This document shows, piece after piece, positions 1-64,000 of a DNA stretch of 64,000 nucleotides; position 1 is the stretch's first letter, and each line of letters begins with the position of its first letter. The position numbers and the translations under genes are program-made. The DNA comes from Pseudomonadota bacterium (lineage in GTDB: Bacteria; Pseudomonadota; Gammaproteobacteria; Steroidobacterales; Steroidobacteraceae), in contig JAJYAM010000004.1 of assembly GCA_021779535.1 (NCBI GenBank), positions 21,763 to 85,762 on the forward strand, in the 5' to 3' direction. The notes below the pieces were generated by a model that saw only the letters and a list, made by a program, of their open reading frames with translations, searched no databases and was not told the DNA's origin.

Positions 1-123
1 ATCGACATCGAACAGGTCAAATGGGTCGTGCTGATGGTGCTGTTCAGCCAACCGGGCCAGGAATCGGCGTACGCGCGCATGGAAGACCTCGTCTTCGAGG
101 AACGCGGCGAAGCGCTCCACTGA
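1..123 (+). CDS. smg: Smg family protein (DUF494), C-terminal fragment
   Basis: Translation from base 1: [40 protein letters not shown], the typical Smg C-terminus, directly upstream of topA. 5' end cut by the window. Confidence 0.85.
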
Positions 124-131
124 AGACGTCC

Positions 132-2717
132 TTGAGCGCGAACCTCGTCATCGTCGAGTCGCCTGCGAAGGCGAAGACCATCAAGAAGTACCTCGGGAAG
201 GATCACGAGGTCCTCGCCTCGTACGGGCACGTCCGCGACCTGGTCCCGAAGGAAGGTGCGGTCGATACCGCCCATCACTTCGCGATGAAATATCAGATCG
301 TCGAGCGCAATCAGAAACACGTCGATGCGATCGTACGGGCATTGCGCAAGGCCGACACGTTGTACCTCGCGACCGACCCCGATCGCGAGGGCGAGGCGAT
401 CTCCTGGCATCTGCACGAACTGCTGAAGGCGAAGGGTGCGCTCGAGGGAAAGCGGGTGCACCGCGTCGTGTTCTACGAGATCACGAGGAACGCGGTGCGC
501 GACGCGATGACGCACCCCCGCGACCTGTCGCTCGACCTGGTGAACGCCCAGCAGGCGCGTCGCGCGCTCGATTTCCTCGTCGGCTTCAACCTCTCGCCGC
601 TGCTGTGGAAGAAGGTCCGTCCCGGCCTGTCGGCGGGCCGCGTGCAGAGTCCGGCGTTGCGGATGATCTGCGAGCGCGAGGACGAGATCGAGGCCTTCCG
701 CGCGCGCGAGTACTGGACGATCGACGCGGAACTCGAGCAAGGCGGGCAACGGTTCCCCGGGAAGCTGATCGAATACCGCGGCGCGAAGGTCGAGCAGTTC
801 AGTTTCACCAGCGAGGCGGCGGCACGCGAGGTCGAGCAAACCGTCACGCGGATCGCCGGCGGCACGCTCACGGTGAACACGGTCGAGCGCAAGCAGCGAC
901 GCCGCAACCCGGCGCCGCCGTTCACGACGTCGACCCTGCAACAAGAGGCCGCCCGGAAACTCGGCTTCAGCGCGCAGAAGACGATGCGGGTTGCCCAGCA
1001 ACTCTACGAGGGCGTCGACATCGGCGACGGCGCGGTCGGTTTGATCACGTACATGCGCACCGACTCCTTGAACCTCGCGCAGGAAGCGGTCGGTCAGATT
1101 CGCGACGTGGTCGTCGAACTCTACGGCCGCGAGGGATTGTCCGAGGAACCGCGCGTGTATCGCACGAAGTCGAAGAACGCGCAGGAAGCCCACGAGGCGA
1201 TCCGGCCGACCGCGGCGACGATCCTGCCGGCGCAGCTCGAGGGCAAGCTCGACCCGGATCAGTATCGGCTGTATTCGTTGGTCTGGAAGCGCACCGTCGC
1301 ATGCCAGATGGCGCCGGCGGTGTTCGACACGGTCAGCGTCGACCTGCTCGCCGGACCGGACGGCGCGCACCGGCACGTGCTGCGGTCGACGGGATCGACG
1401 CTCGTCAAGCCCGGTTACATCTCCGTCTATCAAGAGGGGCTGGACGACGCGGTCCAGGACGATTCGGACCATGTGCTGCCGGCGATGCGGGAGGGCGACC
1501 GCATCGCCCTGCGTTCCCTCCTGCCGTCCCAGCACTTCACGGAACCGCCCCCCCGATTCTCCGAAGCCTCGCTCGTGAAGGCGCTCGAGGAATACGGCAT
1601 CGGCCGGCCATCGACCTACGCGTCGATCATCTCGACGCTGCGCGATCGCGAGTACGTGGAGATCGACAACCGGCGGTTCACCGCGACCGACATCGGGAAG
1701 ATCGTGAGCCGGTTCCTCACGCTGTACTTCACGAACTACGTCGACTACGACTTCACCGCAAGAATGGAGGACTCGCTGGACGCGATCGCATCCGGCGAGC
1801 AAGAGTGGGTGCCGCTGCTCGAACGGTTCTGGAAGCCGTTCATCGAACGGGTGCGACACACCGAGGCGACCGTGAGCCGCGACGAGGTCGCTCAAGCCCG
1901 CGACCTCGGGATCGACCCGGCGAGCGGCAAGCCGATGAGCGTTCGGATGGGTCGCTTCGGCCCGTTCGTGCAGATCGGCACGAAGGACGATCCCGACAAG
2001 CCGCGCTTCGCCGGGCTGCGTCCGGGCCAGAAGATGGATACGATCACGCACGGCGAGGCGCTCGAACTCTTCAAGCTGCCGCGCGCCCTCGGGTCCACGC
2101 CGAGCGGCGAACCGATCGTCGCGAACATCGGGCGCTTCGGACCGTACCTCAAGTACGGCGCCAAATACGTGTCGCTGAAGGTCGACGATCCCTATACGGT
2201 CACGCCGGAGCGCGCGCTCGAAGTGATCCGCGAGAAGGAGATCGCCGACGCGAATCGGTTGATCCTCGACTTCCCGGACGCCGGAATCCAGGTGCTCAAC
2301 GGCCGGTACGGCCCTTACATCACCGACAAGGCTCGCAACGCGAAGATCCCGAAGGATCGGGACCCGAAAACGCTGACCCTCGATGAATGCCAGGCGTTGC
2401 TCGCCGCGGCACCCGCCCGCGGCTTCGGCAAGTGGGGACGCAAGGCGGGGGGTGCGAAGACCGCAGGCGCGAAGACCGCGAACGCCAAGCCCGCGGGTGC
2501 GAAGCCCGCCGCAGCGCGGGCGCGTGCCGCGACCGCCGACTCGATCGGCGCCGCGGTGAAGTCCGCGAGCACGGCGCGCGGCACGCGCAGCGCGGTCATC
2601 CCGCGCGGCAAGACACCGACGAAAGCGGCTGCTGGACGAGCCGCGGCGGGCAAGACGGGCACCGCGAAGCGCAAGGCCACGCCGCGAGCGCGGAGCGCGT
2701 CCGGCCGCACCCCGTGA
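132..2717 (+). CDS. topA: DNA topoisomerase I
   Basis: LVIVESPAKAKTIKKYLGKDHEV, DPDREGEAISWHL, GLSAGRVQSPALR, GLITYMRTDS. TTG at 132 is the likely start; the ORF-track start at 21 overlaps smg. Confidence 0.95.
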   Translation: MSANLVIVESPAKAKTIKKYLGKDHEVLASYGHVRDLVPKEGAVDTAHHFAMKYQIVERNQKHVDAIVRALRKADTLYLATDPDREGEAISWHLHELLKAKGALEGKRVHRVVFYEITRNAVRDAMTHPRDLSLDLVNAQQARRALDFLVGFNLSPLLWKKVRPGLSAGRVQSPALRMICEREDEIEAFRAREYWTIDAELEQGGQRFPGKLIEYRGAKVEQFSFTSEAAAREVEQTVTRIAGGTLTVNTVERKQRRRNPAPPFTTSTLQQEAARKLGFSAQKTMRVAQQLYEGVDIGDGAVGLITYMRTDSLNLAQEAVGQIRDVVVELYGREGLSEEPRVYRTKSKNAQEAHEAIRPTAATILPAQLEGKLDPDQYRLYSLVWKRTVACQMAPAVFDTVSVDLLAGPDGAHRHVLRSTGSTLVKPGYISVYQEGLDDAVQDDSDHVLPAMREGDRIALRSLLPSQHFTEPPPRFSEASLVKALEEYGIGRPSTYASIISTLRDREYVEIDNRRFTATDIGKIVSRFLTLYFTNYVDYDFTARMEDSLDAIASGEQEWVPLLERFWKPFIERVRHTEATVSRDEVAQARDLGIDPASGKPMSVRMGRFGPFVQIGTKDDPDKPRFAGLRPGQKMDTITHGEALELFKLPRALGSTPSGEPIVANIGRFGPYLKYGAKYVSLKVDDPYTVTPERALEVIREKEIADANRLILDFPDAGIQVLNGRYGPYITDKARNAKIPKDRDPKTLTLDECQALLAAAPARGFGKWGRKAGGAKTAGAKTANAKPAGAKPAAARARAATADSIGAAVKSASTARGTRSAVIPRGKTPTKAAAGRAAAGKTGTAKRKATPRARSASGRTP

Positions 2718-2746
2718 CGGCGTGATGGCGGGCGAGGCTTGAGCCG

Positions 2747-3694
2747 GTGAGTGCTCTTCGCGACTCGGCCGGTTGGACGCCGGAGACCGCCGGCGCCGCG
2801 GTGCGCGACTACCTGATCGCTCTTCAGCAACGCATCACCGACGCGATCGAGTCGGCGGATGGCACGCGGTTCCGTCGCGACGCCTGGCGACGCGACGAGG
2901 GCGGCGGCGGCGAGAGCCGCATCCTGACCGAAGGGCGCCTCTTCGAGCGCGCCGGGATCAATTTTTCCGACGTGCGTGGGACGCACCTGCCCCCGTCCGC
3001 AACCCAGGAGCGCCATCACATCGCCGGCGCGCCGTTCGAAGCGGTCGGCCTGTCGCTCGTGTTCCATCCGCGCAACCCGTACGTGCCGACGACCCACGCG
3101 AACCTGCGGTTCCTGGTCGCGACCCCGCCGGCGGAAGATCCGATCTGGTGGTTCGGCGGCGGATTCGATCTGACACCGTACTATCCGTTCGACGAAGACG
3201 TGCTGCATTGGCACCGCAACGCCCGCGAGGCCTGCGTGCCGTTCGGCGCCGGGCTCTACGAACGGTGGAAGGACTGGTGCGATCGTTACTTCTATCTACC
3301 GCACCGCGGAGAGACGCGCGGTGTCGGCGGCCTGTTCTTCGACGATCTCAGCGAAGGCGGGTTCGAGCGCTGCTTCGCGCTGCTGCGCAGCGTCGGCGAT
3401 CGGTTCCTGCTCGGATATCTACCGATTCTCGAGCGACGCCAGGACACCCCGTACGCGGACCGCGAGCGCCGGTTCCAGCTGTATCGCCGGGGCCGCTACG
3501 TGGAGTTCAACCTGCTCTACGATCGCGGCACGCTCTTCGGGCTGCAATCGCGAGGACGCACCGAATCCATCCTGATGTCGCTGCCGCCGCTCGTGCGCTG
3601 GGAGTACGATTGGCAGCCGGGTCCCGGCACGACGGAAGCGCTGCTCGCGGAACGCTACCTGAGACCGAGGGACTATCTGGCCGAGCTCTCGTGA
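2747..3694 (+). CDS. hemF: Oxygen-dependent coproporphyrinogen III oxidase
   Basis: GTG start; [57 protein letters not shown]. Confidence 0.96.
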
Positions 3695-3716
3695 CGACGC
3701 GCGCGCCGAGAAGGCG

Positions 3717-4565
3717 ATGAACTACCGGCATCTGTATCACGCGGGCAATTTCGCCGACGTCGCGAAGCACGCCGCGCTGGTCGAGTGCCTGGCGGCGCTG
3801 AAGCGCAAGGACAAGGCGTTCTTCGCACTCGACACCCACGCCGGGGGCGCGGTCTACGACCTGCGCTCGGCGGAGGCGCGCAAATCCGGCGAGGCGGAGC
3901 GCGGCGTGCTGCGGCTGCTCGAACGCGGCTCGAGCGAGCCCGCGCTCGCGAACTATTTCGCCGCGATCGGCGCGCGCGCGGGGGCGCGTCTCGCCCGGTA
4001 TCCGGGATCGGCGGCCTTGATCGCGGCGGCGCTGCGCCCGCAGGACCGCGCGATCCTCGTCGAAGCCGTGCCCGCCGAGGCGCGCGCGGCGGAGCGCGCG
4101 GTCCGCAGCCGGGGCCGGGTTCGCGTCGAGATCGCCGATGGTTACGCCGCGTTGAAGGCGCAGTTGCCGCCACTCGAACGCCGCGGTCTGGTGCTGATCG
4201 ATCCGCCGTACGAGGCGGTCGACGAATGGCGCACGCTCCGGCACGCGTTCCTCGAGGCCTATCGACGCTGGCCGACCGGCCTGTACCTGATCTGGTACCC
4301 GATCCGGGACGTCGGACAGCGACGGGCGGCGCTCACGCGGCTCGAGTCGCTGCGAATCCCGAAGATCCTGAGCGCGGAACTCGCGATCTACACCGAGAGC
4401 GCCGCCGCCGGTCTCGTCGGCAGCGGTCTCGCGATCGTGAATCCGCCGTTCGGACTCGATGCGCGACTCGGCGAGATCTACGCGGCGATCCACCGGCACC
4501 TCGCGGCCGCCGGGGCCGGGTATGCGCAGGTCGCGCGCCTGACCGACGAACGGATGGCACAATGA
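3717..4565 (+). CDS. rlmJ: 23S rRNA (adenine2030-N6)-methyltransferase RlmJ
   Basis: MNYRHLYHAGNFADVAKHAALVECL and VLIDPPYE motif. Confidence 0.93.
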   Translation: MNYRHLYHAGNFADVAKHAALVECLAALKRKDKAFFALDTHAGGAVYDLRSAEARKSGEAERGVLRLLERGSSEPALANYFAAIGARAGARLARYPGSAALIAAALRPQDRAILVEAVPAEARAAERAVRSRGRVRVEIADGYAALKAQLPPLERRGLVLIDPPYEAVDEWRTLRHAFLEAYRRWPTGLYLIWYPIRDVGQRRAALTRLESLRIPKILSAELAIYTESAAAGLVGSGLAIVNPPFGLDARLGEIYAAIHRHLAAAGAGYAQVARLTDERMAQ

Positions 4566-4588
4566 GCGCGACACCGAAGGAGACTCGC

Positions 4589-6733
<2,145 letters not shown>

Positions 6734-6756
6734 TACGCCGGCGCGATGACCCGGGA

Positions 6757-7290
6757 TCACCCGGTCCCGCGATATCGATCCTTGAGCACCACGTACTGCC
6801 GGGCGCCGTAGAGCAGGCGGTCGATCTCTTGGTCTGCGAGTTCCCGCGCCCGCCGGGCGGGATTGCCGAGATACAACCCCCGGGTCGCGAGCGTCTTGCC
6901 CGGCGGCACGACGCTGCCGGCGCCGATGACGACCTCGTCGGCGATCACGGCCCCGTCCAGCACGATCGCGCCCATGCCGATCAGGCAGCGGTCGCCGATC
7001 GTTGCCGCATGCAACACCGCCTTGTGACCCACCGTCACGTCGGCGCCGACCCGCAAGCCGAGGCCGCCCGGCGTGTACGGCCCGTCGTGGACCACGTGGA
7101 GCACGCAACCGTCCTGCACGTTGGTGCGCGCCCCGATGTCGATGCGTTCGACGTCACCGCGCAGCACCGCGAGCGGCCACACCGAGGCGTCGTCACCGAG
7201 GGCGACCCGGCCGATCACCAGGGCCGTCTCGTCGACGAACACGCGCGCACCGAGCTGCGGCCATACTCCTTGGTATTCGCGGATCGCCAT
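6757..7290 (-). CDS. Gamma-class carbonic anhydrase family protein (YrdA-like hexapeptide repeat)
   Basis: MAIREYQGVWPQLGARVFVDETALVIGRVALGDDASVWPLAVLRGDVERIDIGARTNVQDG. Confidence 0.88.
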   Translation of the reverse strand: MAIREYQGVWPQLGARVFVDETALVIGRVALGDDASVWPLAVLRGDVERIDIGARTNVQDGCVLHVVHDGPYTPGGLGLRVGADVTVGHKAVLHAATIGDRCLIGMGAIVLDGAVIADEVVIGAGSVVPPGKTLATRGLYLGNPARRARELADQEIDRLLYGARQYVVLKDRYRGTG

Positions 7291-7295
7291 CCCGG

Positions 7296-8645
7296 TCACC
7301 GCATCGTCACGAGTTCTTCGGCGCTCGTCGGATGGATCGCGATCGTGTCGTCGAAATCCCGCTTGGTCGCACCCATCCGGATCGCGACCGCGAATCCCTG
7401 CAGCATCTCGTCGGCACCGGCGCCGATCACGTGGCAGCCGACGATCCGCTGCTGCGGGCCGGTGCACACGAGCTTCATGTCGGTGCGCGGCTTGCGCGCG
7501 GTCACCGCATGGTACATGCCGACGAAATCCGATCGGTACACGTGGACGTCGTCCCCGTGGCGTGCGCGCGCCTCGGCTTCGGACAGACCGATCGTTCCGA
7601 TCGGCGGATGCGTGAACACGACGGTCGGAATGGCGTCGTAGTCGAGATGCCGATCCTTCGCACCGCCGAACAGGCGGTCGCTCAACCGCCGGCCCGCCGC
7701 GATCGCGACCGGCGTGAGTGCGGCCCGACCCGTCACGTCGCCGATCGCATGCACGCCGTCGACATTGGTGTCCTGGAACTCGTCGGTGATCACGAACCCG
7801 TCCGGATCCACGCGCACGCCCGCGCGCTCGAGCCCGAGATCCGCGGCGTTCGGGCGCCGTCCGATCGCCCACAGCAGCGCATCGAAGCCCTCGAACTCGC
7901 GATCGTCCGCGGCGATCAGCGCGAGCGCGCTTCGGCTCTTGCGCACCGCCGCGGGCGTGACGTGGGTATGCACGACGATTCCCTGGGCGCGCATCTCGCG
8001 CAGCAACGCTTCCCCGAGCATCTCGTCGAAGTGCGTCAACGGCCGGTCCTTGCGCACGAACAGATCGACCGCCGTGCCGAGGCCGTGGAACGCGCCCGCG
8101 AGTTCGCAGGCGACATATCCGCTACCGACGATCGCCACGCGTGCGGGCCGCTCCTCGAGCGCGAAGAACCCGTCCGAGTCGATGCCGAACTCGGCCCCCG
8201 GCAGCGCCGGCACGACCGGGCGACCGCCGGTCGCGATCACGAAGTGCCGCGCGCGAAATTGGCGGCCGGCGGCCTCGACGGTGCCGGCGTCGCGGAACGC
8301 TGCGCGCGCGGCGACGTACTCGACCCCTTTCGCCGCCAGATTGCGCTCGTAGATCGCGTTCAAGCGCGCGACGTAGCCATCGCGCTTGCCCTTGAGCGCC
8401 AGCCAGTCGTGTCCGCCGGGGGCCACGTCGAAGCCGTAATCCTTCGCGTCACCGATCGCCGCGCCGATCTGGGCCGCATTCCACATCACCTTCTTCGGGA
8501 CGCAACCGACGTTCACGCAGGTTCCGCCGAGGCGATGCGATTCGATCACGGCGGCCTTCGCACCGTACTCGGCCGCCCGCTGAGCACAGGCGAGGCCGCC
8601 GCTGCCGCCGCCGACGACGACGAGATCGAGATATTGCGCCGACAC
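7296..8645 (-). CDS. gor: Glutathione-disulfide reductase
   Basis: GTG start; [50 protein letters not shown]-terminal [17 protein letters not shown]. Confidence 0.94.
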
Positions 8646-8748
8646 GTGCAGTCTCCGTCCCGGGGGATCCGGGCGGCAATGATATACTGCTTCTCCTGCG
8701 GCGCATCGACGGCACGGCCGCGACCGACCGCCGACCGGAAGCGACCGC

Positions 8749-10767
8749 GTGACGAACCCCCTGCTCGAGACGACCGATCTGCCCTCGTTCGACCGCATCC
8801 GCGCGGAGCATGCGCGCCCGGCGCTCGAACGCGTGCTCGCGGAGAATCGGGCGCTCGTCGCAACCGTCGCCGCCCAACCGGAGCCGCGATTCGAGAACGT
8901 GGTCGTCCCGCTGGAGGAGGCGGGCCATCGGCTGAGCCGCGCGTTCTCGCCGATCGGCCACCTGAACGGCGTCGCGAACACGCCCGAGCTGCGCGCGGCG
9001 TACAACGAATGCGTGCCGCTGCTCGCCGAGTACGCCGCCGAGATCGGGCAGAGCGCGGCGCTCGCGTCCGCGTACCGCCGCATCCTCGAGCGCGAAGGAC
9101 CGGCCTTGCCGGCGGACGCGCGCCAGCTGATCGCGAACGCGCTGCGCGATTTCCGGCTCGCGGGCGTGGACCTGCCCCCCGATCGACAGTCGCGCCTGCG
9201 CGCACTCTTGCAGCGCCTCGCGACGCTCGGCGCGAAGTTCGGCGAGAACGTGCTGGACTCGGCTCGGGCCTACGAGCGAGCGATCGACGACCCGGCACAG
9301 CTCGCGGGACTTCCCCCGGACTTCGTCGCGCGAGCGGCCGCGGACGCGGCCGCCGCCGGCCGGACCGGCTGGCTGCTGCACCTCGACCAGCCAACCTACG
9401 CGGCGGTGATGCATGGCGCGGAGAACGTCGCGCTGCGCCGCGCGATCTACGAGGCCTGGGTCACGCGCGCATCGGATCGCGGCCCCACGGCGGATCGCTA
9501 CGACAACGCGCCGCTGATCGAGGAGATCCTCGCAGCACGCCACGAGCTCGCCCGGCTGCTTTCGTTCGAGACCTTCGTCGACTACGCGCTGTCGACGCGA
9601 ATGGCGAAGACCCGGGAGCAGGTCCGGCGGTTCCTCGCGGATCTCGCCGAACGCTACCGCCCCGCCGCCCTCGCGGAATTCGCCGAGCTCGAACGATTCG
9701 CCGGACGGCGGCTCGATCCCTGGGACATCGCATTCTATTCGGAGCGGCTCAAACGGCACCGCTACCAGGTCTCGCAGGAGGAACTGCGCCCGTATTTCCC
9801 GCTGCCGAAGGTGCTGGAGGGCTTGTTCGCGGTCGCCACCCGGCTCTACCGGATTCGGGTGCGCGAGCGCGCCGGCGTCGCCGTGTGGGACGCTGCGGTC
9901 CGCTACTTCGACGTCGAGGACGGCGCCGGACGGCGGATCGCGGGCTTCTACCTCGATCCGTACGCCCGCCCGCGCAAGCGCAGCGGCGCGTGGATGGACG
10001 AATGCGTGGTCGCGAAGCGGCTGCCGACCGGGCATGCGCTGCCGGTCGCGTACCTCGTCTGCAATTTCCCGCCGCCGGTCGGCGCCGCCCCGTCGCTGTT
10101 GACCCACGACGACGTACGCACGCTGTTCCACGAGTTCGGACACGGCCTGCACCATATGCTGACCGACGTCTCCTATCCGAGCATCGCGGGCATCAACGGC
10201 GTCGCCTGGGACGCGGTCGAGCTGCCGAGCCAGTTCATGGAGAACTACGTCTGGCGGCCGGAAGTGCTGCCGTTGATCTCGGCGCACGTCGACAGCGCAG
10301 AGCCGCTGCCGACGGCACTGCTGGAGCGGCTCGTCGGGACACGGACGTTCAACGCCGCGCTCGACACGCTGCGCCAGATCGAACTCGCGTCCTTCGACCT
10401 CGAGCTGCACGCGAACTACGACCCGGGTCGCGGCGCGAACGTCGCGGCGACGCTCGCCGAGGTGCGGCGGCGCGTCGCGGTCACCCCGGCCGCCGAATTC
10501 AACCGCCTGCCGTCGAGCTTCACGCACGTGTTCGCCGGCGGCTATGCGGCGGGTTACTACAGCTACAAGTGGGCCGAGGTGCTGGCGGCGGACGCATTCG
10601 AAGCGTTCGAGGAGGCCGGCGTGTTCGATCTCGGCACCGCCGGCCGGTTCCACGACTCGATACTCGCGCGCGGCGGCAGCCTCGACGCGATGGACGCTTT
10701 CGTCGCGTTCCGAGGCCGTGAGCCGGACGTGGGGGCGCTGTTGCGGCAGACGGGCGTCGGCGGATGA
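8749..10767 (+). CDS. prlC: Oligopeptidase A (M3 metallopeptidase)
   Basis: 672 aa; [14 protein letters not shown] (HExGH) and PSQFMENY. Confidence 0.92.
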
Positions 10768-11582
10768 ACGCCCGGGCGCCGACGGGTCGCCCGGACGCGC
10801 CCGGCACGGCGGTCACGTTCGCGACCTGGAACGTCAATTCGCTGCGAGTCCGGTTGCCGCAGCTCGCGCAATGGCTCGCGGCGAATCCGATCGACGTGGT
10901 CGCGTTGCAGGAGACGAAGCTCGTCGACGAGGAGTTCCCTCGAGCCGAGATCGACGCGCTCGGGTATCGGGAGATCCATTCGGGGCAGCGTACCTACAAC
11001 GGCGTCGCGATCCTGTCGCGCCTGCCGGTCGAGGACGTCGTCACGGCCCTGCCCAAATTCGACGACCCGCAACGGCGGGTGATCGGCGCCACGATCGGCG
11101 GTGTCCGCTTGATCAACGTCTACGCGCCGAACGGTCAGGCGGTCGGCTCCGACAAGTACGCCTACAAGCTGGCGTGGTACGCGGCGCTCGATCGATTCCT
11201 CGGCGCGGAGCTCGAGCGCCACGCTCGCGTGCTGGTGGTCGGCGACTTCAACGTCGCACCTGCGGATCGCGACGTCCACGATCCGGCGGCTTGGACGGGC
11301 TCCGTGCTGGTGAGCCCCGCGGAGCGCATCGCGCTGTCGCGCCTCGAAGCGCTCGGCTTCTGCGACGTGTTCCGCCGCTTCGATCAGCCCGCCGACACGT
11401 TCAGCTGGTGGGACTATCGCCAGGGCGCCTACCGCCGCAATCACGGTCTGCGCATCGATCTGATATACGCGTCACCGACGCTCGCGCCGCGGTGCCGATT
11501 CTGTCGCATCGACCGCGAGCCGCGTGCCTGGGAGCGGCCGTCCGACCACGCGCCTTGCGTCGCCGGCTTTGACTTATCCTAG
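10764..11582 (+). CDS. xthA: Exodeoxyribonuclease III (AP endonuclease family)
   Basis: FATWNVNSLRVRLPQLAQWL, ALQETKLVDEEFP, INVYAPNGQ, GDFNVAPADRDVHDP. ATGA overlap with prlC. Confidence 0.93.
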   Translation: MNARAPTGRPDAPGTAVTFATWNVNSLRVRLPQLAQWLAANPIDVVALQETKLVDEEFPRAEIDALGYREIHSGQRTYNGVAILSRLPVEDVVTALPKFDDPQRRVIGATIGGVRLINVYAPNGQAVGSDKYAYKLAWYAALDRFLGAELERHARVLVVGDFNVAPADRDVHDPAAWTGSVLVSPAERIALSRLEALGFCDVFRRFDQPADTFSWWDYRQGAYRRNHGLRIDLIYASPTLAPRCRFCRIDREPRAWERPSDHAPCVAGFDLS

Positions 11583-11658
11583 GGGTCGCGCCGTGAACGC
11601 GTCACATCGGCGATACCGGCCGATGGCGTACGCACCGCGCACGGCATAAGATCCGGCC

Positions 11659-12654
11659 ATGCGCGAGTTGCGGCGTAACGACTATGACGTGACGAACACC
11701 GTCCGGGTGAGTTCGACGTCGACGGTCGCCACCGCGGTTCGGGAACTGGTGCGCACGGAGTGGCCTGCGGAATCCTTCGAACGGCTCGACCGGGCGTTCG
11801 CGGCGTTCGACCTGCTGTTCACCGGCCGGATGCCCGGATATCACGGCGTCGACACGGTGTATCACGATCGGCAGCACACGCTCGACATGGCGCTCGCGAC
11901 CGCGCGCCTGCTCGTCGGCCACGACCGCACCGCCGGGTCCACCGCGCGACTCGGCCCCGAAAGGGCGATTGCGACCCTCGTGACCGCGCTGTTCCACGAC
12001 GCCGGGTACATCCGCGAAGCCACCGACCAGGAGCATCGCAACGGAGCGGAATTCACCCGCTATCACGTGACCCGCAGCGCCCGCTTCATCGCGCGTTTCC
12101 TGCCGACGATCGGTCTCGATCACTGGGTACCGGTCGCGACGCGAATCGTCCACTTCACCGGATACGAAGTCGCGCTCGCCGAGATCCGCCTCGACGATCG
12201 CCGCGACCGCAAGATGGGGCACCTGCTCGGGACCGCCGATCTGATCGCACAGATGGCGGATCGCTGCTATCTCGAAAAATGCCGCGATCGGCTGTATCCG
12301 GAATTCGTGCTCGGCGGAATCGCCGCGAGTGCCGAGAGCGGCGGGGCACCGCGCGTGCGCTACAGTTCCGGGCTCGACCTGCTGCGGCAAACACCGCGCT
12401 TCGTCCACGAGACGCGCGTCGTGCGGCTCGAACAGGAGTTCGAGCACGCCTACCGCCACGTCGAGCCGCTATTCGACGGCGCGAATCCTTACATGGAAGC
12501 GATCGACCGGAACCTCGCGCACCTCGACCGCGTGCTCCGGACGGAGCGCTGGCGGATGTTGCGCCGCAATCCCCCGCTGTTCACCGTCGATGACGATTCG
12601 TTGCCGCGGGTGCGCGGCTTGATGCTCGATCGGCTGAAGGCCTTGTGGGCCTAG
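11659..12654 (+). CDS. HD-domain phosphohydrolase-like protein
   Basis: YHDRQHTLDMALA, ALFHDAGY, ATDQEHRNGAEFTRYH: HD-type metal ligand motifs. Confidence 0.75.
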   Translation: MRELRRNDYDVTNTVRVSSTSTVATAVRELVRTEWPAESFERLDRAFAAFDLLFTGRMPGYHGVDTVYHDRQHTLDMALATARLLVGHDRTAGSTARLGPERAIATLVTALFHDAGYIREATDQEHRNGAEFTRYHVTRSARFIARFLPTIGLDHWVPVATRIVHFTGYEVALAEIRLDDRRDRKMGHLLGTADLIAQMADRCYLEKCRDRLYPEFVLGGIAASAESGGAPRVRYSSGLDLLRQTPRFVHETRVVRLEQEFEHAYRHVEPLFDGANPYMEAIDRNLAHLDRVLRTERWRMLRRNPPLFTVDDDSLPRVRGLMLDRLKALWA

Positions 12655-12669
12655 CGGCCCGGGAAAGGC

Positions 12670-13344
12670 TCAGAACGTATCGATCGAGGCGACGTAGCGA
12701 GCGTGGATCCGGTGGATCGCGTCGAGCACCACGTCCTTGCCCTCGAGCGGCGCCGACGCGAGCGCGTCCCGCAGCGTCTGCACGTCGAGCGTGCGCACTG
12801 CGCGGTCGGCCACCGGCGCGAAGCTGTAATGCCAGGGTTCGGCCTGAACGCCGCTCCGGCGGCCGCGATAGGGTCGAAAGAAACCGAAGCGCGCCGCATA
12901 CCGCTCTAGCCACGTGCTCGCGCGTTCGAACGGCCCGCCCGCCGCATATTCGGCCGGCTCGAGCCTCACCCCGACGTCGCCCGCAACGGCGCCGCGATCA
13001 TAGAGATCGAGGTCCGTGCCCCAATGATGGCGGCTCGCGCCGGGCAACGCCGACCAGCACAGGATCGCTTCCACCCGCTCCGCCGGCGCCAGCCGGGTGA
13101 TATCGACCGGCGTGCCGTCGGCGCCGGCGGTCGGTCGTCGGCCGGTGTATTTGCCGTTCCAGATCGCCAGCTGGCGCTCGAAATCGCGAAACGCGCTCGC
13201 CGGCACCAGATCGATCCCCGCGGCAAGCGCCGCATGCCGCATTGCGGAAAACGGCCCGACGACCGCGCGGTGCAACCCGCAGTCGAACTCCGCGACGTCG
13301 ACCACGTGACTGCGCACCCGGCCAGTGAGTTCCGCGGGCGTCAT
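12670..13344 (-). CDS. M15-family D-alanyl-D-alanine carboxypeptidase-like (VanY-type)
   Basis: SRHHWGTDLDLYD and EPWHYSF zinc-ligand motifs. Confidence 0.82.
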   Translation of the reverse strand: MTPAELTGRVRSHVVDVAEFDCGLHRAVVGPFSAMRHAALAAGIDLVPASAFRDFERQLAIWNGKYTGRRPTAGADGTPVDITRLAPAERVEAILCWSALPGASRHHWGTDLDLYDRGAVAGDVGVRLEPAEYAAGGPFERASTWLERYAARFGFFRPYRGRRSGVQAEPWHYSFAPVADRAVRTLDVQTLRDALASAPLEGKDVVLDAIHRIHARYVASIDTF

Positions 13345-13354
13345 CGGCGAGCGC

Positions 13355-14026
13355 TCAGGTCTCGTCCGGCGGCGCGCCGGGCATGGCAACGGCCTCGTCC
13401 ATCGCAGCGGCGAGCGCGGCCGGTTCTTGGGCGCCGGACAGTGCGTACTCGCCGTTGAACACGTACGTCGGAACCCCCGAGAAACCCAAGCTGGCCGCAT
13501 GGCGCTGCGCGGCGATGATCGCGTCCTGGCCGCTGCGCAGCGCAATCGCCCGGCTGGCCTCGCGCGCCTCCAAGCCGGCGTCGGCGGCAAGCCCCACCAG
13601 CGTATCGAAATCCCCGATGTCGGCGCCTTCTTCGAAGTAGGCTCGCATCAGCCGCTCCAGCATCGCGTCGGCGCAGCCCCGGCGCGCGGCGAGCGCGACC
13701 AGCAGATGGGAGCGACGGGTGTTCGGCACCCGCCCGATCCGCTCGAAACGGAACTCGATCCCCTGCGCGCGGCCCAGTTCGACGAGCATGCGATGCGTCC
13801 GATCGAGCGCCGCCCGATCGATGGAGCGGGCGGCCAGGTAGCTCTCCCGGTCGGCGCCGTCGACCGGCAGATCGGGATTGAGCTCGAACGGCCGCCAGGC
13901 CACCCGGGGTGCATGCTGCGCGCGAGCCGCGAGCGCGACCGCGAGTCGCCTCTTGCCGAGATAGCACCAGGGACACACGGTGTCGGCGTAAACGTCGATG
14001 CGTAGCGCTCGGATCATCCGCGCCAT
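13355..14026 (-). CDS. DsbA-family (FrnE-like) oxidoreductase
   Basis: MARMIRALRIDVYADTVCPWCYLGKRRLAVAL; GVPTYVFNGEYALSGAQ. Alternative start at 14017. Confidence 0.88.
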   Translation of the reverse strand: MARMIRALRIDVYADTVCPWCYLGKRRLAVALAARAQHAPRVAWRPFELNPDLPVDGADRESYLAARSIDRAALDRTHRMLVELGRAQGIEFRFERIGRVPNTRRSHLLVALAARRGCADAMLERLMRAYFEEGADIGDFDTLVGLAADAGLEAREASRAIALRSGQDAIIAAQRHAASLGFSGVPTYVFNGEYALSGAQEPAALAAAMDEAVAMPGAPPDET

Positions 14027-14106
14027 TCTACGCGGGCTCTTATCGGGGCGCGCCGGCGCGGGTATCATGACCCTCGGACGGCCACCACCGCGGCCGGTGA
14101 ATCTCC

Positions 14107-16584
14107 ATGCCGTCGAGCCTGCGAACGAAAACCCTGCTGATCGCGATCGCGATCACCGTGGCGTTTTCCGGACTCCTCGGCACCCTCGCCTATCTCGAGC
14201 ATCGCGCCGACAGCGCCGCGGCGAGCGCCCTCGCCCACGGCGCCGTCGCACGCCGGCTGGAGTCCGAGCTCGAACACCGTGCGCGGCACCTCGCGCGCGC
14301 GGCGGCGATCCAACTGGCGCCCGCGCTCGCCGCCGGCGATACGGCCACGGCCGCCGCGATCGGGCGTGGGCTCCTCGACCGGACCGGCGTGCACGCGGTC
14401 ACGATACGCGACGGCGCCGGGCGCGTCGCGTTCGCCGCCTCCCGGTCCGGGTCGGGCGCCACCGCCGGCGCGAACTACACCGCGACCGCGCCGGTCCTCG
14501 CGACGCCCGGCACCGGGAGTCGTCGGATCGGCACGATCGAGATCTCGTTCAGTCGCGCGGCCAGCGAACGCACCCTCGCGGACCTGCGCATCGAGATCGC
14601 GCGCAACGAGGCCTTGCAGAGCAAACGCTTCGCCACCGGCCTGCTCGGCCTCAGCGCGCTGATGCTGCTCGCCGGCATCGGCGGCGCCTGGTTTTTCGCC
14701 GACAGCCTCACCCGCCCGATCTCGCTGCTCGCCCGCAGCGCGGAACGCATCGGCCAGGGCGACTACTCGTACCCGTTGACGGTGCGCCGCAACGACGAAA
14801 TCGGCGATCTACAGGCGACGCTCGAGCGCATGCGCCTGACGCTGAGTGAAACGACGATCACGAAGCAGCACCTGGACACGGTGCTCGACAGCTTGAGCGA
14901 CGCGGTGTTCGTGACCTCGCCGGAGGGCCTGATCCGCAGCTGCAACGAAGCGACGTGCCGGCTGCTCGGGCGAACCGAGGAGGAGTTGCGGGGCAAGCCG
15001 CTGCTCGACATCGTCGACGCCGCGCACCGCGCCGCGTTCGATCCGACGCCGAGCGCCGGCGACGAACGCGAGACCGTGCTGCGGACCGCGAGCGGCCAGA
15101 CGATCCCGGTATCGATCGCCGCCTCGACGATCAGCAGCGCCGATCCCCAGTTCCAAGGCAACATCTACGTCGCGCGCAACATCACGGAACGCAAGCGCGC
15201 CGAGCGCCGCATCCGCTATCTCGCCCGCTACGACACGCTGACGAAGATGCCGAACCGGATGCAGTTCCAGCACATGCTGCAACAGGCGATCGCCCGATCG
15301 CGGCGCAACCAGCGTTCGCTCGCGCTCCTGTATCTCGATCTCGACCGGTTCAAGGACGTCAACGACACCTTCGGTCATGCGGCCGGCGACCGCACGCTCG
15401 AGATCCTGAGCGAGCGGCTGGCGCGGGCCTTGAGCAAGGACATCGTCATAGGGCGGCTCGCCGGCGACGAGTTCGCGATGTTCGTCGACGACCTGCCGCC
15501 GGACGTCGACCACCGCGCCGCGATCGGCACGATCGCGAGACGGTTGCTCGACGAAATCAGCCGGGCGTTCTACGTGAATCACCAGGAGGTGTACCTGACC
15601 GCGAGCGTCGGCATCGCGCTCTGCCCGGGCGACGCCGAGAACGTGATCGACCTGATCCGCAACGCCGACGCGGCGATGTACCACTCGAAGCAGAACGGGG
15701 GCAATTCCTGCGCGTTCTACGCCCCCGCGATGAACGCCGCCGCGGTCGAGCGGCTGATGCTCAAGAGCAAGCTCCGTCGCGCACTCGAACGCGAGGAGTT
15801 CCTGATCCTGTATCAGCCCAAGGTGGATCTGCGCACGGAGCGCATCGTCGGCGCCGAGGCGCTGTTGCGCTGGCGCTTGCCGGGCCACGGCGACATCCCG
15901 CCGTCGCAGTTCATCCCGCTCGCGGAGGAGACGCTTCTGATCCTCGACATCGGCGATTGGGTGATGAACAGGGTCTGCGCGGACTACGCGCGATGGCGGA
16001 CGCGGCTCCCCAACCCCGGCCGGATCGCGATGAACCTGTCGCTGCGCCAGCTGAAGCACGCGGGGTTCGTCACGCGGGCGCGGGCGATATTTCGCGACCA
16101 CCAGGTCTCGCCGACCAGCTTCGAGCTCGAGGTCACGGAGACCACGTTGATGACCGACCCGAAACGCACGATCGGCTTGCTCAACGACCTCTACGCGATG
16201 GGGCTGCACCTCGCCATCGATGATTTTGGCACCGGCTATTCCTCGCTGTCGGCGCTGCAACAGTTTCCGATCGGCACCCTGAAGATCGATCAGTCCTTCG
16301 TGCGCGGCGTCGCGAGCGACCCGGACGCGGCGGCGATCGTCCGGACGATCATCGACATGGGCAAGAGCCTCGAGCTCGAGGTCGTCGCCGAGGGCGTCGA
16401 GCGCCCGGAGCAGCTCGCGTTCCTGCGCGAGCGCGGCTGCGAGTTCGCGCAGGGCCGCTTGTTCGGCGACGCGATGACCGGCCCGGAATTTCTCGCGTTG
16501 CTCGAACGGCAAGCGCGCGGCGGGAGCGAACTCGGCGACGCGACCCACCCGGGGGCGACCCGCCGGCCGCTGCAGGCTTCTTGA
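14107..16584 (+). CDS. Membrane diguanylate cyclase/phosphodiesterase (sensor-HAMP-PAS-GGDEF-EAL)
   Basis: N-terminal TM, second TM before HAMP, PAS, GRLAGDEFAMFVD, GAEALLRW, DDFGTGYSSL, LKIDQSFV, AEGVE. Confidence 0.94.
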   Translation: MPSSLRTKTLLIAIAITVAFSGLLGTLAYLEHRADSAAASALAHGAVARRLESELEHRARHLARAAAIQLAPALAAGDTATAAAIGRGLLDRTGVHAVTIRDGAGRVAFAASRSGSGATAGANYTATAPVLATPGTGSRRIGTIEISFSRAASERTLADLRIEIARNEALQSKRFATGLLGLSALMLLAGIGGAWFFADSLTRPISLLARSAERIGQGDYSYPLTVRRNDEIGDLQATLERMRLTLSETTITKQHLDTVLDSLSDAVFVTSPEGLIRSCNEATCRLLGRTEEELRGKPLLDIVDAAHRAAFDPTPSAGDERETVLRTASGQTIPVSIAASTISSADPQFQGNIYVARNITERKRAERRIRYLARYDTLTKMPNRMQFQHMLQQAIARSRRNQRSLALLYLDLDRFKDVNDTFGHAAGDRTLEILSERLARALSKDIVIGRLAGDEFAMFVDDLPPDVDHRAAIGTIARRLLDEISRAFYVNHQEVYLTASVGIALCPGDAENVIDLIRNADAAMYHSKQNGGNSCAFYAPAMNAAAVERLMLKSKLRRALEREEFLILYQPKVDLRTERIVGAEALLRWRLPGHGDIPPSQFIPLAEETLLILDIGDWVMNRVCADYARWRTRLPNPGRIAMNLSLRQLKHAGFVTRARAIFRDHQVSPTSFELEVTETTLMTDPKRTIGLLNDLYAMGLHLAIDDFGTGYSSLSALQQFPIGTLKIDQSFVRGVASDPDAAAIVRTIIDMGKSLELEVVAEGVERPEQLAFLRERGCEFAQGRLFGDAMTGPEFLALLERQARGGSELGDATHPGATRRPLQAS

Positions 16585-16645
16585 TCGGCGCGGCCTCGAC
16601 CCGGCTCGCGGCCCGTCGCATCGGGCGCGAGCGAAGGCGGCGGTC

Positions 16646-18514
16646 TTGCTGACCGCCCGCGGCTTGTATTTGCGGCGTGGCACGCTGTCGCTCGTCGAGG
16701 ATGCGAGCTTCACGATCCATCGGGGCGAGAAGGTCGGGGTCGTCGGCGCGAACGGAGCCGGCAAATCGAGTTTGTTCGCGGCGCTGCGGGCCGACCTCGC
16801 ACCGGATCGCGGCGACCTGGAAGTGCCCGCGACGCTCGCGATCGCCCACGTCGAGCAGGAAGTGGAAGCGTGCGATCAGGCCGCGATCGAGTTCGTTCTG
16901 GACGGCGACGGGCGGTTGCGGGACGCGCAGGCGCGAATCGAGAGCGCGGAGCGCGAAGGCGATGCGCTGCGGCTCGCGCGGGCTCATGCCGAGTTCGAGA
17001 CGCTCGACGGTTACCGCGCGCGCGCGCGCGCCGCGGAAATCCTGCACGGCCTCGGCTTCACCGCGGCCGACCACGCGAAGACGGTGGCGCAGTTCTCGGG
17101 GGGCTGGCGGGTGCGCCTCGCGATGGCGCGGGCGCTCGGCTCCCGCGCGGACTTGCTGTTGCTCGACGAGCCGACCAATCATCTCGATCTCGACGCGATC
17201 GTTTGGCTCGAAGGCTGGCTCGGCGGTTTCTCCGGTACCCTGCTCGCCATTTCTCACGACCGGGAATTCCTCGACGCGATCGCCGGCCGCATCCTGCACG
17301 TCGAGAATCGCCGGATCCGGATCCATGCCGGCAACTATTCGCAGTTCGAGCGCAAGCGGGCCGAGGAGCTCGCGCAGCAAAACGCGCTGCGGTTGCGGCA
17401 GGAGCGCCGGATCGCCGAGATCGGCGCGTTCATCGACCGGTTCCGCGCGAAGGCGACCAAATCCCGGCAGGCGCAGAGCCGCCTGAAGACGCTCGAGCGG
17501 ATGGAGCGGATCATGCCGGCGCACGTCGACAGTCCGTTCGGCTTCTCGTTCGAGCCGCCGGCGAAGGCACCGCGGCCGCTGGTGACGCTGGAATCGGCGG
17601 CCTGCGGGCACGGAGGACGGATCGTGGTCGCGGGAATCGACGCGTCGATCGGGCCGCACGACCGGATCGCGTTGCTCGGACCGAACGGCGCCGGCAAATC
17701 GACGCTCACGCGGTTGCTCGCGGGCGAATCGCCGCCGCTCGCGGGCACGCGTACGGCGGCGGCGGATCTCGCGGTGGGATATTTCGCCCAGCATCAGCTC
17801 GAGCAGCTGCGCGCGACCGAAAGTCCGTTCTGGCATTTGCGCCACTCCGGCGGACCCGAGTACGCCCGCTGCGACGAGCAGCGCGTGCGCGACCACCTCG
17901 GCCGGTTCGGATTCGGCGGTGATCGCGTGTTCGAGCCGGTCGGGCGGTTCTCCGGCGGCGAGAAGGCCCGGCTGGCGCTCGCGCTGATCGTCGCGAGGCG
18001 CCCGAATCTGCTGCTGCTCGACGAGCCGACGAATCATCTGGATCTGGAGATGCGCCACGCGCTCACGGTCGCATTGCAGGATTTCGGCGGCGGCCTGGTG
18101 GTGGTCTCGCACGACCGGCACCTGATCCGCGCCGTCGCGGACTCGCTCTGGCTGGTCGCAGACGCGTCCCTCCGGCCGTTCGAGGGCGACCTCGACGACT
18201 ACCAAGAGTGGCTCCGGCGGCGCCGCAGCAGCGCTCGCGACGGCGCCCGGCCTCGCGCGCCGGCGGCGCGCGAGGCGGTCGCGCCGCGGCCGCGGCTCGC
18301 GCCGTTGCGCCGTGAGCTCGCGGATCTGGAAGCGCGGATCGCGGACCTCGGCGCGGAGCGCGCCGCGCTCGACCGCGCGATGGAGCGCGGGGAGGCCCCC
18401 GAGGGTGGCTACGCGCGCTATGGCGAACTCGTTCGCTCGATCGATGCACTCGAGGATCGCTGGCTCGAACTGGCCGAATCGATCGAGCGGCTCAAGGCCG
18501 CCGGCGGGGGCTGA
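16646..18514 (+). CDS. ABC-F family ATP-binding protein (YheS/Uup-like)
   Basis: Two ABC domains: GANGAGKSSLF and GPNGAGKSTLT, FSGGW/FSGGEKARLALAL, LLLDEPTNHLDLD/E. Confidence 0.94.
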   Translation: MLTARGLYLRRGTLSLVEDASFTIHRGEKVGVVGANGAGKSSLFAALRADLAPDRGDLEVPATLAIAHVEQEVEACDQAAIEFVLDGDGRLRDAQARIESAEREGDALRLARAHAEFETLDGYRARARAAEILHGLGFTAADHAKTVAQFSGGWRVRLAMARALGSRADLLLLDEPTNHLDLDAIVWLEGWLGGFSGTLLAISHDREFLDAIAGRILHVENRRIRIHAGNYSQFERKRAEELAQQNALRLRQERRIAEIGAFIDRFRAKATKSRQAQSRLKTLERMERIMPAHVDSPFGFSFEPPAKAPRPLVTLESAACGHGGRIVVAGIDASIGPHDRIALLGPNGAGKSTLTRLLAGESPPLAGTRTAAADLAVGYFAQHQLEQLRATESPFWHLRHSGGPEYARCDEQRVRDHLGRFGFGGDRVFEPVGRFSGGEKARLALALIVARRPNLLLLDEPTNHLDLEMRHALTVALQDFGGGLVVVSHDRHLIRAVADSLWLVADASLRPFEGDLDDYQEWLRRRRSSARDGARPRAPAAREAVAPRPRLAPLRRELADLEARIADLGAERAALDRAMERGEAPEGGYARYGELVRSIDALEDRWLELAESIERLKAAGGG

Positions 18515-19139
18515 GCGGCCGCGCGAGCCTCGCGTCGGTCGTCGCGACGACCCGGTCGAGCGCCGCGTCGGCGGCCGCCTCGAACGCGGCGACGATCGAG
18601 GTCATTCGATTCGCGATGGCGCGCCGCCGCGCGTCGGCGTCGATGCTCGCGATCACGCGGTCGGTCGACGCGTCGCCGAGGCGCGCGACGAAATGAGCGT
18701 CGATGGTCGGCGGGCCGCCGCGGCGCGGGTATTCGGCCTGGAATGCGGCCACTTCGATCTCCAGCCAATATCGCGGTCGCTCGACCGAGTGGTCCGGAAC
18801 CACGGTGCGCAGCCCCGAGCGCGCACGGAACTCGCCGATCGCGAGCTGTTCGATCACCTCGTCGAGCGGCGCATTCCAGCGCGCGCCCGCGAAGTGGTCG
18901 ACGCGCCGATCGGGGAACGACGCCGCGATGCGCGTCGAGTCGATCCCCGGCGCGACGATCGGCGTCAACACCTTCAAGCCCGTCGCGATGCCCGGGGCGC
19001 GAACGCCCGGGTGCGGCGACAACGCGTAGGAGGTCGGTGGCGGCCGGTCGCTGCGCAGGAACGAGCGGCTGCACGCGCCGAGGGCGATCGTCGCGGCGAC
19101 GCACAGCAGCGCGTGCCGCGCGAGCGCCGGGCGGGTCAC
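18492..19139 (-). CDS. ABC-type transport auxiliary lipoprotein (PqiC/DUF330-like)
   Basis: Lipobox ALGAC in MTRPALARHALLCVAATIALGACSRSF; adjacent to an MCE protein. Confidence 0.78.
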   Translation of the reverse strand: MTRPALARHALLCVAATIALGACSRSFLRSDRPPPTSYALSPHPGVRAPGIATGLKVLTPIVAPGIDSTRIAASFPDRRVDHFAGARWNAPLDEVIEQLAIGEFRARSGLRTVVPDHSVERPRYWLEIEVAAFQAEYPRRGGPPTIDAHFVARLGDASTDRVIASIDADARRRAIANRMTSIVAAFEAAADAALDRVVATTDARLARPLSPRRRP

Positions 19140-20071
19140 CTCGGCACCTCGACGCCGCGGCGCTGCGGGCGATACAGGATCTGCGACGGATCCTCGCGCA
19201 ACGACTGCGACAGGTCGCGCATTTGGCGGGCCGCGTCGCGACTTTCACGAACCAACGCATCGAATTGGGGCAACCCGTCGCGCGTGAAGCGGGTCAGCGC
19301 CGGACCGTTCGCGGCGACTAGCTGATCCAGCCGCCGGGTGGTGTCCGCGAGGTTGTCCGCAACCTCGGCGACGTGCTTCATCGTGGCGTCGATCTGCGGC
19401 GCGGACCGCTGCGAGATCGTCCGCAGCTGCACCGCGGCCGCATCCACCGCCTCGGTCGACGTGCGCACCTGCTGGACCAGCCGCTGGACGTCCCGGATCG
19501 TGGCCGGCAGCCGCTCGCTCGCGAGCTTCGCATTGTCGATCGTGACGCGCAGCGCGGCCACGTTGTGATCGCTGAACACCTGGTTCAGGCGGTCGACGAG
19601 CTCGACCGCGTGCGTCGTCAGTGCCGGAAGGCTGCCGAGCAACACGTCGAAATCCGACGGTGCCGACTGGATCACCGGATGGTGCAGCCCTTGCGCCAAA
19701 GGCCGCGGCGGGCCCGCGCGGGGATTCTGCTCGAGGTCGATGAACAGCAGCCCGGTGACGCCTTGCAGGCTGAGCGAGGCGCGCGTGCGGCTGTCGATCG
19801 GCGCCGTCGAATCGATGTCGGCGACCACCCGGACGCGCTTCGGATGGGACGGGTCCAGCGTGATTCGCGCGACCTTGCCGACGTCGACCCCGAGGTAGCG
19901 CACGGGGCTGCCCTTGGTCAAGCCGCTGACCGAACCCTCGAAATAGATCTCGTAGCGCGCAGTGGCGCGCCGGTCGCCACGCTCGGCGTACCAGAACACG
20001 AAACCCGTCGCGAGCGCGGCGATCAACAGCACGAACGCGCCGACGGCGACGTAATTCGCGTCCCTATCCAT
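19136..20071 (-). CDS. MCE (MlaD-like) family protein
   Basis: Single N-terminal TM; YEIYFEGSVSGLTKGSPVRYLGVDVGKV; coiled C-terminus. Confidence 0.92.
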   Translation of the reverse strand: MDRDANYVAVGAFVLLIAALATGFVFWYAERGDRRATARYEIYFEGSVSGLTKGSPVRYLGVDVGKVARITLDPSHPKRVRVVADIDSTAPIDSRTRASLSLQGVTGLLFIDLEQNPRAGPPRPLAQGLHHPVIQSAPSDFDVLLGSLPALTTHAVELVDRLNQVFSDHNVAALRVTIDNAKLASERLPATIRDVQRLVQQVRTSTEAVDAAAVQLRTISQRSAPQIDATMKHVAEVADNLADTTRRLDQLVAANGPALTRFTRDGLPQFDALVRESRDAARQMRDLSQSLREDPSQILYRPQRRGVEVPR

Positions 20072-20846
20072 TGCGCCCCTCTCGCGACGCGCGGGCCCTC
20101 GGACCGTGAAAGTAGGCCTGGATCCACGGATGCGGGTTCTCGACGATCCGGTCGAGCGTTCCGCTCGCCATCTTCCCGTCGAGGATCACGCCGACCCGGC
20201 CGCAGGTCCGAAACAGCGTGTCCAAGTCGTGCGTGATCATGACGACGGTCAAGTCCAGTTGCGAATGCAGATACAACAGTAGCTCATCGAACGCCGCCGC
20301 GGAAATCGGATCGAGACCCGCGGTCGGCTCGTCGAGGAACAGGAGTTCCGGCTCGAGCGCGAGGGCGCGCGCGAGCGCCGCCCGTTTCGTCATCCCGCCG
20401 GAGAGCTGCGAGGGGTATTTGCCGGCGGCGTCGGGCGGGAGACCGGCCATCGCGAGGCACAGACGGGATTGCTCGTCGAGCGCCGCCCGGGCGAGCCGCC
20501 GGTACTCCCGCAGCGGCAGTTGCACGTTCTCGGCGACGGTCAGCGAGCCGATCAACGCGCCGTTCTGGAAGGTGACGCCGAACCGCTGCACGACGTCGGA
20601 ACGCTCGGCGCGCGACATCGCGCCGACTTCGCGCCCGTACAATTCGACGCGGCCGGCGGTGGGCGGGTGCAGACCGAGGATCGTCCGCAGCAACACCGAT
20701 TTTCCGGTACCCGAGCCACCGACGATCCCGAAGATCTCGCGCGCGCCCACTTCCATCTCGAGACCGTCGTGAACGACCTGGCCGGCGAAGCGGTTCACGA
20801 GCCCGCGCACGCGAATCACCGTTTCCGCGGCGTCGAACATCGTCAA
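20064..20846 (-). CDS. ABC transporter ATP-binding protein (MlaF-like)
   Basis: GGSGTGKSVLLRTILGL, QLSGGMTKRAALARALALEPELLFLDEPTAGLDP. Confidence 0.94.
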   Translation of the reverse strand: MTMFDAAETVIRVRGLVNRFAGQVVHDGLEMEVGAREIFGIVGGSGTGKSVLLRTILGLHPPTAGRVELYGREVGAMSRAERSDVVQRFGVTFQNGALIGSLTVAENVQLPLREYRRLARAALDEQSRLCLAMAGLPPDAAGKYPSQLSGGMTKRAALARALALEPELLFLDEPTAGLDPISAAAFDELLLYLHSQLDLTVVMITHDLDTLFRTCGRVGVILDGKMASGTLDRIVENPHPWIQAYFHGPRARASREGRNG

Positions 20847-21958
20847 AAGCCCAGCCGCACGAACAGCACCGCGAACAAGGCATCGGCGAGGATCACGAAG
20901 AAGATCGATTGGACGACCGCGATCGTCGTCTGCCGGCCGAGTTCGCGCGGCGATTCGCGCACGCGCATCCCGCGATAGGTGCCGACGACCGCGATCAGGA
21001 CCGCGAACACGGGTGCCTTGATCAACCCCGCCCAGAACGTGGTCGGCGCGATCGCGGCGCGCAGCCGGTCCGCGAATTGCGGCCAGGAGATGTGCGCTTG
21101 ATAGTGCGCGAGCAATCCGCCGCCGAGCAGGCCGGTCGCGTCGGCGATCACCGTGAGCAGCGGCAATGCGATCGTCAGCGCGAGGATCCGGGGCACGACC
21201 AGCAGCTCGACCGGGTCCATGCCCATCGCCCGCAGCGCGTCGATCTCCTCGTTGAGCTGCATCGCACCGATCTCGGCCGCGAAGGCGCTGCCCGAGCGGC
21301 CGGCGACGATGATCGCGGTCAGCAGCACCCCCATTTCGCGGAGCACGGCGATCGCGATCAGATCGACGACGAAGATCTCGGCGCCGAACAGCCGCAGCTG
21401 CTGCGATCCCAGGTAGGCGACGATCACGCTGATCAAGAACGCGATCAGGCAGACGATCGGGATCGCGGTGACGCCGGTCTCATGGACGTGCCGCGTGAGC
21501 GACGGCAATCGCCACGACCGCGGCCGGCGAACGGCGCGCACGAGCACCGCGACGATGCGACCGACGAACGATGCGAACTCGCGCGCCTCATCGCCCCGGG
21601 AGAGCACCCAGCGGCCGAGCCTGGCCAGCGCGCCGTTCGGACCTGCGTCGTCCGCGGGGATCCCGGTGCGGGCGCGGTCGCGCAAGGCCTCGAGGAAGAC
21701 GACGTGCCGCGGCGGCGAGACGTGCTGGATCCGCACTCGTCCGCCCCCGATCGCTTCGAGTCGCATGAGCAGTGCCCACGCGGGCCCGATCCCCGGCGAC
21801 TCGGCCGCGGACCAGTCGCAAGTCAACGTGCCGGCGAGCGACGGCGGCAAGTCCCCGAGCCGGATCTGGACCTCGGCGAGCGCGCGGGCCGACCAATCGC
21901 CCGCGATCCGCAGATGCCAGTCGTCGCCGCCGCCGTCGAGCGCCAACGAACTCGGCAT
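20843..21958 (-). CDS. ABC transporter permease (MlaE-like) with N-terminal STAS domain
   Basis: N-terminal STAS-like segment followed by the MlaE core: ETGVTAIPIVCLIAFLISVIVAYLGSQQLRLFGAEIFVVDLIAIAVLREMGVLLTAIIVAGRSGSAFAAEIGAM. Confidence 0.92.
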   Translation of the reverse strand: MPSSLALDGGGDDWHLRIAGDWSARALAEVQIRLGDLPPSLAGTLTCDWSAAESPGIGPAWALLMRLEAIGGGRVRIQHVSPPRHVVFLEALRDRARTGIPADDAGPNGALARLGRWVLSRGDEAREFASFVGRIVAVLVRAVRRPRSWRLPSLTRHVHETGVTAIPIVCLIAFLISVIVAYLGSQQLRLFGAEIFVVDLIAIAVLREMGVLLTAIIVAGRSGSAFAAEIGAMQLNEEIDALRAMGMDPVELLVVPRILALTIALPLLTVIADATGLLGGGLLAHYQAHISWPQFADRLRAAIAPTTFWAGLIKAPVFAVLIAVVGTYRGMRVRESPRELGRQTTIAVVQSIFFVILADALFAVLFVRLGF

Positions 21959-21965
21959 CGCCGGA

Positions 21966-22199
21966 TCAGCCGGTCGACGGCGCCGCGGTCTTCTTGTGCG
22001 AGCCGTCGCAGAACGGCGGAGTCGCCGTGCGCTTGCAGGCGCAGAACCATACGCGCAGGTCGGCGCCCGCCTGGTGCTTCATCGGCGTGAACTCGGTGCC
22101 CTTGTGCGAACCGTCGCAAAACGGTTGCCGCGCGCTCTTGCCGCATCGGCACCACCAGTAGGTCTCTCCGGCCTTGACGTCGACCGCTATCGGTTCCAT
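21966..22199 (-). CDS. Tandem CDGSH iron-sulfur domain protein
   Basis: 77 aa with WCRCGKSARQPFCDGSHKG and FCACKRTATPPFCDGSHKK. Confidence 0.93.
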   Translation of the reverse strand: MEPIAVDVKAGETYWWCRCGKSARQPFCDGSHKGTEFTPMKHQAGADLRVWFCACKRTATPPFCDGSHKKTAAPSTG

Positions 22200-22278
22200 C
22201 AGCGGATCTTATCAGGCATGGGGATTCGTGTCGCCGCCATTGCCCCGGGCGCACCGCGGCCGTAAGGTCGGGCACGCG

Positions 22279-24261
22279 ATGCGCGCGGACCCACTGCTGC
22301 AGATCCTGATCCTCCTGACGGCCTCGGTGGGAGTGGTCGCGCTCGTTCGTCGCATGGCCCTGCCCGCGATCCTCGGCTATCTGCTGGTCGGCGCGGCGCT
22401 CGGACCGCACGCCCTCGCACTGGTCGACGACACCGCGACGACGCGGCTGCTCGCCGAGTTCGGCATCACGTTCCTGTTGTTCACGCTCGGCCTGGAGTTC
22501 TCGAGGCCCCGGCTGGTCGCGATGCGCGCCGAGGTCTTCGGCGTCGGCGGGCTGCAGGTGTTGCTCACCGCGGGCATCGTCGCCGGAATCGGCATCGCCG
22601 GATTCGGGATCGCGCCCGCGACCGCGATCGTCATGGGCGGCGCGATCGCGATGTCCTCGACGGCGATCATCGTCGCGCAACTCACCGAGCAGTCCGAAAA
22701 CAACCGGTCGCACGGCCGGCTCGCGGTCGCGATCTGCCTGTTCCAGGATCTCGCGTTCACCCTGCTGCTCGCACTCGAATCGTCGTTGCGCGACGGCGGC
22801 CACCCGGGCGGTGCGCGCCGGGTCGCCGAATCGATCGCGTTCGCGGCGCTCGCGCTCGCGCTCGTGCTCGCGGCGGGACGCTGGCTGCTGCGTCCGCTGT
22901 TCCATGCGATCGCGTCGGTGCGCTCGACGGAACTGTTCGCATTGACCGCCCTGTTGGTGGTGCTCGCGGCCGCGTGGGCGACCCGCGCCGCGGGCCTGTC
23001 GCTCGCGCTCGGCGGTTTCCTGGCCGGGATGATGCTCGCCGAAACCGAGTTCCGTCACCAGGTCGAGGCATCGATCCGATCGTATCGCGACGCGCTGGTC
23101 GGATTGTTCTTCATCGGCGTCGGCATGCTGCTCGACGGTCGGCTGCTGATGCGCGACTGGACGCTCGTCGCCGGCTTGCTGGCCGGCGTGCTGGTGCTGA
23201 AAACCGGCGTGATCGCGCTGGTCGCGCGGCGCGCCGCCCGGAGCTGGTCGAAGGCGTTGCGCACCGGCATCGTCGCCGCCCAGGGCGGGGAATTCGGGTT
23301 CGCGCTGCTGACGCTCCTGCTGCAACACCGGCTGCTCTCGCCCGCGGTCGCGCAGCCGCTGCTCGCCGCGACGGTATCGAGCATGCTGCTCGCGCCGTTG
23401 TTGATCCGCCACAATCGCCGGATCGCCGGCGCGCTGCTCGGTCGGTTCGATTCGGCGGGACCCGAGATCGCGATGGAGACGCGTGCGACCTTCGCGGTCG
23501 CCGAGCGCGAGCACGTGCTGATCTGCGGATTCGGGCGGGTAGGCCAGAACGTTTCGCGGGTGCTCGAGCGGCGCGGTTTCGAGTACCTCGCGCTCGAGGT
23601 CGATCCGCGGCGGATCCGATCGGCCCGGCAAGCCGGCGATCCCGTCGTCTTCGGAGATGCCGCGCAGGTCGAGGTCCTGCGCAGCGTCGGCGCGATGCGC
23701 GCGAGCTGCGTCGTCGTGACGTTCGCGAATCCGCCGGTCGCGTTGCGGGTGGTGCGCGCGATGCGCTCGCTGCGCACCGACGTGCCGGTCCTGGTACGCA
23801 CGCCCGACGATTCGCATCTCGAGGAACTGCAGGCCGCGGGCGCGACCGAAGTCGTCCCGGAGACCTTCGAGGCGAGTTTGATGCTCGCGTCGCACTTGTT
23901 GTTGTTGCTGAAGGAACCGGTCTCGCGAGTGGTCCGGACGATCGACGAGATCCGCAAGCACCGCTACGCGCTGCTGCGCGAAGTCCTGCCCGACGAGGCC
24001 CCGCCGGTCGGCCGCCACGGCGAACGGCCCGGCAAGCGCCTGCACAGCGTCGTGCTGCCGCCGCACGCCTGGGCCGTCGGCAGGACCGTGGAGGCGCTCG
24101 CCGCGCGCGGCTCGACGGCGCGCGTACGGGCGATCCGCCGCGACCGCATCGTCGGACGCGACCCCGAAGCCGGGACGGTCTTCAAGTCGGGCGACGTCGT
24201 GATGCTCCATGGGACGCCCGAGGCGATCGAACGCTCCGAGCGCCTGCTGCTCGCCGGCTGA
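22279..24261 (+). CDS. CPA2-family cation:proton antiporter (KefB/KefC-like) with RCK/TrkA-N and TrkA-C domains
   Basis: ILGYLLVGAALGPHAL, EFGITFLLFTLGLEFS, VLICGFGRVGQNVSRVLE; in-frame ATG at 22279. Confidence 0.92.
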   Translation: MRADPLLQILILLTASVGVVALVRRMALPAILGYLLVGAALGPHALALVDDTATTRLLAEFGITFLLFTLGLEFSRPRLVAMRAEVFGVGGLQVLLTAGIVAGIGIAGFGIAPATAIVMGGAIAMSSTAIIVAQLTEQSENNRSHGRLAVAICLFQDLAFTLLLALESSLRDGGHPGGARRVAESIAFAALALALVLAAGRWLLRPLFHAIASVRSTELFALTALLVVLAAAWATRAAGLSLALGGFLAGMMLAETEFRHQVEASIRSYRDALVGLFFIGVGMLLDGRLLMRDWTLVAGLLAGVLVLKTGVIALVARRAARSWSKALRTGIVAAQGGEFGFALLTLLLQHRLLSPAVAQPLLAATVSSMLLAPLLIRHNRRIAGALLGRFDSAGPEIAMETRATFAVAEREHVLICGFGRVGQNVSRVLERRGFEYLALEVDPRRIRSARQAGDPVVFGDAAQVEVLRSVGAMRASCVVVTFANPPVALRVVRAMRSLRTDVPVLVRTPDDSHLEELQAAGATEVVPETFEASLMLASHLLLLLKEPVSRVVRTIDEIRKHRYALLREVLPDEAPPVGRHGERPGKRLHSVVLPPHAWAVGRTVEALAARGSTARVRAIRRDRIVGRDPEAGTVFKSGDVVMLHGTPEAIERSERLLLAG

Positions 24262-24327
24262 GATTCGAAATTCGAGACGGAGTCGATGGTATTCGCATGA
24301 GCCCGGCCGGGACCCCCGGCATGGCCC

Positions 24328-24356
24328 TTTACAGGCGCTCCGCGCCATCGCATAGT
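24328..24356 (+). promoter_or_regulatory. Putative sigma70 promoter for the riboswitch transcript
   Basis: -35 TTTACA (24328-24333), 17-nt spacer, -10 CATAGT (24351-24356); predicted TSS about 24361, at the start of riboswitch P1. Confidence 0.65.
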
Positions 24357-24360
24357 GAAA

Positions 24361-24459
24361 CCACTGTTCAAGGGCAAACCCGCTGAAAGGCGGGGACGCA
24401 AAGCCACCGGTCTACCGGACGCCCCACGGGGCGCCCCACGACAGCGGAGCCGCCAGTGC
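24361..24459 (+). ncRNA. Cyclic di-GMP-I (GEMM-I) riboswitch aptamer
   Basis: AAGGGCAAACCCGCTGAAAGGCGGGGACGCAAAGCCACCGG core; CCCGCT-GAAA-GGCGGG hairpin; P1 CACTG (24362-24366)/CAGTG (24454-24458); 3' GACAGCGGAGCCGCC. Confidence 0.93.
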
Positions 24460-24559
24460 CTTCGATCGTCGCGCCCACGCGCTCCGGCGTCGGGACTCGC
24501 GCGCCCGGAACAGCCGGAAGCCGCTCCGAGAGCGGCCCGACTGCCGAGGGATGATCGAA

Positions 24560-25918
24560 ATGGCATTGAATGGCACGCGCTTCCCGGGCGCGAGTCGGCC
24601 GGGCCTGCAGCGCCGACCGCGCATCACCGTTCGACCCCGGACCGTCGAGGATGTCGCCGCGATCCTCGTGAATCCAAAAGCGCATCCTTCGCCGGTGCGC
24701 CCGATCGGGGCCGATTACTCGATCACGCGCTGTGCGAACACCGACGGCGGCACCGCACTGCACCTGGATGCGTTCGACAAGATCCTGGGATACGACGAAG
24801 GTTGCGTCCGGGTACAAGCCGGGGTGCGCGTCGCGGCCCTGGTACGGGCGCTCGCCGAGCGCGGGCTCGAGTTGCCGCTGACCCCGGAGATCGGCAACAT
24901 GTCGGTCGGCGCGCTCGCCGTGTCGACGCTGCCGCAGCCGTCCTATCGCGAGGACTGCGCGCAGATGGCTGCCTGCGTGACCGAGATCAAGCTGGTCACG
25001 CCCCAAGGCCGGCAAATCACGGTGACCGAGCGCGACCGCGATCTCATGCGCGTGTTGCGATCGAGTCACGGTCTGCTCGGCGTCGTGCACGAGGTGTCGC
25101 TGCGCGTCGAACCAGCGACGCCGGTCAAGATCGAGTATCGCAACCATACCTTCGCGGAGTTCGCCGGGCGTTACGCGCGCATCGTCGAATCGCCCGGCGC
25201 ACTGCGCTTTCACGTCGCGCCATTTTCCGACCGGGTCACCGTCGAGCGACGCCTGCGCGACCCGGACGAGAGCGTCACGCGATCGGGGATCTGGCAGATC
25301 CGTCAGTCCGTGATGCGCAACGTGCTGCCGGCGTTCGGCTCTTCGATCGGCAGCGTGCTCGCGACACCGGGCCTGCGCAGCGCGGTGCTCACGGGCGTGC
25401 ACCGCGCGCTGCACGCGGCGCAGCCCCGCGCCGCGCGCGGCGTCGTGATGTACGCGCACGAATGGATGCGCGAGCTGCCCGCGGATCCGGCGAAGGCCCG
25501 CCATGCGTACAGTCTCTGGGCGTTTCCGCAGGCGGATTTCCCGAAGCTCCTCGAGGACTACGCCGCGTTCTGCAACGCCCACCAGAAGCGTTACCGGTAC
25601 CGCTGCAACCTCGTCACCGTCGCGAGCCGCCTGCACCGCGACCGCAGCGCCTTGTTCAGTCCGAGCCACGCGGGCGACCGGGTCACGCTGGAGCCGTCGT
25701 CGCCGGGCGATCCGGGGTTCGAGGATTTCCTGATCGACTTCAACGAGTTCGCGTCGAACGCCGGGGGCACGCCGACCCTCAACCAGACGCGCGCGCTCAC
25801 GGTCGAGCAACTCACGAGGGCGCTCGGCGAGCGCGCCCGGCTGTTCGCCGCGCTGCGCCGCCGGACGGACCCGGCGAACCGGATGCGAAACAGCTACTTC
25901 GCGCAGCTGCTCGGCTGA
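24560..25918 (+). CDS. FAD-binding oxidoreductase, D-arabinono-1,4-lactone oxidase-like
   Basis: VRPIGADYSITRCANTDGGTALHLDAFDKIL, PEIGNMSVGALAVS, C-terminal aldonolactone oxidase-like region. ATG 24560 is better spaced from GAGGG (24546-24550) than the ORF-track ATG at 24551. Confidence 0.85.
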   Translation: MALNGTRFPGASRPGLQRRPRITVRPRTVEDVAAILVNPKAHPSPVRPIGADYSITRCANTDGGTALHLDAFDKILGYDEGCVRVQAGVRVAALVRALAERGLELPLTPEIGNMSVGALAVSTLPQPSYREDCAQMAACVTEIKLVTPQGRQITVTERDRDLMRVLRSSHGLLGVVHEVSLRVEPATPVKIEYRNHTFAEFAGRYARIVESPGALRFHVAPFSDRVTVERRLRDPDESVTRSGIWQIRQSVMRNVLPAFGSSIGSVLATPGLRSAVLTGVHRALHAAQPRAARGVVMYAHEWMRELPADPAKARHAYSLWAFPQADFPKLLEDYAAFCNAHQKRYRYRCNLVTVASRLHRDRSALFSPSHAGDRVTLEPSSPGDPGFEDFLIDFNEFASNAGGTPTLNQTRALTVEQLTRALGERARLFAALRRRTDPANRMRNSYFAQLLG

Positions 25919-25934
25919 GGGCCCGCCACCGCCC

Positions 25935-26417
25935 TCACGCCTTGTCCTGCAGGTGCGCCTCGAGGAACCAGAGGTGCTTGTCCAGGCCTCGGGAGATGCC
26001 GGTGAACAGATCCGCGGTGTCCGCGTCGCCGAGTTCGGCGGTGGCTTCGATCGCGGCGCGCACCGACTTCCCGAACGCGGCCAGCTGGGTCGACAAGTAG
26101 TAGAGATGGTCCTTGCCGGAGGTGATGCTGAGCGGGTAGTTCTTGAGCCGGCTGCGCTTCGCGGCGACCGCGACGGTGCCCTCGGCGGTGCCGCCGAGCG
26201 CGGTGATCCGCTCGGCGATATCGTCGATTTGATCGAGCGCCGCATCCGAAATCTTGTCGAACAGCTCGTGCAGCGCGATGAAGCTCGGGCCCTTCACGTT
26301 CCAATGCGCCTGCTTGATCTGGCTCTGCAAGTCGATCGCATCGGCCAGCCGGTCGTTCAGGATCGCGATCACGTTGCGACGGGTCTTTTCGGGTAAGTCG
26401 ATCTTCGTCTTGTACAT
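25935..26417 (-). CDS. dps: DNA starvation/stationary phase protection protein Dps
   Basis: LQSQIKQAHWNVKGPSFIALHELFDKI, DDIAERITALGGTAEGT. Confidence 0.94.
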   Translation of the reverse strand: MYKTKIDLPEKTRRNVIAILNDRLADAIDLQSQIKQAHWNVKGPSFIALHELFDKISDAALDQIDDIAERITALGGTAEGTVAVAAKRSRLKNYPLSITSGKDHLYYLSTQLAAFGKSVRAAIEATAELGDADTADLFTGISRGLDKHLWFLEAHLQDKA

Positions 26418-26506
26418 GCCGATATCCTCTGAACGTGGAAGAGAGCGTCAGGTTTCATTGTGCACGATCGAGCCCGCACGCACCAACGGCGCGGGTCGCC
26501 GGCCGC

Positions 26507-27385
26507 TCACGGGTCGACGTTGCGCACCCGCACGCGGATCGCGACGCCGATCAGCACCGCGCCGACGGCGGCTCCGGCCCACGTCGCGGGCGCCGCGACG
26601 AACCGAAGCGGCGCGAGCAGTGCCCACACGCTCGCGGGCGCGGCCGCCCGCGATGCGCCGGGGAAGCCGAACGCGCCGAGGAGCGATCCCGAGAGATCGT
26701 GAAACGCGGTGGCCGGATAGCCGTCCACCAAGCGAATCGCGAGGATCCTCCCGACCCAGTTCGTTCCGAGCAGCACGCGTTCGACCCAGACCGCGGCCAG
26801 CGGAGGCAGGAGCGACCAGAGCACCGTCGCGCGGCGCACCGACGCGGACACCAGCAGCAGCCAGCCGGCAACCGGCAAGAGCCAGATCGCGAGGGTCGCG
26901 ATCAGGTAGAGCCACAAGGCTTGCAGCTGAAGCCACTGCCCCGGATGCCACATCGCGTTCCCGATCCACGCCCGCGCGCGCAGGGACACGATGAACGCGA
27001 TCGCGAGCGTCGTCACGTCCGCAGCCGCGAAATAGATCAGCGGGATCGCGATCAGGCCGGTCGCGAGCTTCGCGATCACGGTCTGCGCATCGCCGATCGG
27101 AAGGGATTTCCAGAACAGGATGCTTCGATCGCGCCGGTCGGCGTTCAGGCAATCGAGCAGGTACCAGGACGAGTACGCCAGCATCACGAACAGGAACACG
27201 ATCCCGAACCCGAACAGCAGCGCGCCGCCGAGCGCATCGGGGCCGGGCCGGGCGCCCGCGATGTCCACATCGACGTGACCGAAGGAGGCCGCGAGCACGA
27301 GCAGCCCTCCGATCACCGCCGGCAGGATCCATGCCGCGCGGTATTCCCAGAGTTCGCGGCGGATCAGCCACAGGAAGCGGATCAT
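26507..27385 (-). CDS. ABC-2 type membrane permease
   Basis: Multi-TM protein, adjacent to an ABC ATPase and a GntR regulator; NADRRDRSILFWKSLPIGD. Confidence 0.82.
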   Translation of the reverse strand: MIRFLWLIRRELWEYRAAWILPAVIGGLLVLAASFGHVDVDIAGARPGPDALGGALLFGFGIVFLFVMLAYSSWYLLDCLNADRRDRSILFWKSLPIGDAQTVIAKLATGLIAIPLIYFAAADVTTLAIAFIVSLRARAWIGNAMWHPGQWLQLQALWLYLIATLAIWLLPVAGWLLLVSASVRRATVLWSLLPPLAAVWVERVLLGTNWVGRILAIRLVDGYPATAFHDLSGSLLGAFGFPGASRAAAPASVWALLAPLRFVAAPATWAGAAVGAVLIGVAIRVRVRNVDP

Positions 27386-28239
27386 GGTGCGCCACCGGAC
27401 AATTTCGCGACGAACAGGTCGGCGACGTCCGGCGCGTGCAGCTCGCCCAACGCGGCCAGCGCGGCACGGTCCGCGCCCTCGTAGTACAGCAAGATTTTAC
27501 CGAGGGAGCGCCGCTCGTAGAACGGGCCGAGCGCGCGCGCCTCGGCCAGCCGCGCCGGGTCGACGCTGAGCGCCGCGTAACGCGTGGCCAACGACTCGAC
27601 CGACCCGTCGAGAACGATCCGGCCACGATCGACGAACAGCACGTCGGTCAGCAGGTTCTCGACTTCCTCGACCTGGTGGGTCGTCAACACGATCGTTCGG
27701 GATTCGTCCATGAAGTCCTCGACGAGCGCGTCGTAGAACGCGCGCCGCGCGAGCAGATCGAGACCGAGCGTCGGTTCGTCGAGCACCAGGAGCTTCGCGT
27801 CGATGCCCATCGCGAGCGCCAGGTGAACCTGGGTCCGCATGCCCTTCGACAATTCACGCACCCGGCGGTGAAGCGGGATCTGCGTCTTCGCGAGCATCGC
27901 GCGCGTGCGGTCGCGGCGGAAGCGCGGGTGGACCGCGGCAACGAAGTCCACCGCGCGATCGATCCGCAACCAACCCGGCAGCACCGCCGCGTCGGGGATG
28001 AACGACGCCTCGCGCATCAACCCGGCCCGCTCCCGCCACGGATCGCGCCCGAGCACCCGCACGGTGCCTTCGTAACGGGTGAGTCCGAGCAGTGCGCGCA
28101 GGATCGAGGTCTTGCCGGCCCCGTTCGGACCGATCAGACCGACGATGCGGCCGGGCTCGACCGAGAAGCAGACGCGATCGACCGCGAGGACGGCGCCGTA
28201 TCGCTTGGTGAGGTCGCGCGCTTCGATGACCGGCGGCAT
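27382..28239 (-). CDS. ABC transporter ATP-binding protein
   Basis: MPPVIEARDLTKRYGAVLAVD, GPNGAGKTSIL, ELSKGMRTQVHLALAMGIDAKLLVLDEPTLGLD. Confidence 0.92.
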   Translation of the reverse strand: MPPVIEARDLTKRYGAVLAVDRVCFSVEPGRIVGLIGPNGAGKTSILRALLGLTRYEGTVRVLGRDPWRERAGLMREASFIPDAAVLPGWLRIDRAVDFVAAVHPRFRRDRTRAMLAKTQIPLHRRVRELSKGMRTQVHLALAMGIDAKLLVLDEPTLGLDLLARRAFYDALVEDFMDESRTIVLTTHQVEEVENLLTDVLFVDRGRIVLDGSVESLATRYAALSVDPARLAEARALGPFYERRSLGKILLYYEGADRAALAALGELHAPDVADLFVAKLSGGAP

Positions 28240-28255
28240 CTCGAGTCTCCGCGCC

Positions 28256-28618
28256 TCAGGCGCGATCGGCGTCGCGAGCGAGGAGATCCTCGATCGACAG
28301 GCCGAGACGGCGGATGGACGCCGCAATCCGCGGCCAATCTTCGTTGAGAAAGCGTTCGCGTTCGCCGGCGAACAGCGCCGCGCGCGCGCCGGCACCAACG
28401 TAGAAGCCGAGGCCGCGCCGCTTTTCGACGAGTCCATCGTCCACCAGCCGCTGATAGGCCTTCATCACGGTCAACGGGTTCAGCCGACAGTCGGCTGCGA
28501 CGCTGCGGACCGACGGCAGGGGGTCGCCGTCGCGCAAGGATTGGTCGAGGATCCGCGCGATCAGCCGATCCTGCAATTGCCGGTAAATCGGCTGGCGGTC
28601 ATTCCATTCGTCGCGCAT
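28256..28618 (-). CDS. GntR family regulator (YtrA subfamily)
   Basis: MRDEWNDRQPIYRQLQDRLIARILDQSLRDGDPLPSVRSVAADCRLNPLTVMKAYQRLVDDGLVEKRRGLGFYV. Confidence 0.92.
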   Translation of the reverse strand: MRDEWNDRQPIYRQLQDRLIARILDQSLRDGDPLPSVRSVAADCRLNPLTVMKAYQRLVDDGLVEKRRGLGFYVGAGARAALFAGERERFLNEDWPRIAASIRRLGLSIEDLLARDADRA

Positions 28619-28620
28619 TT

Positions 28621-28646
28621 TACATACATACACTGGTATCTATGTA
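28621..28646. promoter_or_regulatory. Putative GntR/YtrA operator palindrome
   Basis: TACATACATAC-ACTG-GTATCTATGTA; arms match at 10/11 positions as inverted repeats, abutting the regulator start codon. Confidence 0.75.
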
Positions 28647-28762
28647 CAACACTAAACCGAAAACCGGCGCCGATCAAGCCCGGCCGGTGTCGCGATAACC
28701 CGCCGAGCGCGGTCGGCACGTTAATGGCAACGGCGAAACCCGCACACGTATGCTTACGCCCC

Positions 28763-29395
28763 ATGGAGCGGGTCGACCACGATGCGGAACTGATGCTTCG
28801 CTATGCGAGCGGCGACGTCGGTGCGTTCGAGAGGCTCTATGCACGGCACAAGGGTCCGTTGTATCGCTACCTGCTGCGGCAGGTCCATGATCCGGCGATC
28901 GCGAGCGATCTGTTCCAGGAGGTTTGGTCGCGGATCATCGCGGCGCGCAACCGCTACGAGATCCGGGCGAAGTTTGCGACGTTCCTGTTCCAGGTTGCGC
29001 ATCATTGCACGATCGATCACTACCGGCGACGGCGCACCCTGCCCGGCGAGGAATCCTTCGACGAGAAATCGTCGATCGAGATCGAACCGGCGTCGCCCGA
29101 GCACGAGCAACCCGACCGGATCGCGGAGCGCGGCGAGCAGCAGTCGGCGCTGCTCGCCGCGATCGCCGCGTTACCGGCGGAACAACGCGAAGCGTTCCTG
29201 CTGCGCGAGGAGGCGGGACTCGACGTCGAGGAGATCGCGCGCGTGACCGGCGTCGGCATCGAAACCGCGAAGAGCCGGGTGCGCTACGCGATCCGCAAAC
29301 TCCGGCACGCGCTCGCCGAGCGCGCGACCGCACCAGCCGTCACGATCGAAGAAGCCGTCGCGGAGAGCCCCTGCGCGCGCGACATGAGCGGATGA
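28763..29395 (+). CDS. ECF RNA polymerase sigma factor
   Basis: DAELMLRYASGDVGAFERLYARHKGPLYRYLLRQ, ASDLFQEVW, LPAEQREAFLLREEAGLDVEEIARVTGVGIETAKSRVRYAIRKLR. Alternative ATG at 28724. Confidence 0.92.
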   Translation: MERVDHDAELMLRYASGDVGAFERLYARHKGPLYRYLLRQVHDPAIASDLFQEVWSRIIAARNRYEIRAKFATFLFQVAHHCTIDHYRRRRTLPGEESFDEKSSIEIEPASPEHEQPDRIAERGEQQSALLAAIAALPAEQREAFLLREEAGLDVEEIARVTGVGIETAKSRVRYAIRKLRHALAERATAPAVTIEEAVAESPCARDMSG

Positions 29396-29405
29396 GGACC
29401 CGAAG

Positions 29406-29888
29406 ATGATCGACCTGGAGCCTGGAGAACTGGAGCGTTATCTGCGCGGCGACGACGAATTGAGCGCCGCGTACCGGCGCCTCCCGCAAGCCGCGCCGCC
29501 GCGCATCGCGGACCGGCGCGTGCTCGAACGCGCGCGCGTCGCGGCCCGGCACCGCCCCCGACGCGAAGCGCTTGCCTACGCCGCGAGTGCGCTGCTCGCG
29601 CTCGCGGTGTTGTTCGCGTTCGAGATCCATCCGGGCGACCGGCGCTCCGCGGACGACGCTCCGCACTTCGTTCGAACCGCGATGCGCAGCAACCGCGCCG
29701 CCGCGTGGCGGGTGACCGATCCGGCGACGAACCGCGCGATCGGCTCGACGCGTTGCGCGACCCGACCCGTGCGACCCGCACCGGATGCCGGCGATTCCGC
29801 GAGAGCGGCCCGGGGTTTCCCATCACGCACCGCCGGGGCACGCCCAAAACTGCGCGAACCGTGCTCGCCGCGCGGGCGTTTACGCTAA
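29406..29888 (+). CDS. Hypothetical membrane protein, possible anti-sigma partner of the ECF sigma factor
   Basis: Directly follows the sigma gene; one TM segment ([20 protein letters not shown]); no recognised family. Confidence 0.45.
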
Positions 29889-29916
29889 CATCGGCCTTTT
29901 CGACCGGAGCCTTCGG

Positions 29917-30894
29917 ATGAAATCACCCATCACCGTCACGATCACCGGCGCCGCCGGCAACATCGGCTACGCTCTCGCGTTTCGCGTCGCGTCGGGGGCG
30001 ATGCTCGGACCCGATCAGCCGATTCGACTGAACCTCCTCGAGATCCCTGCCGCGGTTGGTGCAGCGCGCGGCGTCGTGATGGAACTCTGCGACTGCGCGT
30101 TTCCGACGTTGCAGTCGGTGACGGCGACCGACGATACCGAGACCGCGTTTCGTGACTGCGGCGTTGCGCTGCTCGTCGGGGCGCGTCCGCGCGGGCCCGG
30201 AATGGAGCGCAAGGACCTCCTGCTCGCGAACGCGCAGATCTTTTCGGCGCAAGGCAAGGCCCTCGATCACGTCGCGCGCCGCGACGTGCGGGTACTCGTC
30301 GTCGGTAATCCGGCGAACACCAACGCACTGATCGCGCAGCGCAACGCGCCGTCGCTGCCGGCGGGCAACTTCACCGCGATGACCCGCCTCGACCACAACC
30401 GCGGAGTCGCGCTGCTCGCCGAGAAGACCGGCCGATCGGTCACCCAGGTCCGGAAATTCGTGGTCTGGGGCAACCACTCGGCGACGCAGTACCCGGACCT
30501 GCATCACGCCACCGTCGACGGCCAGCCGGCGCTCTCGAAGGTCGACGCGAACTGGTTCCGCGAGACGTTCATCCCCACCGTGCAGCAACGCGGCGCGGCG
30601 ATCATCAAGGCGCGGGGCAGCTCCTCGGCCGCGTCGGCGGCCTCGGCGGCGATCGATCACGTGCGCACCTGGGTGCACGGCACCGCCGACGACGATTGGG
30701 TCAGCATGTCGGTGCCGTCGGACGGCAGCTATGGGATTCCCGCGGGGGTGATCTACTCGGTCCCGGTGACCTGTCGGGGCGGCGAGTACCGGATCGTGCA
30801 GAACCTTCCGATCGACCCGTTCAGCCGCGAGAAGATGGATGCGACCCTTCGCGAACTGCACGAGGAACGCGACGGCGTGAAGGATCTGTTATGA
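29917..30894 (+). CDS. mdh: Malate dehydrogenase
   Basis: [66 protein letters not shown]. Confidence 0.96.
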
Positions 30895-30914
30895 CGCGAC
30901 CCGGCGCGCCCTGA

Positions 30915-32084
30915 ATGGAGCCGCGGTCGATCCTGCACGTCGACATGGACGCGTTCTATGCGTCCGTCGAGGTGCGGGACCGGCCTGAACTCGCGGGGCT
31001 TCCACTGATCGTCGGTCATCCCGGCCCGCGCGGCGTCGTCGCGGCCGCCAGCTACGCGGTCCGCCGGTTCGGAGTCCACTCGGCGATGCCGATCGCGGCG
31101 GCGCGCCGGCTGTGCCCGCAAGCGATCGTCGTGCCGCCGCGAATTGCGCGTTACCAGGAAGTCTCGGCGCAAGCCTTCGCCATCTTCGAGTCCTTCACGC
31201 CGCTGGTCGAGCCCTTGTCGCTCGACGAAGCGTTCCTCGACGTGACCGCGAGCCGGCGCCTGTTCGGCGAACCGGTCGCGATCGCCGAACGGCTCAGGGA
31301 AAGAGTGCGCCAAGCGCTCGGTCTGACCGCCTCGGTCGGCGTCGCGCCGAACAAGCTGGTCGCGAAGATCGCCTCGGATCTTCGCAAACCCGACGGACTC
31401 TGCCGGATCGGGGCCGACGAGCTGCCGCACGCCCTCGACGATCTGCCGATCGAGCGTCTCTGGGGAATCGGGACGAAGACCTTGCCGCGCGTGCACGCCG
31501 CCGGGATACGGCGCTTCCGGGACCTGCGGATCGCACGCGAGGAAACGCTGCGCGCGCTGTTCGGGCGGCATGCCGGCGCGATGCGCCGGCGCGCCGCGGG
31601 AATCGACGAGCGCCCGGTGGTTCGACCGAGCGAGGAGCGGTCGATCAGCGCCGAATGCACGTTCGAGTCCGATCTCGACGACCTCGGCGCGTTGCGCACC
31701 GAGCTGGCTCGCCTGGTCGACCGGGTCGGGACCCGGTTGCGACGCACCGAAGCGGCCGCGGCACAGGTCGCGATCAAGGTACGGACCGCGGACTTCGCGA
31801 CGAACCACCGGCAGCGCTCGTTCGAGCCGCCGGCACGCGACACCGCAACGCTGTGGCGCATGGCCGACGCGATGCTCTCGGAATGGCTCGCCGAACGTCC
31901 GCGGGCCTCGATCCGCCTGCTCGGCGTCGCCGTGTCGGACCTCGAAACCCAAGCTCAATCCGACCTGTTCGGGGCGCCGGACGCGCGGGCATCGCAGATC
32001 GATACGACGGTCGACGAGGTCCGCCGGCGCTTCGGCGCGTCGCGCATCCTGCGCGCGACCCAGATCCGAAGGGATCCGCACTGA
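30915..32084 (+). CDS. dinB: DNA polymerase IV
   Basis: SILHVDMDAFYASVEVRDRPEL, PLSLDEAFLDVT, SVGVAPNKLVAKIASDLRKPDG. Confidence 0.95.
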   Translation: MEPRSILHVDMDAFYASVEVRDRPELAGLPLIVGHPGPRGVVAAASYAVRRFGVHSAMPIAAARRLCPQAIVVPPRIARYQEVSAQAFAIFESFTPLVEPLSLDEAFLDVTASRRLFGEPVAIAERLRERVRQALGLTASVGVAPNKLVAKIASDLRKPDGLCRIGADELPHALDDLPIERLWGIGTKTLPRVHAAGIRRFRDLRIAREETLRALFGRHAGAMRRRAAGIDERPVVRPSEERSISAECTFESDLDDLGALRTELARLVDRVGTRLRRTEAAAAQVAIKVRTADFATNHRQRSFEPPARDTATLWRMADAMLSEWLAERPRASIRLLGVAVSDLETQAQSDLFGAPDARASQIDTTVDEVRRRFGASRILRATQIRRDPH

Positions 32085-32125
32085 GCGCCGTCGCCACGCG
32101 CGGCTTGGTATCATCGGCAACCGGC

Positions 32126-33217
32126 ATGTACACGAGCTACTTCGGCCTCGGCGAAAAGCCGTTCTCGATCACGCCGGATCCCCGTTATCTCTACATGAGC
32201 GGACGGCACGCCGAGGCGCTCGCGCACCTGCTCTACGGAATCAACGAATCCGGCGGTTTCGTGCAGTTGACCGGCGAGGTCGGCACCGGCAAGACGACGG
32301 TCGTCCGAACGCTCCTGTCGCGGATGCCGGCCCACGCGGATGTGGCGCTGATCCTGAACCCACGCGTGACGCCGACCGAGTTCTTGCAGAGCATCTGCGA
32401 GGAGCTCGGCGTGCCGATCAGCGACGCGGAACGCCGCAGCCTCAAGCGCCTCGTGGATGCCCTGAACCGGCGCTTGCTGTCGGCGCACGCCGCCGGGCGG
32501 CGCGTGGTCTTGATCGTCGACGAAGCGCAAAACCTCTCGCCCGAGGTGCTCGAGCACGTGCGTTTGCTCACCAACCTCGAGACCCCGACGCAAAAGCTCC
32601 TGCAAATCCTCCTGATCGGACAACCGGAACTTCGCACGCTGCTCGACCTGCCGGAGTTGCGCCAGCTCGCGCAGCGGGTCACGGGCCGCTACCATCTCGA
32701 ACCCTTGACCGGCGCGGAAACGCGCCACTACGTGCGCCATCGGATGCGGGTCGCGGGCGCGACCAGCGAGATCTTCACGGCCGGCGCGCTGCGCGAGGTG
32801 CACCGCATTTCCGGCGGCATTCCGCGGGTGATCAACGTGTGCTGCGACCGGGCCCTGCTCGGCGCTTACGCGTCCGAAGCGCGCAAGCTGAACGCGCGGC
32901 TCGTGCGGCGCGCGGCCGGCGAGGTCTACGGACGGCGCTTCGCGCCGGCATGGCTCGGCTGGATCGCCGCCGCGGTCGCCGCACTGGGCGTGGCGACCGC
33001 GCTCGTCGGCGGCTGGCAAGCGTGGCGCGGCGGGCCGCGAGATCCCGCGAGGACCGCGGGCGACGCTGCGCGCGCGATCGGGCCGATCGCCCGCGGGTCC
33101 GTCGAATCGCGGGGCAGGATGCGGGGCGAAAGCCGGTCCGCGCCGCCGGCGCCAGCGCCAGCGCCAGCGCCAGCGCCGGATTTGACGAGCGGCGCGCCGC
33201 CGCGCTCCACGGACTGA
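32126..33217 (+). CDS. GspA/ExeA-like AAA ATPase
   Basis: MYTSYFGLGEKPFSITPDPRYLYMSGRHAEALAHLLYGI, GEVGTGKTTVVRTLL, VLIVDEAQNLS; TM at the C-terminal side. Confidence 0.9.
   Translation: MYTSYFGLGEKPFSITPDPRYLYMSGRHAEALAHLLYGINESGGFVQLTGEVGTGKTTVVRTLLSRMPAHADVALILNPRVTPTEFLQSICEELGVPISDAERRSLKRLVDALNRRLLSAHAAGRRVVLIVDEAQNLSPEVLEHVRLLTNLETPTQKLLQILLIGQPELRTLLDLPELRQLAQRVTGRYHLEPLTGAETRHYVRHRMRVAGATSEIFTAGALREVHRISGGIPRVINVCCDRALLGAYASEARKLNARLVRRAAGEVYGRRFAPAWLGWIAAAVAALGVATALVGGWQAWRGGPRDPARTAGDAARAIGPIARGSVESRGRMRGESRSAPPAPAPAPAPAPDLTSGAPPRSTD
33149..33178 (+). repeat. Hexanucleotide repeat (GCGCCA)n encoding Pro-Ala repeats
   Basis: GCGCCA x4 followed by GCGCCG, encoding the APAPAPAPAPAP tail. 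Confidence 0.85.
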
Positions 33218-33229
33218 GGAACAAGCGGG

Positions 33230-33928
33230 ATGTCGTTCATCCTCGACGCGCTGAAGAAATCGGAGGCCGAGCGGCAACGCCAGGCGAGCCCGGGCCTGAT
33301 CGAGCCCGCGATGGTGCGTCCGCGCGGCAGCCCGAGGACGCTCACGATCGGACTGCTCGCGTTGCTCGGTGTCAACTCGTTGGTACTCGGGATCGTGCTG
33401 CTGCGACGCCCCTCGGCGAGTGCCCCGTCCCGCGCGCGGCCCGCGGCGACCGCGACGGCGCTCCCGGCGTCCGCGGCAGTCCCTGGTGCACCGCACTCGA
33501 GGCCGGACGCCGCGCCGATGCCGAGCGGATCGGCGCTGCCGTCGGCGGGCGACGCCGCGGGGTTTGCGCCGGAAGTCCCGGTAACCTCGCCGGAGAATCC
33601 GATCGTCGCCGAAGCCCGCGCGCGATTGAACGCGGCCGGATCCCCACCGTCGGCACCCGCGGACGGCACCGCACCGGACGATCACTCGAACCTCGAGACA
33701 TTGCCGACGCTCGCGCAGGTGCACTTCGCGGGCACCGACACGCTGCCGCCGCTGCACCTGGACGTCCACGTGTATTCGCCGGACCCGGCGCAACGGTTCG
33801 TGTTCATCAACGGACACAAATACGTCGAGGGCTCGACCCTCGCCGAAGGCCCCCGGATCGTGCGGATCCGGCCCGACGGCGTCGAGCTCGCCTATCACGG
33901 CCGTCGGTTCCTGCTGCCGCGGCGCTGA
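33230..33928 (+). CDS. General secretion pathway protein B-like (GspB)
   Basis: MSFILDALKKSEAERQRQ N-terminus, single TM, C-terminal domain with YSPDPAQRFVFINGHKYVEG. Confidence 0.85.
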   Translation: MSFILDALKKSEAERQRQASPGLIEPAMVRPRGSPRTLTIGLLALLGVNSLVLGIVLLRRPSASAPSRARPAATATALPASAAVPGAPHSRPDAAPMPSGSALPSAGDAAGFAPEVPVTSPENPIVAEARARLNAAGSPPSAPADGTAPDDHSNLETLPTLAQVHFAGTDTLPPLHLDVHVYSPDPAQRFVFINGHKYVEGSTLAEGPRIVRIRPDGVELAYHGRRFLLPRR

Positions 33929-34023
33929 TTCGGAGCGCGGAACGTCATCCGGTCGACGAGGAGGCCCACGGGTCGCCGGGTGTCGTTCGATCGCGGTGGC
34001 TTGCGCGACAGCCCGTCGCTACC

Positions 34024-34995
34024 ATGGGGGGTGCGAGCCGTGGGGGTTCGCGAGGGCCGCTGTTCGTGGATTCCAGATCGATCATCCGCGCCGCCTGCGC
34101 AGTCCTGATCTATTGCGTCTCGTTGGGCGCCGCGGCGGCGGCGATTCTCGGCGGCACGATCCGGTTTCCGGGCAGCGACGACCCGGCGATGACCGTGTAC
34201 GTGTATTCGCTCGACGCCGCGCGATTGCGCGCGCTGTCCGTACCCCATGGGCGGCGGGGTTTTCATTTCGCGGTACCGTCGGGCCGATACGTCGTGTTCG
34301 CCGCACCGAACGGCGCGGGCGCACCGGACGTCTATGGCGGATACACCCACTGCAGCGGCAGCCCGCCGCCGAGCAGCCCGACCCGGTGCGACGATCACAG
34401 CCTGCGCACCGTCGTCATCGATCGTCGAACGCGGCGCGTCGACGTCGCGATCGACGATTGGTCGTTGAGCGATGCGGACGCGAACGCGCTCGATCGGATC
34501 CGTGGATTGTCGGCGACGGCCGGCCCTCCGCCCGAAGGGGCGCCGCGATTCTCCGAATACCCGGCCGCCGCGGCGATGGCCGCCACGACCAAACTCGCGG
34601 CACCCGCGGCCAGGCGGCTGGGACGCCTCGCACTGAGCCTCCGCGACCGCATGAAACTGCGCGACGTGCTGGCCGCCGGGCCGAATTTCGCCGGCGACGT
34701 GACCCTCGACGTGGCGCACTGCGGCGCCCATTGCTTGCGTATTCTCCTGCTAGACTGGCGCGGTGGTGGCGTGGTCGACGTACCGGATCTCGCCGCGGTC
34801 GACGACGACCTGCCGTGCAGGACGTCGGAAGCGGTGCTGTTCCGGCGCGACAGCCGGTTGCTCAGCGTGACCCGGATGCGCGGTCGCGTGATCGCGACCC
34901 AGTATTATCTGTGGGATCCGACGGCCGCTTCGCTGCGCTTGCTCGCGGTGTACCCGCGTAAGCCGAGCCAATACTGCGCGGTCGATCCGCCGTAG
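34024..34995 (+). CDS. Hypothetical secreted protein
   Basis: In-frame ATG in ORF 31570..34995; signal-like IIRAACAVLIYCVSLGAAAAA; no recognised domain. Confidence 0.55.
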   Translation: MGGASRGGSRGPLFVDSRSIIRAACAVLIYCVSLGAAAAAILGGTIRFPGSDDPAMTVYVYSLDAARLRALSVPHGRRGFHFAVPSGRYVVFAAPNGAGAPDVYGGYTHCSGSPPPSSPTRCDDHSLRTVVIDRRTRRVDVAIDDWSLSDADANALDRIRGLSATAGPPPEGAPRFSEYPAAAAMAATTKLAAPAARRLGRLALSLRDRMKLRDVLAAGPNFAGDVTLDVAHCGAHCLRILLLDWRGGGVVDVPDLAAVDDDLPCRTSEAVLFRRDSRLLSVTRMRGRVIATQYYLWDPTAASLRLLAVYPRKPSQYCAVDPP

Positions 34996-35048
34996 AGGCG
35001 CTCGGCCGGGCCGGGCGGCAGCCGTGCTGCGAAGAGTTCAGAACGACG

Positions 35049-35660
35049 ATGCGAAAAATATTCACATTGACGATGCGCGGGCTGGTCACGGTCCTGCCGG
35101 TCGCGCTGACGGTATACGTGATCTGGTGGGCGGTACACTCGGTCGAGCTGATGCTGCGCCATCTGCTGATCACATTCGACATCGTCAGTCCCGCACACTA
35201 CTGGCCGGGTCTCGGCCTGCTCGCCGGCTTCCTGGTCCTGCTGCTGATCGGCAGCCTGGTCAACGCGTACGCCGGCCGGATCGTCCTCAAATACTGGGAC
35301 GAACTCCTGGGGCGAATCCCGTTCGTGAAGACCCTGTACGGGGGATTTCGCGACGTCGTGAGCCTGTTGCCGTCCGGCAGCGGTGACCGTCGCGACTTGC
35401 AACGCGTCGTGGTCGCGCACTTCGGCGAAGTGCGCGCGATCGGCTTCGTCACCCGTGAAGACGTGCCGGCGGCACTCGCCGCACGCGACGGCGAGGACCT
35501 GGTGACCGTCTATTTCCCGATGAGTTACGCATTCGGCGGTTACACGATCTACCTGCCGCGCCGGCTCCTGGAGCCGCTCGACATCTCGGTCGAGGACGCG
35601 ATGCGTCTCGCGATCACCGCGGGACTGACCGCCGCCGGCTCGCGTCACGGCGCTCCATGA
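35049..35660 (+). CDS. DUF502 family membrane protein
   Basis: MRKIFTLTMRGLVTVLPVALTVYVIWWAVHSVE, IPFVKTLYGGFRDVV. Confidence 0.88.
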   Translation: MRKIFTLTMRGLVTVLPVALTVYVIWWAVHSVELMLRHLLITFDIVSPAHYWPGLGLLAGFLVLLLIGSLVNAYAGRIVLKYWDELLGRIPFVKTLYGGFRDVVSLLPSGSGDRRDLQRVVVAHFGEVRAIGFVTREDVPAALAARDGEDLVTVYFPMSYAFGGYTIYLPRRLLEPLDISVEDAMRLAITAGLTAAGSRHGAP

Positions 35661-36724
35661 CTCGAAGTCCGGGACTCGCGCGAGCGCCCGCCGCACGCAG
35701 CGGCCCGTTCGCCCGGTCACTCCTCGGGTTGGTGCTCGCCGCTGCGGCGTGTCTGGCGGCCCGGCAAGCCGAGACCGCGCCGGCCGCGAGCGCGCGCACC
35801 ACCGGCGCTCCGCGTCCGGCGCCGTGGTTGGGAGCCGCGATCGGCCTGCTCGGCACCCGCGGCGACGCGAGCTCGCTTGCCACCGCGGCGCTGCTCGGGC
35901 GCAGCGGCGCGAGCGCGCTCGCGCTCGCCAACCGCGCGGCGCAACTCGCGCCGGACGACGCGGCGATCGGATGGGTTGATTTACGCGTCTGCGCATCGAC
36001 GCCGGGGTGCGACAGTCGCGGCATCGCCGCCGCGATGCGCTGGCTCGATCCGGACAACGCCGCGGCCTGGCTGCCGACCCTCGACTCGGCGGTCGGCACG
36101 CACGACGACGAGGAAACGAACCGCGTGTTGACGCACATGGCGCGCGGATCGAGCTTGGATTTTTACTGGAATCCGATCGTCGCGCGCGCGTTCGATGCGT
36201 TGCGCTCGATCGCCGCACGCATACCCGGCCATCCCCTCGATTCCGACGCCGCGATCCTCGCGGCGGTCGAGCGGGCAGCCGGGCGCTCGATCGTGCCCCC
36301 CCTGTCCGCGCTCGCGACGGTATGCCGCAGCTCACGGTCGGGCAGCCCACGGCGCACCGCCTGCGAAAAGATTGCGCAACTGCTGCGTCACGCCGACACG
36401 ATCGACGCCCAGTACGCGGGTTACTCGATCGGGCGACGCTTCGCGCGTTACGGAAGCCCGGGTTTCCGCGCGCTCGGCGAAGCGCGCCGGGTGCTCGAGT
36501 GGCGCGTCGCGAACGCCGCGCGCTTCGACGCGCCCTTGCTGCCCTGGTTGCGCAGCGCACACGCGCGCTGGCGCGTCGAACAGATGCGAACGCTCACGCG
36601 GCAGGAAGACGTGATCGTCGCCGTCCTGCGCCATCAAGGGATGCCCATCGACCCGCCGCCACCGCCCCCGGCGCCGACACCGCCCCCGGCGCCGCCCGAG
36701 CCGTTGCACAAGCGCCCTCCCTGA
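35657..36724 (+). CDS. Hypothetical protein with Pro-rich C-terminus
   Basis: Overlaps the DUF502 gene by 4 nt; signal-like N-terminus; PPPPPPAPTPPPAPPEP tail. Confidence 0.55.
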   Translation: MTRSPGLARAPAARSGPFARSLLGLVLAAAACLAARQAETAPAASARTTGAPRPAPWLGAAIGLLGTRGDASSLATAALLGRSGASALALANRAAQLAPDDAAIGWVDLRVCASTPGCDSRGIAAAMRWLDPDNAAAWLPTLDSAVGTHDDEETNRVLTHMARGSSLDFYWNPIVARAFDALRSIAARIPGHPLDSDAAILAAVERAAGRSIVPPLSALATVCRSSRSGSPRRTACEKIAQLLRHADTIDAQYAGYSIGRRFARYGSPGFRALGEARRVLEWRVANAARFDAPLLPWLRSAHARWRVEQMRTLTRQEDVIVAVLRHQGMPIDPPPPPPAPTPPPAPPEPLHKRPP

Positions 36725-36726
36725 CG

Positions 36727-37518
36727 ATGGCTGCCGAATTGCCCGGGAGCGAACCGCTGCTCGCTGCCGATGAGCCGTCGCCGGTCGAAGTCCTGCGACC
36801 GCGGGGTCGCTCGGCGTTCCTGATCGTGTGCGACCACGCCGGCGCACGCATCCCGCGCGCGCTCGGGTCGCTCGGGCTCGCAAACGCGGATCTCGCGCGA
36901 CACATCGCATGGGACATCGGCGCGGCCGCGGTCGCACGGCGTCTGTCCGAAACCTGGGATGCCTGCACGGTCCTGCAGCGCTACTCCCGGCTGGTGATCG
37001 ACTGCAATCGACCGCCCGGCGGCCCGACATCGATCGTCGCCGAGAGCGAACGGACGCCGGTTCCGGGGAACGCCCGGGTGGATGCGATCCAACGGCAGAG
37101 GCGCGAACGGGCGATCTTCGCCCCGTACCACGCACGGATCCGTGCGCTCCTCGAGGAACGCGCCGCGACGCGCCGGCCGACCGTATTGATCGCGATGCAC
37201 AGTTTCACGCCCGTCTACCTCGGCATCGCCCGGCCCTGGCACGTCGGCGTCCTCTATCATCGCGATCGGCGGCTGGCGGACGCGCTGCTCGCGGTGCTAC
37301 GCGCCGATCCGGCGCTGGTCGTCGGCGACAATCAACCCTATGCGGTCGGCGACGCGACCGATGTCGCGATCCCGGAATACGGAGAGAAGCGCGGTCTGCT
37401 GCACGTCGAAATCGAGGTGCGTCAGGATCTCATTGCGACACCGACCGGCCAGCGCCGCTGGGCGGCGAGGCTCGCGGCCGCGTTGACCGGGTCCCTGGAT
37501 CGGCGCCCGCGCCGCTGA
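36727..37518 (+). CDS. N-formylglutamate amidohydrolase family protein
   Basis: FLIVCDHAGARIPRALGSLGL, HIAWDIGAAAVARRLSE, RLVIDCNRPPG. Confidence 0.92.
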   Translation: MAAELPGSEPLLAADEPSPVEVLRPRGRSAFLIVCDHAGARIPRALGSLGLANADLARHIAWDIGAAAVARRLSETWDACTVLQRYSRLVIDCNRPPGGPTSIVAESERTPVPGNARVDAIQRQRRERAIFAPYHARIRALLEERAATRRPTVLIAMHSFTPVYLGIARPWHVGVLYHRDRRLADALLAVLRADPALVVGDNQPYAVGDATDVAIPEYGEKRGLLHVEIEVRQDLIATPTGQRRWAARLAAALTGSLDRRPRR

Positions 37519-37537
37519 ACCGCCGGCGCGAGCGGTC

Positions 37538-38044
37538 TCAGGCGACCGAACTGCGGGACAACGTGACGCTCGGCGGTTCCGCCGCGAGCGCGCCGATCTC
37601 CGCACCGATGCGCATGTCGTCGATCGGACCGAACGCGTGCTTGCGGATCACACCGTCCCGATCGATCAGCACCAGACTCGGCGTCCCGCGCATTCGGTAT
37701 CGTTCCATCGTGAGCGGAATCGGACCCGACGCGCCCGGCGCGTCGACCGCCACGGGGAATTTGAGGCGGTACTCGTGGATGAACGCCTCGACGACCGCCC
37801 GCGTGATCGCGGTGTGGTGCTCGAAGGTCGCGTGCAGGCCGATCACCGCAACGTCCTTCGGCTCGAACGTCTCGTATATCCGGCGGATCTGCGGAACGCC
37901 GAAAGCGACCGATTGCGGGCACAGAACCTGGAACGCGCCGAGCACGACGACCCGGCCCCGCAATGCCGAGAGCGCGATCGGATGATCGCTGTTGTACCAG
38001 TGGCGCACCGACCACTCTGGCGCGACCTTCGGCGAATCGTTCAT
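37538..38044 (-). CDS. Redoxin family protein (TlpA/AhpC-like)
   Basis: LRGRVVVLGAFQVLCPQSVAFGVPQIRRIYETF; thioredoxin-like fold pattern. Confidence 0.82.
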   Translation of the reverse strand: MNDSPKVAPEWSVRHWYNSDHPIALSALRGRVVVLGAFQVLCPQSVAFGVPQIRRIYETFEPKDVAVIGLHATFEHHTAITRAVVEAFIHEYRLKFPVAVDAPGASGPIPLTMERYRMRGTPSLVLIDRDGVIRKHAFGPIDDMRIGAEIGALAAEPPSVTLSRSSVA

Positions 38045-38144
38045 TCACACCCCTGAGGCGGTCCGAGCGACCGCACCGACGCCATCGATTCCCGACCGGC
38101 CCGGCGCACCGGTCCTGCTACTGTTTGCCTCAGCGCGAGGAGAA

Positions 38145-40421
38145 TTACAAGAGGCCGTTCTCGCCCCGTTTCGGATCGACGCTCGCCTCGAATAGCGCGA
38201 GATCGCCGAGCAAGTCGCGGAGTGGAACCGCGCGCGCAACCGCGAATCCCTGGCCATAATCGACGCCGAGATCCGCGATCCGGGCCCGCAAGGCGTCGCT
38301 CTCGACGTGCTCGGCGATCGTGCGCAGACGCATCATCGTCGCGAGCTGCGCGATCGCCTTGATCATCGCGGCCGAGCGGGGCTGCTCGATCGCGTCGCGA
38401 ACGATCGTGCCGTCGATCTTCAGCGCCTCGACCGCGAACTCGCGCAGAAGCCCGAGCGTGCCCGCGCCGGTGCCGAACTCGTCGAGCGCGAAACGGCAGC
38501 CCGAACCACGGAGCGCATCGATGCAGCGCCGCGTCGCGTCCGGATGTCGCGCCGCGACCGCCTCGGAGATCTCGAAGCCCAGCGAGCCGCGCGGCACGCC
38601 ATCGGCCGCGAGCCGTTCCTCCACGAAGCCGACGAACGATTCGTCGAGCAAGGACTCCGCATCGAGGTTCACCGTGAAGCACGCGCGCTGCTCACCGATC
38701 TGGCGGCCGTACGCGCCGAGCAGCGCGCAGACGCCCCGCACGACCCAGCGATCCACCGCGCGCGTCAGCCCGCACGCCCGGGCGACCGGCAGCACCTTCC
38801 GCGCCGCGAGCAGTTCGCCGCGCTCGTTCGGCAATCGCAGCAAAACCTCGAACAAGGCGCCCCCGTAACTGCCCCGCAGGGGCAGGATCGGCTGCGCGAT
38901 CAGGTGCGGCTCACCGGTCGCGAGCGCCCGCCGCAGCGCGCGCGCGACCGCCGCGTTCGTCGCGTGGCCGTCGCTCGCGCGCTCCGGGGCCAACGCGACG
39001 CGATTGCCGCCGAGCGCCTTCGCGCTCTTGCAGGCATCCTCGGCGGCCGCGAGCGCGTGTGCGAGCGGCTCGTCCGCGTCCACGACCGAAGCGACGCCGA
39101 TGCTCACGGTCGGCGACGGAGCGGACGCGACGCCGCGCGTCGCGAACGCACCGCGGACGCGCTCGGCGTTCGCGCGCGCCGCGTCGACGTTGGTGTTCGG
39201 CAACAACGCGGCGAGCCGGTCACCGGTCAACCGGGCGCACGATGCGTCGGCGGGCAGCGTCGCCTGCAGGCACGCGGCGGCCGCCGCAATCGCCTCGTCG
39301 CCGGCGGGCATCCCGAACGCCTCGTTGAGCGCCCGCATGCGATCGACGTCGAGGTACAGCAGGCTGTGGGCGCCGAGGGGCGCCCCGGTCGCGAACACCC
39401 GCCGGGCAGCCCGATCGAACGCGACGTCCGTCAGGAGGCCGGTTCGTGCATCGTGAGCCGCATCGATCACCGTCGACAGGCGCCGCGCCGCCGCCTCGAT
39501 CGCGACGACCGCGGACGGTGGAAAATCCGCAGCACTCGGCGGGTTGAACAGCGCGAGCGCGCCGAGCACCCGGCCGGAAGGGTGCCGCACCGGACTCGCG
39601 AGGATCTTGTACGGTGCCGCGTCGACCGTCGCCGTCGGCGCGATCCGGTTCACGACGATCGTGCGCTGTTGCAGGCGGACCCACGCGAGCAAATGCCGTT
39701 CCGCGCGCTGCAACGCGAGCGGCGCGAGCGGCTGCCCACTCGGCGTGAGGGTGCGCGAGATCTTGCGTTCCGGCACCCATAGCGCCGCGAGCGTCGCTCC
39801 GGTGCGGTGCATCGTCCGATGGAGCCACCGGTCGATCTCGTCGTTTTCGTCTCCTTCGCCGGCTTCGTCGGCTTCCCGGTCCTCGGCATCCTCCGGCGGC
39901 ACCGCGCGCCCCCGCGCATCGGCCGCGGCGGCGATCGCCGCGGTGGCGCGCTCGGCGAGCGCGGTCCGCAACGACCATTCGCCCCGCCAGCACGCGAGCG
40001 CGGGTGCGACCATCGATTGCACGTACGGGAGCGCGCGCGGCCCGGACGGCGAGCCGGTCGGCGCGAGCGCGAGCATCACGACCCCGTGCCAGCCCTGCTC
40101 GCGCGCCAATGCGAATGCGTACAACGCGACGTCCGCGTTCACGACCTGCATCGCGGCCGGAAATTCGCCGGTCCCGGTCAGCGCGGCGGCGGTCGCCGCC
40201 GCGGCGACCGCCTGCGCGGTGGCCTCCTCCACGGCCCAATCGGCCGACGCCCAGATCCGCCGGCCGTCGCCGTCCCGAACGCACATCGCGCACAAGCTCG
40301 GCAGCAGCACTTTCAAGAGTCTCGCCCACGCCTCGAAGCCGCCCCAGGCGTCGAGTCCTCGCGCGGAGGAGGCCGGCGGCCCGGTGCCGGCGGGAAGCGG
40401 TGGTTGTGTCACGTTGGTCAT
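38145..40421 (-). CDS. GGDEF/EAL domain protein with degenerate GGDEF motif
   Basis: Starts MTNVTQPPLPAG; GGDEF-like domain with LTGDRLAALLP, EAL-like with FEVLLRL, FEISE, LDEFGTG, LKIDGTIV, AEHVES. Confidence 0.87.
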   Translation of the reverse strand: MTNVTQPPLPAGTGPPASSARGLDAWGGFEAWARLLKVLLPSLCAMCVRDGDGRRIWASADWAVEEATAQAVAAAATAAALTGTGEFPAAMQVVNADVALYAFALAREQGWHGVVMLALAPTGSPSGPRALPYVQSMVAPALACWRGEWSLRTALAERATAAIAAAADARGRAVPPEDAEDREADEAGEGDENDEIDRWLHRTMHRTGATLAALWVPERKISRTLTPSGQPLAPLALQRAERHLLAWVRLQQRTIVVNRIAPTATVDAAPYKILASPVRHPSGRVLGALALFNPPSAADFPPSAVVAIEAAARRLSTVIDAAHDARTGLLTDVAFDRAARRVFATGAPLGAHSLLYLDVDRMRALNEAFGMPAGDEAIAAAAACLQATLPADASCARLTGDRLAALLPNTNVDAARANAERVRGAFATRGVASAPSPTVSIGVASVVDADEPLAHALAAAEDACKSAKALGGNRVALAPERASDGHATNAAVARALRRALATGEPHLIAQPILPLRGSYGGALFEVLLRLPNERGELLAARKVLPVARACGLTRAVDRWVVRGVCALLGAYGRQIGEQRACFTVNLDAESLLDESFVGFVEERLAADGVPRGSLGFEISEAVAARHPDATRRCIDALRGSGCRFALDEFGTGAGTLGLLREFAVEALKIDGTIVRDAIEQPRSAAMIKAIAQLATMMRLRTIAEHVESDALRARIADLGVDYGQGFAVARAVPLRDLLGDLALFEASVDPKRGENGLL

Positions 40422-40512
40422 CCTGACGGGGTCGTGAGCCCGGTGATCCTCGATCCTCACATGCACAATGCGCCGGATCGGTGACCGCGACTTTGATCGC
40501 CGTCGCAAATCG

Positions 40513-40944
40513 TCAACCGGTGTCGACCGGCCGTCGCCGCCGCGAGAGCCATCCGATCAGCGCACTTCCACCCGGCCACCGGGCGATCCAGACGACCGCG
40601 CGCCAAAATCGTCGCGCTCGTCGATCATACCGCGCCAGCGGAAGCGCCGCGTAGAGCTCGGCGCACGGCTCGTGCAAGAGTCCCGCCGCCGCGCGCAACG
40701 GCGTCTCGCGGTCGTCCGCACCGAACCCCCATCGAACCTCGCCGCCGTCCCATTCGAGCCGAATCGCGGACGAGGGTGGAACGGCGAACCCCTGACGGCC
40801 GCTCGCGGAATCGTCCGCGCCGCCGGAATCGCGCAAATACAATTCCCAAGGAAACCTTCCGCGCCCGTGCAGGCGCCACCAGCCGCCGGGAAGCGGCCGG
40901 GCTCCGCCGGCGGGCGCGCGCAAGGTTCTCGACGTCGATGTCAC
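40513..40944 (-). CDS. Hypothetical protein
   Basis: GTG start; GGWWRLHGRGRFPWELYLRDSGG; no recognised family. Confidence 0.5.
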   Translation of the reverse strand: MTSTSRTLRAPAGGARPLPGGWWRLHGRGRFPWELYLRDSGGADDSASGRQGFAVPPSSAIRLEWDGGEVRWGFGADDRETPLRAAAGLLHEPCAELYAALPLARYDRRARRFWRAVVWIARWPGGSALIGWLSRRRRPVDTG

Positions 40945-41050
40945 GCGTGCGGTCCGTTCAGCCGGGGCTGTGCGCTCCGATCGCGGGAATGTATCATTCC
41001 CCCGCGCCCGCGAGGGCATTTCCTTCGAACCCCCCAGCGAGCCTCAAACG

Positions 41051-42472
41051 ATGCGCCGTATCCTGATTCCCTGCCTGTTCGCGTGCTCCGTCGCCGTCAC
41101 AGCTTTCGCCGCGCCGCGGCTCGCGCCGCCGCCGATCGAGCGCGTGATCGAGCAGGGGCACTTGCCGTACGCGTCGGTCAGTTACATCGTCGAGGACGCG
41201 AACACCGGCGCCGTGGTGATCGAACGGAATCCAGGGATTGCGCGCGGGCCCGGATCCGTGATGAAGATGCTGACGACGTTCGCCGCCCTCGACACGCTCG
41301 GGCCGCAGTTCAAGTGGCACACCCGCGCGCTGGTCGACGGCCCGATCGTGCACGGGGTCCTGCACGGCAATCTGTACCTGCAGGGCGGCGGCGATCCGTA
41401 CCTGACGATCGAGCGCTGGTGGCGGTTTGCGGCCGAGCTGCGGGCGACGGGCCTGCGAACGATCGACGGCGACGTCGTGATCGACGATCACGAGTTCTCG
41501 TTGCCCAACGAGAACCCGGCGGCGTTCGACGGTCATCCGAACCGCCCCTACAATGTGATACCGGACGCGCTGATGGTGAATTTCCAGTCGATCGACTATC
41601 GCGTCGCGCCCGATCCCGGGGCTCACCGGGTCGCGGTCTCGGCGTTGCCGCGACCGGTGAACTTCGGGATCGAGGACGACATCCGGCTGGTCGGCGGACG
41701 TTGCGCGGGGTACGGCGATCGCATCGGCTACCGGGTCGTTTCTCCCCAGCGCGATCGGGTCGTGTTCAGCGGCACGATGTCGATGCATTGCGGACCGGAG
41801 CTGTTCACGCGAGCGGTGATGCAGGCGCCGGAATATGCCTACGGCACCTTCGTCCAGTTGTGGCGCGAGCTCGGCGGCCGGATCGCCGGCGGCTACGCGC
41901 ACCGGGCGGCGCCGCCGCGCGCCCGCGCAGTGCTCGATTTCGAATCGCTCCCGCTCGCCGAGATCGTGAGGCTCACCAACAAGTTCAGCAACAACACCAT
42001 GGCGCGCACCATCCTGCTGACGCTCGGCGAGCGGCGCTACGGCGCGCCGGCGACGCTCGGCAAGGGGATCACCGTGATCGAGGACTGGGCCCGCGAGCAC
42101 CGGATTCCGCTCGACGGCACGGTGATCGTCAACGGCTCCGGCTTGTCGCGGCGAACGCGGATCGATGCCGAGACGCTCGCCGCGCTGTTGCGGGTCGCTT
42201 ATCACAGCAACTTCGCCCCCGAATACCTCGCGTCGCTCCCGATCGCCGGCGTCGACGGCACCCTCCAGCGACACATGCAGGAGACCCCGCCGGGCGCCGT
42301 GCGTCTGAAGACCGGACACATCGACGACGTGAGCGCGGTCGCGGGCTACGTGCGTACGCGCAGCGAACGCACGTTCGTCCTGGTGTCCCTGGTCAACGAT
42401 CCGAGGGTCGCGACCGGCGCCGCGGAACGCCTGCACCAGGCGCTCGTCGACTGGATTCTCGCGCGCGGTTGA
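41051..42472 (+). CDS. dacB: D-alanyl-D-alanine carboxypeptidase/endopeptidase (PBP4-type)
   Basis: Signal peptide; ARGPGSVMKMLTTFAAL (SxxK), KFSNNTMARTILLTLG (SxN), RLKTGHIDDVSAVAGYV (KTG). Confidence 0.94.
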   Translation: MRRILIPCLFACSVAVTAFAAPRLAPPPIERVIEQGHLPYASVSYIVEDANTGAVVIERNPGIARGPGSVMKMLTTFAALDTLGPQFKWHTRALVDGPIVHGVLHGNLYLQGGGDPYLTIERWWRFAAELRATGLRTIDGDVVIDDHEFSLPNENPAAFDGHPNRPYNVIPDALMVNFQSIDYRVAPDPGAHRVAVSALPRPVNFGIEDDIRLVGGRCAGYGDRIGYRVVSPQRDRVVFSGTMSMHCGPELFTRAVMQAPEYAYGTFVQLWRELGGRIAGGYAHRAAPPRARAVLDFESLPLAEIVRLTNKFSNNTMARTILLTLGERRYGAPATLGKGITVIEDWAREHRIPLDGTVIVNGSGLSRRTRIDAETLAALLRVAYHSNFAPEYLASLPIAGVDGTLQRHMQETPPGAVRLKTGHIDDVSAVAGYVRTRSERTFVLVSLVNDPRVATGAAERLHQALVDWILARG

Positions 42473-43097
42473 CGGCCGGCGCGGGTCGTTCGAGTTCCCA
42501 CTGGCACGTTTCGACGCCGCGGCGAACCCAGACGCCGCAACCGACGAAGCGAAATCGCCTCGCGAGACGCCGCCGATACCAGTCGGCCGGGCGCAAATGC
42601 ACGGCGCCATCGGTGAGCCGCTGGTCGCAGTAATCGCGCCAGTCCACGTGCGTGAGCGCCGACAGGTAGATCGCGAACCGCGCGAGCCGCGTGAGGTTCG
42701 CGAGGGCTCTCGCGGCGGTGCGATCGTCGAGATACTGCAGCACGTCGTAACAGACGACGAGGTCGTAGCTGCGGTCCGGCGCGAAATCCGCGACCGAGCC
42801 TTGGATCCATCCGTAGCGCGCGCAGAGGTACTCGCTGCGCTCCAGCCCCGTGTAGGTCGCGGTCGGCCAGAGCTTCGCGAACGGCGCGCGCAGCGCGCCG
42901 ACGCCGCACCCGGCGTCGAGCACGCTGCGCACCGGCAGCTCACAGCGATCCAGCACCGCGGTGATCATCCGCGCCTTCGCGCGCATCTCCGCCGGCGAGG
43001 TCACGCGCGTACGCGGATCGAAGTAGAAGCGCCGGAAGTAGGCCTCGTCGAACGGATTCGGCGTGACCGCCGCCGCGGGGTCGGGTGAGCGTCGCAT
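42393..43097 (-). CDS. Class I SAM-dependent methyltransferase
   Basis: VRSVLDAGCGVGALRAPF, DLVVCYDVLQYLDD. The C-terminus extends antisense into dacB. Confidence 0.8.
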   Translation of the reverse strand: MRRSPDPAAAVTPNPFDEAYFRRFYFDPRTRVTSPAEMRAKARMITAVLDRCELPVRSVLDAGCGVGALRAPFAKLWPTATYTGLERSEYLCARYGWIQGSVADFAPDRSYDLVVCYDVLQYLDDRTAARALANLTRLARFAIYLSALTHVDWRDYCDQRLTDGAVHLRPADWYRRRLARRFRFVGCGVWVRRGVETCQWELERPAPAVNRARESSRRAPGAGVPRRRSRPSDR

Positions 43098-43269
43098 CGG
43101 CGCCGATCTTGCCGGCGATCGCGCGACCGAGCAAGCTGGTCCGCGGATGGCGGGACGACGGGAGCAAACCGGACGATGAACGGCGACGGCAGCGGCGTCC
43201 CCCACGGGGCGCGTGATCGGGGACCGGAAGGCGGCGTCGCGGCCGCCGGCGCCGGGCGGAGCTGACCGC

Positions 43270-43896
43270 ATGGAGGATCGGTGGCTCGCCTGGGCGAAGC
43301 GCCTGCACGCGATTGCGGCGACGGGACTGCACTATGCCGAGGGGCCGTTCGACCGCGAGCGGTACGCCGAGGCCGCGTCGATCGCGAGTGAGATGCTCGC
43401 CGCGCTCGCCGACGTTCCGCCTCGACGCATCCGGGAGCTGGTGCCCGATTTCGCGCGTGGCTACGCGACGCCGCTCGTCGAGGTCCGGGGTGCGATATTC
43501 GATCGCGACGCCCGCATCCTGCTGGTTCGCGAGGCGAGCGACGGCCGGTGGACCCTGCCGGGCGGCTTCGCCGACGTCGGCCGTTCACCGGGCGAGAACA
43601 TCGTGAAAGAAGTGTTCGAAGAGGCCTCGGTTCGCGTCGACGCGCAGGCGCTGTACGCGGTCCGGCACAAGGCACGGCACCGATACGATGCGGACACGCG
43701 CGATTTCTACAAGCTGTTCTTCCTGTGCGAGCGGCTCGACGAGGCCGCGCCGCGGCCCGGCCCGGAGACGACCGACGCGGCGTTCTTCGCCGAGGACGCG
43801 ATTCCGCCGCTGTCCACCGGACGCACGCTGCCCGAGGACGTCGCCGCCGCGTTCGCGCGCGCCCGGGATCCGTCGCGCCCGGTCGAATTCGACTGA
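43270..43896 (+). CDS. NUDIX hydrolase
   Basis: GGFADVGRSPGENIVKEVFEEASVRV Nudix box. Confidence 0.93.
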   Translation: MEDRWLAWAKRLHAIAATGLHYAEGPFDRERYAEAASIASEMLAALADVPPRRIRELVPDFARGYATPLVEVRGAIFDRDARILLVREASDGRWTLPGGFADVGRSPGENIVKEVFEEASVRVDAQALYAVRHKARHRYDADTRDFYKLFFLCERLDEAAPRPGPETTDAAFFAEDAIPPLSTGRTLPEDVAAAFARARDPSRPVEFD

Positions 43897-43991
43897 GCGG
43901 CGGCGCTCGGGAATCGGCCGCGCCGGCCCGGGAAAGCGGGACCCGACGCACGACCTCCGGGGGCCGTCGCAGATCGGTTAAGATCGCGCTC

Positions 43992-45080
43992 GTGAAAGTC
44001 GCGGGCGTCCCCTATCGCACCCTCTGGATGGCCGACGACGCGGTACGGGTCATCGACCAGTCGCGACTGCCATTCGAATTCGCGACCGTCGATCTGCGTT
44101 CGACCGCCGATGCCGCGCGCGCGATCGCCACGATGATCGTGCGGGGCGCGCCGCTGATCGGCGCGACCGCGGCCTACGGGCTCGCGCTCGCGGTGCGCGA
44201 GGATCCATCGGACTTCGCGATCGAGGCCGCCTCGCGAGCGCTGCTCGCGACCCGGCCGACCGCCCACAACCTGGCGTGGGCGCTCGATCGGATGCGCGCG
44301 GCGCTCGCGCCCGTCGCGCCCGCCTCCCGCGCCGATGCCGCGTTCCGCGAGGCCGCAGCGATCTGTGACGACGACGTCGCGCAATGTCGTGCGATCGGCG
44401 AGCACGGCGCCGCGATCCTGCGCCGTCTCGCCCGCGCGGCGACCGGCCGGCCCCTGAACGTGCTGACGCATTGCAATGCCGGCTGGCTCGCCTGCGTCGA
44501 CTGGGGCACGGCGCTCGCGCCGGTCTATCGGGCGCACGACGAAGGGCTCGCGCTGCACGTCTGGGTGGACGAGACCCGGCCGCGCAATCAAGGTGCGTCC
44601 CTGACCGCGTTCGAACTTGCCGCCCACGGAGTCCCGCACACGGTGATCGCCGACAACCTCGGCGGACACTTGATGCAGAGAGGCCGGGTCGACGTCGTGA
44701 TCGTCGGCAGCGACCGAACCACGGCGGCCGCGGACGTCTGCAACAAGGTGGGCACCTATCTGAAGGCGCTCGCGGCGCACGACAACGGCGTGCCGTTCTA
44801 TGCGGCGCTGCCGGCGAGCACGATCGACTGGTCGATCGCGGGCGGCGAGAAGATTCCGATCGAGGAGCGGTCCGCGCGCGAACTCACGCACCTGACGGGC
44901 CTCACCGACGGCGGCGGGCTTGCGACCGTACGGGTCGTTCCGGTGGGAAGCCCGGTGCTGAACCTTGCGTTCGACGTGACTCCCGCGCGACTGGTGACCG
45001 GCTTGATCACCGAGCGCGGCGTGTGCCCGGCGACCGGCGAAGGGCTCCTCGGTCTCTATCCGGAGCGGCTGAGTCGATGA
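43992..45080 (+). CDS. mtnA: S-methyl-5-thioribose-1-phosphate isomerase
   Basis: GTG start; MIVRGAPLIGATAAYGLAL, LTHCNAGWLACVDWGTALAPVY, DETRPRNQGASLTAFEL, VGSDRTTAAADVCNKVGTY. Confidence 0.95.
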   Translation: MKVAGVPYRTLWMADDAVRVIDQSRLPFEFATVDLRSTADAARAIATMIVRGAPLIGATAAYGLALAVREDPSDFAIEAASRALLATRPTAHNLAWALDRMRAALAPVAPASRADAAFREAAAICDDDVAQCRAIGEHGAAILRRLARAATGRPLNVLTHCNAGWLACVDWGTALAPVYRAHDEGLALHVWVDETRPRNQGASLTAFELAAHGVPHTVIADNLGGHLMQRGRVDVVIVGSDRTTAAADVCNKVGTYLKALAAHDNGVPFYAALPASTIDWSIAGGEKIPIEERSARELTHLTGLTDGGGLATVRVVPVGSPVLNLAFDVTPARLVTGLITERGVCPATGEGLLGLYPERLSR

Positions 45081-45820
45081 CTCGATCGGCGACACGCGCG
45101 GCGGAGGGGGATCCGCGCAGGGACGCGGCCCTGCGCGCCGCGGTGATCGACGGCTGCCGGCGGCTCGTCCGCGACGGACTCGTCGTCGGCACCGCCGGCA
45201 ACGTCTCCGCGCGCCGGGATGCCGACCACTTCCTGGTCAGTCCGACCGGAACGCGCTATGAGGAGCTGAGGTCCGACGACGTGGCGCTCGTCGATCTCAG
45301 CGGGCGCTGGCACGGCGCGCGACGGCCATCGAGCGAATGGCGCATCCATCGCGATCTGTATCGAGCACGGCCCGAGATCGGCGCGGTCGTGCACACGCAC
45401 TCGCGCGAGGCCACCGCGCTCGCATGCACCGGGCGTGCCATACCGGCATTCCATTACATGGTGGCCGTGGCCGGCGGCACGGACGTGCGCTGCGCACCGT
45501 ACCGGGCCTTCGGCACGCAGGCCCTGTCGGAAGCCGCGCTCGCGGCGCTCGCCGATCGACGGGCCTGCCTGCTCGCGAATCACGGCGTGCTGTGCGTCGG
45601 GACCGACGTCGAGGCGGCGCTCGGTCTCGCGGTGGAGATCGAGGATCTCGCGGCGAAATACCGGATCGCACTCGGGCTCGGCGGCGTCGAGATCCTCTCC
45701 ACCGCACAGATGCGCGAGGTACTCGATCGGTTCGCGAGTTATGGCCGGCAGGACGGCACGGATCCGGACTTGGTCCACGCCGCGGATCCGCCGCCGGGAG
45801 CGCGGGGGGACCCGCGATGA
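45077..45820 (+). CDS. Class II aldolase/adducin family protein (candidate 5-(methylthio)ribulose-1-phosphate aldolase)
   Basis: GTAGNVSARRDADHFLVSPTGTRYEELRSDDVALVDLSGRWHGARRPSSEWRIHRDLYRARPEIGAVVHTHS; located between mtnA and mtnK. Confidence 0.9.
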   Translation: MTRSATRAAEGDPRRDAALRAAVIDGCRRLVRDGLVVGTAGNVSARRDADHFLVSPTGTRYEELRSDDVALVDLSGRWHGARRPSSEWRIHRDLYRARPEIGAVVHTHSREATALACTGRAIPAFHYMVAVAGGTDVRCAPYRAFGTQALSEAALAALADRRACLLANHGVLCVGTDVEAALGLAVEIEDLAAKYRIALGLGGVEILSTAQMREVLDRFASYGRQDGTDPDLVHAADPPPGARGDPR

Positions 45821-47094
45821 ACACGACGCCGGCGGCGCGAGCCGGCTACCGCACGCTCGATACCGGGTCGCTCGGGAGCTGGCTCGCGGCATTGCCGGCG
45901 GTGCGCGAGCGGCTCGGCGGCGCGCCGGAGCGCTGGACGGTGCGCGAGGTCGGGGACGGCAATTTGAACCTGGTATTCCTCGTCGACGGCCCCGGGGACT
46001 CGATTTGCGTGAAGCAAGCGCTGCCGTACCTGCGCGTCGCGGGGCCGTCGTGGCCGATGACGCTCGAGCGCGCGTATTACGAGCAGTCGTACTACGCGGC
46101 CGTCGCTCCGCACGTCGGCGCCGCGATTCCGCGCGTTTTCCATTACGACCCCGAGCGTTATGCGATCGTGATGGAGTGCTTGACGCCGCATGTGATCCTG
46201 CGGCGCGGCTTGATCGCCGGCCATCGCTATGCGAACGTCGGACGGGACATCGGCGACTACGTCGCCCGCGCGGGGTTTTTCACGTCCGATCTGGCGGAGC
46301 CGTTCGAGCGGAAATTCGACCGCATCGCCCGCTTCGCGGGCAACACCGATCTGGTGCGGATTTCGGTCGATCTGATCTTCACGGATCCGTACCGCGAGCA
46401 CCCGCGAAACCGGCATACCCGGCCGCACCTCGATTGCGACGTCGCGACGCTGCGCGGCGATGCCGCGGCGAAGGCGGCCGCCGCCGAACTCGGGCGGCGA
46501 TTCCTCGGCGAAACGCAGGCACTGATCCACGGCGATCTGCACTCCGGTTCGATCATGGTCACGGACGCGGACACGCGCGTGATCGATCCGGAATTCGCGT
46601 TCTACGGGCCGCTCGGATTCGACCTCGGGGCGTTCCTCGGCAATCTCGTGCTGGCGTGGTGCGCCCAGCCTGGTCTCGCGTCCCGCGCCGGGGAGCGCGA
46701 CGCGTATCGCGACTGGATCCTGGAGCAGGCGAAGGCGTTCTGGACGGTGTTTCACGACCGCTTCCTCGCGCTATGGCGGAACGAAGGGCACGGCGACGCC
46801 TGGCCCGCCGCGATGTTCCGCGAGGCCGGCGACGGCGCGGCGCTCGAGACGGTGCGGCGGCAATATCTGGAAGCGCTGTTCGCCGACATGCTGGGCTATG
46901 CGGCCTGCAAGATGATCCGCCGGGTCGTCGGTTTCGCGCACGTCGCGGATCTGGACGGCATCGCCGATCCGGCGCTGCGCGCCCGCTGCGAACGCAGCGC
47001 GCTCGGGATCGCGACGCACTGGCTCAAGCGCCGGCAGGAATACCGGTCGATCGAGGACACGCTCGCGGCACTGCCGGAGATCTCCGCGCGCTGA
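45817..47094 (+). CDS. mtnK: S-methyl-5-thioribose kinase
   Basis: VREVGDGNLNLVFLVDG, ALIHGDLHSGSIMVT, VIDPEFAFYGPLGFDLGAFLGNL. Confidence 0.94.
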   Translation: MNTTPAARAGYRTLDTGSLGSWLAALPAVRERLGGAPERWTVREVGDGNLNLVFLVDGPGDSICVKQALPYLRVAGPSWPMTLERAYYEQSYYAAVAPHVGAAIPRVFHYDPERYAIVMECLTPHVILRRGLIAGHRYANVGRDIGDYVARAGFFTSDLAEPFERKFDRIARFAGNTDLVRISVDLIFTDPYREHPRNRHTRPHLDCDVATLRGDAAAKAAAAELGRRFLGETQALIHGDLHSGSIMVTDADTRVIDPEFAFYGPLGFDLGAFLGNLVLAWCAQPGLASRAGERDAYRDWILEQAKAFWTVFHDRFLALWRNEGHGDAWPAAMFREAGDGAALETVRRQYLEALFADMLGYAACKMIRRVVGFAHVADLDGIADPALRARCERSALGIATHWLKRRQEYRSIEDTLAALPEISAR

Positions 47095-47119
47095 GCGCGG
47101 CGCTCCGGCCGGGCGGAAT

Positions 47120-47452
47120 TCAGGCGTCCGGCGGCCCGTACTCGTTCGGGCCCGGGGATCCCCGCTCGACGAGGAATATCAAGACGACGATCCAACCGAC
47201 GATCGGCACCAGCCACAGCAACAGCCAGAAACCGCTCCGGCCGGTGTCGTGGAGCCGGCGAACGCCGACCGCGATCGACGGCAGGATCGTCACGAGTGCG
47301 GTGATCGCGTTGACGACGTCGCCGAGGATTCGGGCCGCGGCGGTGACCACGAGGACGAACAGCGCGAACCACCAGTATTCCGGGCGCGCGGCGCGCCCCT
47401 GGAACTGCGTATATCTCGAGAAGCACCGCTTGATCGCGTCGCTGAATCCCAT
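47120..47452 (-). CDS. DUF805 family membrane protein
   Basis: FSRYTQFQGRAARPEYWWFALF and AVGVRRLHDTGRSGFWLLL. Confidence 0.92.
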   Translation of the reverse strand: MGFSDAIKRCFSRYTQFQGRAARPEYWWFALFVLVVTAAARILGDVVNAITALVTILPSIAVGVRRLHDTGRSGFWLLLWLVPIVGWIVVLIFLVERGSPGPNEYGPPDA

Positions 47453-47539
47453 CGCGCCTCTCCCGGCCGTTTGTTGTTGTTCGATCCTTCCGATCGCGAT
47501 CTTGCGCGCGGCGGCCCGATCCTGTCGAGCCCCGTCGCC

Positions 47540-47567
47540 CGCGCTGAGCGGCGCGCCGCTCAGCGCG
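47540..47567. repeat. Perfect 28-bp palindrome
   Basis: CGCGCTGAGCGGCG/CGCCGCTCAGCGCG; contains the stop codon of the minus-strand gene at 47560. Confidence 0.9.
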
Positions 47568-48546
47568 CGATCGCGATCGCGTCGGCGGCGCGCAGGCGGG
47601 CGTGCCGCGCCGCGAGACATGGCCGGTCGGCCCGCATCCCGTCGAGCGGGACGGCGGCGACGCCCGAACGCCGCTCGAGGGTCGCCGCGAGCCGGCGCGG
47701 CGTCCCGAGATCGTTCCACCCGCAGGCCGGAACCCGCTTCACGAGAAGCTCGGTTTCCGCACCGGCGAGCAGGTGGCGCGAGAAATCGAGCGCGCGCATC
47801 TCGGAATATTCGGCGCAGAGCGCCGCGCCCCCTTGGGAACGGTACCCGTCCCGCGCGAGGGCGTGCTGCATCCGGTCGACGAGTCCGGGCAGCCGCCGGT
47901 CGAAGAGGTCGAGCAGCGCGCGAGCGGTCGCGGCGAAGATGAACGAATTCCACAACGCCCCGCGGCCGAGAAGATCGGCCGCGACCGACGGCGCCGGTTT
48001 CTCCACGAACGAATGGACCGTGTGCACGCCCTCGGCGATCTCGAAATCCGGTACGACGTAACCGAGTTCCTCGTCCGCTTCCTCCGGCTCGATGCCGAGC
48101 AGCAGGAGGCCGGAGGCCTCACGCACGGTCGTCGCGGCCTCGCGGAGCGCCTGTCCGAGGACCGCTTCGTCCTGGACGTGGTGATCCGACGGCAGCCACA
48201 CGATCACCGCGTCGCGCTCGCGCGCGGCGATGTGCAGCGTCGGAAGCAGGATGCCGTTCGCGGTACCGCGATTCTCCGGCTGCACGAACACGTTCGCGTC
48301 ATTCAGAGCGTCGACCTCGGTCCGCCACCAACGCCGATGCTGCGCGGCGACGATCGTGCCGATTCGCTCCGGCGACGACACCGCCTGCGCACGCCGCAAC
48401 GCGTCGCCGAGCAGAGTCGTCGCACCGTACAGCGAGCAGAACTGTTTTGGCGTCGCGGCACCCGCCGGGTCGCTCGTCAGGCTCTGGAGTCGCGTGCCCT
48501 CGCCGGCCGCGAGCACGATCGACCAAGGTTCCACCGGATCTTTCAT
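47560..48546 (-). CDS. Mannose-1-phosphate guanylyltransferase-like nucleotidyltransferase
   Basis: SIVLAAGEGTRLQSLTSDPAGAATPKQFCSLYG, VQPENRGTANGILLPTLHI, WLPSDHHV. Confidence 0.88.
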   Translation of the reverse strand: MKDPVEPWSIVLAAGEGTRLQSLTSDPAGAATPKQFCSLYGATTLLGDALRRAQAVSSPERIGTIVAAQHRRWWRTEVDALNDANVFVQPENRGTANGILLPTLHIAARERDAVIVWLPSDHHVQDEAVLGQALREAATTVREASGLLLLGIEPEEADEELGYVVPDFEIAEGVHTVHSFVEKPAPSVAADLLGRGALWNSFIFAATARALLDLFDRRLPGLVDRMQHALARDGYRSQGGAALCAEYSEMRALDFSRHLLAGAETELLVKRVPACGWNDLGTPRRLAATLERRSGVAAVPLDGMRADRPCLAARHARLRAADAIAIAR

Positions 48547-48697
48547 CGCCCACTCCTCCGGTCGCCGCGCACGCATCGACAATCGACGTACTGCGCTTCG
48601 ATCGTTGGATCTTGCGGAAAGTTCCTGAACGTCGAGTGACGTTTTGGTTGCGGTTACGTTTCGTGGGCGGTCGACGTCCGGGGGAGCGATCCGGACA

Positions 48698-48994
48698 TCA
48701 GCGGCGCGTCGCGACGACGTAGTGGCGTGCGCCGTCGCGCGGATCGAAATAGACGGCGGTCAGGCGCCCGCTCGACGGATCGACGAAGCGCTCCCCGGTA
48801 TCGGTCCACGCCGCGTCGGGACCGGTATCGATCAACGGCTTGTAACGCCAGCGCTCGATCGCGAGGCCCACGACGAGCAACAACCCTCCGATCAACAACT
48901 GCGGCACGAGCGCGACGAACAGACCGGTCAACGCCGCCACGCCGGCGCCGACCAGCAAGATCCCGCCGAGCGCGTACAGAACGATCGGCAGCAC
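48698..48994 (-). CDS. Small hypothetical membrane protein
   Basis: 98 aa, two TM-like stretches, in tandem with the YbjQ-like gene. Confidence 0.55.
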   Translation of the reverse strand: MLPIVLYALGGILLVGAGVAALTGLFVALVPQLLIGGLLLVVGLAIERWRYKPLIDTGPDAAWTDTGERFVDPSSGRLTAVYFDPRDGARHYVVATRR

Positions 48995-49004
48995 TCGCGT
49001 CCCT

Positions 49005-49328
49005 TCAGGTCGCAGGCTCGATCACGACGGCGGTGCCGTACGCGACGATCTCGCTCATCGTCTGGCCGATCTCGGCGGAGTCGAACCGCATCATCACCAC
49101 CGCGTTCGCGCCCATCGCCTGTGCGTTCGTCACCAGACGATCGAGCGCATGGCGACGCGCCTCCTCGAGCATCTGGGTGTATTCGTGGATCTCCCCGCCG
49201 ACCAGCGAACGCAGGCCCGCCATCACGTTGCCGCCGAGCCCCCGGCTGCGAACGACGACGCCAAACACCTGGCCCTTGACCTGCGAGACACGCTGACCGG
49301 GTACGTTTTCCGTGGTGACGACGAGCAT
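49005..49328 (-). CDS. YbjQ/UPF0145 (DUF74) family protein
   Basis: MLVVTTENVPGQRVSQVKGQVFGVVVRSRGLGGNVMAGLRSLVGGEIHEYTQMLEEARRHALDRL. Confidence 0.92.
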   Translation of the reverse strand: MLVVTTENVPGQRVSQVKGQVFGVVVRSRGLGGNVMAGLRSLVGGEIHEYTQMLEEARRHALDRLVTNAQAMGANAVVMMRFDSAEIGQTMSEIVAYGTAVVIEPAT

Positions 49329-49605
49329 CGGTGCAACTCCTCTTCGGAGGACCGCCCGCCGCGGTGCGCCGGCGGACGACCGGAACCGTCCGATTGTCGG
49401 CGGAGGACCCCGGCCGGTCAAGGTGCGTCCGCGCCGGGGCCGCGGCGCGCGGCGGCCGGGCGTCCGCGACCGCCGCGATTGCGCATCGCACGACGTCCGG
49501 CTTACCATCGGCACCCGGCGCTTTATATTAGCGAATCTGGATACTTTCGCGACACCCCGGGCTCACGGGGTCCGCATCGACAACGAATCGAAGGAGCAGA
49601 CCACC

Positions 49606-50400
49606 ATGACCGTCACCCGCAGAGATCTCCTGGGCATCGTCGCGACGACCGGCATCGCCAGCGTGGCGCTGGACCCCTTCGTCAGTGCCAGCGCGCAGCC
49701 CGCGGGCGCGCCGCTTCCGCCGCTGATCGAGTCCGGCAGCGGCCATCTGAAGGCGCTGATCGCCGCGCTCGAGAAGGCGCCGCGGCGCCGCGATTTCAAG
49801 GAAGTGCCGATGATCCTCACTACGCCCGGGCAATGGGATCACGAGGCCCTGGCGTTGCTGACCCACTACCGAGGCGGCCCGAAGCAGGTGTGGGACAACA
49901 CCGCGATCGACAGCCCCTGGCTCAACCTGATGCGCAATTCCCTGAATGCCCAGATCTGGGCCTTCAGGCACCCGGACTTCCTCGTGGTCTCCGCGACCCA
50001 TGGCACCGCGCATCTTGCGCTGTACGACCAGCACTTGTGGGACAAATACGGGCTCGCGAAGCTCACCGCGGGAAAATTCGCGCGCAACACGCTGCTCGAC
50101 GTTCCCGCGGCGGCGCACGGCGATGCGGCCGACTTCGAGAACCCGGCGGGCGTGTTCTCGCCGAAGGACAACAGCATCCCGAGCTTGCAGGCGCGCGGCG
50201 TCGTGTTCCTGGCATGCCACAACGCGATCTTCGAGCTCTCCTCGAGACTGCATGCGACGGGCGTGAATCCGGACAAACTCAGCCTCGCGAAGATGGGCGC
50301 GGAGTTCACGAACCACTTGATCCCGGGCGCGGTGCTCACGCCGGGAATCGTCGGTACGCTGCCGGAGCTCGGTGCGGCGGGCTTTCATTACGCGAAGTGA
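49606..50400 (+). CDS. Tat-exported DsrE-like protein
   Basis: Twin-arginine TRRDLLGIVATTGIASVAL; C-terminal GVVFLACHNAIFELSSRL...PGIVGTLPELGAAGFHYAK resembles DsrE/F-like proteins. Confidence 0.68.
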   Translation: MTVTRRDLLGIVATTGIASVALDPFVSASAQPAGAPLPPLIESGSGHLKALIAALEKAPRRRDFKEVPMILTTPGQWDHEALALLTHYRGGPKQVWDNTAIDSPWLNLMRNSLNAQIWAFRHPDFLVVSATHGTAHLALYDQHLWDKYGLAKLTAGKFARNTLLDVPAAAHGDAADFENPAGVFSPKDNSIPSLQARGVVFLACHNAIFELSSRLHATGVNPDKLSLAKMGAEFTNHLIPGAVLTPGIVGTLPELGAAGFHYAK

Positions 50401-50411
50401 GGAGACGGGCG

Positions 50412-51380
50412 ATGCGACAACGAATCTGGACGACGGTCGCGGTGCTCGCCGCGTGCGTCGCGTGGTGCGGCTCGGCCGCGCGCGCCGCGCAGGGAGCGGA
50501 ATCGATCTATCCGCCCTGGAGTCACGGCACCAACGATCCGGCGGTGCGGCGTGGCCTCGAGTTCACGGTGCCGGAGGTCGACGACCTGCCGGATTTCCAC
50601 GGCAATCCGTGCAATGCGCGGCTGACGATCTTCGTCGGCGGGAACTACTACTTCGCGATGGCGCCGCTCGTCGCGGCGTTCGAGAAGACGCATCCCGAGC
50701 TGCGCGGTGATATCTACTACGAGACGATTCCACCGGGACTGCTGGTGCGGCAGATCGTGAACGGGGGCACGATCACGGTCGGCAACATGACCTGGAGCGT
50801 GCGGGCGGACGTGTTCGCGGCCGGGTTGCGCGGCGTACAGGCGATGATCGGCCGGGGTTACGTGCTCGGACCGGCGGTTCCGTACGTCACCAACGATCTG
50901 ACGATCATGGTGCCGAAGGGCAATCCGGCGCACATCGCTTCGCTCGCCGATCTCGCGCGTCCGGGGGTGCGCGTGGTGATGCCGAACCCGCACTTCGAGG
51001 GCGTCGCGCGGCAGATTCAGGGCGCGCTCGTGAAGGCGGGCGGGCCCTCATTGGAGGCCGCCGTCTACGACACCAAGGTCAAGAACGGCGAGACGATCCT
51101 CACGCACATCCATCACCGGCAGACGCCGTTGTTCCTGATGCAAGGCAAGGCCGATGCGGGCGTGACCTGGAAGTCGGAAGCGATGTTCCAGGAACAGGCC
51201 GGGCATCCGATCGCTCACGTCTCGATCCCGTCCGCACAGAACGTGACCGCGATCTACGCCGCCGGGGTCCTGAAGAGCGCACCGCACCCGCGCGCCGCTC
51301 ACGCTTGGATCGATTTCCTCAAGTCCCCGCCGGCGCTCGCGATCTTCGCGCGCTACGGCTTTGCGCCGTATCACCGTTGA
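50412..51380 (+). CDS. Periplasmic substrate-binding protein (ModA-like fold)
   Basis: Signal peptide; ARLTIFVGGNYYFAMAPLVAAFEKTHPELRGDIYYETIPPG; no permease or ATPase adjacent. Confidence 0.8.
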   Translation: MRQRIWTTVAVLAACVAWCGSAARAAQGAESIYPPWSHGTNDPAVRRGLEFTVPEVDDLPDFHGNPCNARLTIFVGGNYYFAMAPLVAAFEKTHPELRGDIYYETIPPGLLVRQIVNGGTITVGNMTWSVRADVFAAGLRGVQAMIGRGYVLGPAVPYVTNDLTIMVPKGNPAHIASLADLARPGVRVVMPNPHFEGVARQIQGALVKAGGPSLEAAVYDTKVKNGETILTHIHHRQTPLFLMQGKADAGVTWKSEAMFQEQAGHPIAHVSIPSAQNVTAIYAAGVLKSAPHPRAAHAWIDFLKSPPALAIFARYGFAPYHR

Positions 51381-51471
51381 ACCGCCGAACGGAGACCTCC
51401 GGAGGAACGCGTGTTGAATGGCCCCCTTTCGAGCGACGGCTTGGAGCGACGGCGTATCGCGTGAACGGCTG

Positions 51472-54400
51472 TTAGTCGGTCCCCGAGGATCGCCAGTAGA
51501 TCTGCTTGCGGACCGGGACGATGGCCGGGCGTACCTGCTGTACGCTGATCGCGCTGCTCACGGATCCGGACAGCTGCGCCGCGCCGAGCACGACGGTCTC
51601 CGTCTGGCCGCCGACGTTTACCGTCGCGATCACCGGAGACGGCGGCAGGCCGCCACCGACCAGCATGGACGAACGGCGCCCGCCACAGGATGCTCCCGCG
51701 ACGCCGATCCCTCCCGATCCGTTGAACAGATTGACCCAATACCCTTCTGCATCGCCGAGCGTCGCCGAGCAAGTGCCCGCCGTCGCCGGGACCGGGCGGT
51801 TCGTGCTGAACGCGACCATGCCGGCGGCGATCAACGCCGACGTCACGGTCTGCTCGCCCTGCCCGTATTGGTTCAGGTCCATGAACCACCCCTTCATCCC
51901 GCTGGTCGGAAAGATCCCCGGCGTGCCGCAGCTGGTCATCGCGGTGACGTCGAGCATCTGATCGGTGTCGTCGAGATCCGTCGCGCTCGTGGAAGACAGA
52001 TTGTCGAGGTACACGTAGAAGCGGTTGAGCACGGAACTGTACGGATATTCCGCCTGCAGCGGGTGCTCCCGGTCGCCGGATCCCAGCGCGACGTAGACTT
52101 TCCCGCCGGGCGCCGCGAGCAGCGCAGGCGCGAACAGGAACTTCCGTCCGCTCCCGTGGGTATAGGCAACCTCGTTGATGGTCCAGCTGCTCACCGATGA
52201 ACCGAAATCGATCCGATAGACGTCACCTCCGGTGTCGACCGCATAGGCATGATCGACGATACCGGCCGTGCCGACGGAGATCAGCGCGACGTCCGCCGCA
52301 ACGCTGCGTGCGGTCGGGAAGAAATCGATCAGGTTGCCGGTGAACGCATCGAGCACGTAGACCCCCGCGCCCTTTTCGCCCGCACAACTCGGCGTCGCGG
52401 TATTGGCATCCTCGCAGGAATCGTAGCCACCGCCGACGACGATGACCGGTCCGGAATAGCCTTGGATGCTCGCCGCAACGACCGGGGTCGACCAGGTCTG
52501 TCCGATCCCACTCATGCCCTGCGTGCACCCCGTATCACTGGTGAGCGACGGGCAACCGACCTTCCACTTGAAGACCGGGGCGGCCGGGTTGGTCACGTCG
52601 AACGCGTATATCATCCGGCCGCCGCGGCGCATGGTCGGATAGATCCAGACGCTCGTGTTGTTCGCCGCCTGATACAGACCCGTGGATCCGTCGAAATAAT
52701 AGTTCTTCGGCACGGGCGTCGGCGTGATTCCGGACGGCATCCCGAAGTAGCTGATCTGCGGGCTGTCGTACATCAGGCGCGCGAAGCCGGTCGGCGTCGA
52801 TGGGGGCACCGCGGGCGCCGGATTGTAGAACTCCGGTGCAATGAACGCCCACAACTCCGCCCCGGTGTCCGCGCTGACCGCGCGATAGGTGCCGTCGTTC
52901 GAGCCGTAGTACACCACCACGCCGGTCGTGCCGCCGTAATCGACCGGCATCGGCCGAGAATGGATCTCGTCGCCATGCAACGACGGCCGGGTCGCGGTGG
53001 ACGGGCCGTTGCTGGTCTCGCCCATGACGTCCTCGCCGATCATGAAGTCCACGAGCGAGCTTGGCAGGCCGGTCGTCGACGCATTGAACGGCACGAGGCT
53101 GGTGCCGCTGAGCCCGGGCAGCGTGTAGATCGTGCGATTGACCGCCCAGGTCGGGTTGGTGTTCGTGGCCGGCGGGTTGTTGCCCTTGCGGATCACCTCG
53201 GCCACACCGCCTTTCTCGACGAACGGACCGTCCGGCGCGTCGGACCACGGGCTATAGGACGTGTTGGCGCTGGGGCAGGTTCCCTTCGCGGCGGGATTCT
53301 CGGGCACGTTGCTCCAGTACGTGCCCGAATCCGTGGTGGCGAAGCTCGTCGCGCAAGCGGTGGGAAATCCCGTAAGGGGGTTCACCACCTCGATCGGCGG
53401 ATTGGAATAGTCGCCGAGATCCGTCGAGCCACCGCTGGTGTTGATGAGCTGGTACCGCTTCATGTTCCCCATCCAGCGCGGCGCCGCGTTCGGGTCGGGA
53501 CGGAACATCGGGATGAACACCTGATTCTCGTTCTGCGCGCGATTCGTCGCGTTGATCGGCAGGCTCGCCGAAGCAAACGTCGAGTTCACCGCCTGCACCT
53601 CCGCCAGGATCGTCGACAGCGCGGAAATGATGGCGGCCTGGCTGCCGACCTGGAAATACTTGCCGCCGCCCATCTTCGCGGCACTGATCAGCGAATTGGA
53701 GTAGCCCACGTTCTGCTGCGCGTCGTACGCGTCGAGCACGTAGGTCACCACCGAGCCGTTGTTGTTTCCGCTCGGGACCACCACCCCGTTCATGAACAGG
53801 AACTTGGTCCACTCATCGAGCCAGGTATCGACGCCGGGCGTGGCAACCAGCGCCGGCGACGCGTTCGCGATCGACGGCTGGTACGCCGCCTGGCCGAGCG
53901 AGCCGATATTGTTCGCGTTGTTCGCGATGTAGATGATGTAGGTGCGTGCGCAGGGGTTCAGGGTATTCAGCGGCGACTGATAGACCCCGTTCTGCAGCGC
54001 GAATCCGGAGGTGAGCAACTGGCTGGCGCCGGTATACGGGTTGGGATTCCCCGGCACGTCCACCAGCTCGTTCTGCGGTGCGTAGAAGGCGCCATACGGC
54101 CCGGTGAACGGCGCCATGCCGGAGAGGTACTTGTAGATCTCATAAAACGCCGCGCTTTCGTCCTTGCTCGCCATGCCCGACAGCTTTTCCTGCGGGGATG
54201 TGACGTCCGCCGAGATGCCCTTGAGGATCGCTTGCAACGCGTTCAGATTGCCCGCGTTCGTCATGTCGCGGACGCCGAAACGGATGTAGCCGCCGCCGGT
54301 GCCCGGCGTCGACCCACCATCGGTCGTGCCGGCGTAGGAGGACAGCAACGCGAGTCCCACGTTCATCGGCATCGTGGAGGTGAACGAGCTCAGCACCGCG

Positions 54401-54642
54401 CTGATCGCGTTCAGTTCCGCGACGCCCTGAATGCCGTTGTTGTCCGGCCAATGCTGCGCCGCGCGGCTCCAGTTGGGACTGTTGTCCACCAGAAATATGA
54501 TGTTGGGCGCGTCCGCAGCGCTGCCGGAAGCGCCCATGTACAGGTCGATGTCGTCGGCGGCCGCCCTGCGTGCCATCGACGCGCATGCGCCGACGATCAG
54601 CAACACCAGCAGGATTCGAAACGAACGGCGAAGGTCGGGCAT
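51472..54642 (-). CDS. pilY1: Type IV pilus biogenesis/adhesin protein PilY1
   Basis: N-terminal NIIFLVDNSPNWS; C-terminal beta-propeller RPSLHGDEIHSRPMPVDYGG, YYGSNDGTYRAVSADTGAELWAFIAPEF, YAVDTGGDVYRIDF; downstream of minor pilins. Confidence 0.93.
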   Translation of the reverse strand: MPDLRRSFRILLVLLIVGACASMARRAAADDIDLYMGASGSAADAPNIIFLVDNSPNWSRAAQHWPDNNGIQGVAELNAISAVLSSFTSTMPMNVGLALLSSYAGTTDGGSTPGTGGGYIRFGVRDMTNAGNLNALQAILKGISADVTSPQEKLSGMASKDESAAFYEIYKYLSGMAPFTGPYGAFYAPQNELVDVPGNPNPYTGASQLLTSGFALQNGVYQSPLNTLNPCARTYIIYIANNANNIGSLGQAAYQPSIANASPALVATPGVDTWLDEWTKFLFMNGVVVPSGNNNGSVVTYVLDAYDAQQNVGYSNSLISAAKMGGGKYFQVGSQAAIISALSTILAEVQAVNSTFASASLPINATNRAQNENQVFIPMFRPDPNAAPRWMGNMKRYQLINTSGGSTDLGDYSNPPIEVVNPLTGFPTACATSFATTDSGTYWSNVPENPAAKGTCPSANTSYSPWSDAPDGPFVEKGGVAEVIRKGNNPPATNTNPTWAVNRTIYTLPGLSGTSLVPFNASTTGLPSSLVDFMIGEDVMGETSNGPSTATRPSLHGDEIHSRPMPVDYGGTTGVVVYYGSNDGTYRAVSADTGAELWAFIAPEFYNPAPAVPPSTPTGFARLMYDSPQISYFGMPSGITPTPVPKNYYFDGSTGLYQAANNTSVWIYPTMRRGGRMIYAFDVTNPAAPVFKWKVGCPSLTSDTGCTQGMSGIGQTWSTPVVAASIQGYSGPVIVVGGGYDSCEDANTATPSCAGEKGAGVYVLDAFTGNLIDFFPTARSVAADVALISVGTAGIVDHAYAVDTGGDVYRIDFGSSVSSWTINEVAYTHGSGRKFLFAPALLAAPGGKVYVALGSGDREHPLQAEYPYSSVLNRFYVYLDNLSSTSATDLDDTDQMLDVTAMTSCGTPGIFPTSGMKGWFMDLNQYGQGEQTVTSALIAAGMVAFSTNRPVPATAGTCSATLGDAEGYWVNLFNGSGGIGVAGASCGGRRSSMLVGGGLPPSPVIATVNVGGQTETVVLGAAQLSGSVSSAISVQQVRPAIVPVRKQIYWRSSGTD

Positions 54643-54656
54643 TGGCTTCACCTCGA

Positions 54657-55211
54657 TCACGGGCAATTGCTGGACGATGGCACGCGTACCGCGGTGCCCT
54701 CGTGAATGGTGTAGGTCGCGCTGGTGACGGCATCCTGCGCGGTCGCCTGCGAGTCCCAGACGCTGTTCGAGCACATCGAGCTCGCGCTCGTCCCGCCGAC
54801 GACGCCGAAGCTCTGGCTCGCGCCGACGAGGCATCCGGCGTCGTTCGGGTTGCTGAAATCCAGCGAGGAAATCGGTATCGGCTGGATCCCGAGGCAGTTC
54901 AGCTTGATGGTCACGGTGATATCGGGGATACCGTCGCCGTTCACGTCGGTGCAGGTCGTGTTGGGGACGCCGTTGCAAGGATTCGGAATCGCGTTCGCGG
55001 GCGTCACGGTGAACTGCGTGCTGCTGACGACCTGCTCGATCGCCGCCTGCGCAGCGGCCATGGCGGCCTGGCGGTGCTGCATGTTGCCTGCGATCTGCAG
55101 ATTCGCACTCGCGAGCCGGAACGTGGTCACCGCGAGGATGGTGATCAGGAGCAGCATGATCAGGCTGATGATCAACGTCATGCCGCGTTGCCGCGCGTGA
55201 AAATTCGTCAC
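54657..55211 (-). CDS. pilX: Type IV pilus assembly protein PilX
   Basis: GTG start; RQRGMTLIISLIMLLLITILAVTTFRLASANLQIAGNMQHRQAAMAAAQAAIE; between pilW and pilY1. Confidence 0.9.
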   Translation of the reverse strand: MTNFHARQRGMTLIISLIMLLLITILAVTTFRLASANLQIAGNMQHRQAAMAAAQAAIEQVVSSTQFTVTPANAIPNPCNGVPNTTCTDVNGDGIPDITVTIKLNCLGIQPIPISSLDFSNPNDAGCLVGASQSFGVVGGTSASSMCSNSVWDSQATAQDAVTSATYTIHEGTAVRVPSSSNCP

Positions 55212-56281
55212 GGCGTATTCCTCCCGGAAACGTTGTTGAGGCGCACCTCGGCCTCGTAGACATGCCGCTTGTAGCCGTCGTTGAACGGACCGACCGTATT
55301 CACGCTGCCGTCGGCGTTCCGGCCGAGCGTGTAGGTCTTCTGGTCCACGTATCCCAGCGTGGTCGTCGGATTCCGGCTCAGCAGGTCGATCTTTACCGCC
55401 ACGACGTTGCGCCAGTAGCTCATGCAGAGCGCCGGCGCGCAGGCGTTCAGCTGGTCGGGAGCCGCGGTGAACACCGCGGGCGCACCGGTCGTCGGCACGG
55501 AGGTGTCGATCCCGTATTCGATCTGCAGATTCTCGATGCCGTCCACCAGCGGCACGATCACGAAACCGCCGGAACCGAGCTCCGCGCGCTTCAGGGTCGG
55601 GACGCCGTCGCCGGGCTTGTCGTCGTTCGCGATGAAATAGATGTGCGTTTCGTACTGGTGCCACGCGGCGGTCGTCGTGCAATCCTTCAGATGCAGCTTG
55701 AGGCTCGCCACGCTCGTGTCGAGCGCGTAGTAGGTGGTGAAGTTACCCGATCCGAGCTCCGTGCTGTCGTTGCAGTCCGACGCCTGGAAATACGGAGCGC
55801 CGCTGACGTACGGATCGCAGCCGGGATCGCCGACCGCACAGGTGCTCGCACGGCGCACCACGAGGATGTCGGTGCCGGCGCGCAAGTCGCTCAGGCAGGT
55901 CGGCGCATTGGCGCCGTTGTCATAGCCTTGTACCGAGAGCGCAAGGGCCCCGTTGAGACCGGCCACCGACGTGTCGCAAGGGTCCGGCTTGGTCGCCGGC
56001 GTCGGCAGCACAACGGGGTTGAACTCGGCGAGATAGCCCGCGTTGTGCAGGTCGTCGGTGAGAAGCTGCATTGCGTAGCGGCCGTTCTCGATTTCCTGGT
56101 TGGCGCGATCGATCTCGTTCCGCGCACGGCTGTTGTTCGCGAACAGCGTCGCGAGGCCGGCGAGGATCAAGAGGCCGATGGTCACCGCGATCATCAGCTC
56201 GACGATCGAGTAGCCGGCCTGCGGCGATGGCGGCGCACGCCCGGTCCGAGGTCGCATCGCACGGTGCCGCGTCACAAGCAT
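55208..56281 (-). CDS. pilW: Type IV pilus minor pilin PilW
   Basis: QAGYSIVELMIAVTIGLLILAGLATLFANNSRARNEIDRANQEIENGRYAMQLL. Confidence 0.92.
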   Translation of the reverse strand: MLVTRHRAMRPRTGRAPPSPQAGYSIVELMIAVTIGLLILAGLATLFANNSRARNEIDRANQEIENGRYAMQLLTDDLHNAGYLAEFNPVVLPTPATKPDPCDTSVAGLNGALALSVQGYDNGANAPTCLSDLRAGTDILVVRRASTCAVGDPGCDPYVSGAPYFQASDCNDSTELGSGNFTTYYALDTSVASLKLHLKDCTTTAAWHQYETHIYFIANDDKPGDGVPTLKRAELGSGGFVIVPLVDGIENLQIEYGIDTSVPTTGAPAVFTAAPDQLNACAPALCMSYWRNVVAVKIDLLSRNPTTTLGYVDQKTYTLGRNADGSVNTVGPFNDGYKRHVYEAEVRLNNVSGRNTP

Positions 56282-56859
56282 GTGGTCGTCCCCACGTACA
56301 CGGCCGTCGAGACCAGGTGCCGGTATGCATCGTTCGCGCCGTAATCGCCGGCGGCGCAGGACCGGGCGGGGGTCGTGGTGGGGCTGATGCCCTGCCAGGC
56401 GACCGATACCCGGTAGATACCGGGCGTGCAGACGCCCGGCGCGGGATTCGACGCCTGAACCTGCACGATGCAGCCGCGCGCACCGATAATGCCGCCCACG
56501 TTCGCGGTCAGGCTTTCTTCGGACGCGCCCTTCAGCTCGTTACTCCACTCGCATAGGTCGCGGGCGGGTCCTACGGCCAGCGTCGTGCAATCGCTCGGCA
56601 TGCTGTCGCCCGTGCCGACCGTGCCGGTGGTCACGTAACTCGCAGCCTGGTCACGATCCGCGCTGATCCTCTCCACCATGTCATTCATCGCGATGACCGC
56701 CTGCGAGCGCTGGTAGGACTCCATCTGCGCAAGGCTCATGTTCGTCTGCAAGGCCGCGACCCCGAGCAGGCCGATCGCGAGGATCACGAGCGTGATCAGC
56801 ACCTCGATCAACGAAATGCCGTGCTGGCGGTTGCGTTGCGCAGGGGCATGGGTCAGCAC
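56272..56859 (-). CDS. pilV: Type IV pilus modification protein PilV
   Basis: GTG start; RQHGISLIEVLITLVILAIGLLGVAALQTNMSLAQMESYQRSQAVIAMNDMVERI. Confidence 0.92.
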   Translation of the reverse strand: MLTHAPAQRNRQHGISLIEVLITLVILAIGLLGVAALQTNMSLAQMESYQRSQAVIAMNDMVERISADRDQAASYVTTGTVGTGDSMPSDCTTLAVGPARDLCEWSNELKGASEESLTANVGGIIGARGCIVQVQASNPAPGVCTPGIYRVSVAWQGISPTTTPARSCAAGDYGANDAYRHLVSTAVYVGTTTCL

Positions 56860-57314
56860 GTAGTGCCCTCGACCAGGTACGGGCGACCCGTCAGGTCGAC
56901 CGACAGGCATTGCGAGAACACCGCGGATCCGGCAGTCGCGGTCACCAGGAAGACCGGCGCGGTACCCGCCAGCAGGCGTCCGGACGCCTCGTACGTGACC
57001 GCCGCCGTCGGACCTTGGATCACGACCCCGGTCACCGCGCCATGGTCGTCGAGCACGTTCGACTGATTGGCCGGATCCAAGACCTGCCAACCGCCATCCC
57101 AGCCGCCCGCAACGGGAGTCAGCGACACGCTGGCATTGCGGGTGATGGCCTCAGAGCGCGCCGTCAGCAGCGACTCGAACAGTTCGCTCGAAGCCGCCTT
57201 GGCACGCTGGTCGGCGATCAGACTCGTGAATCCGGGAACCGCAATCGTCGCGAGGATCGCCCCGATCGCGATCGCGACGATCAGCTCGATCAACGTGAAA
57301 CCACGGGCGTCCAC
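56853..57314 (-). CDS. GspH/FimT family pseudopilin
   Basis: MDARGFTLIELIVAIAIGAILATIAVPGFTSLIADQRAKAASSELFESLLTARSEAITRN. Confidence 0.92.
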   Translation of the reverse strand: MDARGFTLIELIVAIAIGAILATIAVPGFTSLIADQRAKAASSELFESLLTARSEAITRNASVSLTPVAGGWDGGWQVLDPANQSNVLDDHGAVTGVVIQGPTAAVTYEASGRLLAGTAPVFLVTATAGSAVFSQCLSVDLTGRPYLVEGTTC

Positions 57315-57320
57315 GCGGGT

Positions 57321-57740
57321 CTACCAGACGCTCGAAGGCGATTTCGCGCCGGTGTTGTCGATCGAGAGCGTCACGTCGGAAGCCTGCGCCGTGCCTGGAA
57401 TCGGCACCGCGCTCGCAACGAAAGTGGGCGGCACGGCCGAGGCCGGCGCGGAAATCGAAACCGTATAGAAGGCCGACACGCCTGCGGGAATCGTGACGTT
57501 CAACGTGGCGACATCCGGCGCATAGGCGCGGGCATCAAGCAGGTATTGCTGCTGGCGCTGTGCGATGTCCATCAACACCGACTCGGCGTCGCTGCGACGG
57601 CCTTTGACGACCGCGTATTCGTAACTCGGATAAGCGATCGCCGCCAGGATCGCGACGATCAACACCACGATCATGAGCTCGACGAGCGTGAATCCTCGCG
57701 AGATCGTCCGAGCACCGGCGGTCCCCGTGCTGATTGACAT
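57321..57740 (-). CDS. pilE: Type IV pilin protein (PilE-like minor pilin)
   Basis: ISRGFTLVELMIVVLIVAILAAIAYPSYEYAVVKGRRSDAESVLMDIAQRQQQYLLDARAYA. Confidence 0.92.
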   Translation of the reverse strand: MSISTGTAGARTISRGFTLVELMIVVLIVAILAAIAYPSYEYAVVKGRRSDAESVLMDIAQRQQQYLLDARAYAPDVATLNVTIPAGVSAFYTVSISAPASAVPPTFVASAVPIPGTAQASDVTLSIDNTGAKSPSSVW

Positions 57741-58365
57741 GGCCGAAAGCTCCCCTTGCACACCAATTGGTACTTTTCCGGCCGCGCGGGATCGAGACAC
57801 CCGCTGCGGCCGAAGCAACCACGCCTCAAATTAGCGGCTAATCAAGCGGTACTCATGGACATAATTCACGGTTATCGCGATCGGACCTATGCATTGCTCC
57901 CCAAAATCGGCGTCCCGAGCGCCAATCCCGGGCCAGGGAACGCCGCGCCGCCCGCGCCGCGCCGCGTTGCATCGCCGCATTGACGGTGTTCACCAACACA
58001 ACATTCGCGCATCCCGCGGATGCCCGCGAGGAGGGCGCCGAGCGGGGTCCTGCCACGTGCCGGTCGGCAGCGTCAGCAGCCCGACCCGTAACCTGGAGCG
58101 ACGCGCCGGCAGCGACGGTCCGGTCACCACGATCATCGGGCGGGTTATCGTGCACGCGCCGGGATGTTATCGTGTCTGCCCCGCCCGCGGGCGCCGGGCG
58201 CCTCGAAACGACCATGCCGATCCGCGCGCATAGTCCCGTCTCCCCGCCGTGCGCGCCGTGCCGGCCGCACGGCCCGACACTCGCACACCACGGGCGATCG
58301 AAGTGCGCGGGTCGGCCGACAGGATCCACCCCCTTACGCAATTCTCGTTGAAAGAGGTCCGCTCC

Positions 58366-59439
58366 ATGCCTACCGATGCCAAGACCACCGGGACCCCGCG
58401 ATCCGCCGACTGGCGGATCGCGGGTATCGCGCTGCTCAGCGCGCGCTTCGTGCAAGGATGGATCTATTGGGGCGGCGGGAGCCGTCGATTCATCTACGCG
58501 CCGAAGAAGCTCGATCCGCATGCGGCGCACTGGATGGCGAACAAGTTCCAGACCGCGATGCCGGGCGCGCTGCTCGGGACGGATCACCTGGTCAGCTACC
58601 TGCTGCAGCATTTCTACCTGCTCTATGCGGGCATCATCATCTTCAGCGCGGTGGAGCTCGTCTTCGGTCTGTTCCTGATCTTCGGCTTCCTGACCCGGCT
58701 GAGCGCGCTCGTCACGATGGGCCTGAGCGTCGTGCTGATGTTGCTGTTCGGTTGGCAAGGGGCCACCTGCATCGACGAGTGGACGATGGCGGCCTGCAAT
58801 TTCGGGATCGGTGCGACGCTGCTCGCGGGCGGTGCGGGTGCCTATTCGATCGACGCATGGCTCGAACGGACGCGGCCGGCGCTCGCGGGCAAGTCGTGGT
58901 TCCGTTGGATCGCCAGCGGTGCTTTGCCGGAGAAGACCCTCGAGTCGCTCGGCAAGGCGCTCTGGGTCGTGACGATCCTGTTCGTGGTGTCGACCTATCA
59001 CTACTACCGCGGTTCGGTCGTGACGCCGTTCCACTCCGGTCCCGTGAGCCCGTCGAAGCATCACGTGACCCTGAGCGCCGCGGTCGTGCGCGGCGACGGG
59101 GGCGTCTCGTTCCACGCCTACCTCGACGGGGGCACGCCGGCCGTCCCGGCGCACATCGTGCGGATCGTGCTCCGCGGGCCGGATGGACGCACCGTCGAAA
59201 CCTGGAATGGCGCGAGTCTGGAAGCGCTTCCGAAGTCCGCGTTCTCGAACGATTACCTGTACAACCGGTTCGGACCCGGGTTCGAGAGCATCCAGGCGGG
59301 CGTCGGCTCCAAGGCGACCATCGCGTTGCCCGCGGCTCGGGCCGGACTGCTGCTCGCGCCCGGCCGTTACGTGATCGAGGCGACCACGATCGACGCGAAT
59401 CGGTTCACGACGAGCGCGATGCTCGGCACCACCGGTTGA
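58366..59439 (+). CDS. Thiosulfate:quinone oxidoreductase-like DoxD/DoxA fusion (TQO small subunit family)
   Basis: LLSARFVQGWIYWGGGSRRFIYAPKKLDPHAAHWMANKFQTAMPGALLGTDHLVSYLLQHFYLL followed by a secreted DoxA-like domain (AHIVRIVLRGPDGRTVETWNGASLEALPKSAFSNDYLYNRF). Confidence 0.82.
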   Translation: MPTDAKTTGTPRSADWRIAGIALLSARFVQGWIYWGGGSRRFIYAPKKLDPHAAHWMANKFQTAMPGALLGTDHLVSYLLQHFYLLYAGIIIFSAVELVFGLFLIFGFLTRLSALVTMGLSVVLMLLFGWQGATCIDEWTMAACNFGIGATLLAGGAGAYSIDAWLERTRPALAGKSWFRWIASGALPEKTLESLGKALWVVTILFVVSTYHYYRGSVVTPFHSGPVSPSKHHVTLSAAVVRGDGGVSFHAYLDGGTPAVPAHIVRIVLRGPDGRTVETWNGASLEALPKSAFSNDYLYNRFGPGFESIQAGVGSKATIALPAARAGLLLAPGRYVIEATTIDANRFTTSAMLGTTG

Positions 59440-59596
59440 CCCGAGCGCCCACGGGGTGGCGCGGTGCGCGACCCCGCGGGTTCCGCGAGGCCCCCGGGGG
59501 GCGCGCAGCGGGGAACTGTCGCCGATTGGCGACCCGGGAACTCCGCGGCCGCGATCGAGTCGATCTTGTCACAACGAACCACCGTGGGGGATTCCG

Positions 59597-60145
59597 ATGA
59601 TCAAACGATGCTTGCCGCTCGCGGCACCCTTGCTCGTATTGTCCGGCACCGCCGGCGCGGCCGGATTTGGGACGTCCCAGTACGACTTCGCACCGTACGT
59701 CGGTGCGAACATCGGGATCCTGCGCTACGACGAAAGCGGGCTGACGACCGTGAGCCCCAGCTTGATCATCGCGCGCGTCGGCATGCCGTTGTCCGATTAT
59801 TTCGGCATCGAGGGCCGGATCGGGACCGGGCTCTCGAGCGACAACAGCGCCGGCGCCGCGGTGAGCGTCGGAACGGTCGGCGGCGCGTATCTCAAGGGTT
59901 CCTACCCGATCTTGCCGACGTTCTCGGTCTACGGCGTCGCCGGACTCGGCACGCTGAGCCTGAGCCGCAACTTCGGTGACGGGCACACCACCACCACCGG
60001 CCTGTCGTTCGGCGTCGGCGGCGACGTCGCGTTGCGCGGCGCGCTCGGATTGAACTTCGAATGGACGCATTTCCCGGGCGGCACCGACGCCGGGTATTCC
60101 TACAACTCGGACGTGTTCAGCGCCGGCGTGAGCTGGCGCTTCTAG
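59597..60145 (+). CDS. Outer membrane beta-barrel protein (OmpW/OmpA-like barrel)
   Basis: Signal peptide; YVGANIGILRYDESG, ending SAGVSWRF with C-terminal Phe. Confidence 0.82.
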   Translation: MIKRCLPLAAPLLVLSGTAGAAGFGTSQYDFAPYVGANIGILRYDESGLTTVSPSLIIARVGMPLSDYFGIEGRIGTGLSSDNSAGAAVSVGTVGGAYLKGSYPILPTFSVYGVAGLGTLSLSRNFGDGHTTTTGLSFGVGGDVALRGALGLNFEWTHFPGGTDAGYSYNSDVFSAGVSWRF

Positions 60146-60187
60146 GGTTGCGCACCGGACGCGGGCGCAGCGCGGGAGGCGGTGGCG

Positions 60188-60213
60188 GCGCGGGGCACGA
60201 TGGTGCCCCGCGC
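60188..60213. terminator. Strong hairpin between convergent genes (candidate bidirectional terminator)
   Basis: GCGCGGGGCAC-GATG-GTGCCCCGCGC, perfect 11-bp stem and 4-nt loop; no T tract. Confidence 0.5.
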
Positions 60214-60215
60214 GA

Positions 60216-61538
60216 TCATTCGATCGCTTCGCCGTGCAATGCGATATCGAGTCCTTCGCGTTCTTCGTCCGTACTCACGCGCAGTCCGATCGTGAGGTCG
60301 ATCGCCTTGAGGATCGCGACGCTCGCCAGGAAGCTCCAGGCCAAGGTCGCGACGACGCCCTTCGACTGCGTGAGCACGCTGCCGGTCGCGCCGCTGACCG
60401 CCTTGCTGACGAGCGCGCCGGTCAGCAATGCACCGAGAATTCCGCCGACGCCGTGGACACCGAATGCGTCGAGCGCATCGTCGTAGCCGAGCCACTTCTT
60501 CATCGACGTGGCCGACGCATAACAGACGACTCCCGCGAGCGCGCCGATCAGCACCGCCGAGTTCGGCGTGACGAAGCCCGCGGCCGGCGTGATCGCGACG
60601 AGTCCGGCGACCGCGCCGGACGCGATGCCGAGCACGCTCGGCCTGCCCTTCAGCAGCCATTCGGTGAACATCCAGGTGATCGCCGCGGCCGCCGCGGCGA
60701 CCTGGGTGGCCAGGAACGCCATGCCGGCGCGACCGTCGGAGACGAGCGCAGACCCCGCATTGAACCCGAACCATCCCACCCACAGCAGGGCCGCGCCGAT
60801 CACGGTCAAGGTCAGGTTGTGCGGAGCCATCGCCGTCCGGCCGTAGCCGACGCGCTTCCCGAGCATCAATGCCGACGCCAGGCCCGCAATCCCGGCGTTG
60901 ACGTGGACGACGGTGCCGCCGGCGAAATCGAGCTGCGTGGCGGCGAACCAGCCGCCCGGTGCCCACATCCAATGCGCGACCGGGCAGTACACGACCAGCA
61001 ACCAGATCGACATGAACCAGAGCATCGCCGAGAACTTCATCCGCTCCGCGAGCGAGCCGCAGATCAACGCCGGCGTGATGATCGCGAACGTGCCCTGGAA
61101 CATCGCGTACACGGACTCGGGGATCGTCGGCGCGAGCGGCGACACGCTGACCAGGCCCGCGTCGTGCAGGTAGACGATGCCGTCGAAGAACGCCCGTCCG
61201 AGGCCGCCGAGGTACGGCGTGGGACCGGTCGTGAACGCGAGCGAGTAACCGACCGCCCACCACAGGATCGTGACCACGCAGGTGATCGCGAAGCTCTGCA
61301 TCAAGGTCGACAGCACGTTCTTCTTGCGAACCATCCCGCCGTAGAACAACGCGAGTCCCGGCACCGTCATCATCAACACGAGGGCGGTGGACGTGAGCAT
61401 CCACGCGGTATCGCCGGCGCTGATTCGAGCGAACGGAACGACGTCCGGCTGGACCGGGGCCGCCGCGGCGCTCGCGGCCACGAACAGCGCGGCCACCGGG
61501 GCACCCTGCAGCCAGAACGATCTCGGCGAGTGACTCAT
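60216..61538 (-). CDS. amt: Ammonium transporter
   Basis: DTAWMLTSTALVLMMTVPGLALFYGGMVRKKNVLS, DFAGGTVVHVNAGIAGLASALMLGKR, DDALDAFGVHGVGGILGALLTG. Confidence 0.95.
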   Translation of the reverse strand: MSHSPRSFWLQGAPVAALFVAASAAAAPVQPDVVPFARISAGDTAWMLTSTALVLMMTVPGLALFYGGMVRKKNVLSTLMQSFAITCVVTILWWAVGYSLAFTTGPTPYLGGLGRAFFDGIVYLHDAGLVSVSPLAPTIPESVYAMFQGTFAIITPALICGSLAERMKFSAMLWFMSIWLLVVYCPVAHWMWAPGGWFAATQLDFAGGTVVHVNAGIAGLASALMLGKRVGYGRTAMAPHNLTLTVIGAALLWVGWFGFNAGSALVSDGRAGMAFLATQVAAAAAAITWMFTEWLLKGRPSVLGIASGAVAGLVAITPAAGFVTPNSAVLIGALAGVVCYASATSMKKWLGYDDALDAFGVHGVGGILGALLTGALVSKAVSGATGSVLTQSKGVVATLAWSFLASVAILKAIDLTIGLRVSTDEEREGLDIALHGEAIE

Positions 61539-61830
61539 CGATGCAACATCCTTACCGTGCCCACGAGCAGTCGCGCTCGAACCGGGCCCTGCGAGCACGG
61601 AAGCAATTCCGATGCCAAACCAGGATCGCGAGGGAAATCGGCCGTCCGTGCGCCGGCTACGCGATTTTTGCAGCGCGCACCCGGGCGTGACGCACCGGTC
61701 CGGTGCGCCACCGCACCACGGCGGTGCGCAGCGCACCCGCGCGGGCTGCGCGCGGACGGCGGGCTGGTAGGATACGGTCCGGCTGCCACCGCACCGGGAT
61801 GATCCGAGGTCAACCGAAAGGACAGCACGC

Positions 61831-62460
61831 ATGCGACTGTACGTCGACTCCAATTACGTGAGCCCCTATGCGCTCACCGCGTACGTGAGCCTGGTCGAGA
61901 AGGGCCTCGCTTTCGAGGTCGAACCGCTCGACCTCGCCCGGCGCGCGAACGAGGATGCGCCTTACGCACGCGCCTCGCTCACCCACCGCGTCCCGACGCT
62001 GATCGACGACGGCTTCGCGTTGTCGGAATCCTCGGCGATCGCCGAATACCTCGACGAGGCCTTCCCGCGCGGCACCCGCCTCTACCCGGGCGGGCCACGC
62101 GAAAGAGCGCGGGCGCGCCAGGTGCAGGCCTGGGTGCGCAGCGACCTGATGCCGATCCGCGAGGAGCGCCCGACGGTCGTCGTCTTCTGTGGGACGAAGC
62201 GGCCACCGCTGTCGTCGGCGGCCCAAGCCGCGGCGGACAAGCTCACGACGGCCGCACTCGCGTGGCTCGACGGTCCGCGGGAGCACCTGTGCGGGGACTG
62301 GTCGATCGCCGACGTGGACCTCGCGATGATGTTGCAGCGATTGGTCGCACACGGCGATCCCGTGCCGGCGCCGCTCGCCGAGTATGCGCACCGGCAATGG
62401 CGCCGCCCGAGCGTGCAGCGCTGGATCGCGCAGACCCGTCCCCCCGGCATCGACTACTGA
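61831..62460 (+). CDS. Glutathione S-transferase family protein (YfcF-like)
   Basis: MRLYVDSNYVSPYALTAYVSLVEKGLAFEVEPLDL, RVPTLIDDGFALSESSAIAEYLDEAFP. Confidence 0.88.
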   Translation: MRLYVDSNYVSPYALTAYVSLVEKGLAFEVEPLDLARRANEDAPYARASLTHRVPTLIDDGFALSESSAIAEYLDEAFPRGTRLYPGGPRERARARQVQAWVRSDLMPIREERPTVVVFCGTKRPPLSSAAQAAADKLTTAALAWLDGPREHLCGDWSIADVDLAMMLQRLVAHGDPVPAPLAEYAHRQWRRPSVQRWIAQTRPPGIDY

Positions 62461-62516
62461 ACACCCCCCGCGGGCGCGCGCCGGCGCCCGTGATCCGATT
62501 CACGTTGTGAGTGCTT

Positions 62517-62534
62517 GTCACCCTGAGGGGTGAC
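62517..62534. promoter_or_regulatory. Perfect inverted repeat upstream of the lipoprotein gene
   Basis: GTCACCC-TGAG-GGGTGAC. Confidence 0.45.
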
Positions 62535-62597
62535 GTCAGGCACGCACATCCCGGGTACCGTCTCTCGCGCTCAGTTCAATCAGCGGGGTGAGGCATC

Positions 62598-64000
62598 GTG
62601 GACGGCACAGTCGGCATTCTCGTTCGGGGCATCTATCGAGGACTCATCATGGCGACGTTCCTCGCGGTCGCCGCCTGCGGAGGCGGCCACGGCGGCGGGG
62701 GCGGAACCGGATCGAGCACCTACACGATCTCGGGCACCATCAGCGGCACCCCCGGAGTCAGCGTCGCACTGAGCGGCGCTGCCAGCACGACCACGACCAC
62801 CGATGCGTCCGGCAATTACCAGTTCACCGGACTTGCGAACGGGGCCTACACGATCACGCCGACGCTCGCCGGCGAGACGTTCAGCCCGACGAGCCTCTCG
62901 GTGACGGTCAGCGGCGCCAACCTCAGCGCCGAGAATTTCACCGCCGCGGCCGTGACCTACACCCTCACCGGCTTGGTGCAGACCTCGAACGGCGGCGCAG
63001 TCAGCGGCGTCACGCTGCAGTTGAGCGGTGCGGCCAGCGCGACTCAGACCTCGAACGCATCGGGCCAGTACTCGTTCGCGAACCTCGCCGCCGGCACCTA
63101 TACGGTGACCCCGACGCTTGCCGGATACACCTTCGCGCCGGCGAATGCTCAGGTGACGATCTCGAACGCAAATGCGAGTGCGACGACCTTCATCGCGACC
63201 GCGACGCCCCCCGCGACCTATTCGATCTCCGGGACCGTGAGCGGCGCGGTCGCGAGCGGCGTCACGGTCACGCTGTCCGGTGCGGGCACCGGCACGACCA
63301 CGACCGCCGCCAACGGCACCTACACGTTCAGCAGTCTCGCCGCGGGCAACTACACCGTGACGCCTTCGCTCGGCGGCTACACCTTCTCGCCCACCGGCAC
63401 CGCGGTCACGATCAACAGTTCCAACGTGACCGGCACGAACTTCACCTCGACCGCGGTCGTCGCGACGACCTATTCGATCTCCGGCACCGTGAGCGGCGCG
63501 GTTGCGGGCGGCGTGAAGATCACCTTGTCCGGTGCGGGCACCGGCACGACCACGACCGCCGCCAACGGCAGCTACACGTTCGGCAGTCTCGCCCCGGGCA
63601 GCTACACCGTGACGCCGACGCTCAGCGGCTACACCTTCTCGCCGACCAGCACCGCGGTCACGATCAGCAGTTCCAACGTGACCGGCACGAACTTCACCTC
63701 GAGCGCGGTCGTCGCACCGACCCATTCGATCGGGGGCACCGTGAGCGGCGCGGTCGCGAGCGGCGTCACGATCACGCTGTCCGGCGCGGGCACCGGCACG
63801 ACCACCACCGCCGCGAACGGCACCTACTCGTTCAGCGGGCTCGCGGCGGGCAACTACACCCTGACGCCCTCGCTCAACGGCTACACGTTCTCGCCGACGA
63901 GCCTGACCGTCGCGCTCGGCACCGCGAACGTGACGGGCGAGAATTTCACCTCGAGCGCGGTGGTCGTACCGACCTACTCGATCGCCGGCACCGTGAGCGG
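62598..64000 (+). CDS. Repeat-rich surface lipoprotein, 3' end beyond the window
   Basis: Continuous frame from GTG 62598: VDGTVGILVRGIYRGLIMATFLAVAACGGGHGGGGGTGSSTYTISGTISGTPGVSVALSG...; lipobox VAAC; tandem carboxypeptidase-regulatory-like/Cna-B-like beta domains. Missing from the ORF track because no stop is reached. Confidence 0.82.
   Translation, partial: MDGTVGILVRGIYRGLIMATFLAVAACGGGHGGGGGTGSSTYTISGTISGTPGVSVALSGAASTTTTTDASGNYQFTGLANGAYTITPTLAGETFSPTSLSVTVSGANLSAENFTAAAVTYTLTGLVQTSNGGAVSGVTLQLSGAASATQTSNASGQYSFANLAAGTYTVTPTLAGYTFAPANAQVTISNANASATTFIATATPPATYSISGTVSGAVASGVTVTLSGAGTGTTTTAANGTYTFSSLAAGNYTVTPSLGGYTFSPTGTAVTINSSNVTGTNFTSTAVVATTYSISGTVSGAVAGGVKITLSGAGTGTTTTAANGSYTFGSLAPGSYTVTPTLSGYTFSPTSTAVTISSSNVTGTNFTSSAVVAPTHSIGGTVSGAVASGVTITLSGAGTGTTTTAANGTYSFSGLAAGNYTLTPSLNGYTFSPTSLTVALGTANVTGENFTSSAVVVPTYSIAGTVS
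63219..63974 (+). repeat. Three tandem 252-nt (84-aa) coding repeats
   Basis: Units start at 63219, 63471 and 63723 (a fourth begins at 63975): Y/H-SI-x-GTVSGAVA-x-GV-x-(V/I)TLSGAGTGTTTTAANG... Two more divergent units start at 62721 and 62958. Confidence 0.92.

Follow-up and report, generated by a model that had tools for sequence, protein, structure and literature searches.

Among the closest described systems, Vc2 of Vibrio cholerae is reported as a translational OFF switch of class I, in which the ligand masks a ribosome binding site (RBS) distant from the aptamer and P1 is central (Inuzuka et al. 2018, doi 10.1111/gtc.12586, as cited in PMC9262584); kinetic control is also assumed for it (PMC9262584). 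The GEMM-I riboswitches Cd1 of C. difficile and pilM of Geobacter metallireducens use terminators, and in both competing strands set the output, with the decision taken during transcription (PMC9262584). We analysed a window (the whole stretch of DNA, 64,000 nucleotides) in which an aptamer of the same family precedes a gene for a FAD-linked oxidase. From modelled structures and related leaders, we hold with moderate confidence that this riboswitch would repress translation of the oxidase when c-di-GMP is bound.

The aptamer is the sole Rfam match of the window. The first-pass annotation had claimed a GEMM-I core, and the covariance search bore it out: cmscan matched RF01051 with 62.8 bits (gathering 35, E 6e-10) over model positions 1-87 of 87. 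The segment is a genuine c-di-GMP-I aptamer, and it is predicted to bind c-di-GMP. The ligand-selectivity position, G20 in Vc2, is an A in the cGAMP-type variant (PMC9262584, PMC6274999); all 20 leaders parsed (see below) carry GGG at 24372-24374, which fits a G at that position if our reading of the exact register holds. The GAAA of the P2 tetraloop is present. The stretch corresponding to its receptor in P3 (24412-24415) reads CUAC in the clade of the window, versus CUAA in the consensus and CUAA or CUUA in most relatives, a possible change of the tetraloop receptor. As for P1, previously read as the 5-bp helix CACTG/CAGTG, that length was not confirmed: the conserved part is only CUG/CAG, 3-4 bp. 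With the −10 box ending at 24356, base 24362 probably falls at the transcription start or ahead of it; it is also not conserved in the orthologs.

The promoter-like site matches at 9 of 12 positions, where 0.0 such sites are expected from shuffles, and the same site precedes the RCUGUU of the ortholog leaders. Given the end of the −10 box and this shared arrangement, transcription probably begins at the first base of P1, near 24363. Upstream of the aptamer, a KefB/C-like antiporter gene ends at 24261. Downstream, the oxidase lies in an ORF of 455 aa that opens at 24551, with its start codon at ATG 24560 according to N-terminal homology with orthologs (MALNGT/MALKGT). The oxidase gene is apparently monocistronic, since the next gene (Dps-like) lies on the opposite strand. 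The protein matches FAD_binding_4 and an aldonolactone-oxidase-like domain (PF01565, 70.7 bits, and PF04030, 29 bits, both over their gathering scores), whereas NCBIfam TIGR01679 and related models match under their cut-off. Its domains place it in the D-arabinono-1,4-lactone / aldonolactone oxidase family as a predicted member with a candidate substrate class. Among solved structures, L-galactono-1,4-lactone dehydrogenase and xylitol oxidase come nearest in sequence, with a low level of similarity. No relative of the oxidase was found in viral contigs. Coordinates are collected in Table 1.

Table 1. Positions of the elements of the oxidase leader and of the gene itself, numbered within the window
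Feature	Positions	Strand	Basis or remark
Sigma70-type promoter-like site TTTACA-N17-CATAGT	24328-24356	+	Sequence scan
c-di-GMP-I (GEMM-I) riboswitch aptamer	24363-24457	+	cmscan RF01051
Aptamer 5′ strand CUGUUCAAGGGC	24364-24375	+	Its CUGUUC and GGGC would pair with M (proposed anti-aptamer helix B)
P1 3′ strand (CAGU 24454-24457) and flank	24454-24470	+	5′ strand of the start-sequestering helix C
Switch element M, GCCCGGAACAG	24503-24513	+	Forms helix B with the aptamer 5′ strand, or the SD clamp with 24541-24549
Imperfect SD-clamp hairpin	24504-24549	+	CCC with SD; CAG/CUG and CGG/CCG flanking the apical hairpin
Apical hairpin GCCGCUC-CGA-GAGCGGC	24520-24536		Invariant in the four near-clade leaders
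Shine-Dalgarno-like (SD) GAGGG	24546-24550	+	Sequence; 9 nt before ATG 24560
Helix C 3′ strand: SD-start spacer, start codon region, first codons	24550-24568	+	
FAD-linked oxidase gene (FAD_binding_4 + D-arabinono-1,4-lactone oxidase-like)	24560-25918	+	Pfam

Within the genus, 23 genomes were compared; 21 have a true ortholog of the oxidase, to which two from the neighbouring genus were added. Twenty aptamer-bearing leaders from the two genera were parsed, the one of the window included: 4 form a near clade (96% identical) and 16 are distant. These leaders are related, so that the p-values given below overstate independence and are indicative only. In the distant leaders the aptamer is followed by variable hairpins, by CCCCC-RACAGC, and then mostly by a G-rich SD (UUCCGGGGGGAAG) right before the start codon.

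The C-tract element, which we call M, is a switch strand common to the set. Of the 19 other leaders with an aptamer, 18 contain a homologue (CCC-RACAG/RACGG), and in 19 leaders out of 20 no other segment pairs better with the aptamer 5′ strand than M does. Pairing between this strand (RCUGUUYAAGGGC) and CCCC-RACAG has a mean z of −1.95, and in most leaders the SD pairs with the same element (mean z −1.53). In the clade of the window M still pairs with both, forming 10 pairs with the 5′ strand or joining 24504-24513 to 24541-24549 over the SD. The near-clade duplexes between 5′ strand and M reach −15.9 to −19.0 kcal/mol (p 0.003-0.013), and in the 10 pairs of helix B 100% of cells are paired, the two strands and the aptamer core being fully conserved. 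Swapping partners within the distant set shows that the own pairing of M beats the swapped ones both with the SD (p 0.005) and with the aptamer-core segment GCAAARCC (p 0.009); the helix between 5′ strand and M is conserved, with no significant covariation (swap p 0.20-0.27). Read by eye, two leaders with differing SD neighbourhoods have matching differences in M (CCCCUUAGG with CCUACAGGGG in L048; CGUCCCCUGA with UUAGGGGUGACG in L050), and the RACAG half of M is lost in L048.

Few other GEMM-I leaders have the CUGUU 5′ end: it was found in 2 of the 25 parsed among L001-L030, one of which belongs to the ortholog of this very gene. This means that CUGUU goes with the present platform, not with aptamers in general. 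A second c-di-GMP-I riboswitch of the same genome (L073:1495-1650, G000:C90) has a 5′ CACUGUU and a downstream GACAGUU that resemble the switch strands described here; it precedes an ORF that looks peptidase-like by eye.

Three leaders were left outside the set. In L041 the promoter-like site is kept, the aptamer is gone and the SD is different; in L049 the 5′ half of the aptamer has been swapped for unrelated sequence, with the 3′ half and M retained; in L074 the contig ends at the SD. Examined as possible natural losses, L041 and L049 give RBS opening costs (9.2-10.8) within the range of the other leaders, and nothing is claimed from them.

We propose that M alternates between the aptamer 5′ strand and the RBS, so that a ligand holding the 5′ strand would close the RBS. 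When no ligand is bound, the aptamer 5′ strand, which opens the transcript and belongs to the aptamer core, would pair with M; this helix B would remove M from the SD clamp and, in a nested structure, would exclude a helix at the start codon (helix C, see below), leaving the ribosome site more open. With c-di-GMP bound, the aptamer would hold its own 5′ strand, M would fold onto the SD and the 3′ flank of P1 would pair with the start region, so that translation would be blocked. Helices B and C cross, and hence exclude each other in a nested fold, with the same OFF sign; as they cross, they could in principle also coexist.

Energies of the competing states were computed with a nearest-neighbour, pseudoknot-free model that leaves out ligand, magnesium and tertiary contacts. 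As long as the SD has not been transcribed, state B (anti-aptamer) is favoured over the unliganded aptamer (A) in all 20 leaders, B minus A ranging from −4.2 to −19.8 kcal/mol; inclusion of the RBS tilts the balance to the aptamer in 18 of them. The RBS is easier to open in the anti-aptamer state in 17/20 leaders, among them the whole near clade, and the effect is absent or opposite in L036, L042 and L047. On average this advantage amounts to 4.6 kcal/mol, versus 0.8 once the mid-regions are shuffled (Wilcoxon p 0.0002, for sequences that are not independent). The feature expected of a Vc2-like OFF switch, an aptamer state in which the RBS is harder to reach, is thus seen here in the energy model only. 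At full length, state B of the window exceeds the free minimum by about 11 kcal/mol, and across the near clade it lies 0.7-7.9 kcal/mol above the aptamer state. We infer that switching must be decided kinetically, during transcription. Full-length free and aptamer-constrained ensembles differed by small and mixed effects, since the anti-aptamer state does not coincide with the free minimum, whereas explicit states and the shuffled control gave a clear sign.

The start region itself had been described as complementary to the P1 3′ strand and its flank, and this duplex is exactly as claimed: CAGTGCCTTCGATCGT (24454-24469) pairs with ATGATCGAAATGGCATTG (24551-24568), including two G-U and leaving 24560-24561 as a 2-nt bulge, at −20.9 kcal/mol. 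An extra pair, C24470-G24550, brings helix C to 17 bp. The flank-start duplex reaches −27.0 kcal/mol (p 0.003 against dinucleotide shuffles), and the observed helix C energy was reached by 5-8 of 1000 whole-leader shuffles. Each of the four near-clade leaders has this helix in its minimum-energy fold, and once the sequence containing the 5′ strand of the helix is included, the near-clade cost of opening the RBS rises from 6.3-9.0 to 10.6-13.2 kcal/mol. The scan found no terminator-like site here, on which ground intrinsic termination was rejected as a candidate; together with the four folds, this agrees with the translational expression platform proposed at first. In the clade of the window, helix C looks like an added start-codon clamp.

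The direction of control was another matter. In the first-pass annotation, formation of P1 upon ligand binding would free CAGUG from the start-region helix and turn translation ON, P1 and start-codon sequestration being mutually exclusive. Class I ON switches do exist (PMC6366702), helix C is real and strong in the near clade, and with the aptamer and its P1 enforced the RBS does become easier to open, by only 1.4-3.9 kcal/mol. We nevertheless consider this model unlikely. P1 shares only CAGU with the helix C strand, i.e. 4 of its 17 nt, and with aptamer and P1 enforced 13 bp (24458-24470 with 24550-24564) persist at a probability of 0.99-1.00, so that the exclusivity was rejected. The 16 distant leaders keep the aptamer and lack the complementarity, a finding that the annotation itself had named as a refutation: their flank-start pairing has a mean z of −0.34, with two nominal p<0.05, and their own partners are not stronger than swapped ones (p 0.59). 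Covariation did not come to its help either: among the 17 near-clade pairs, 12 are invariant, 2 vary as G-U and 3 no longer pair in one sequence or more (3 of the 5 variable pairs), with none compensated, counts which are uninformative at 96% identity, where no pair changed on both sides. Finally, the sign predicted from the competing helix B is the opposite one. Under our OFF reading, the competing pairings over the whole leader set predict closure of the RBS by the ligand, and the control logic is probably the inverse of the one first put forward.

The near clade could also have its RBS locked by helix C with or without ligand, in which case the riboswitch would be weak or non-functional there and expression constitutively low. 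All four leaders do contain helix C in their free minimum, the opening costs of the free and aptamer forms are nearly equal in L031 and L032, and the aptamer score of 62.8 bits is under that of many relatives. Full conservation of the near-clade aptamer core and helix B strands argues against such a decay, as does the preference for helix B while the leader is being transcribed, and we regard the locked state as improbable.

Control by transcription elongation or RNA stability instead of ribosome binding, for instance through access of Rho to the C-rich M region, is suggested by the long, C-rich leader and by the C-tract that M forms in most orthologs, but it appears very unlikely, as there is no intrinsic terminator-like site and M is complementary to the SD of each leader in particular (swap p 0.005 above), which points to translation. 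Seven to eight T in a row follow M in L040 and L043.

Returning to repression by bound c-di-GMP, the two sets of leaders may be read together as a turnover of the platform within one genus, which we put forward tentatively: the half that blocks translation would have been exchanged, whereas the half that senses the ligand, the anti-aptamer strand and the OFF polarity would all have been retained. Most species would clamp a G-rich SD with the C-tract, and the clade of the window, which has a different SD, would use the 3′ flank of P1 to clamp the start codon. If true, this is a traceable replacement of an expression platform at one gene. The 20 orthologous leaders provide material for tracing how the platform evolved. 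The riboswitch class being already known, this apparent turnover is the point of moderate interest. The case also illustrates that strong complementarity to a start codon does not alone reveal the direction of control; the competing strands were seen by comparing relatives.

The FAD-linked oxidase can be added to the likely targets of c-di-GMP riboswitches; no earlier report of such a target was found in a small literature search. In the same MAG, a c-di-GMP-I riboswitch with an aptamer of the same family has a target of the usual GEMM kind, a type IV pilus gene (pilM-like, by eye), and its leader is without the CUGUU 5′ end; it lies on the minus strand (L071:1100-1600, G000:C108), with a spacer of nearly 300 nt before the gene. 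With Cd1 and the Geobacter pilM switch, the oxidase leader shares the aptamer family and, in our model, an output set by competing strands and decided during transcription, whereas the terminators of those two have no counterpart found here. The likeness to Vc2, whose platform we compared by description, extends to the class I aptamer, translational control and the predicted OFF polarity. Unlike in Vc2, the target is a FAD-linked oxidase, the transcript seems to start at P1, and the proposed competitor is the downstream element M, complementary to the 5′ part of the aptamer.
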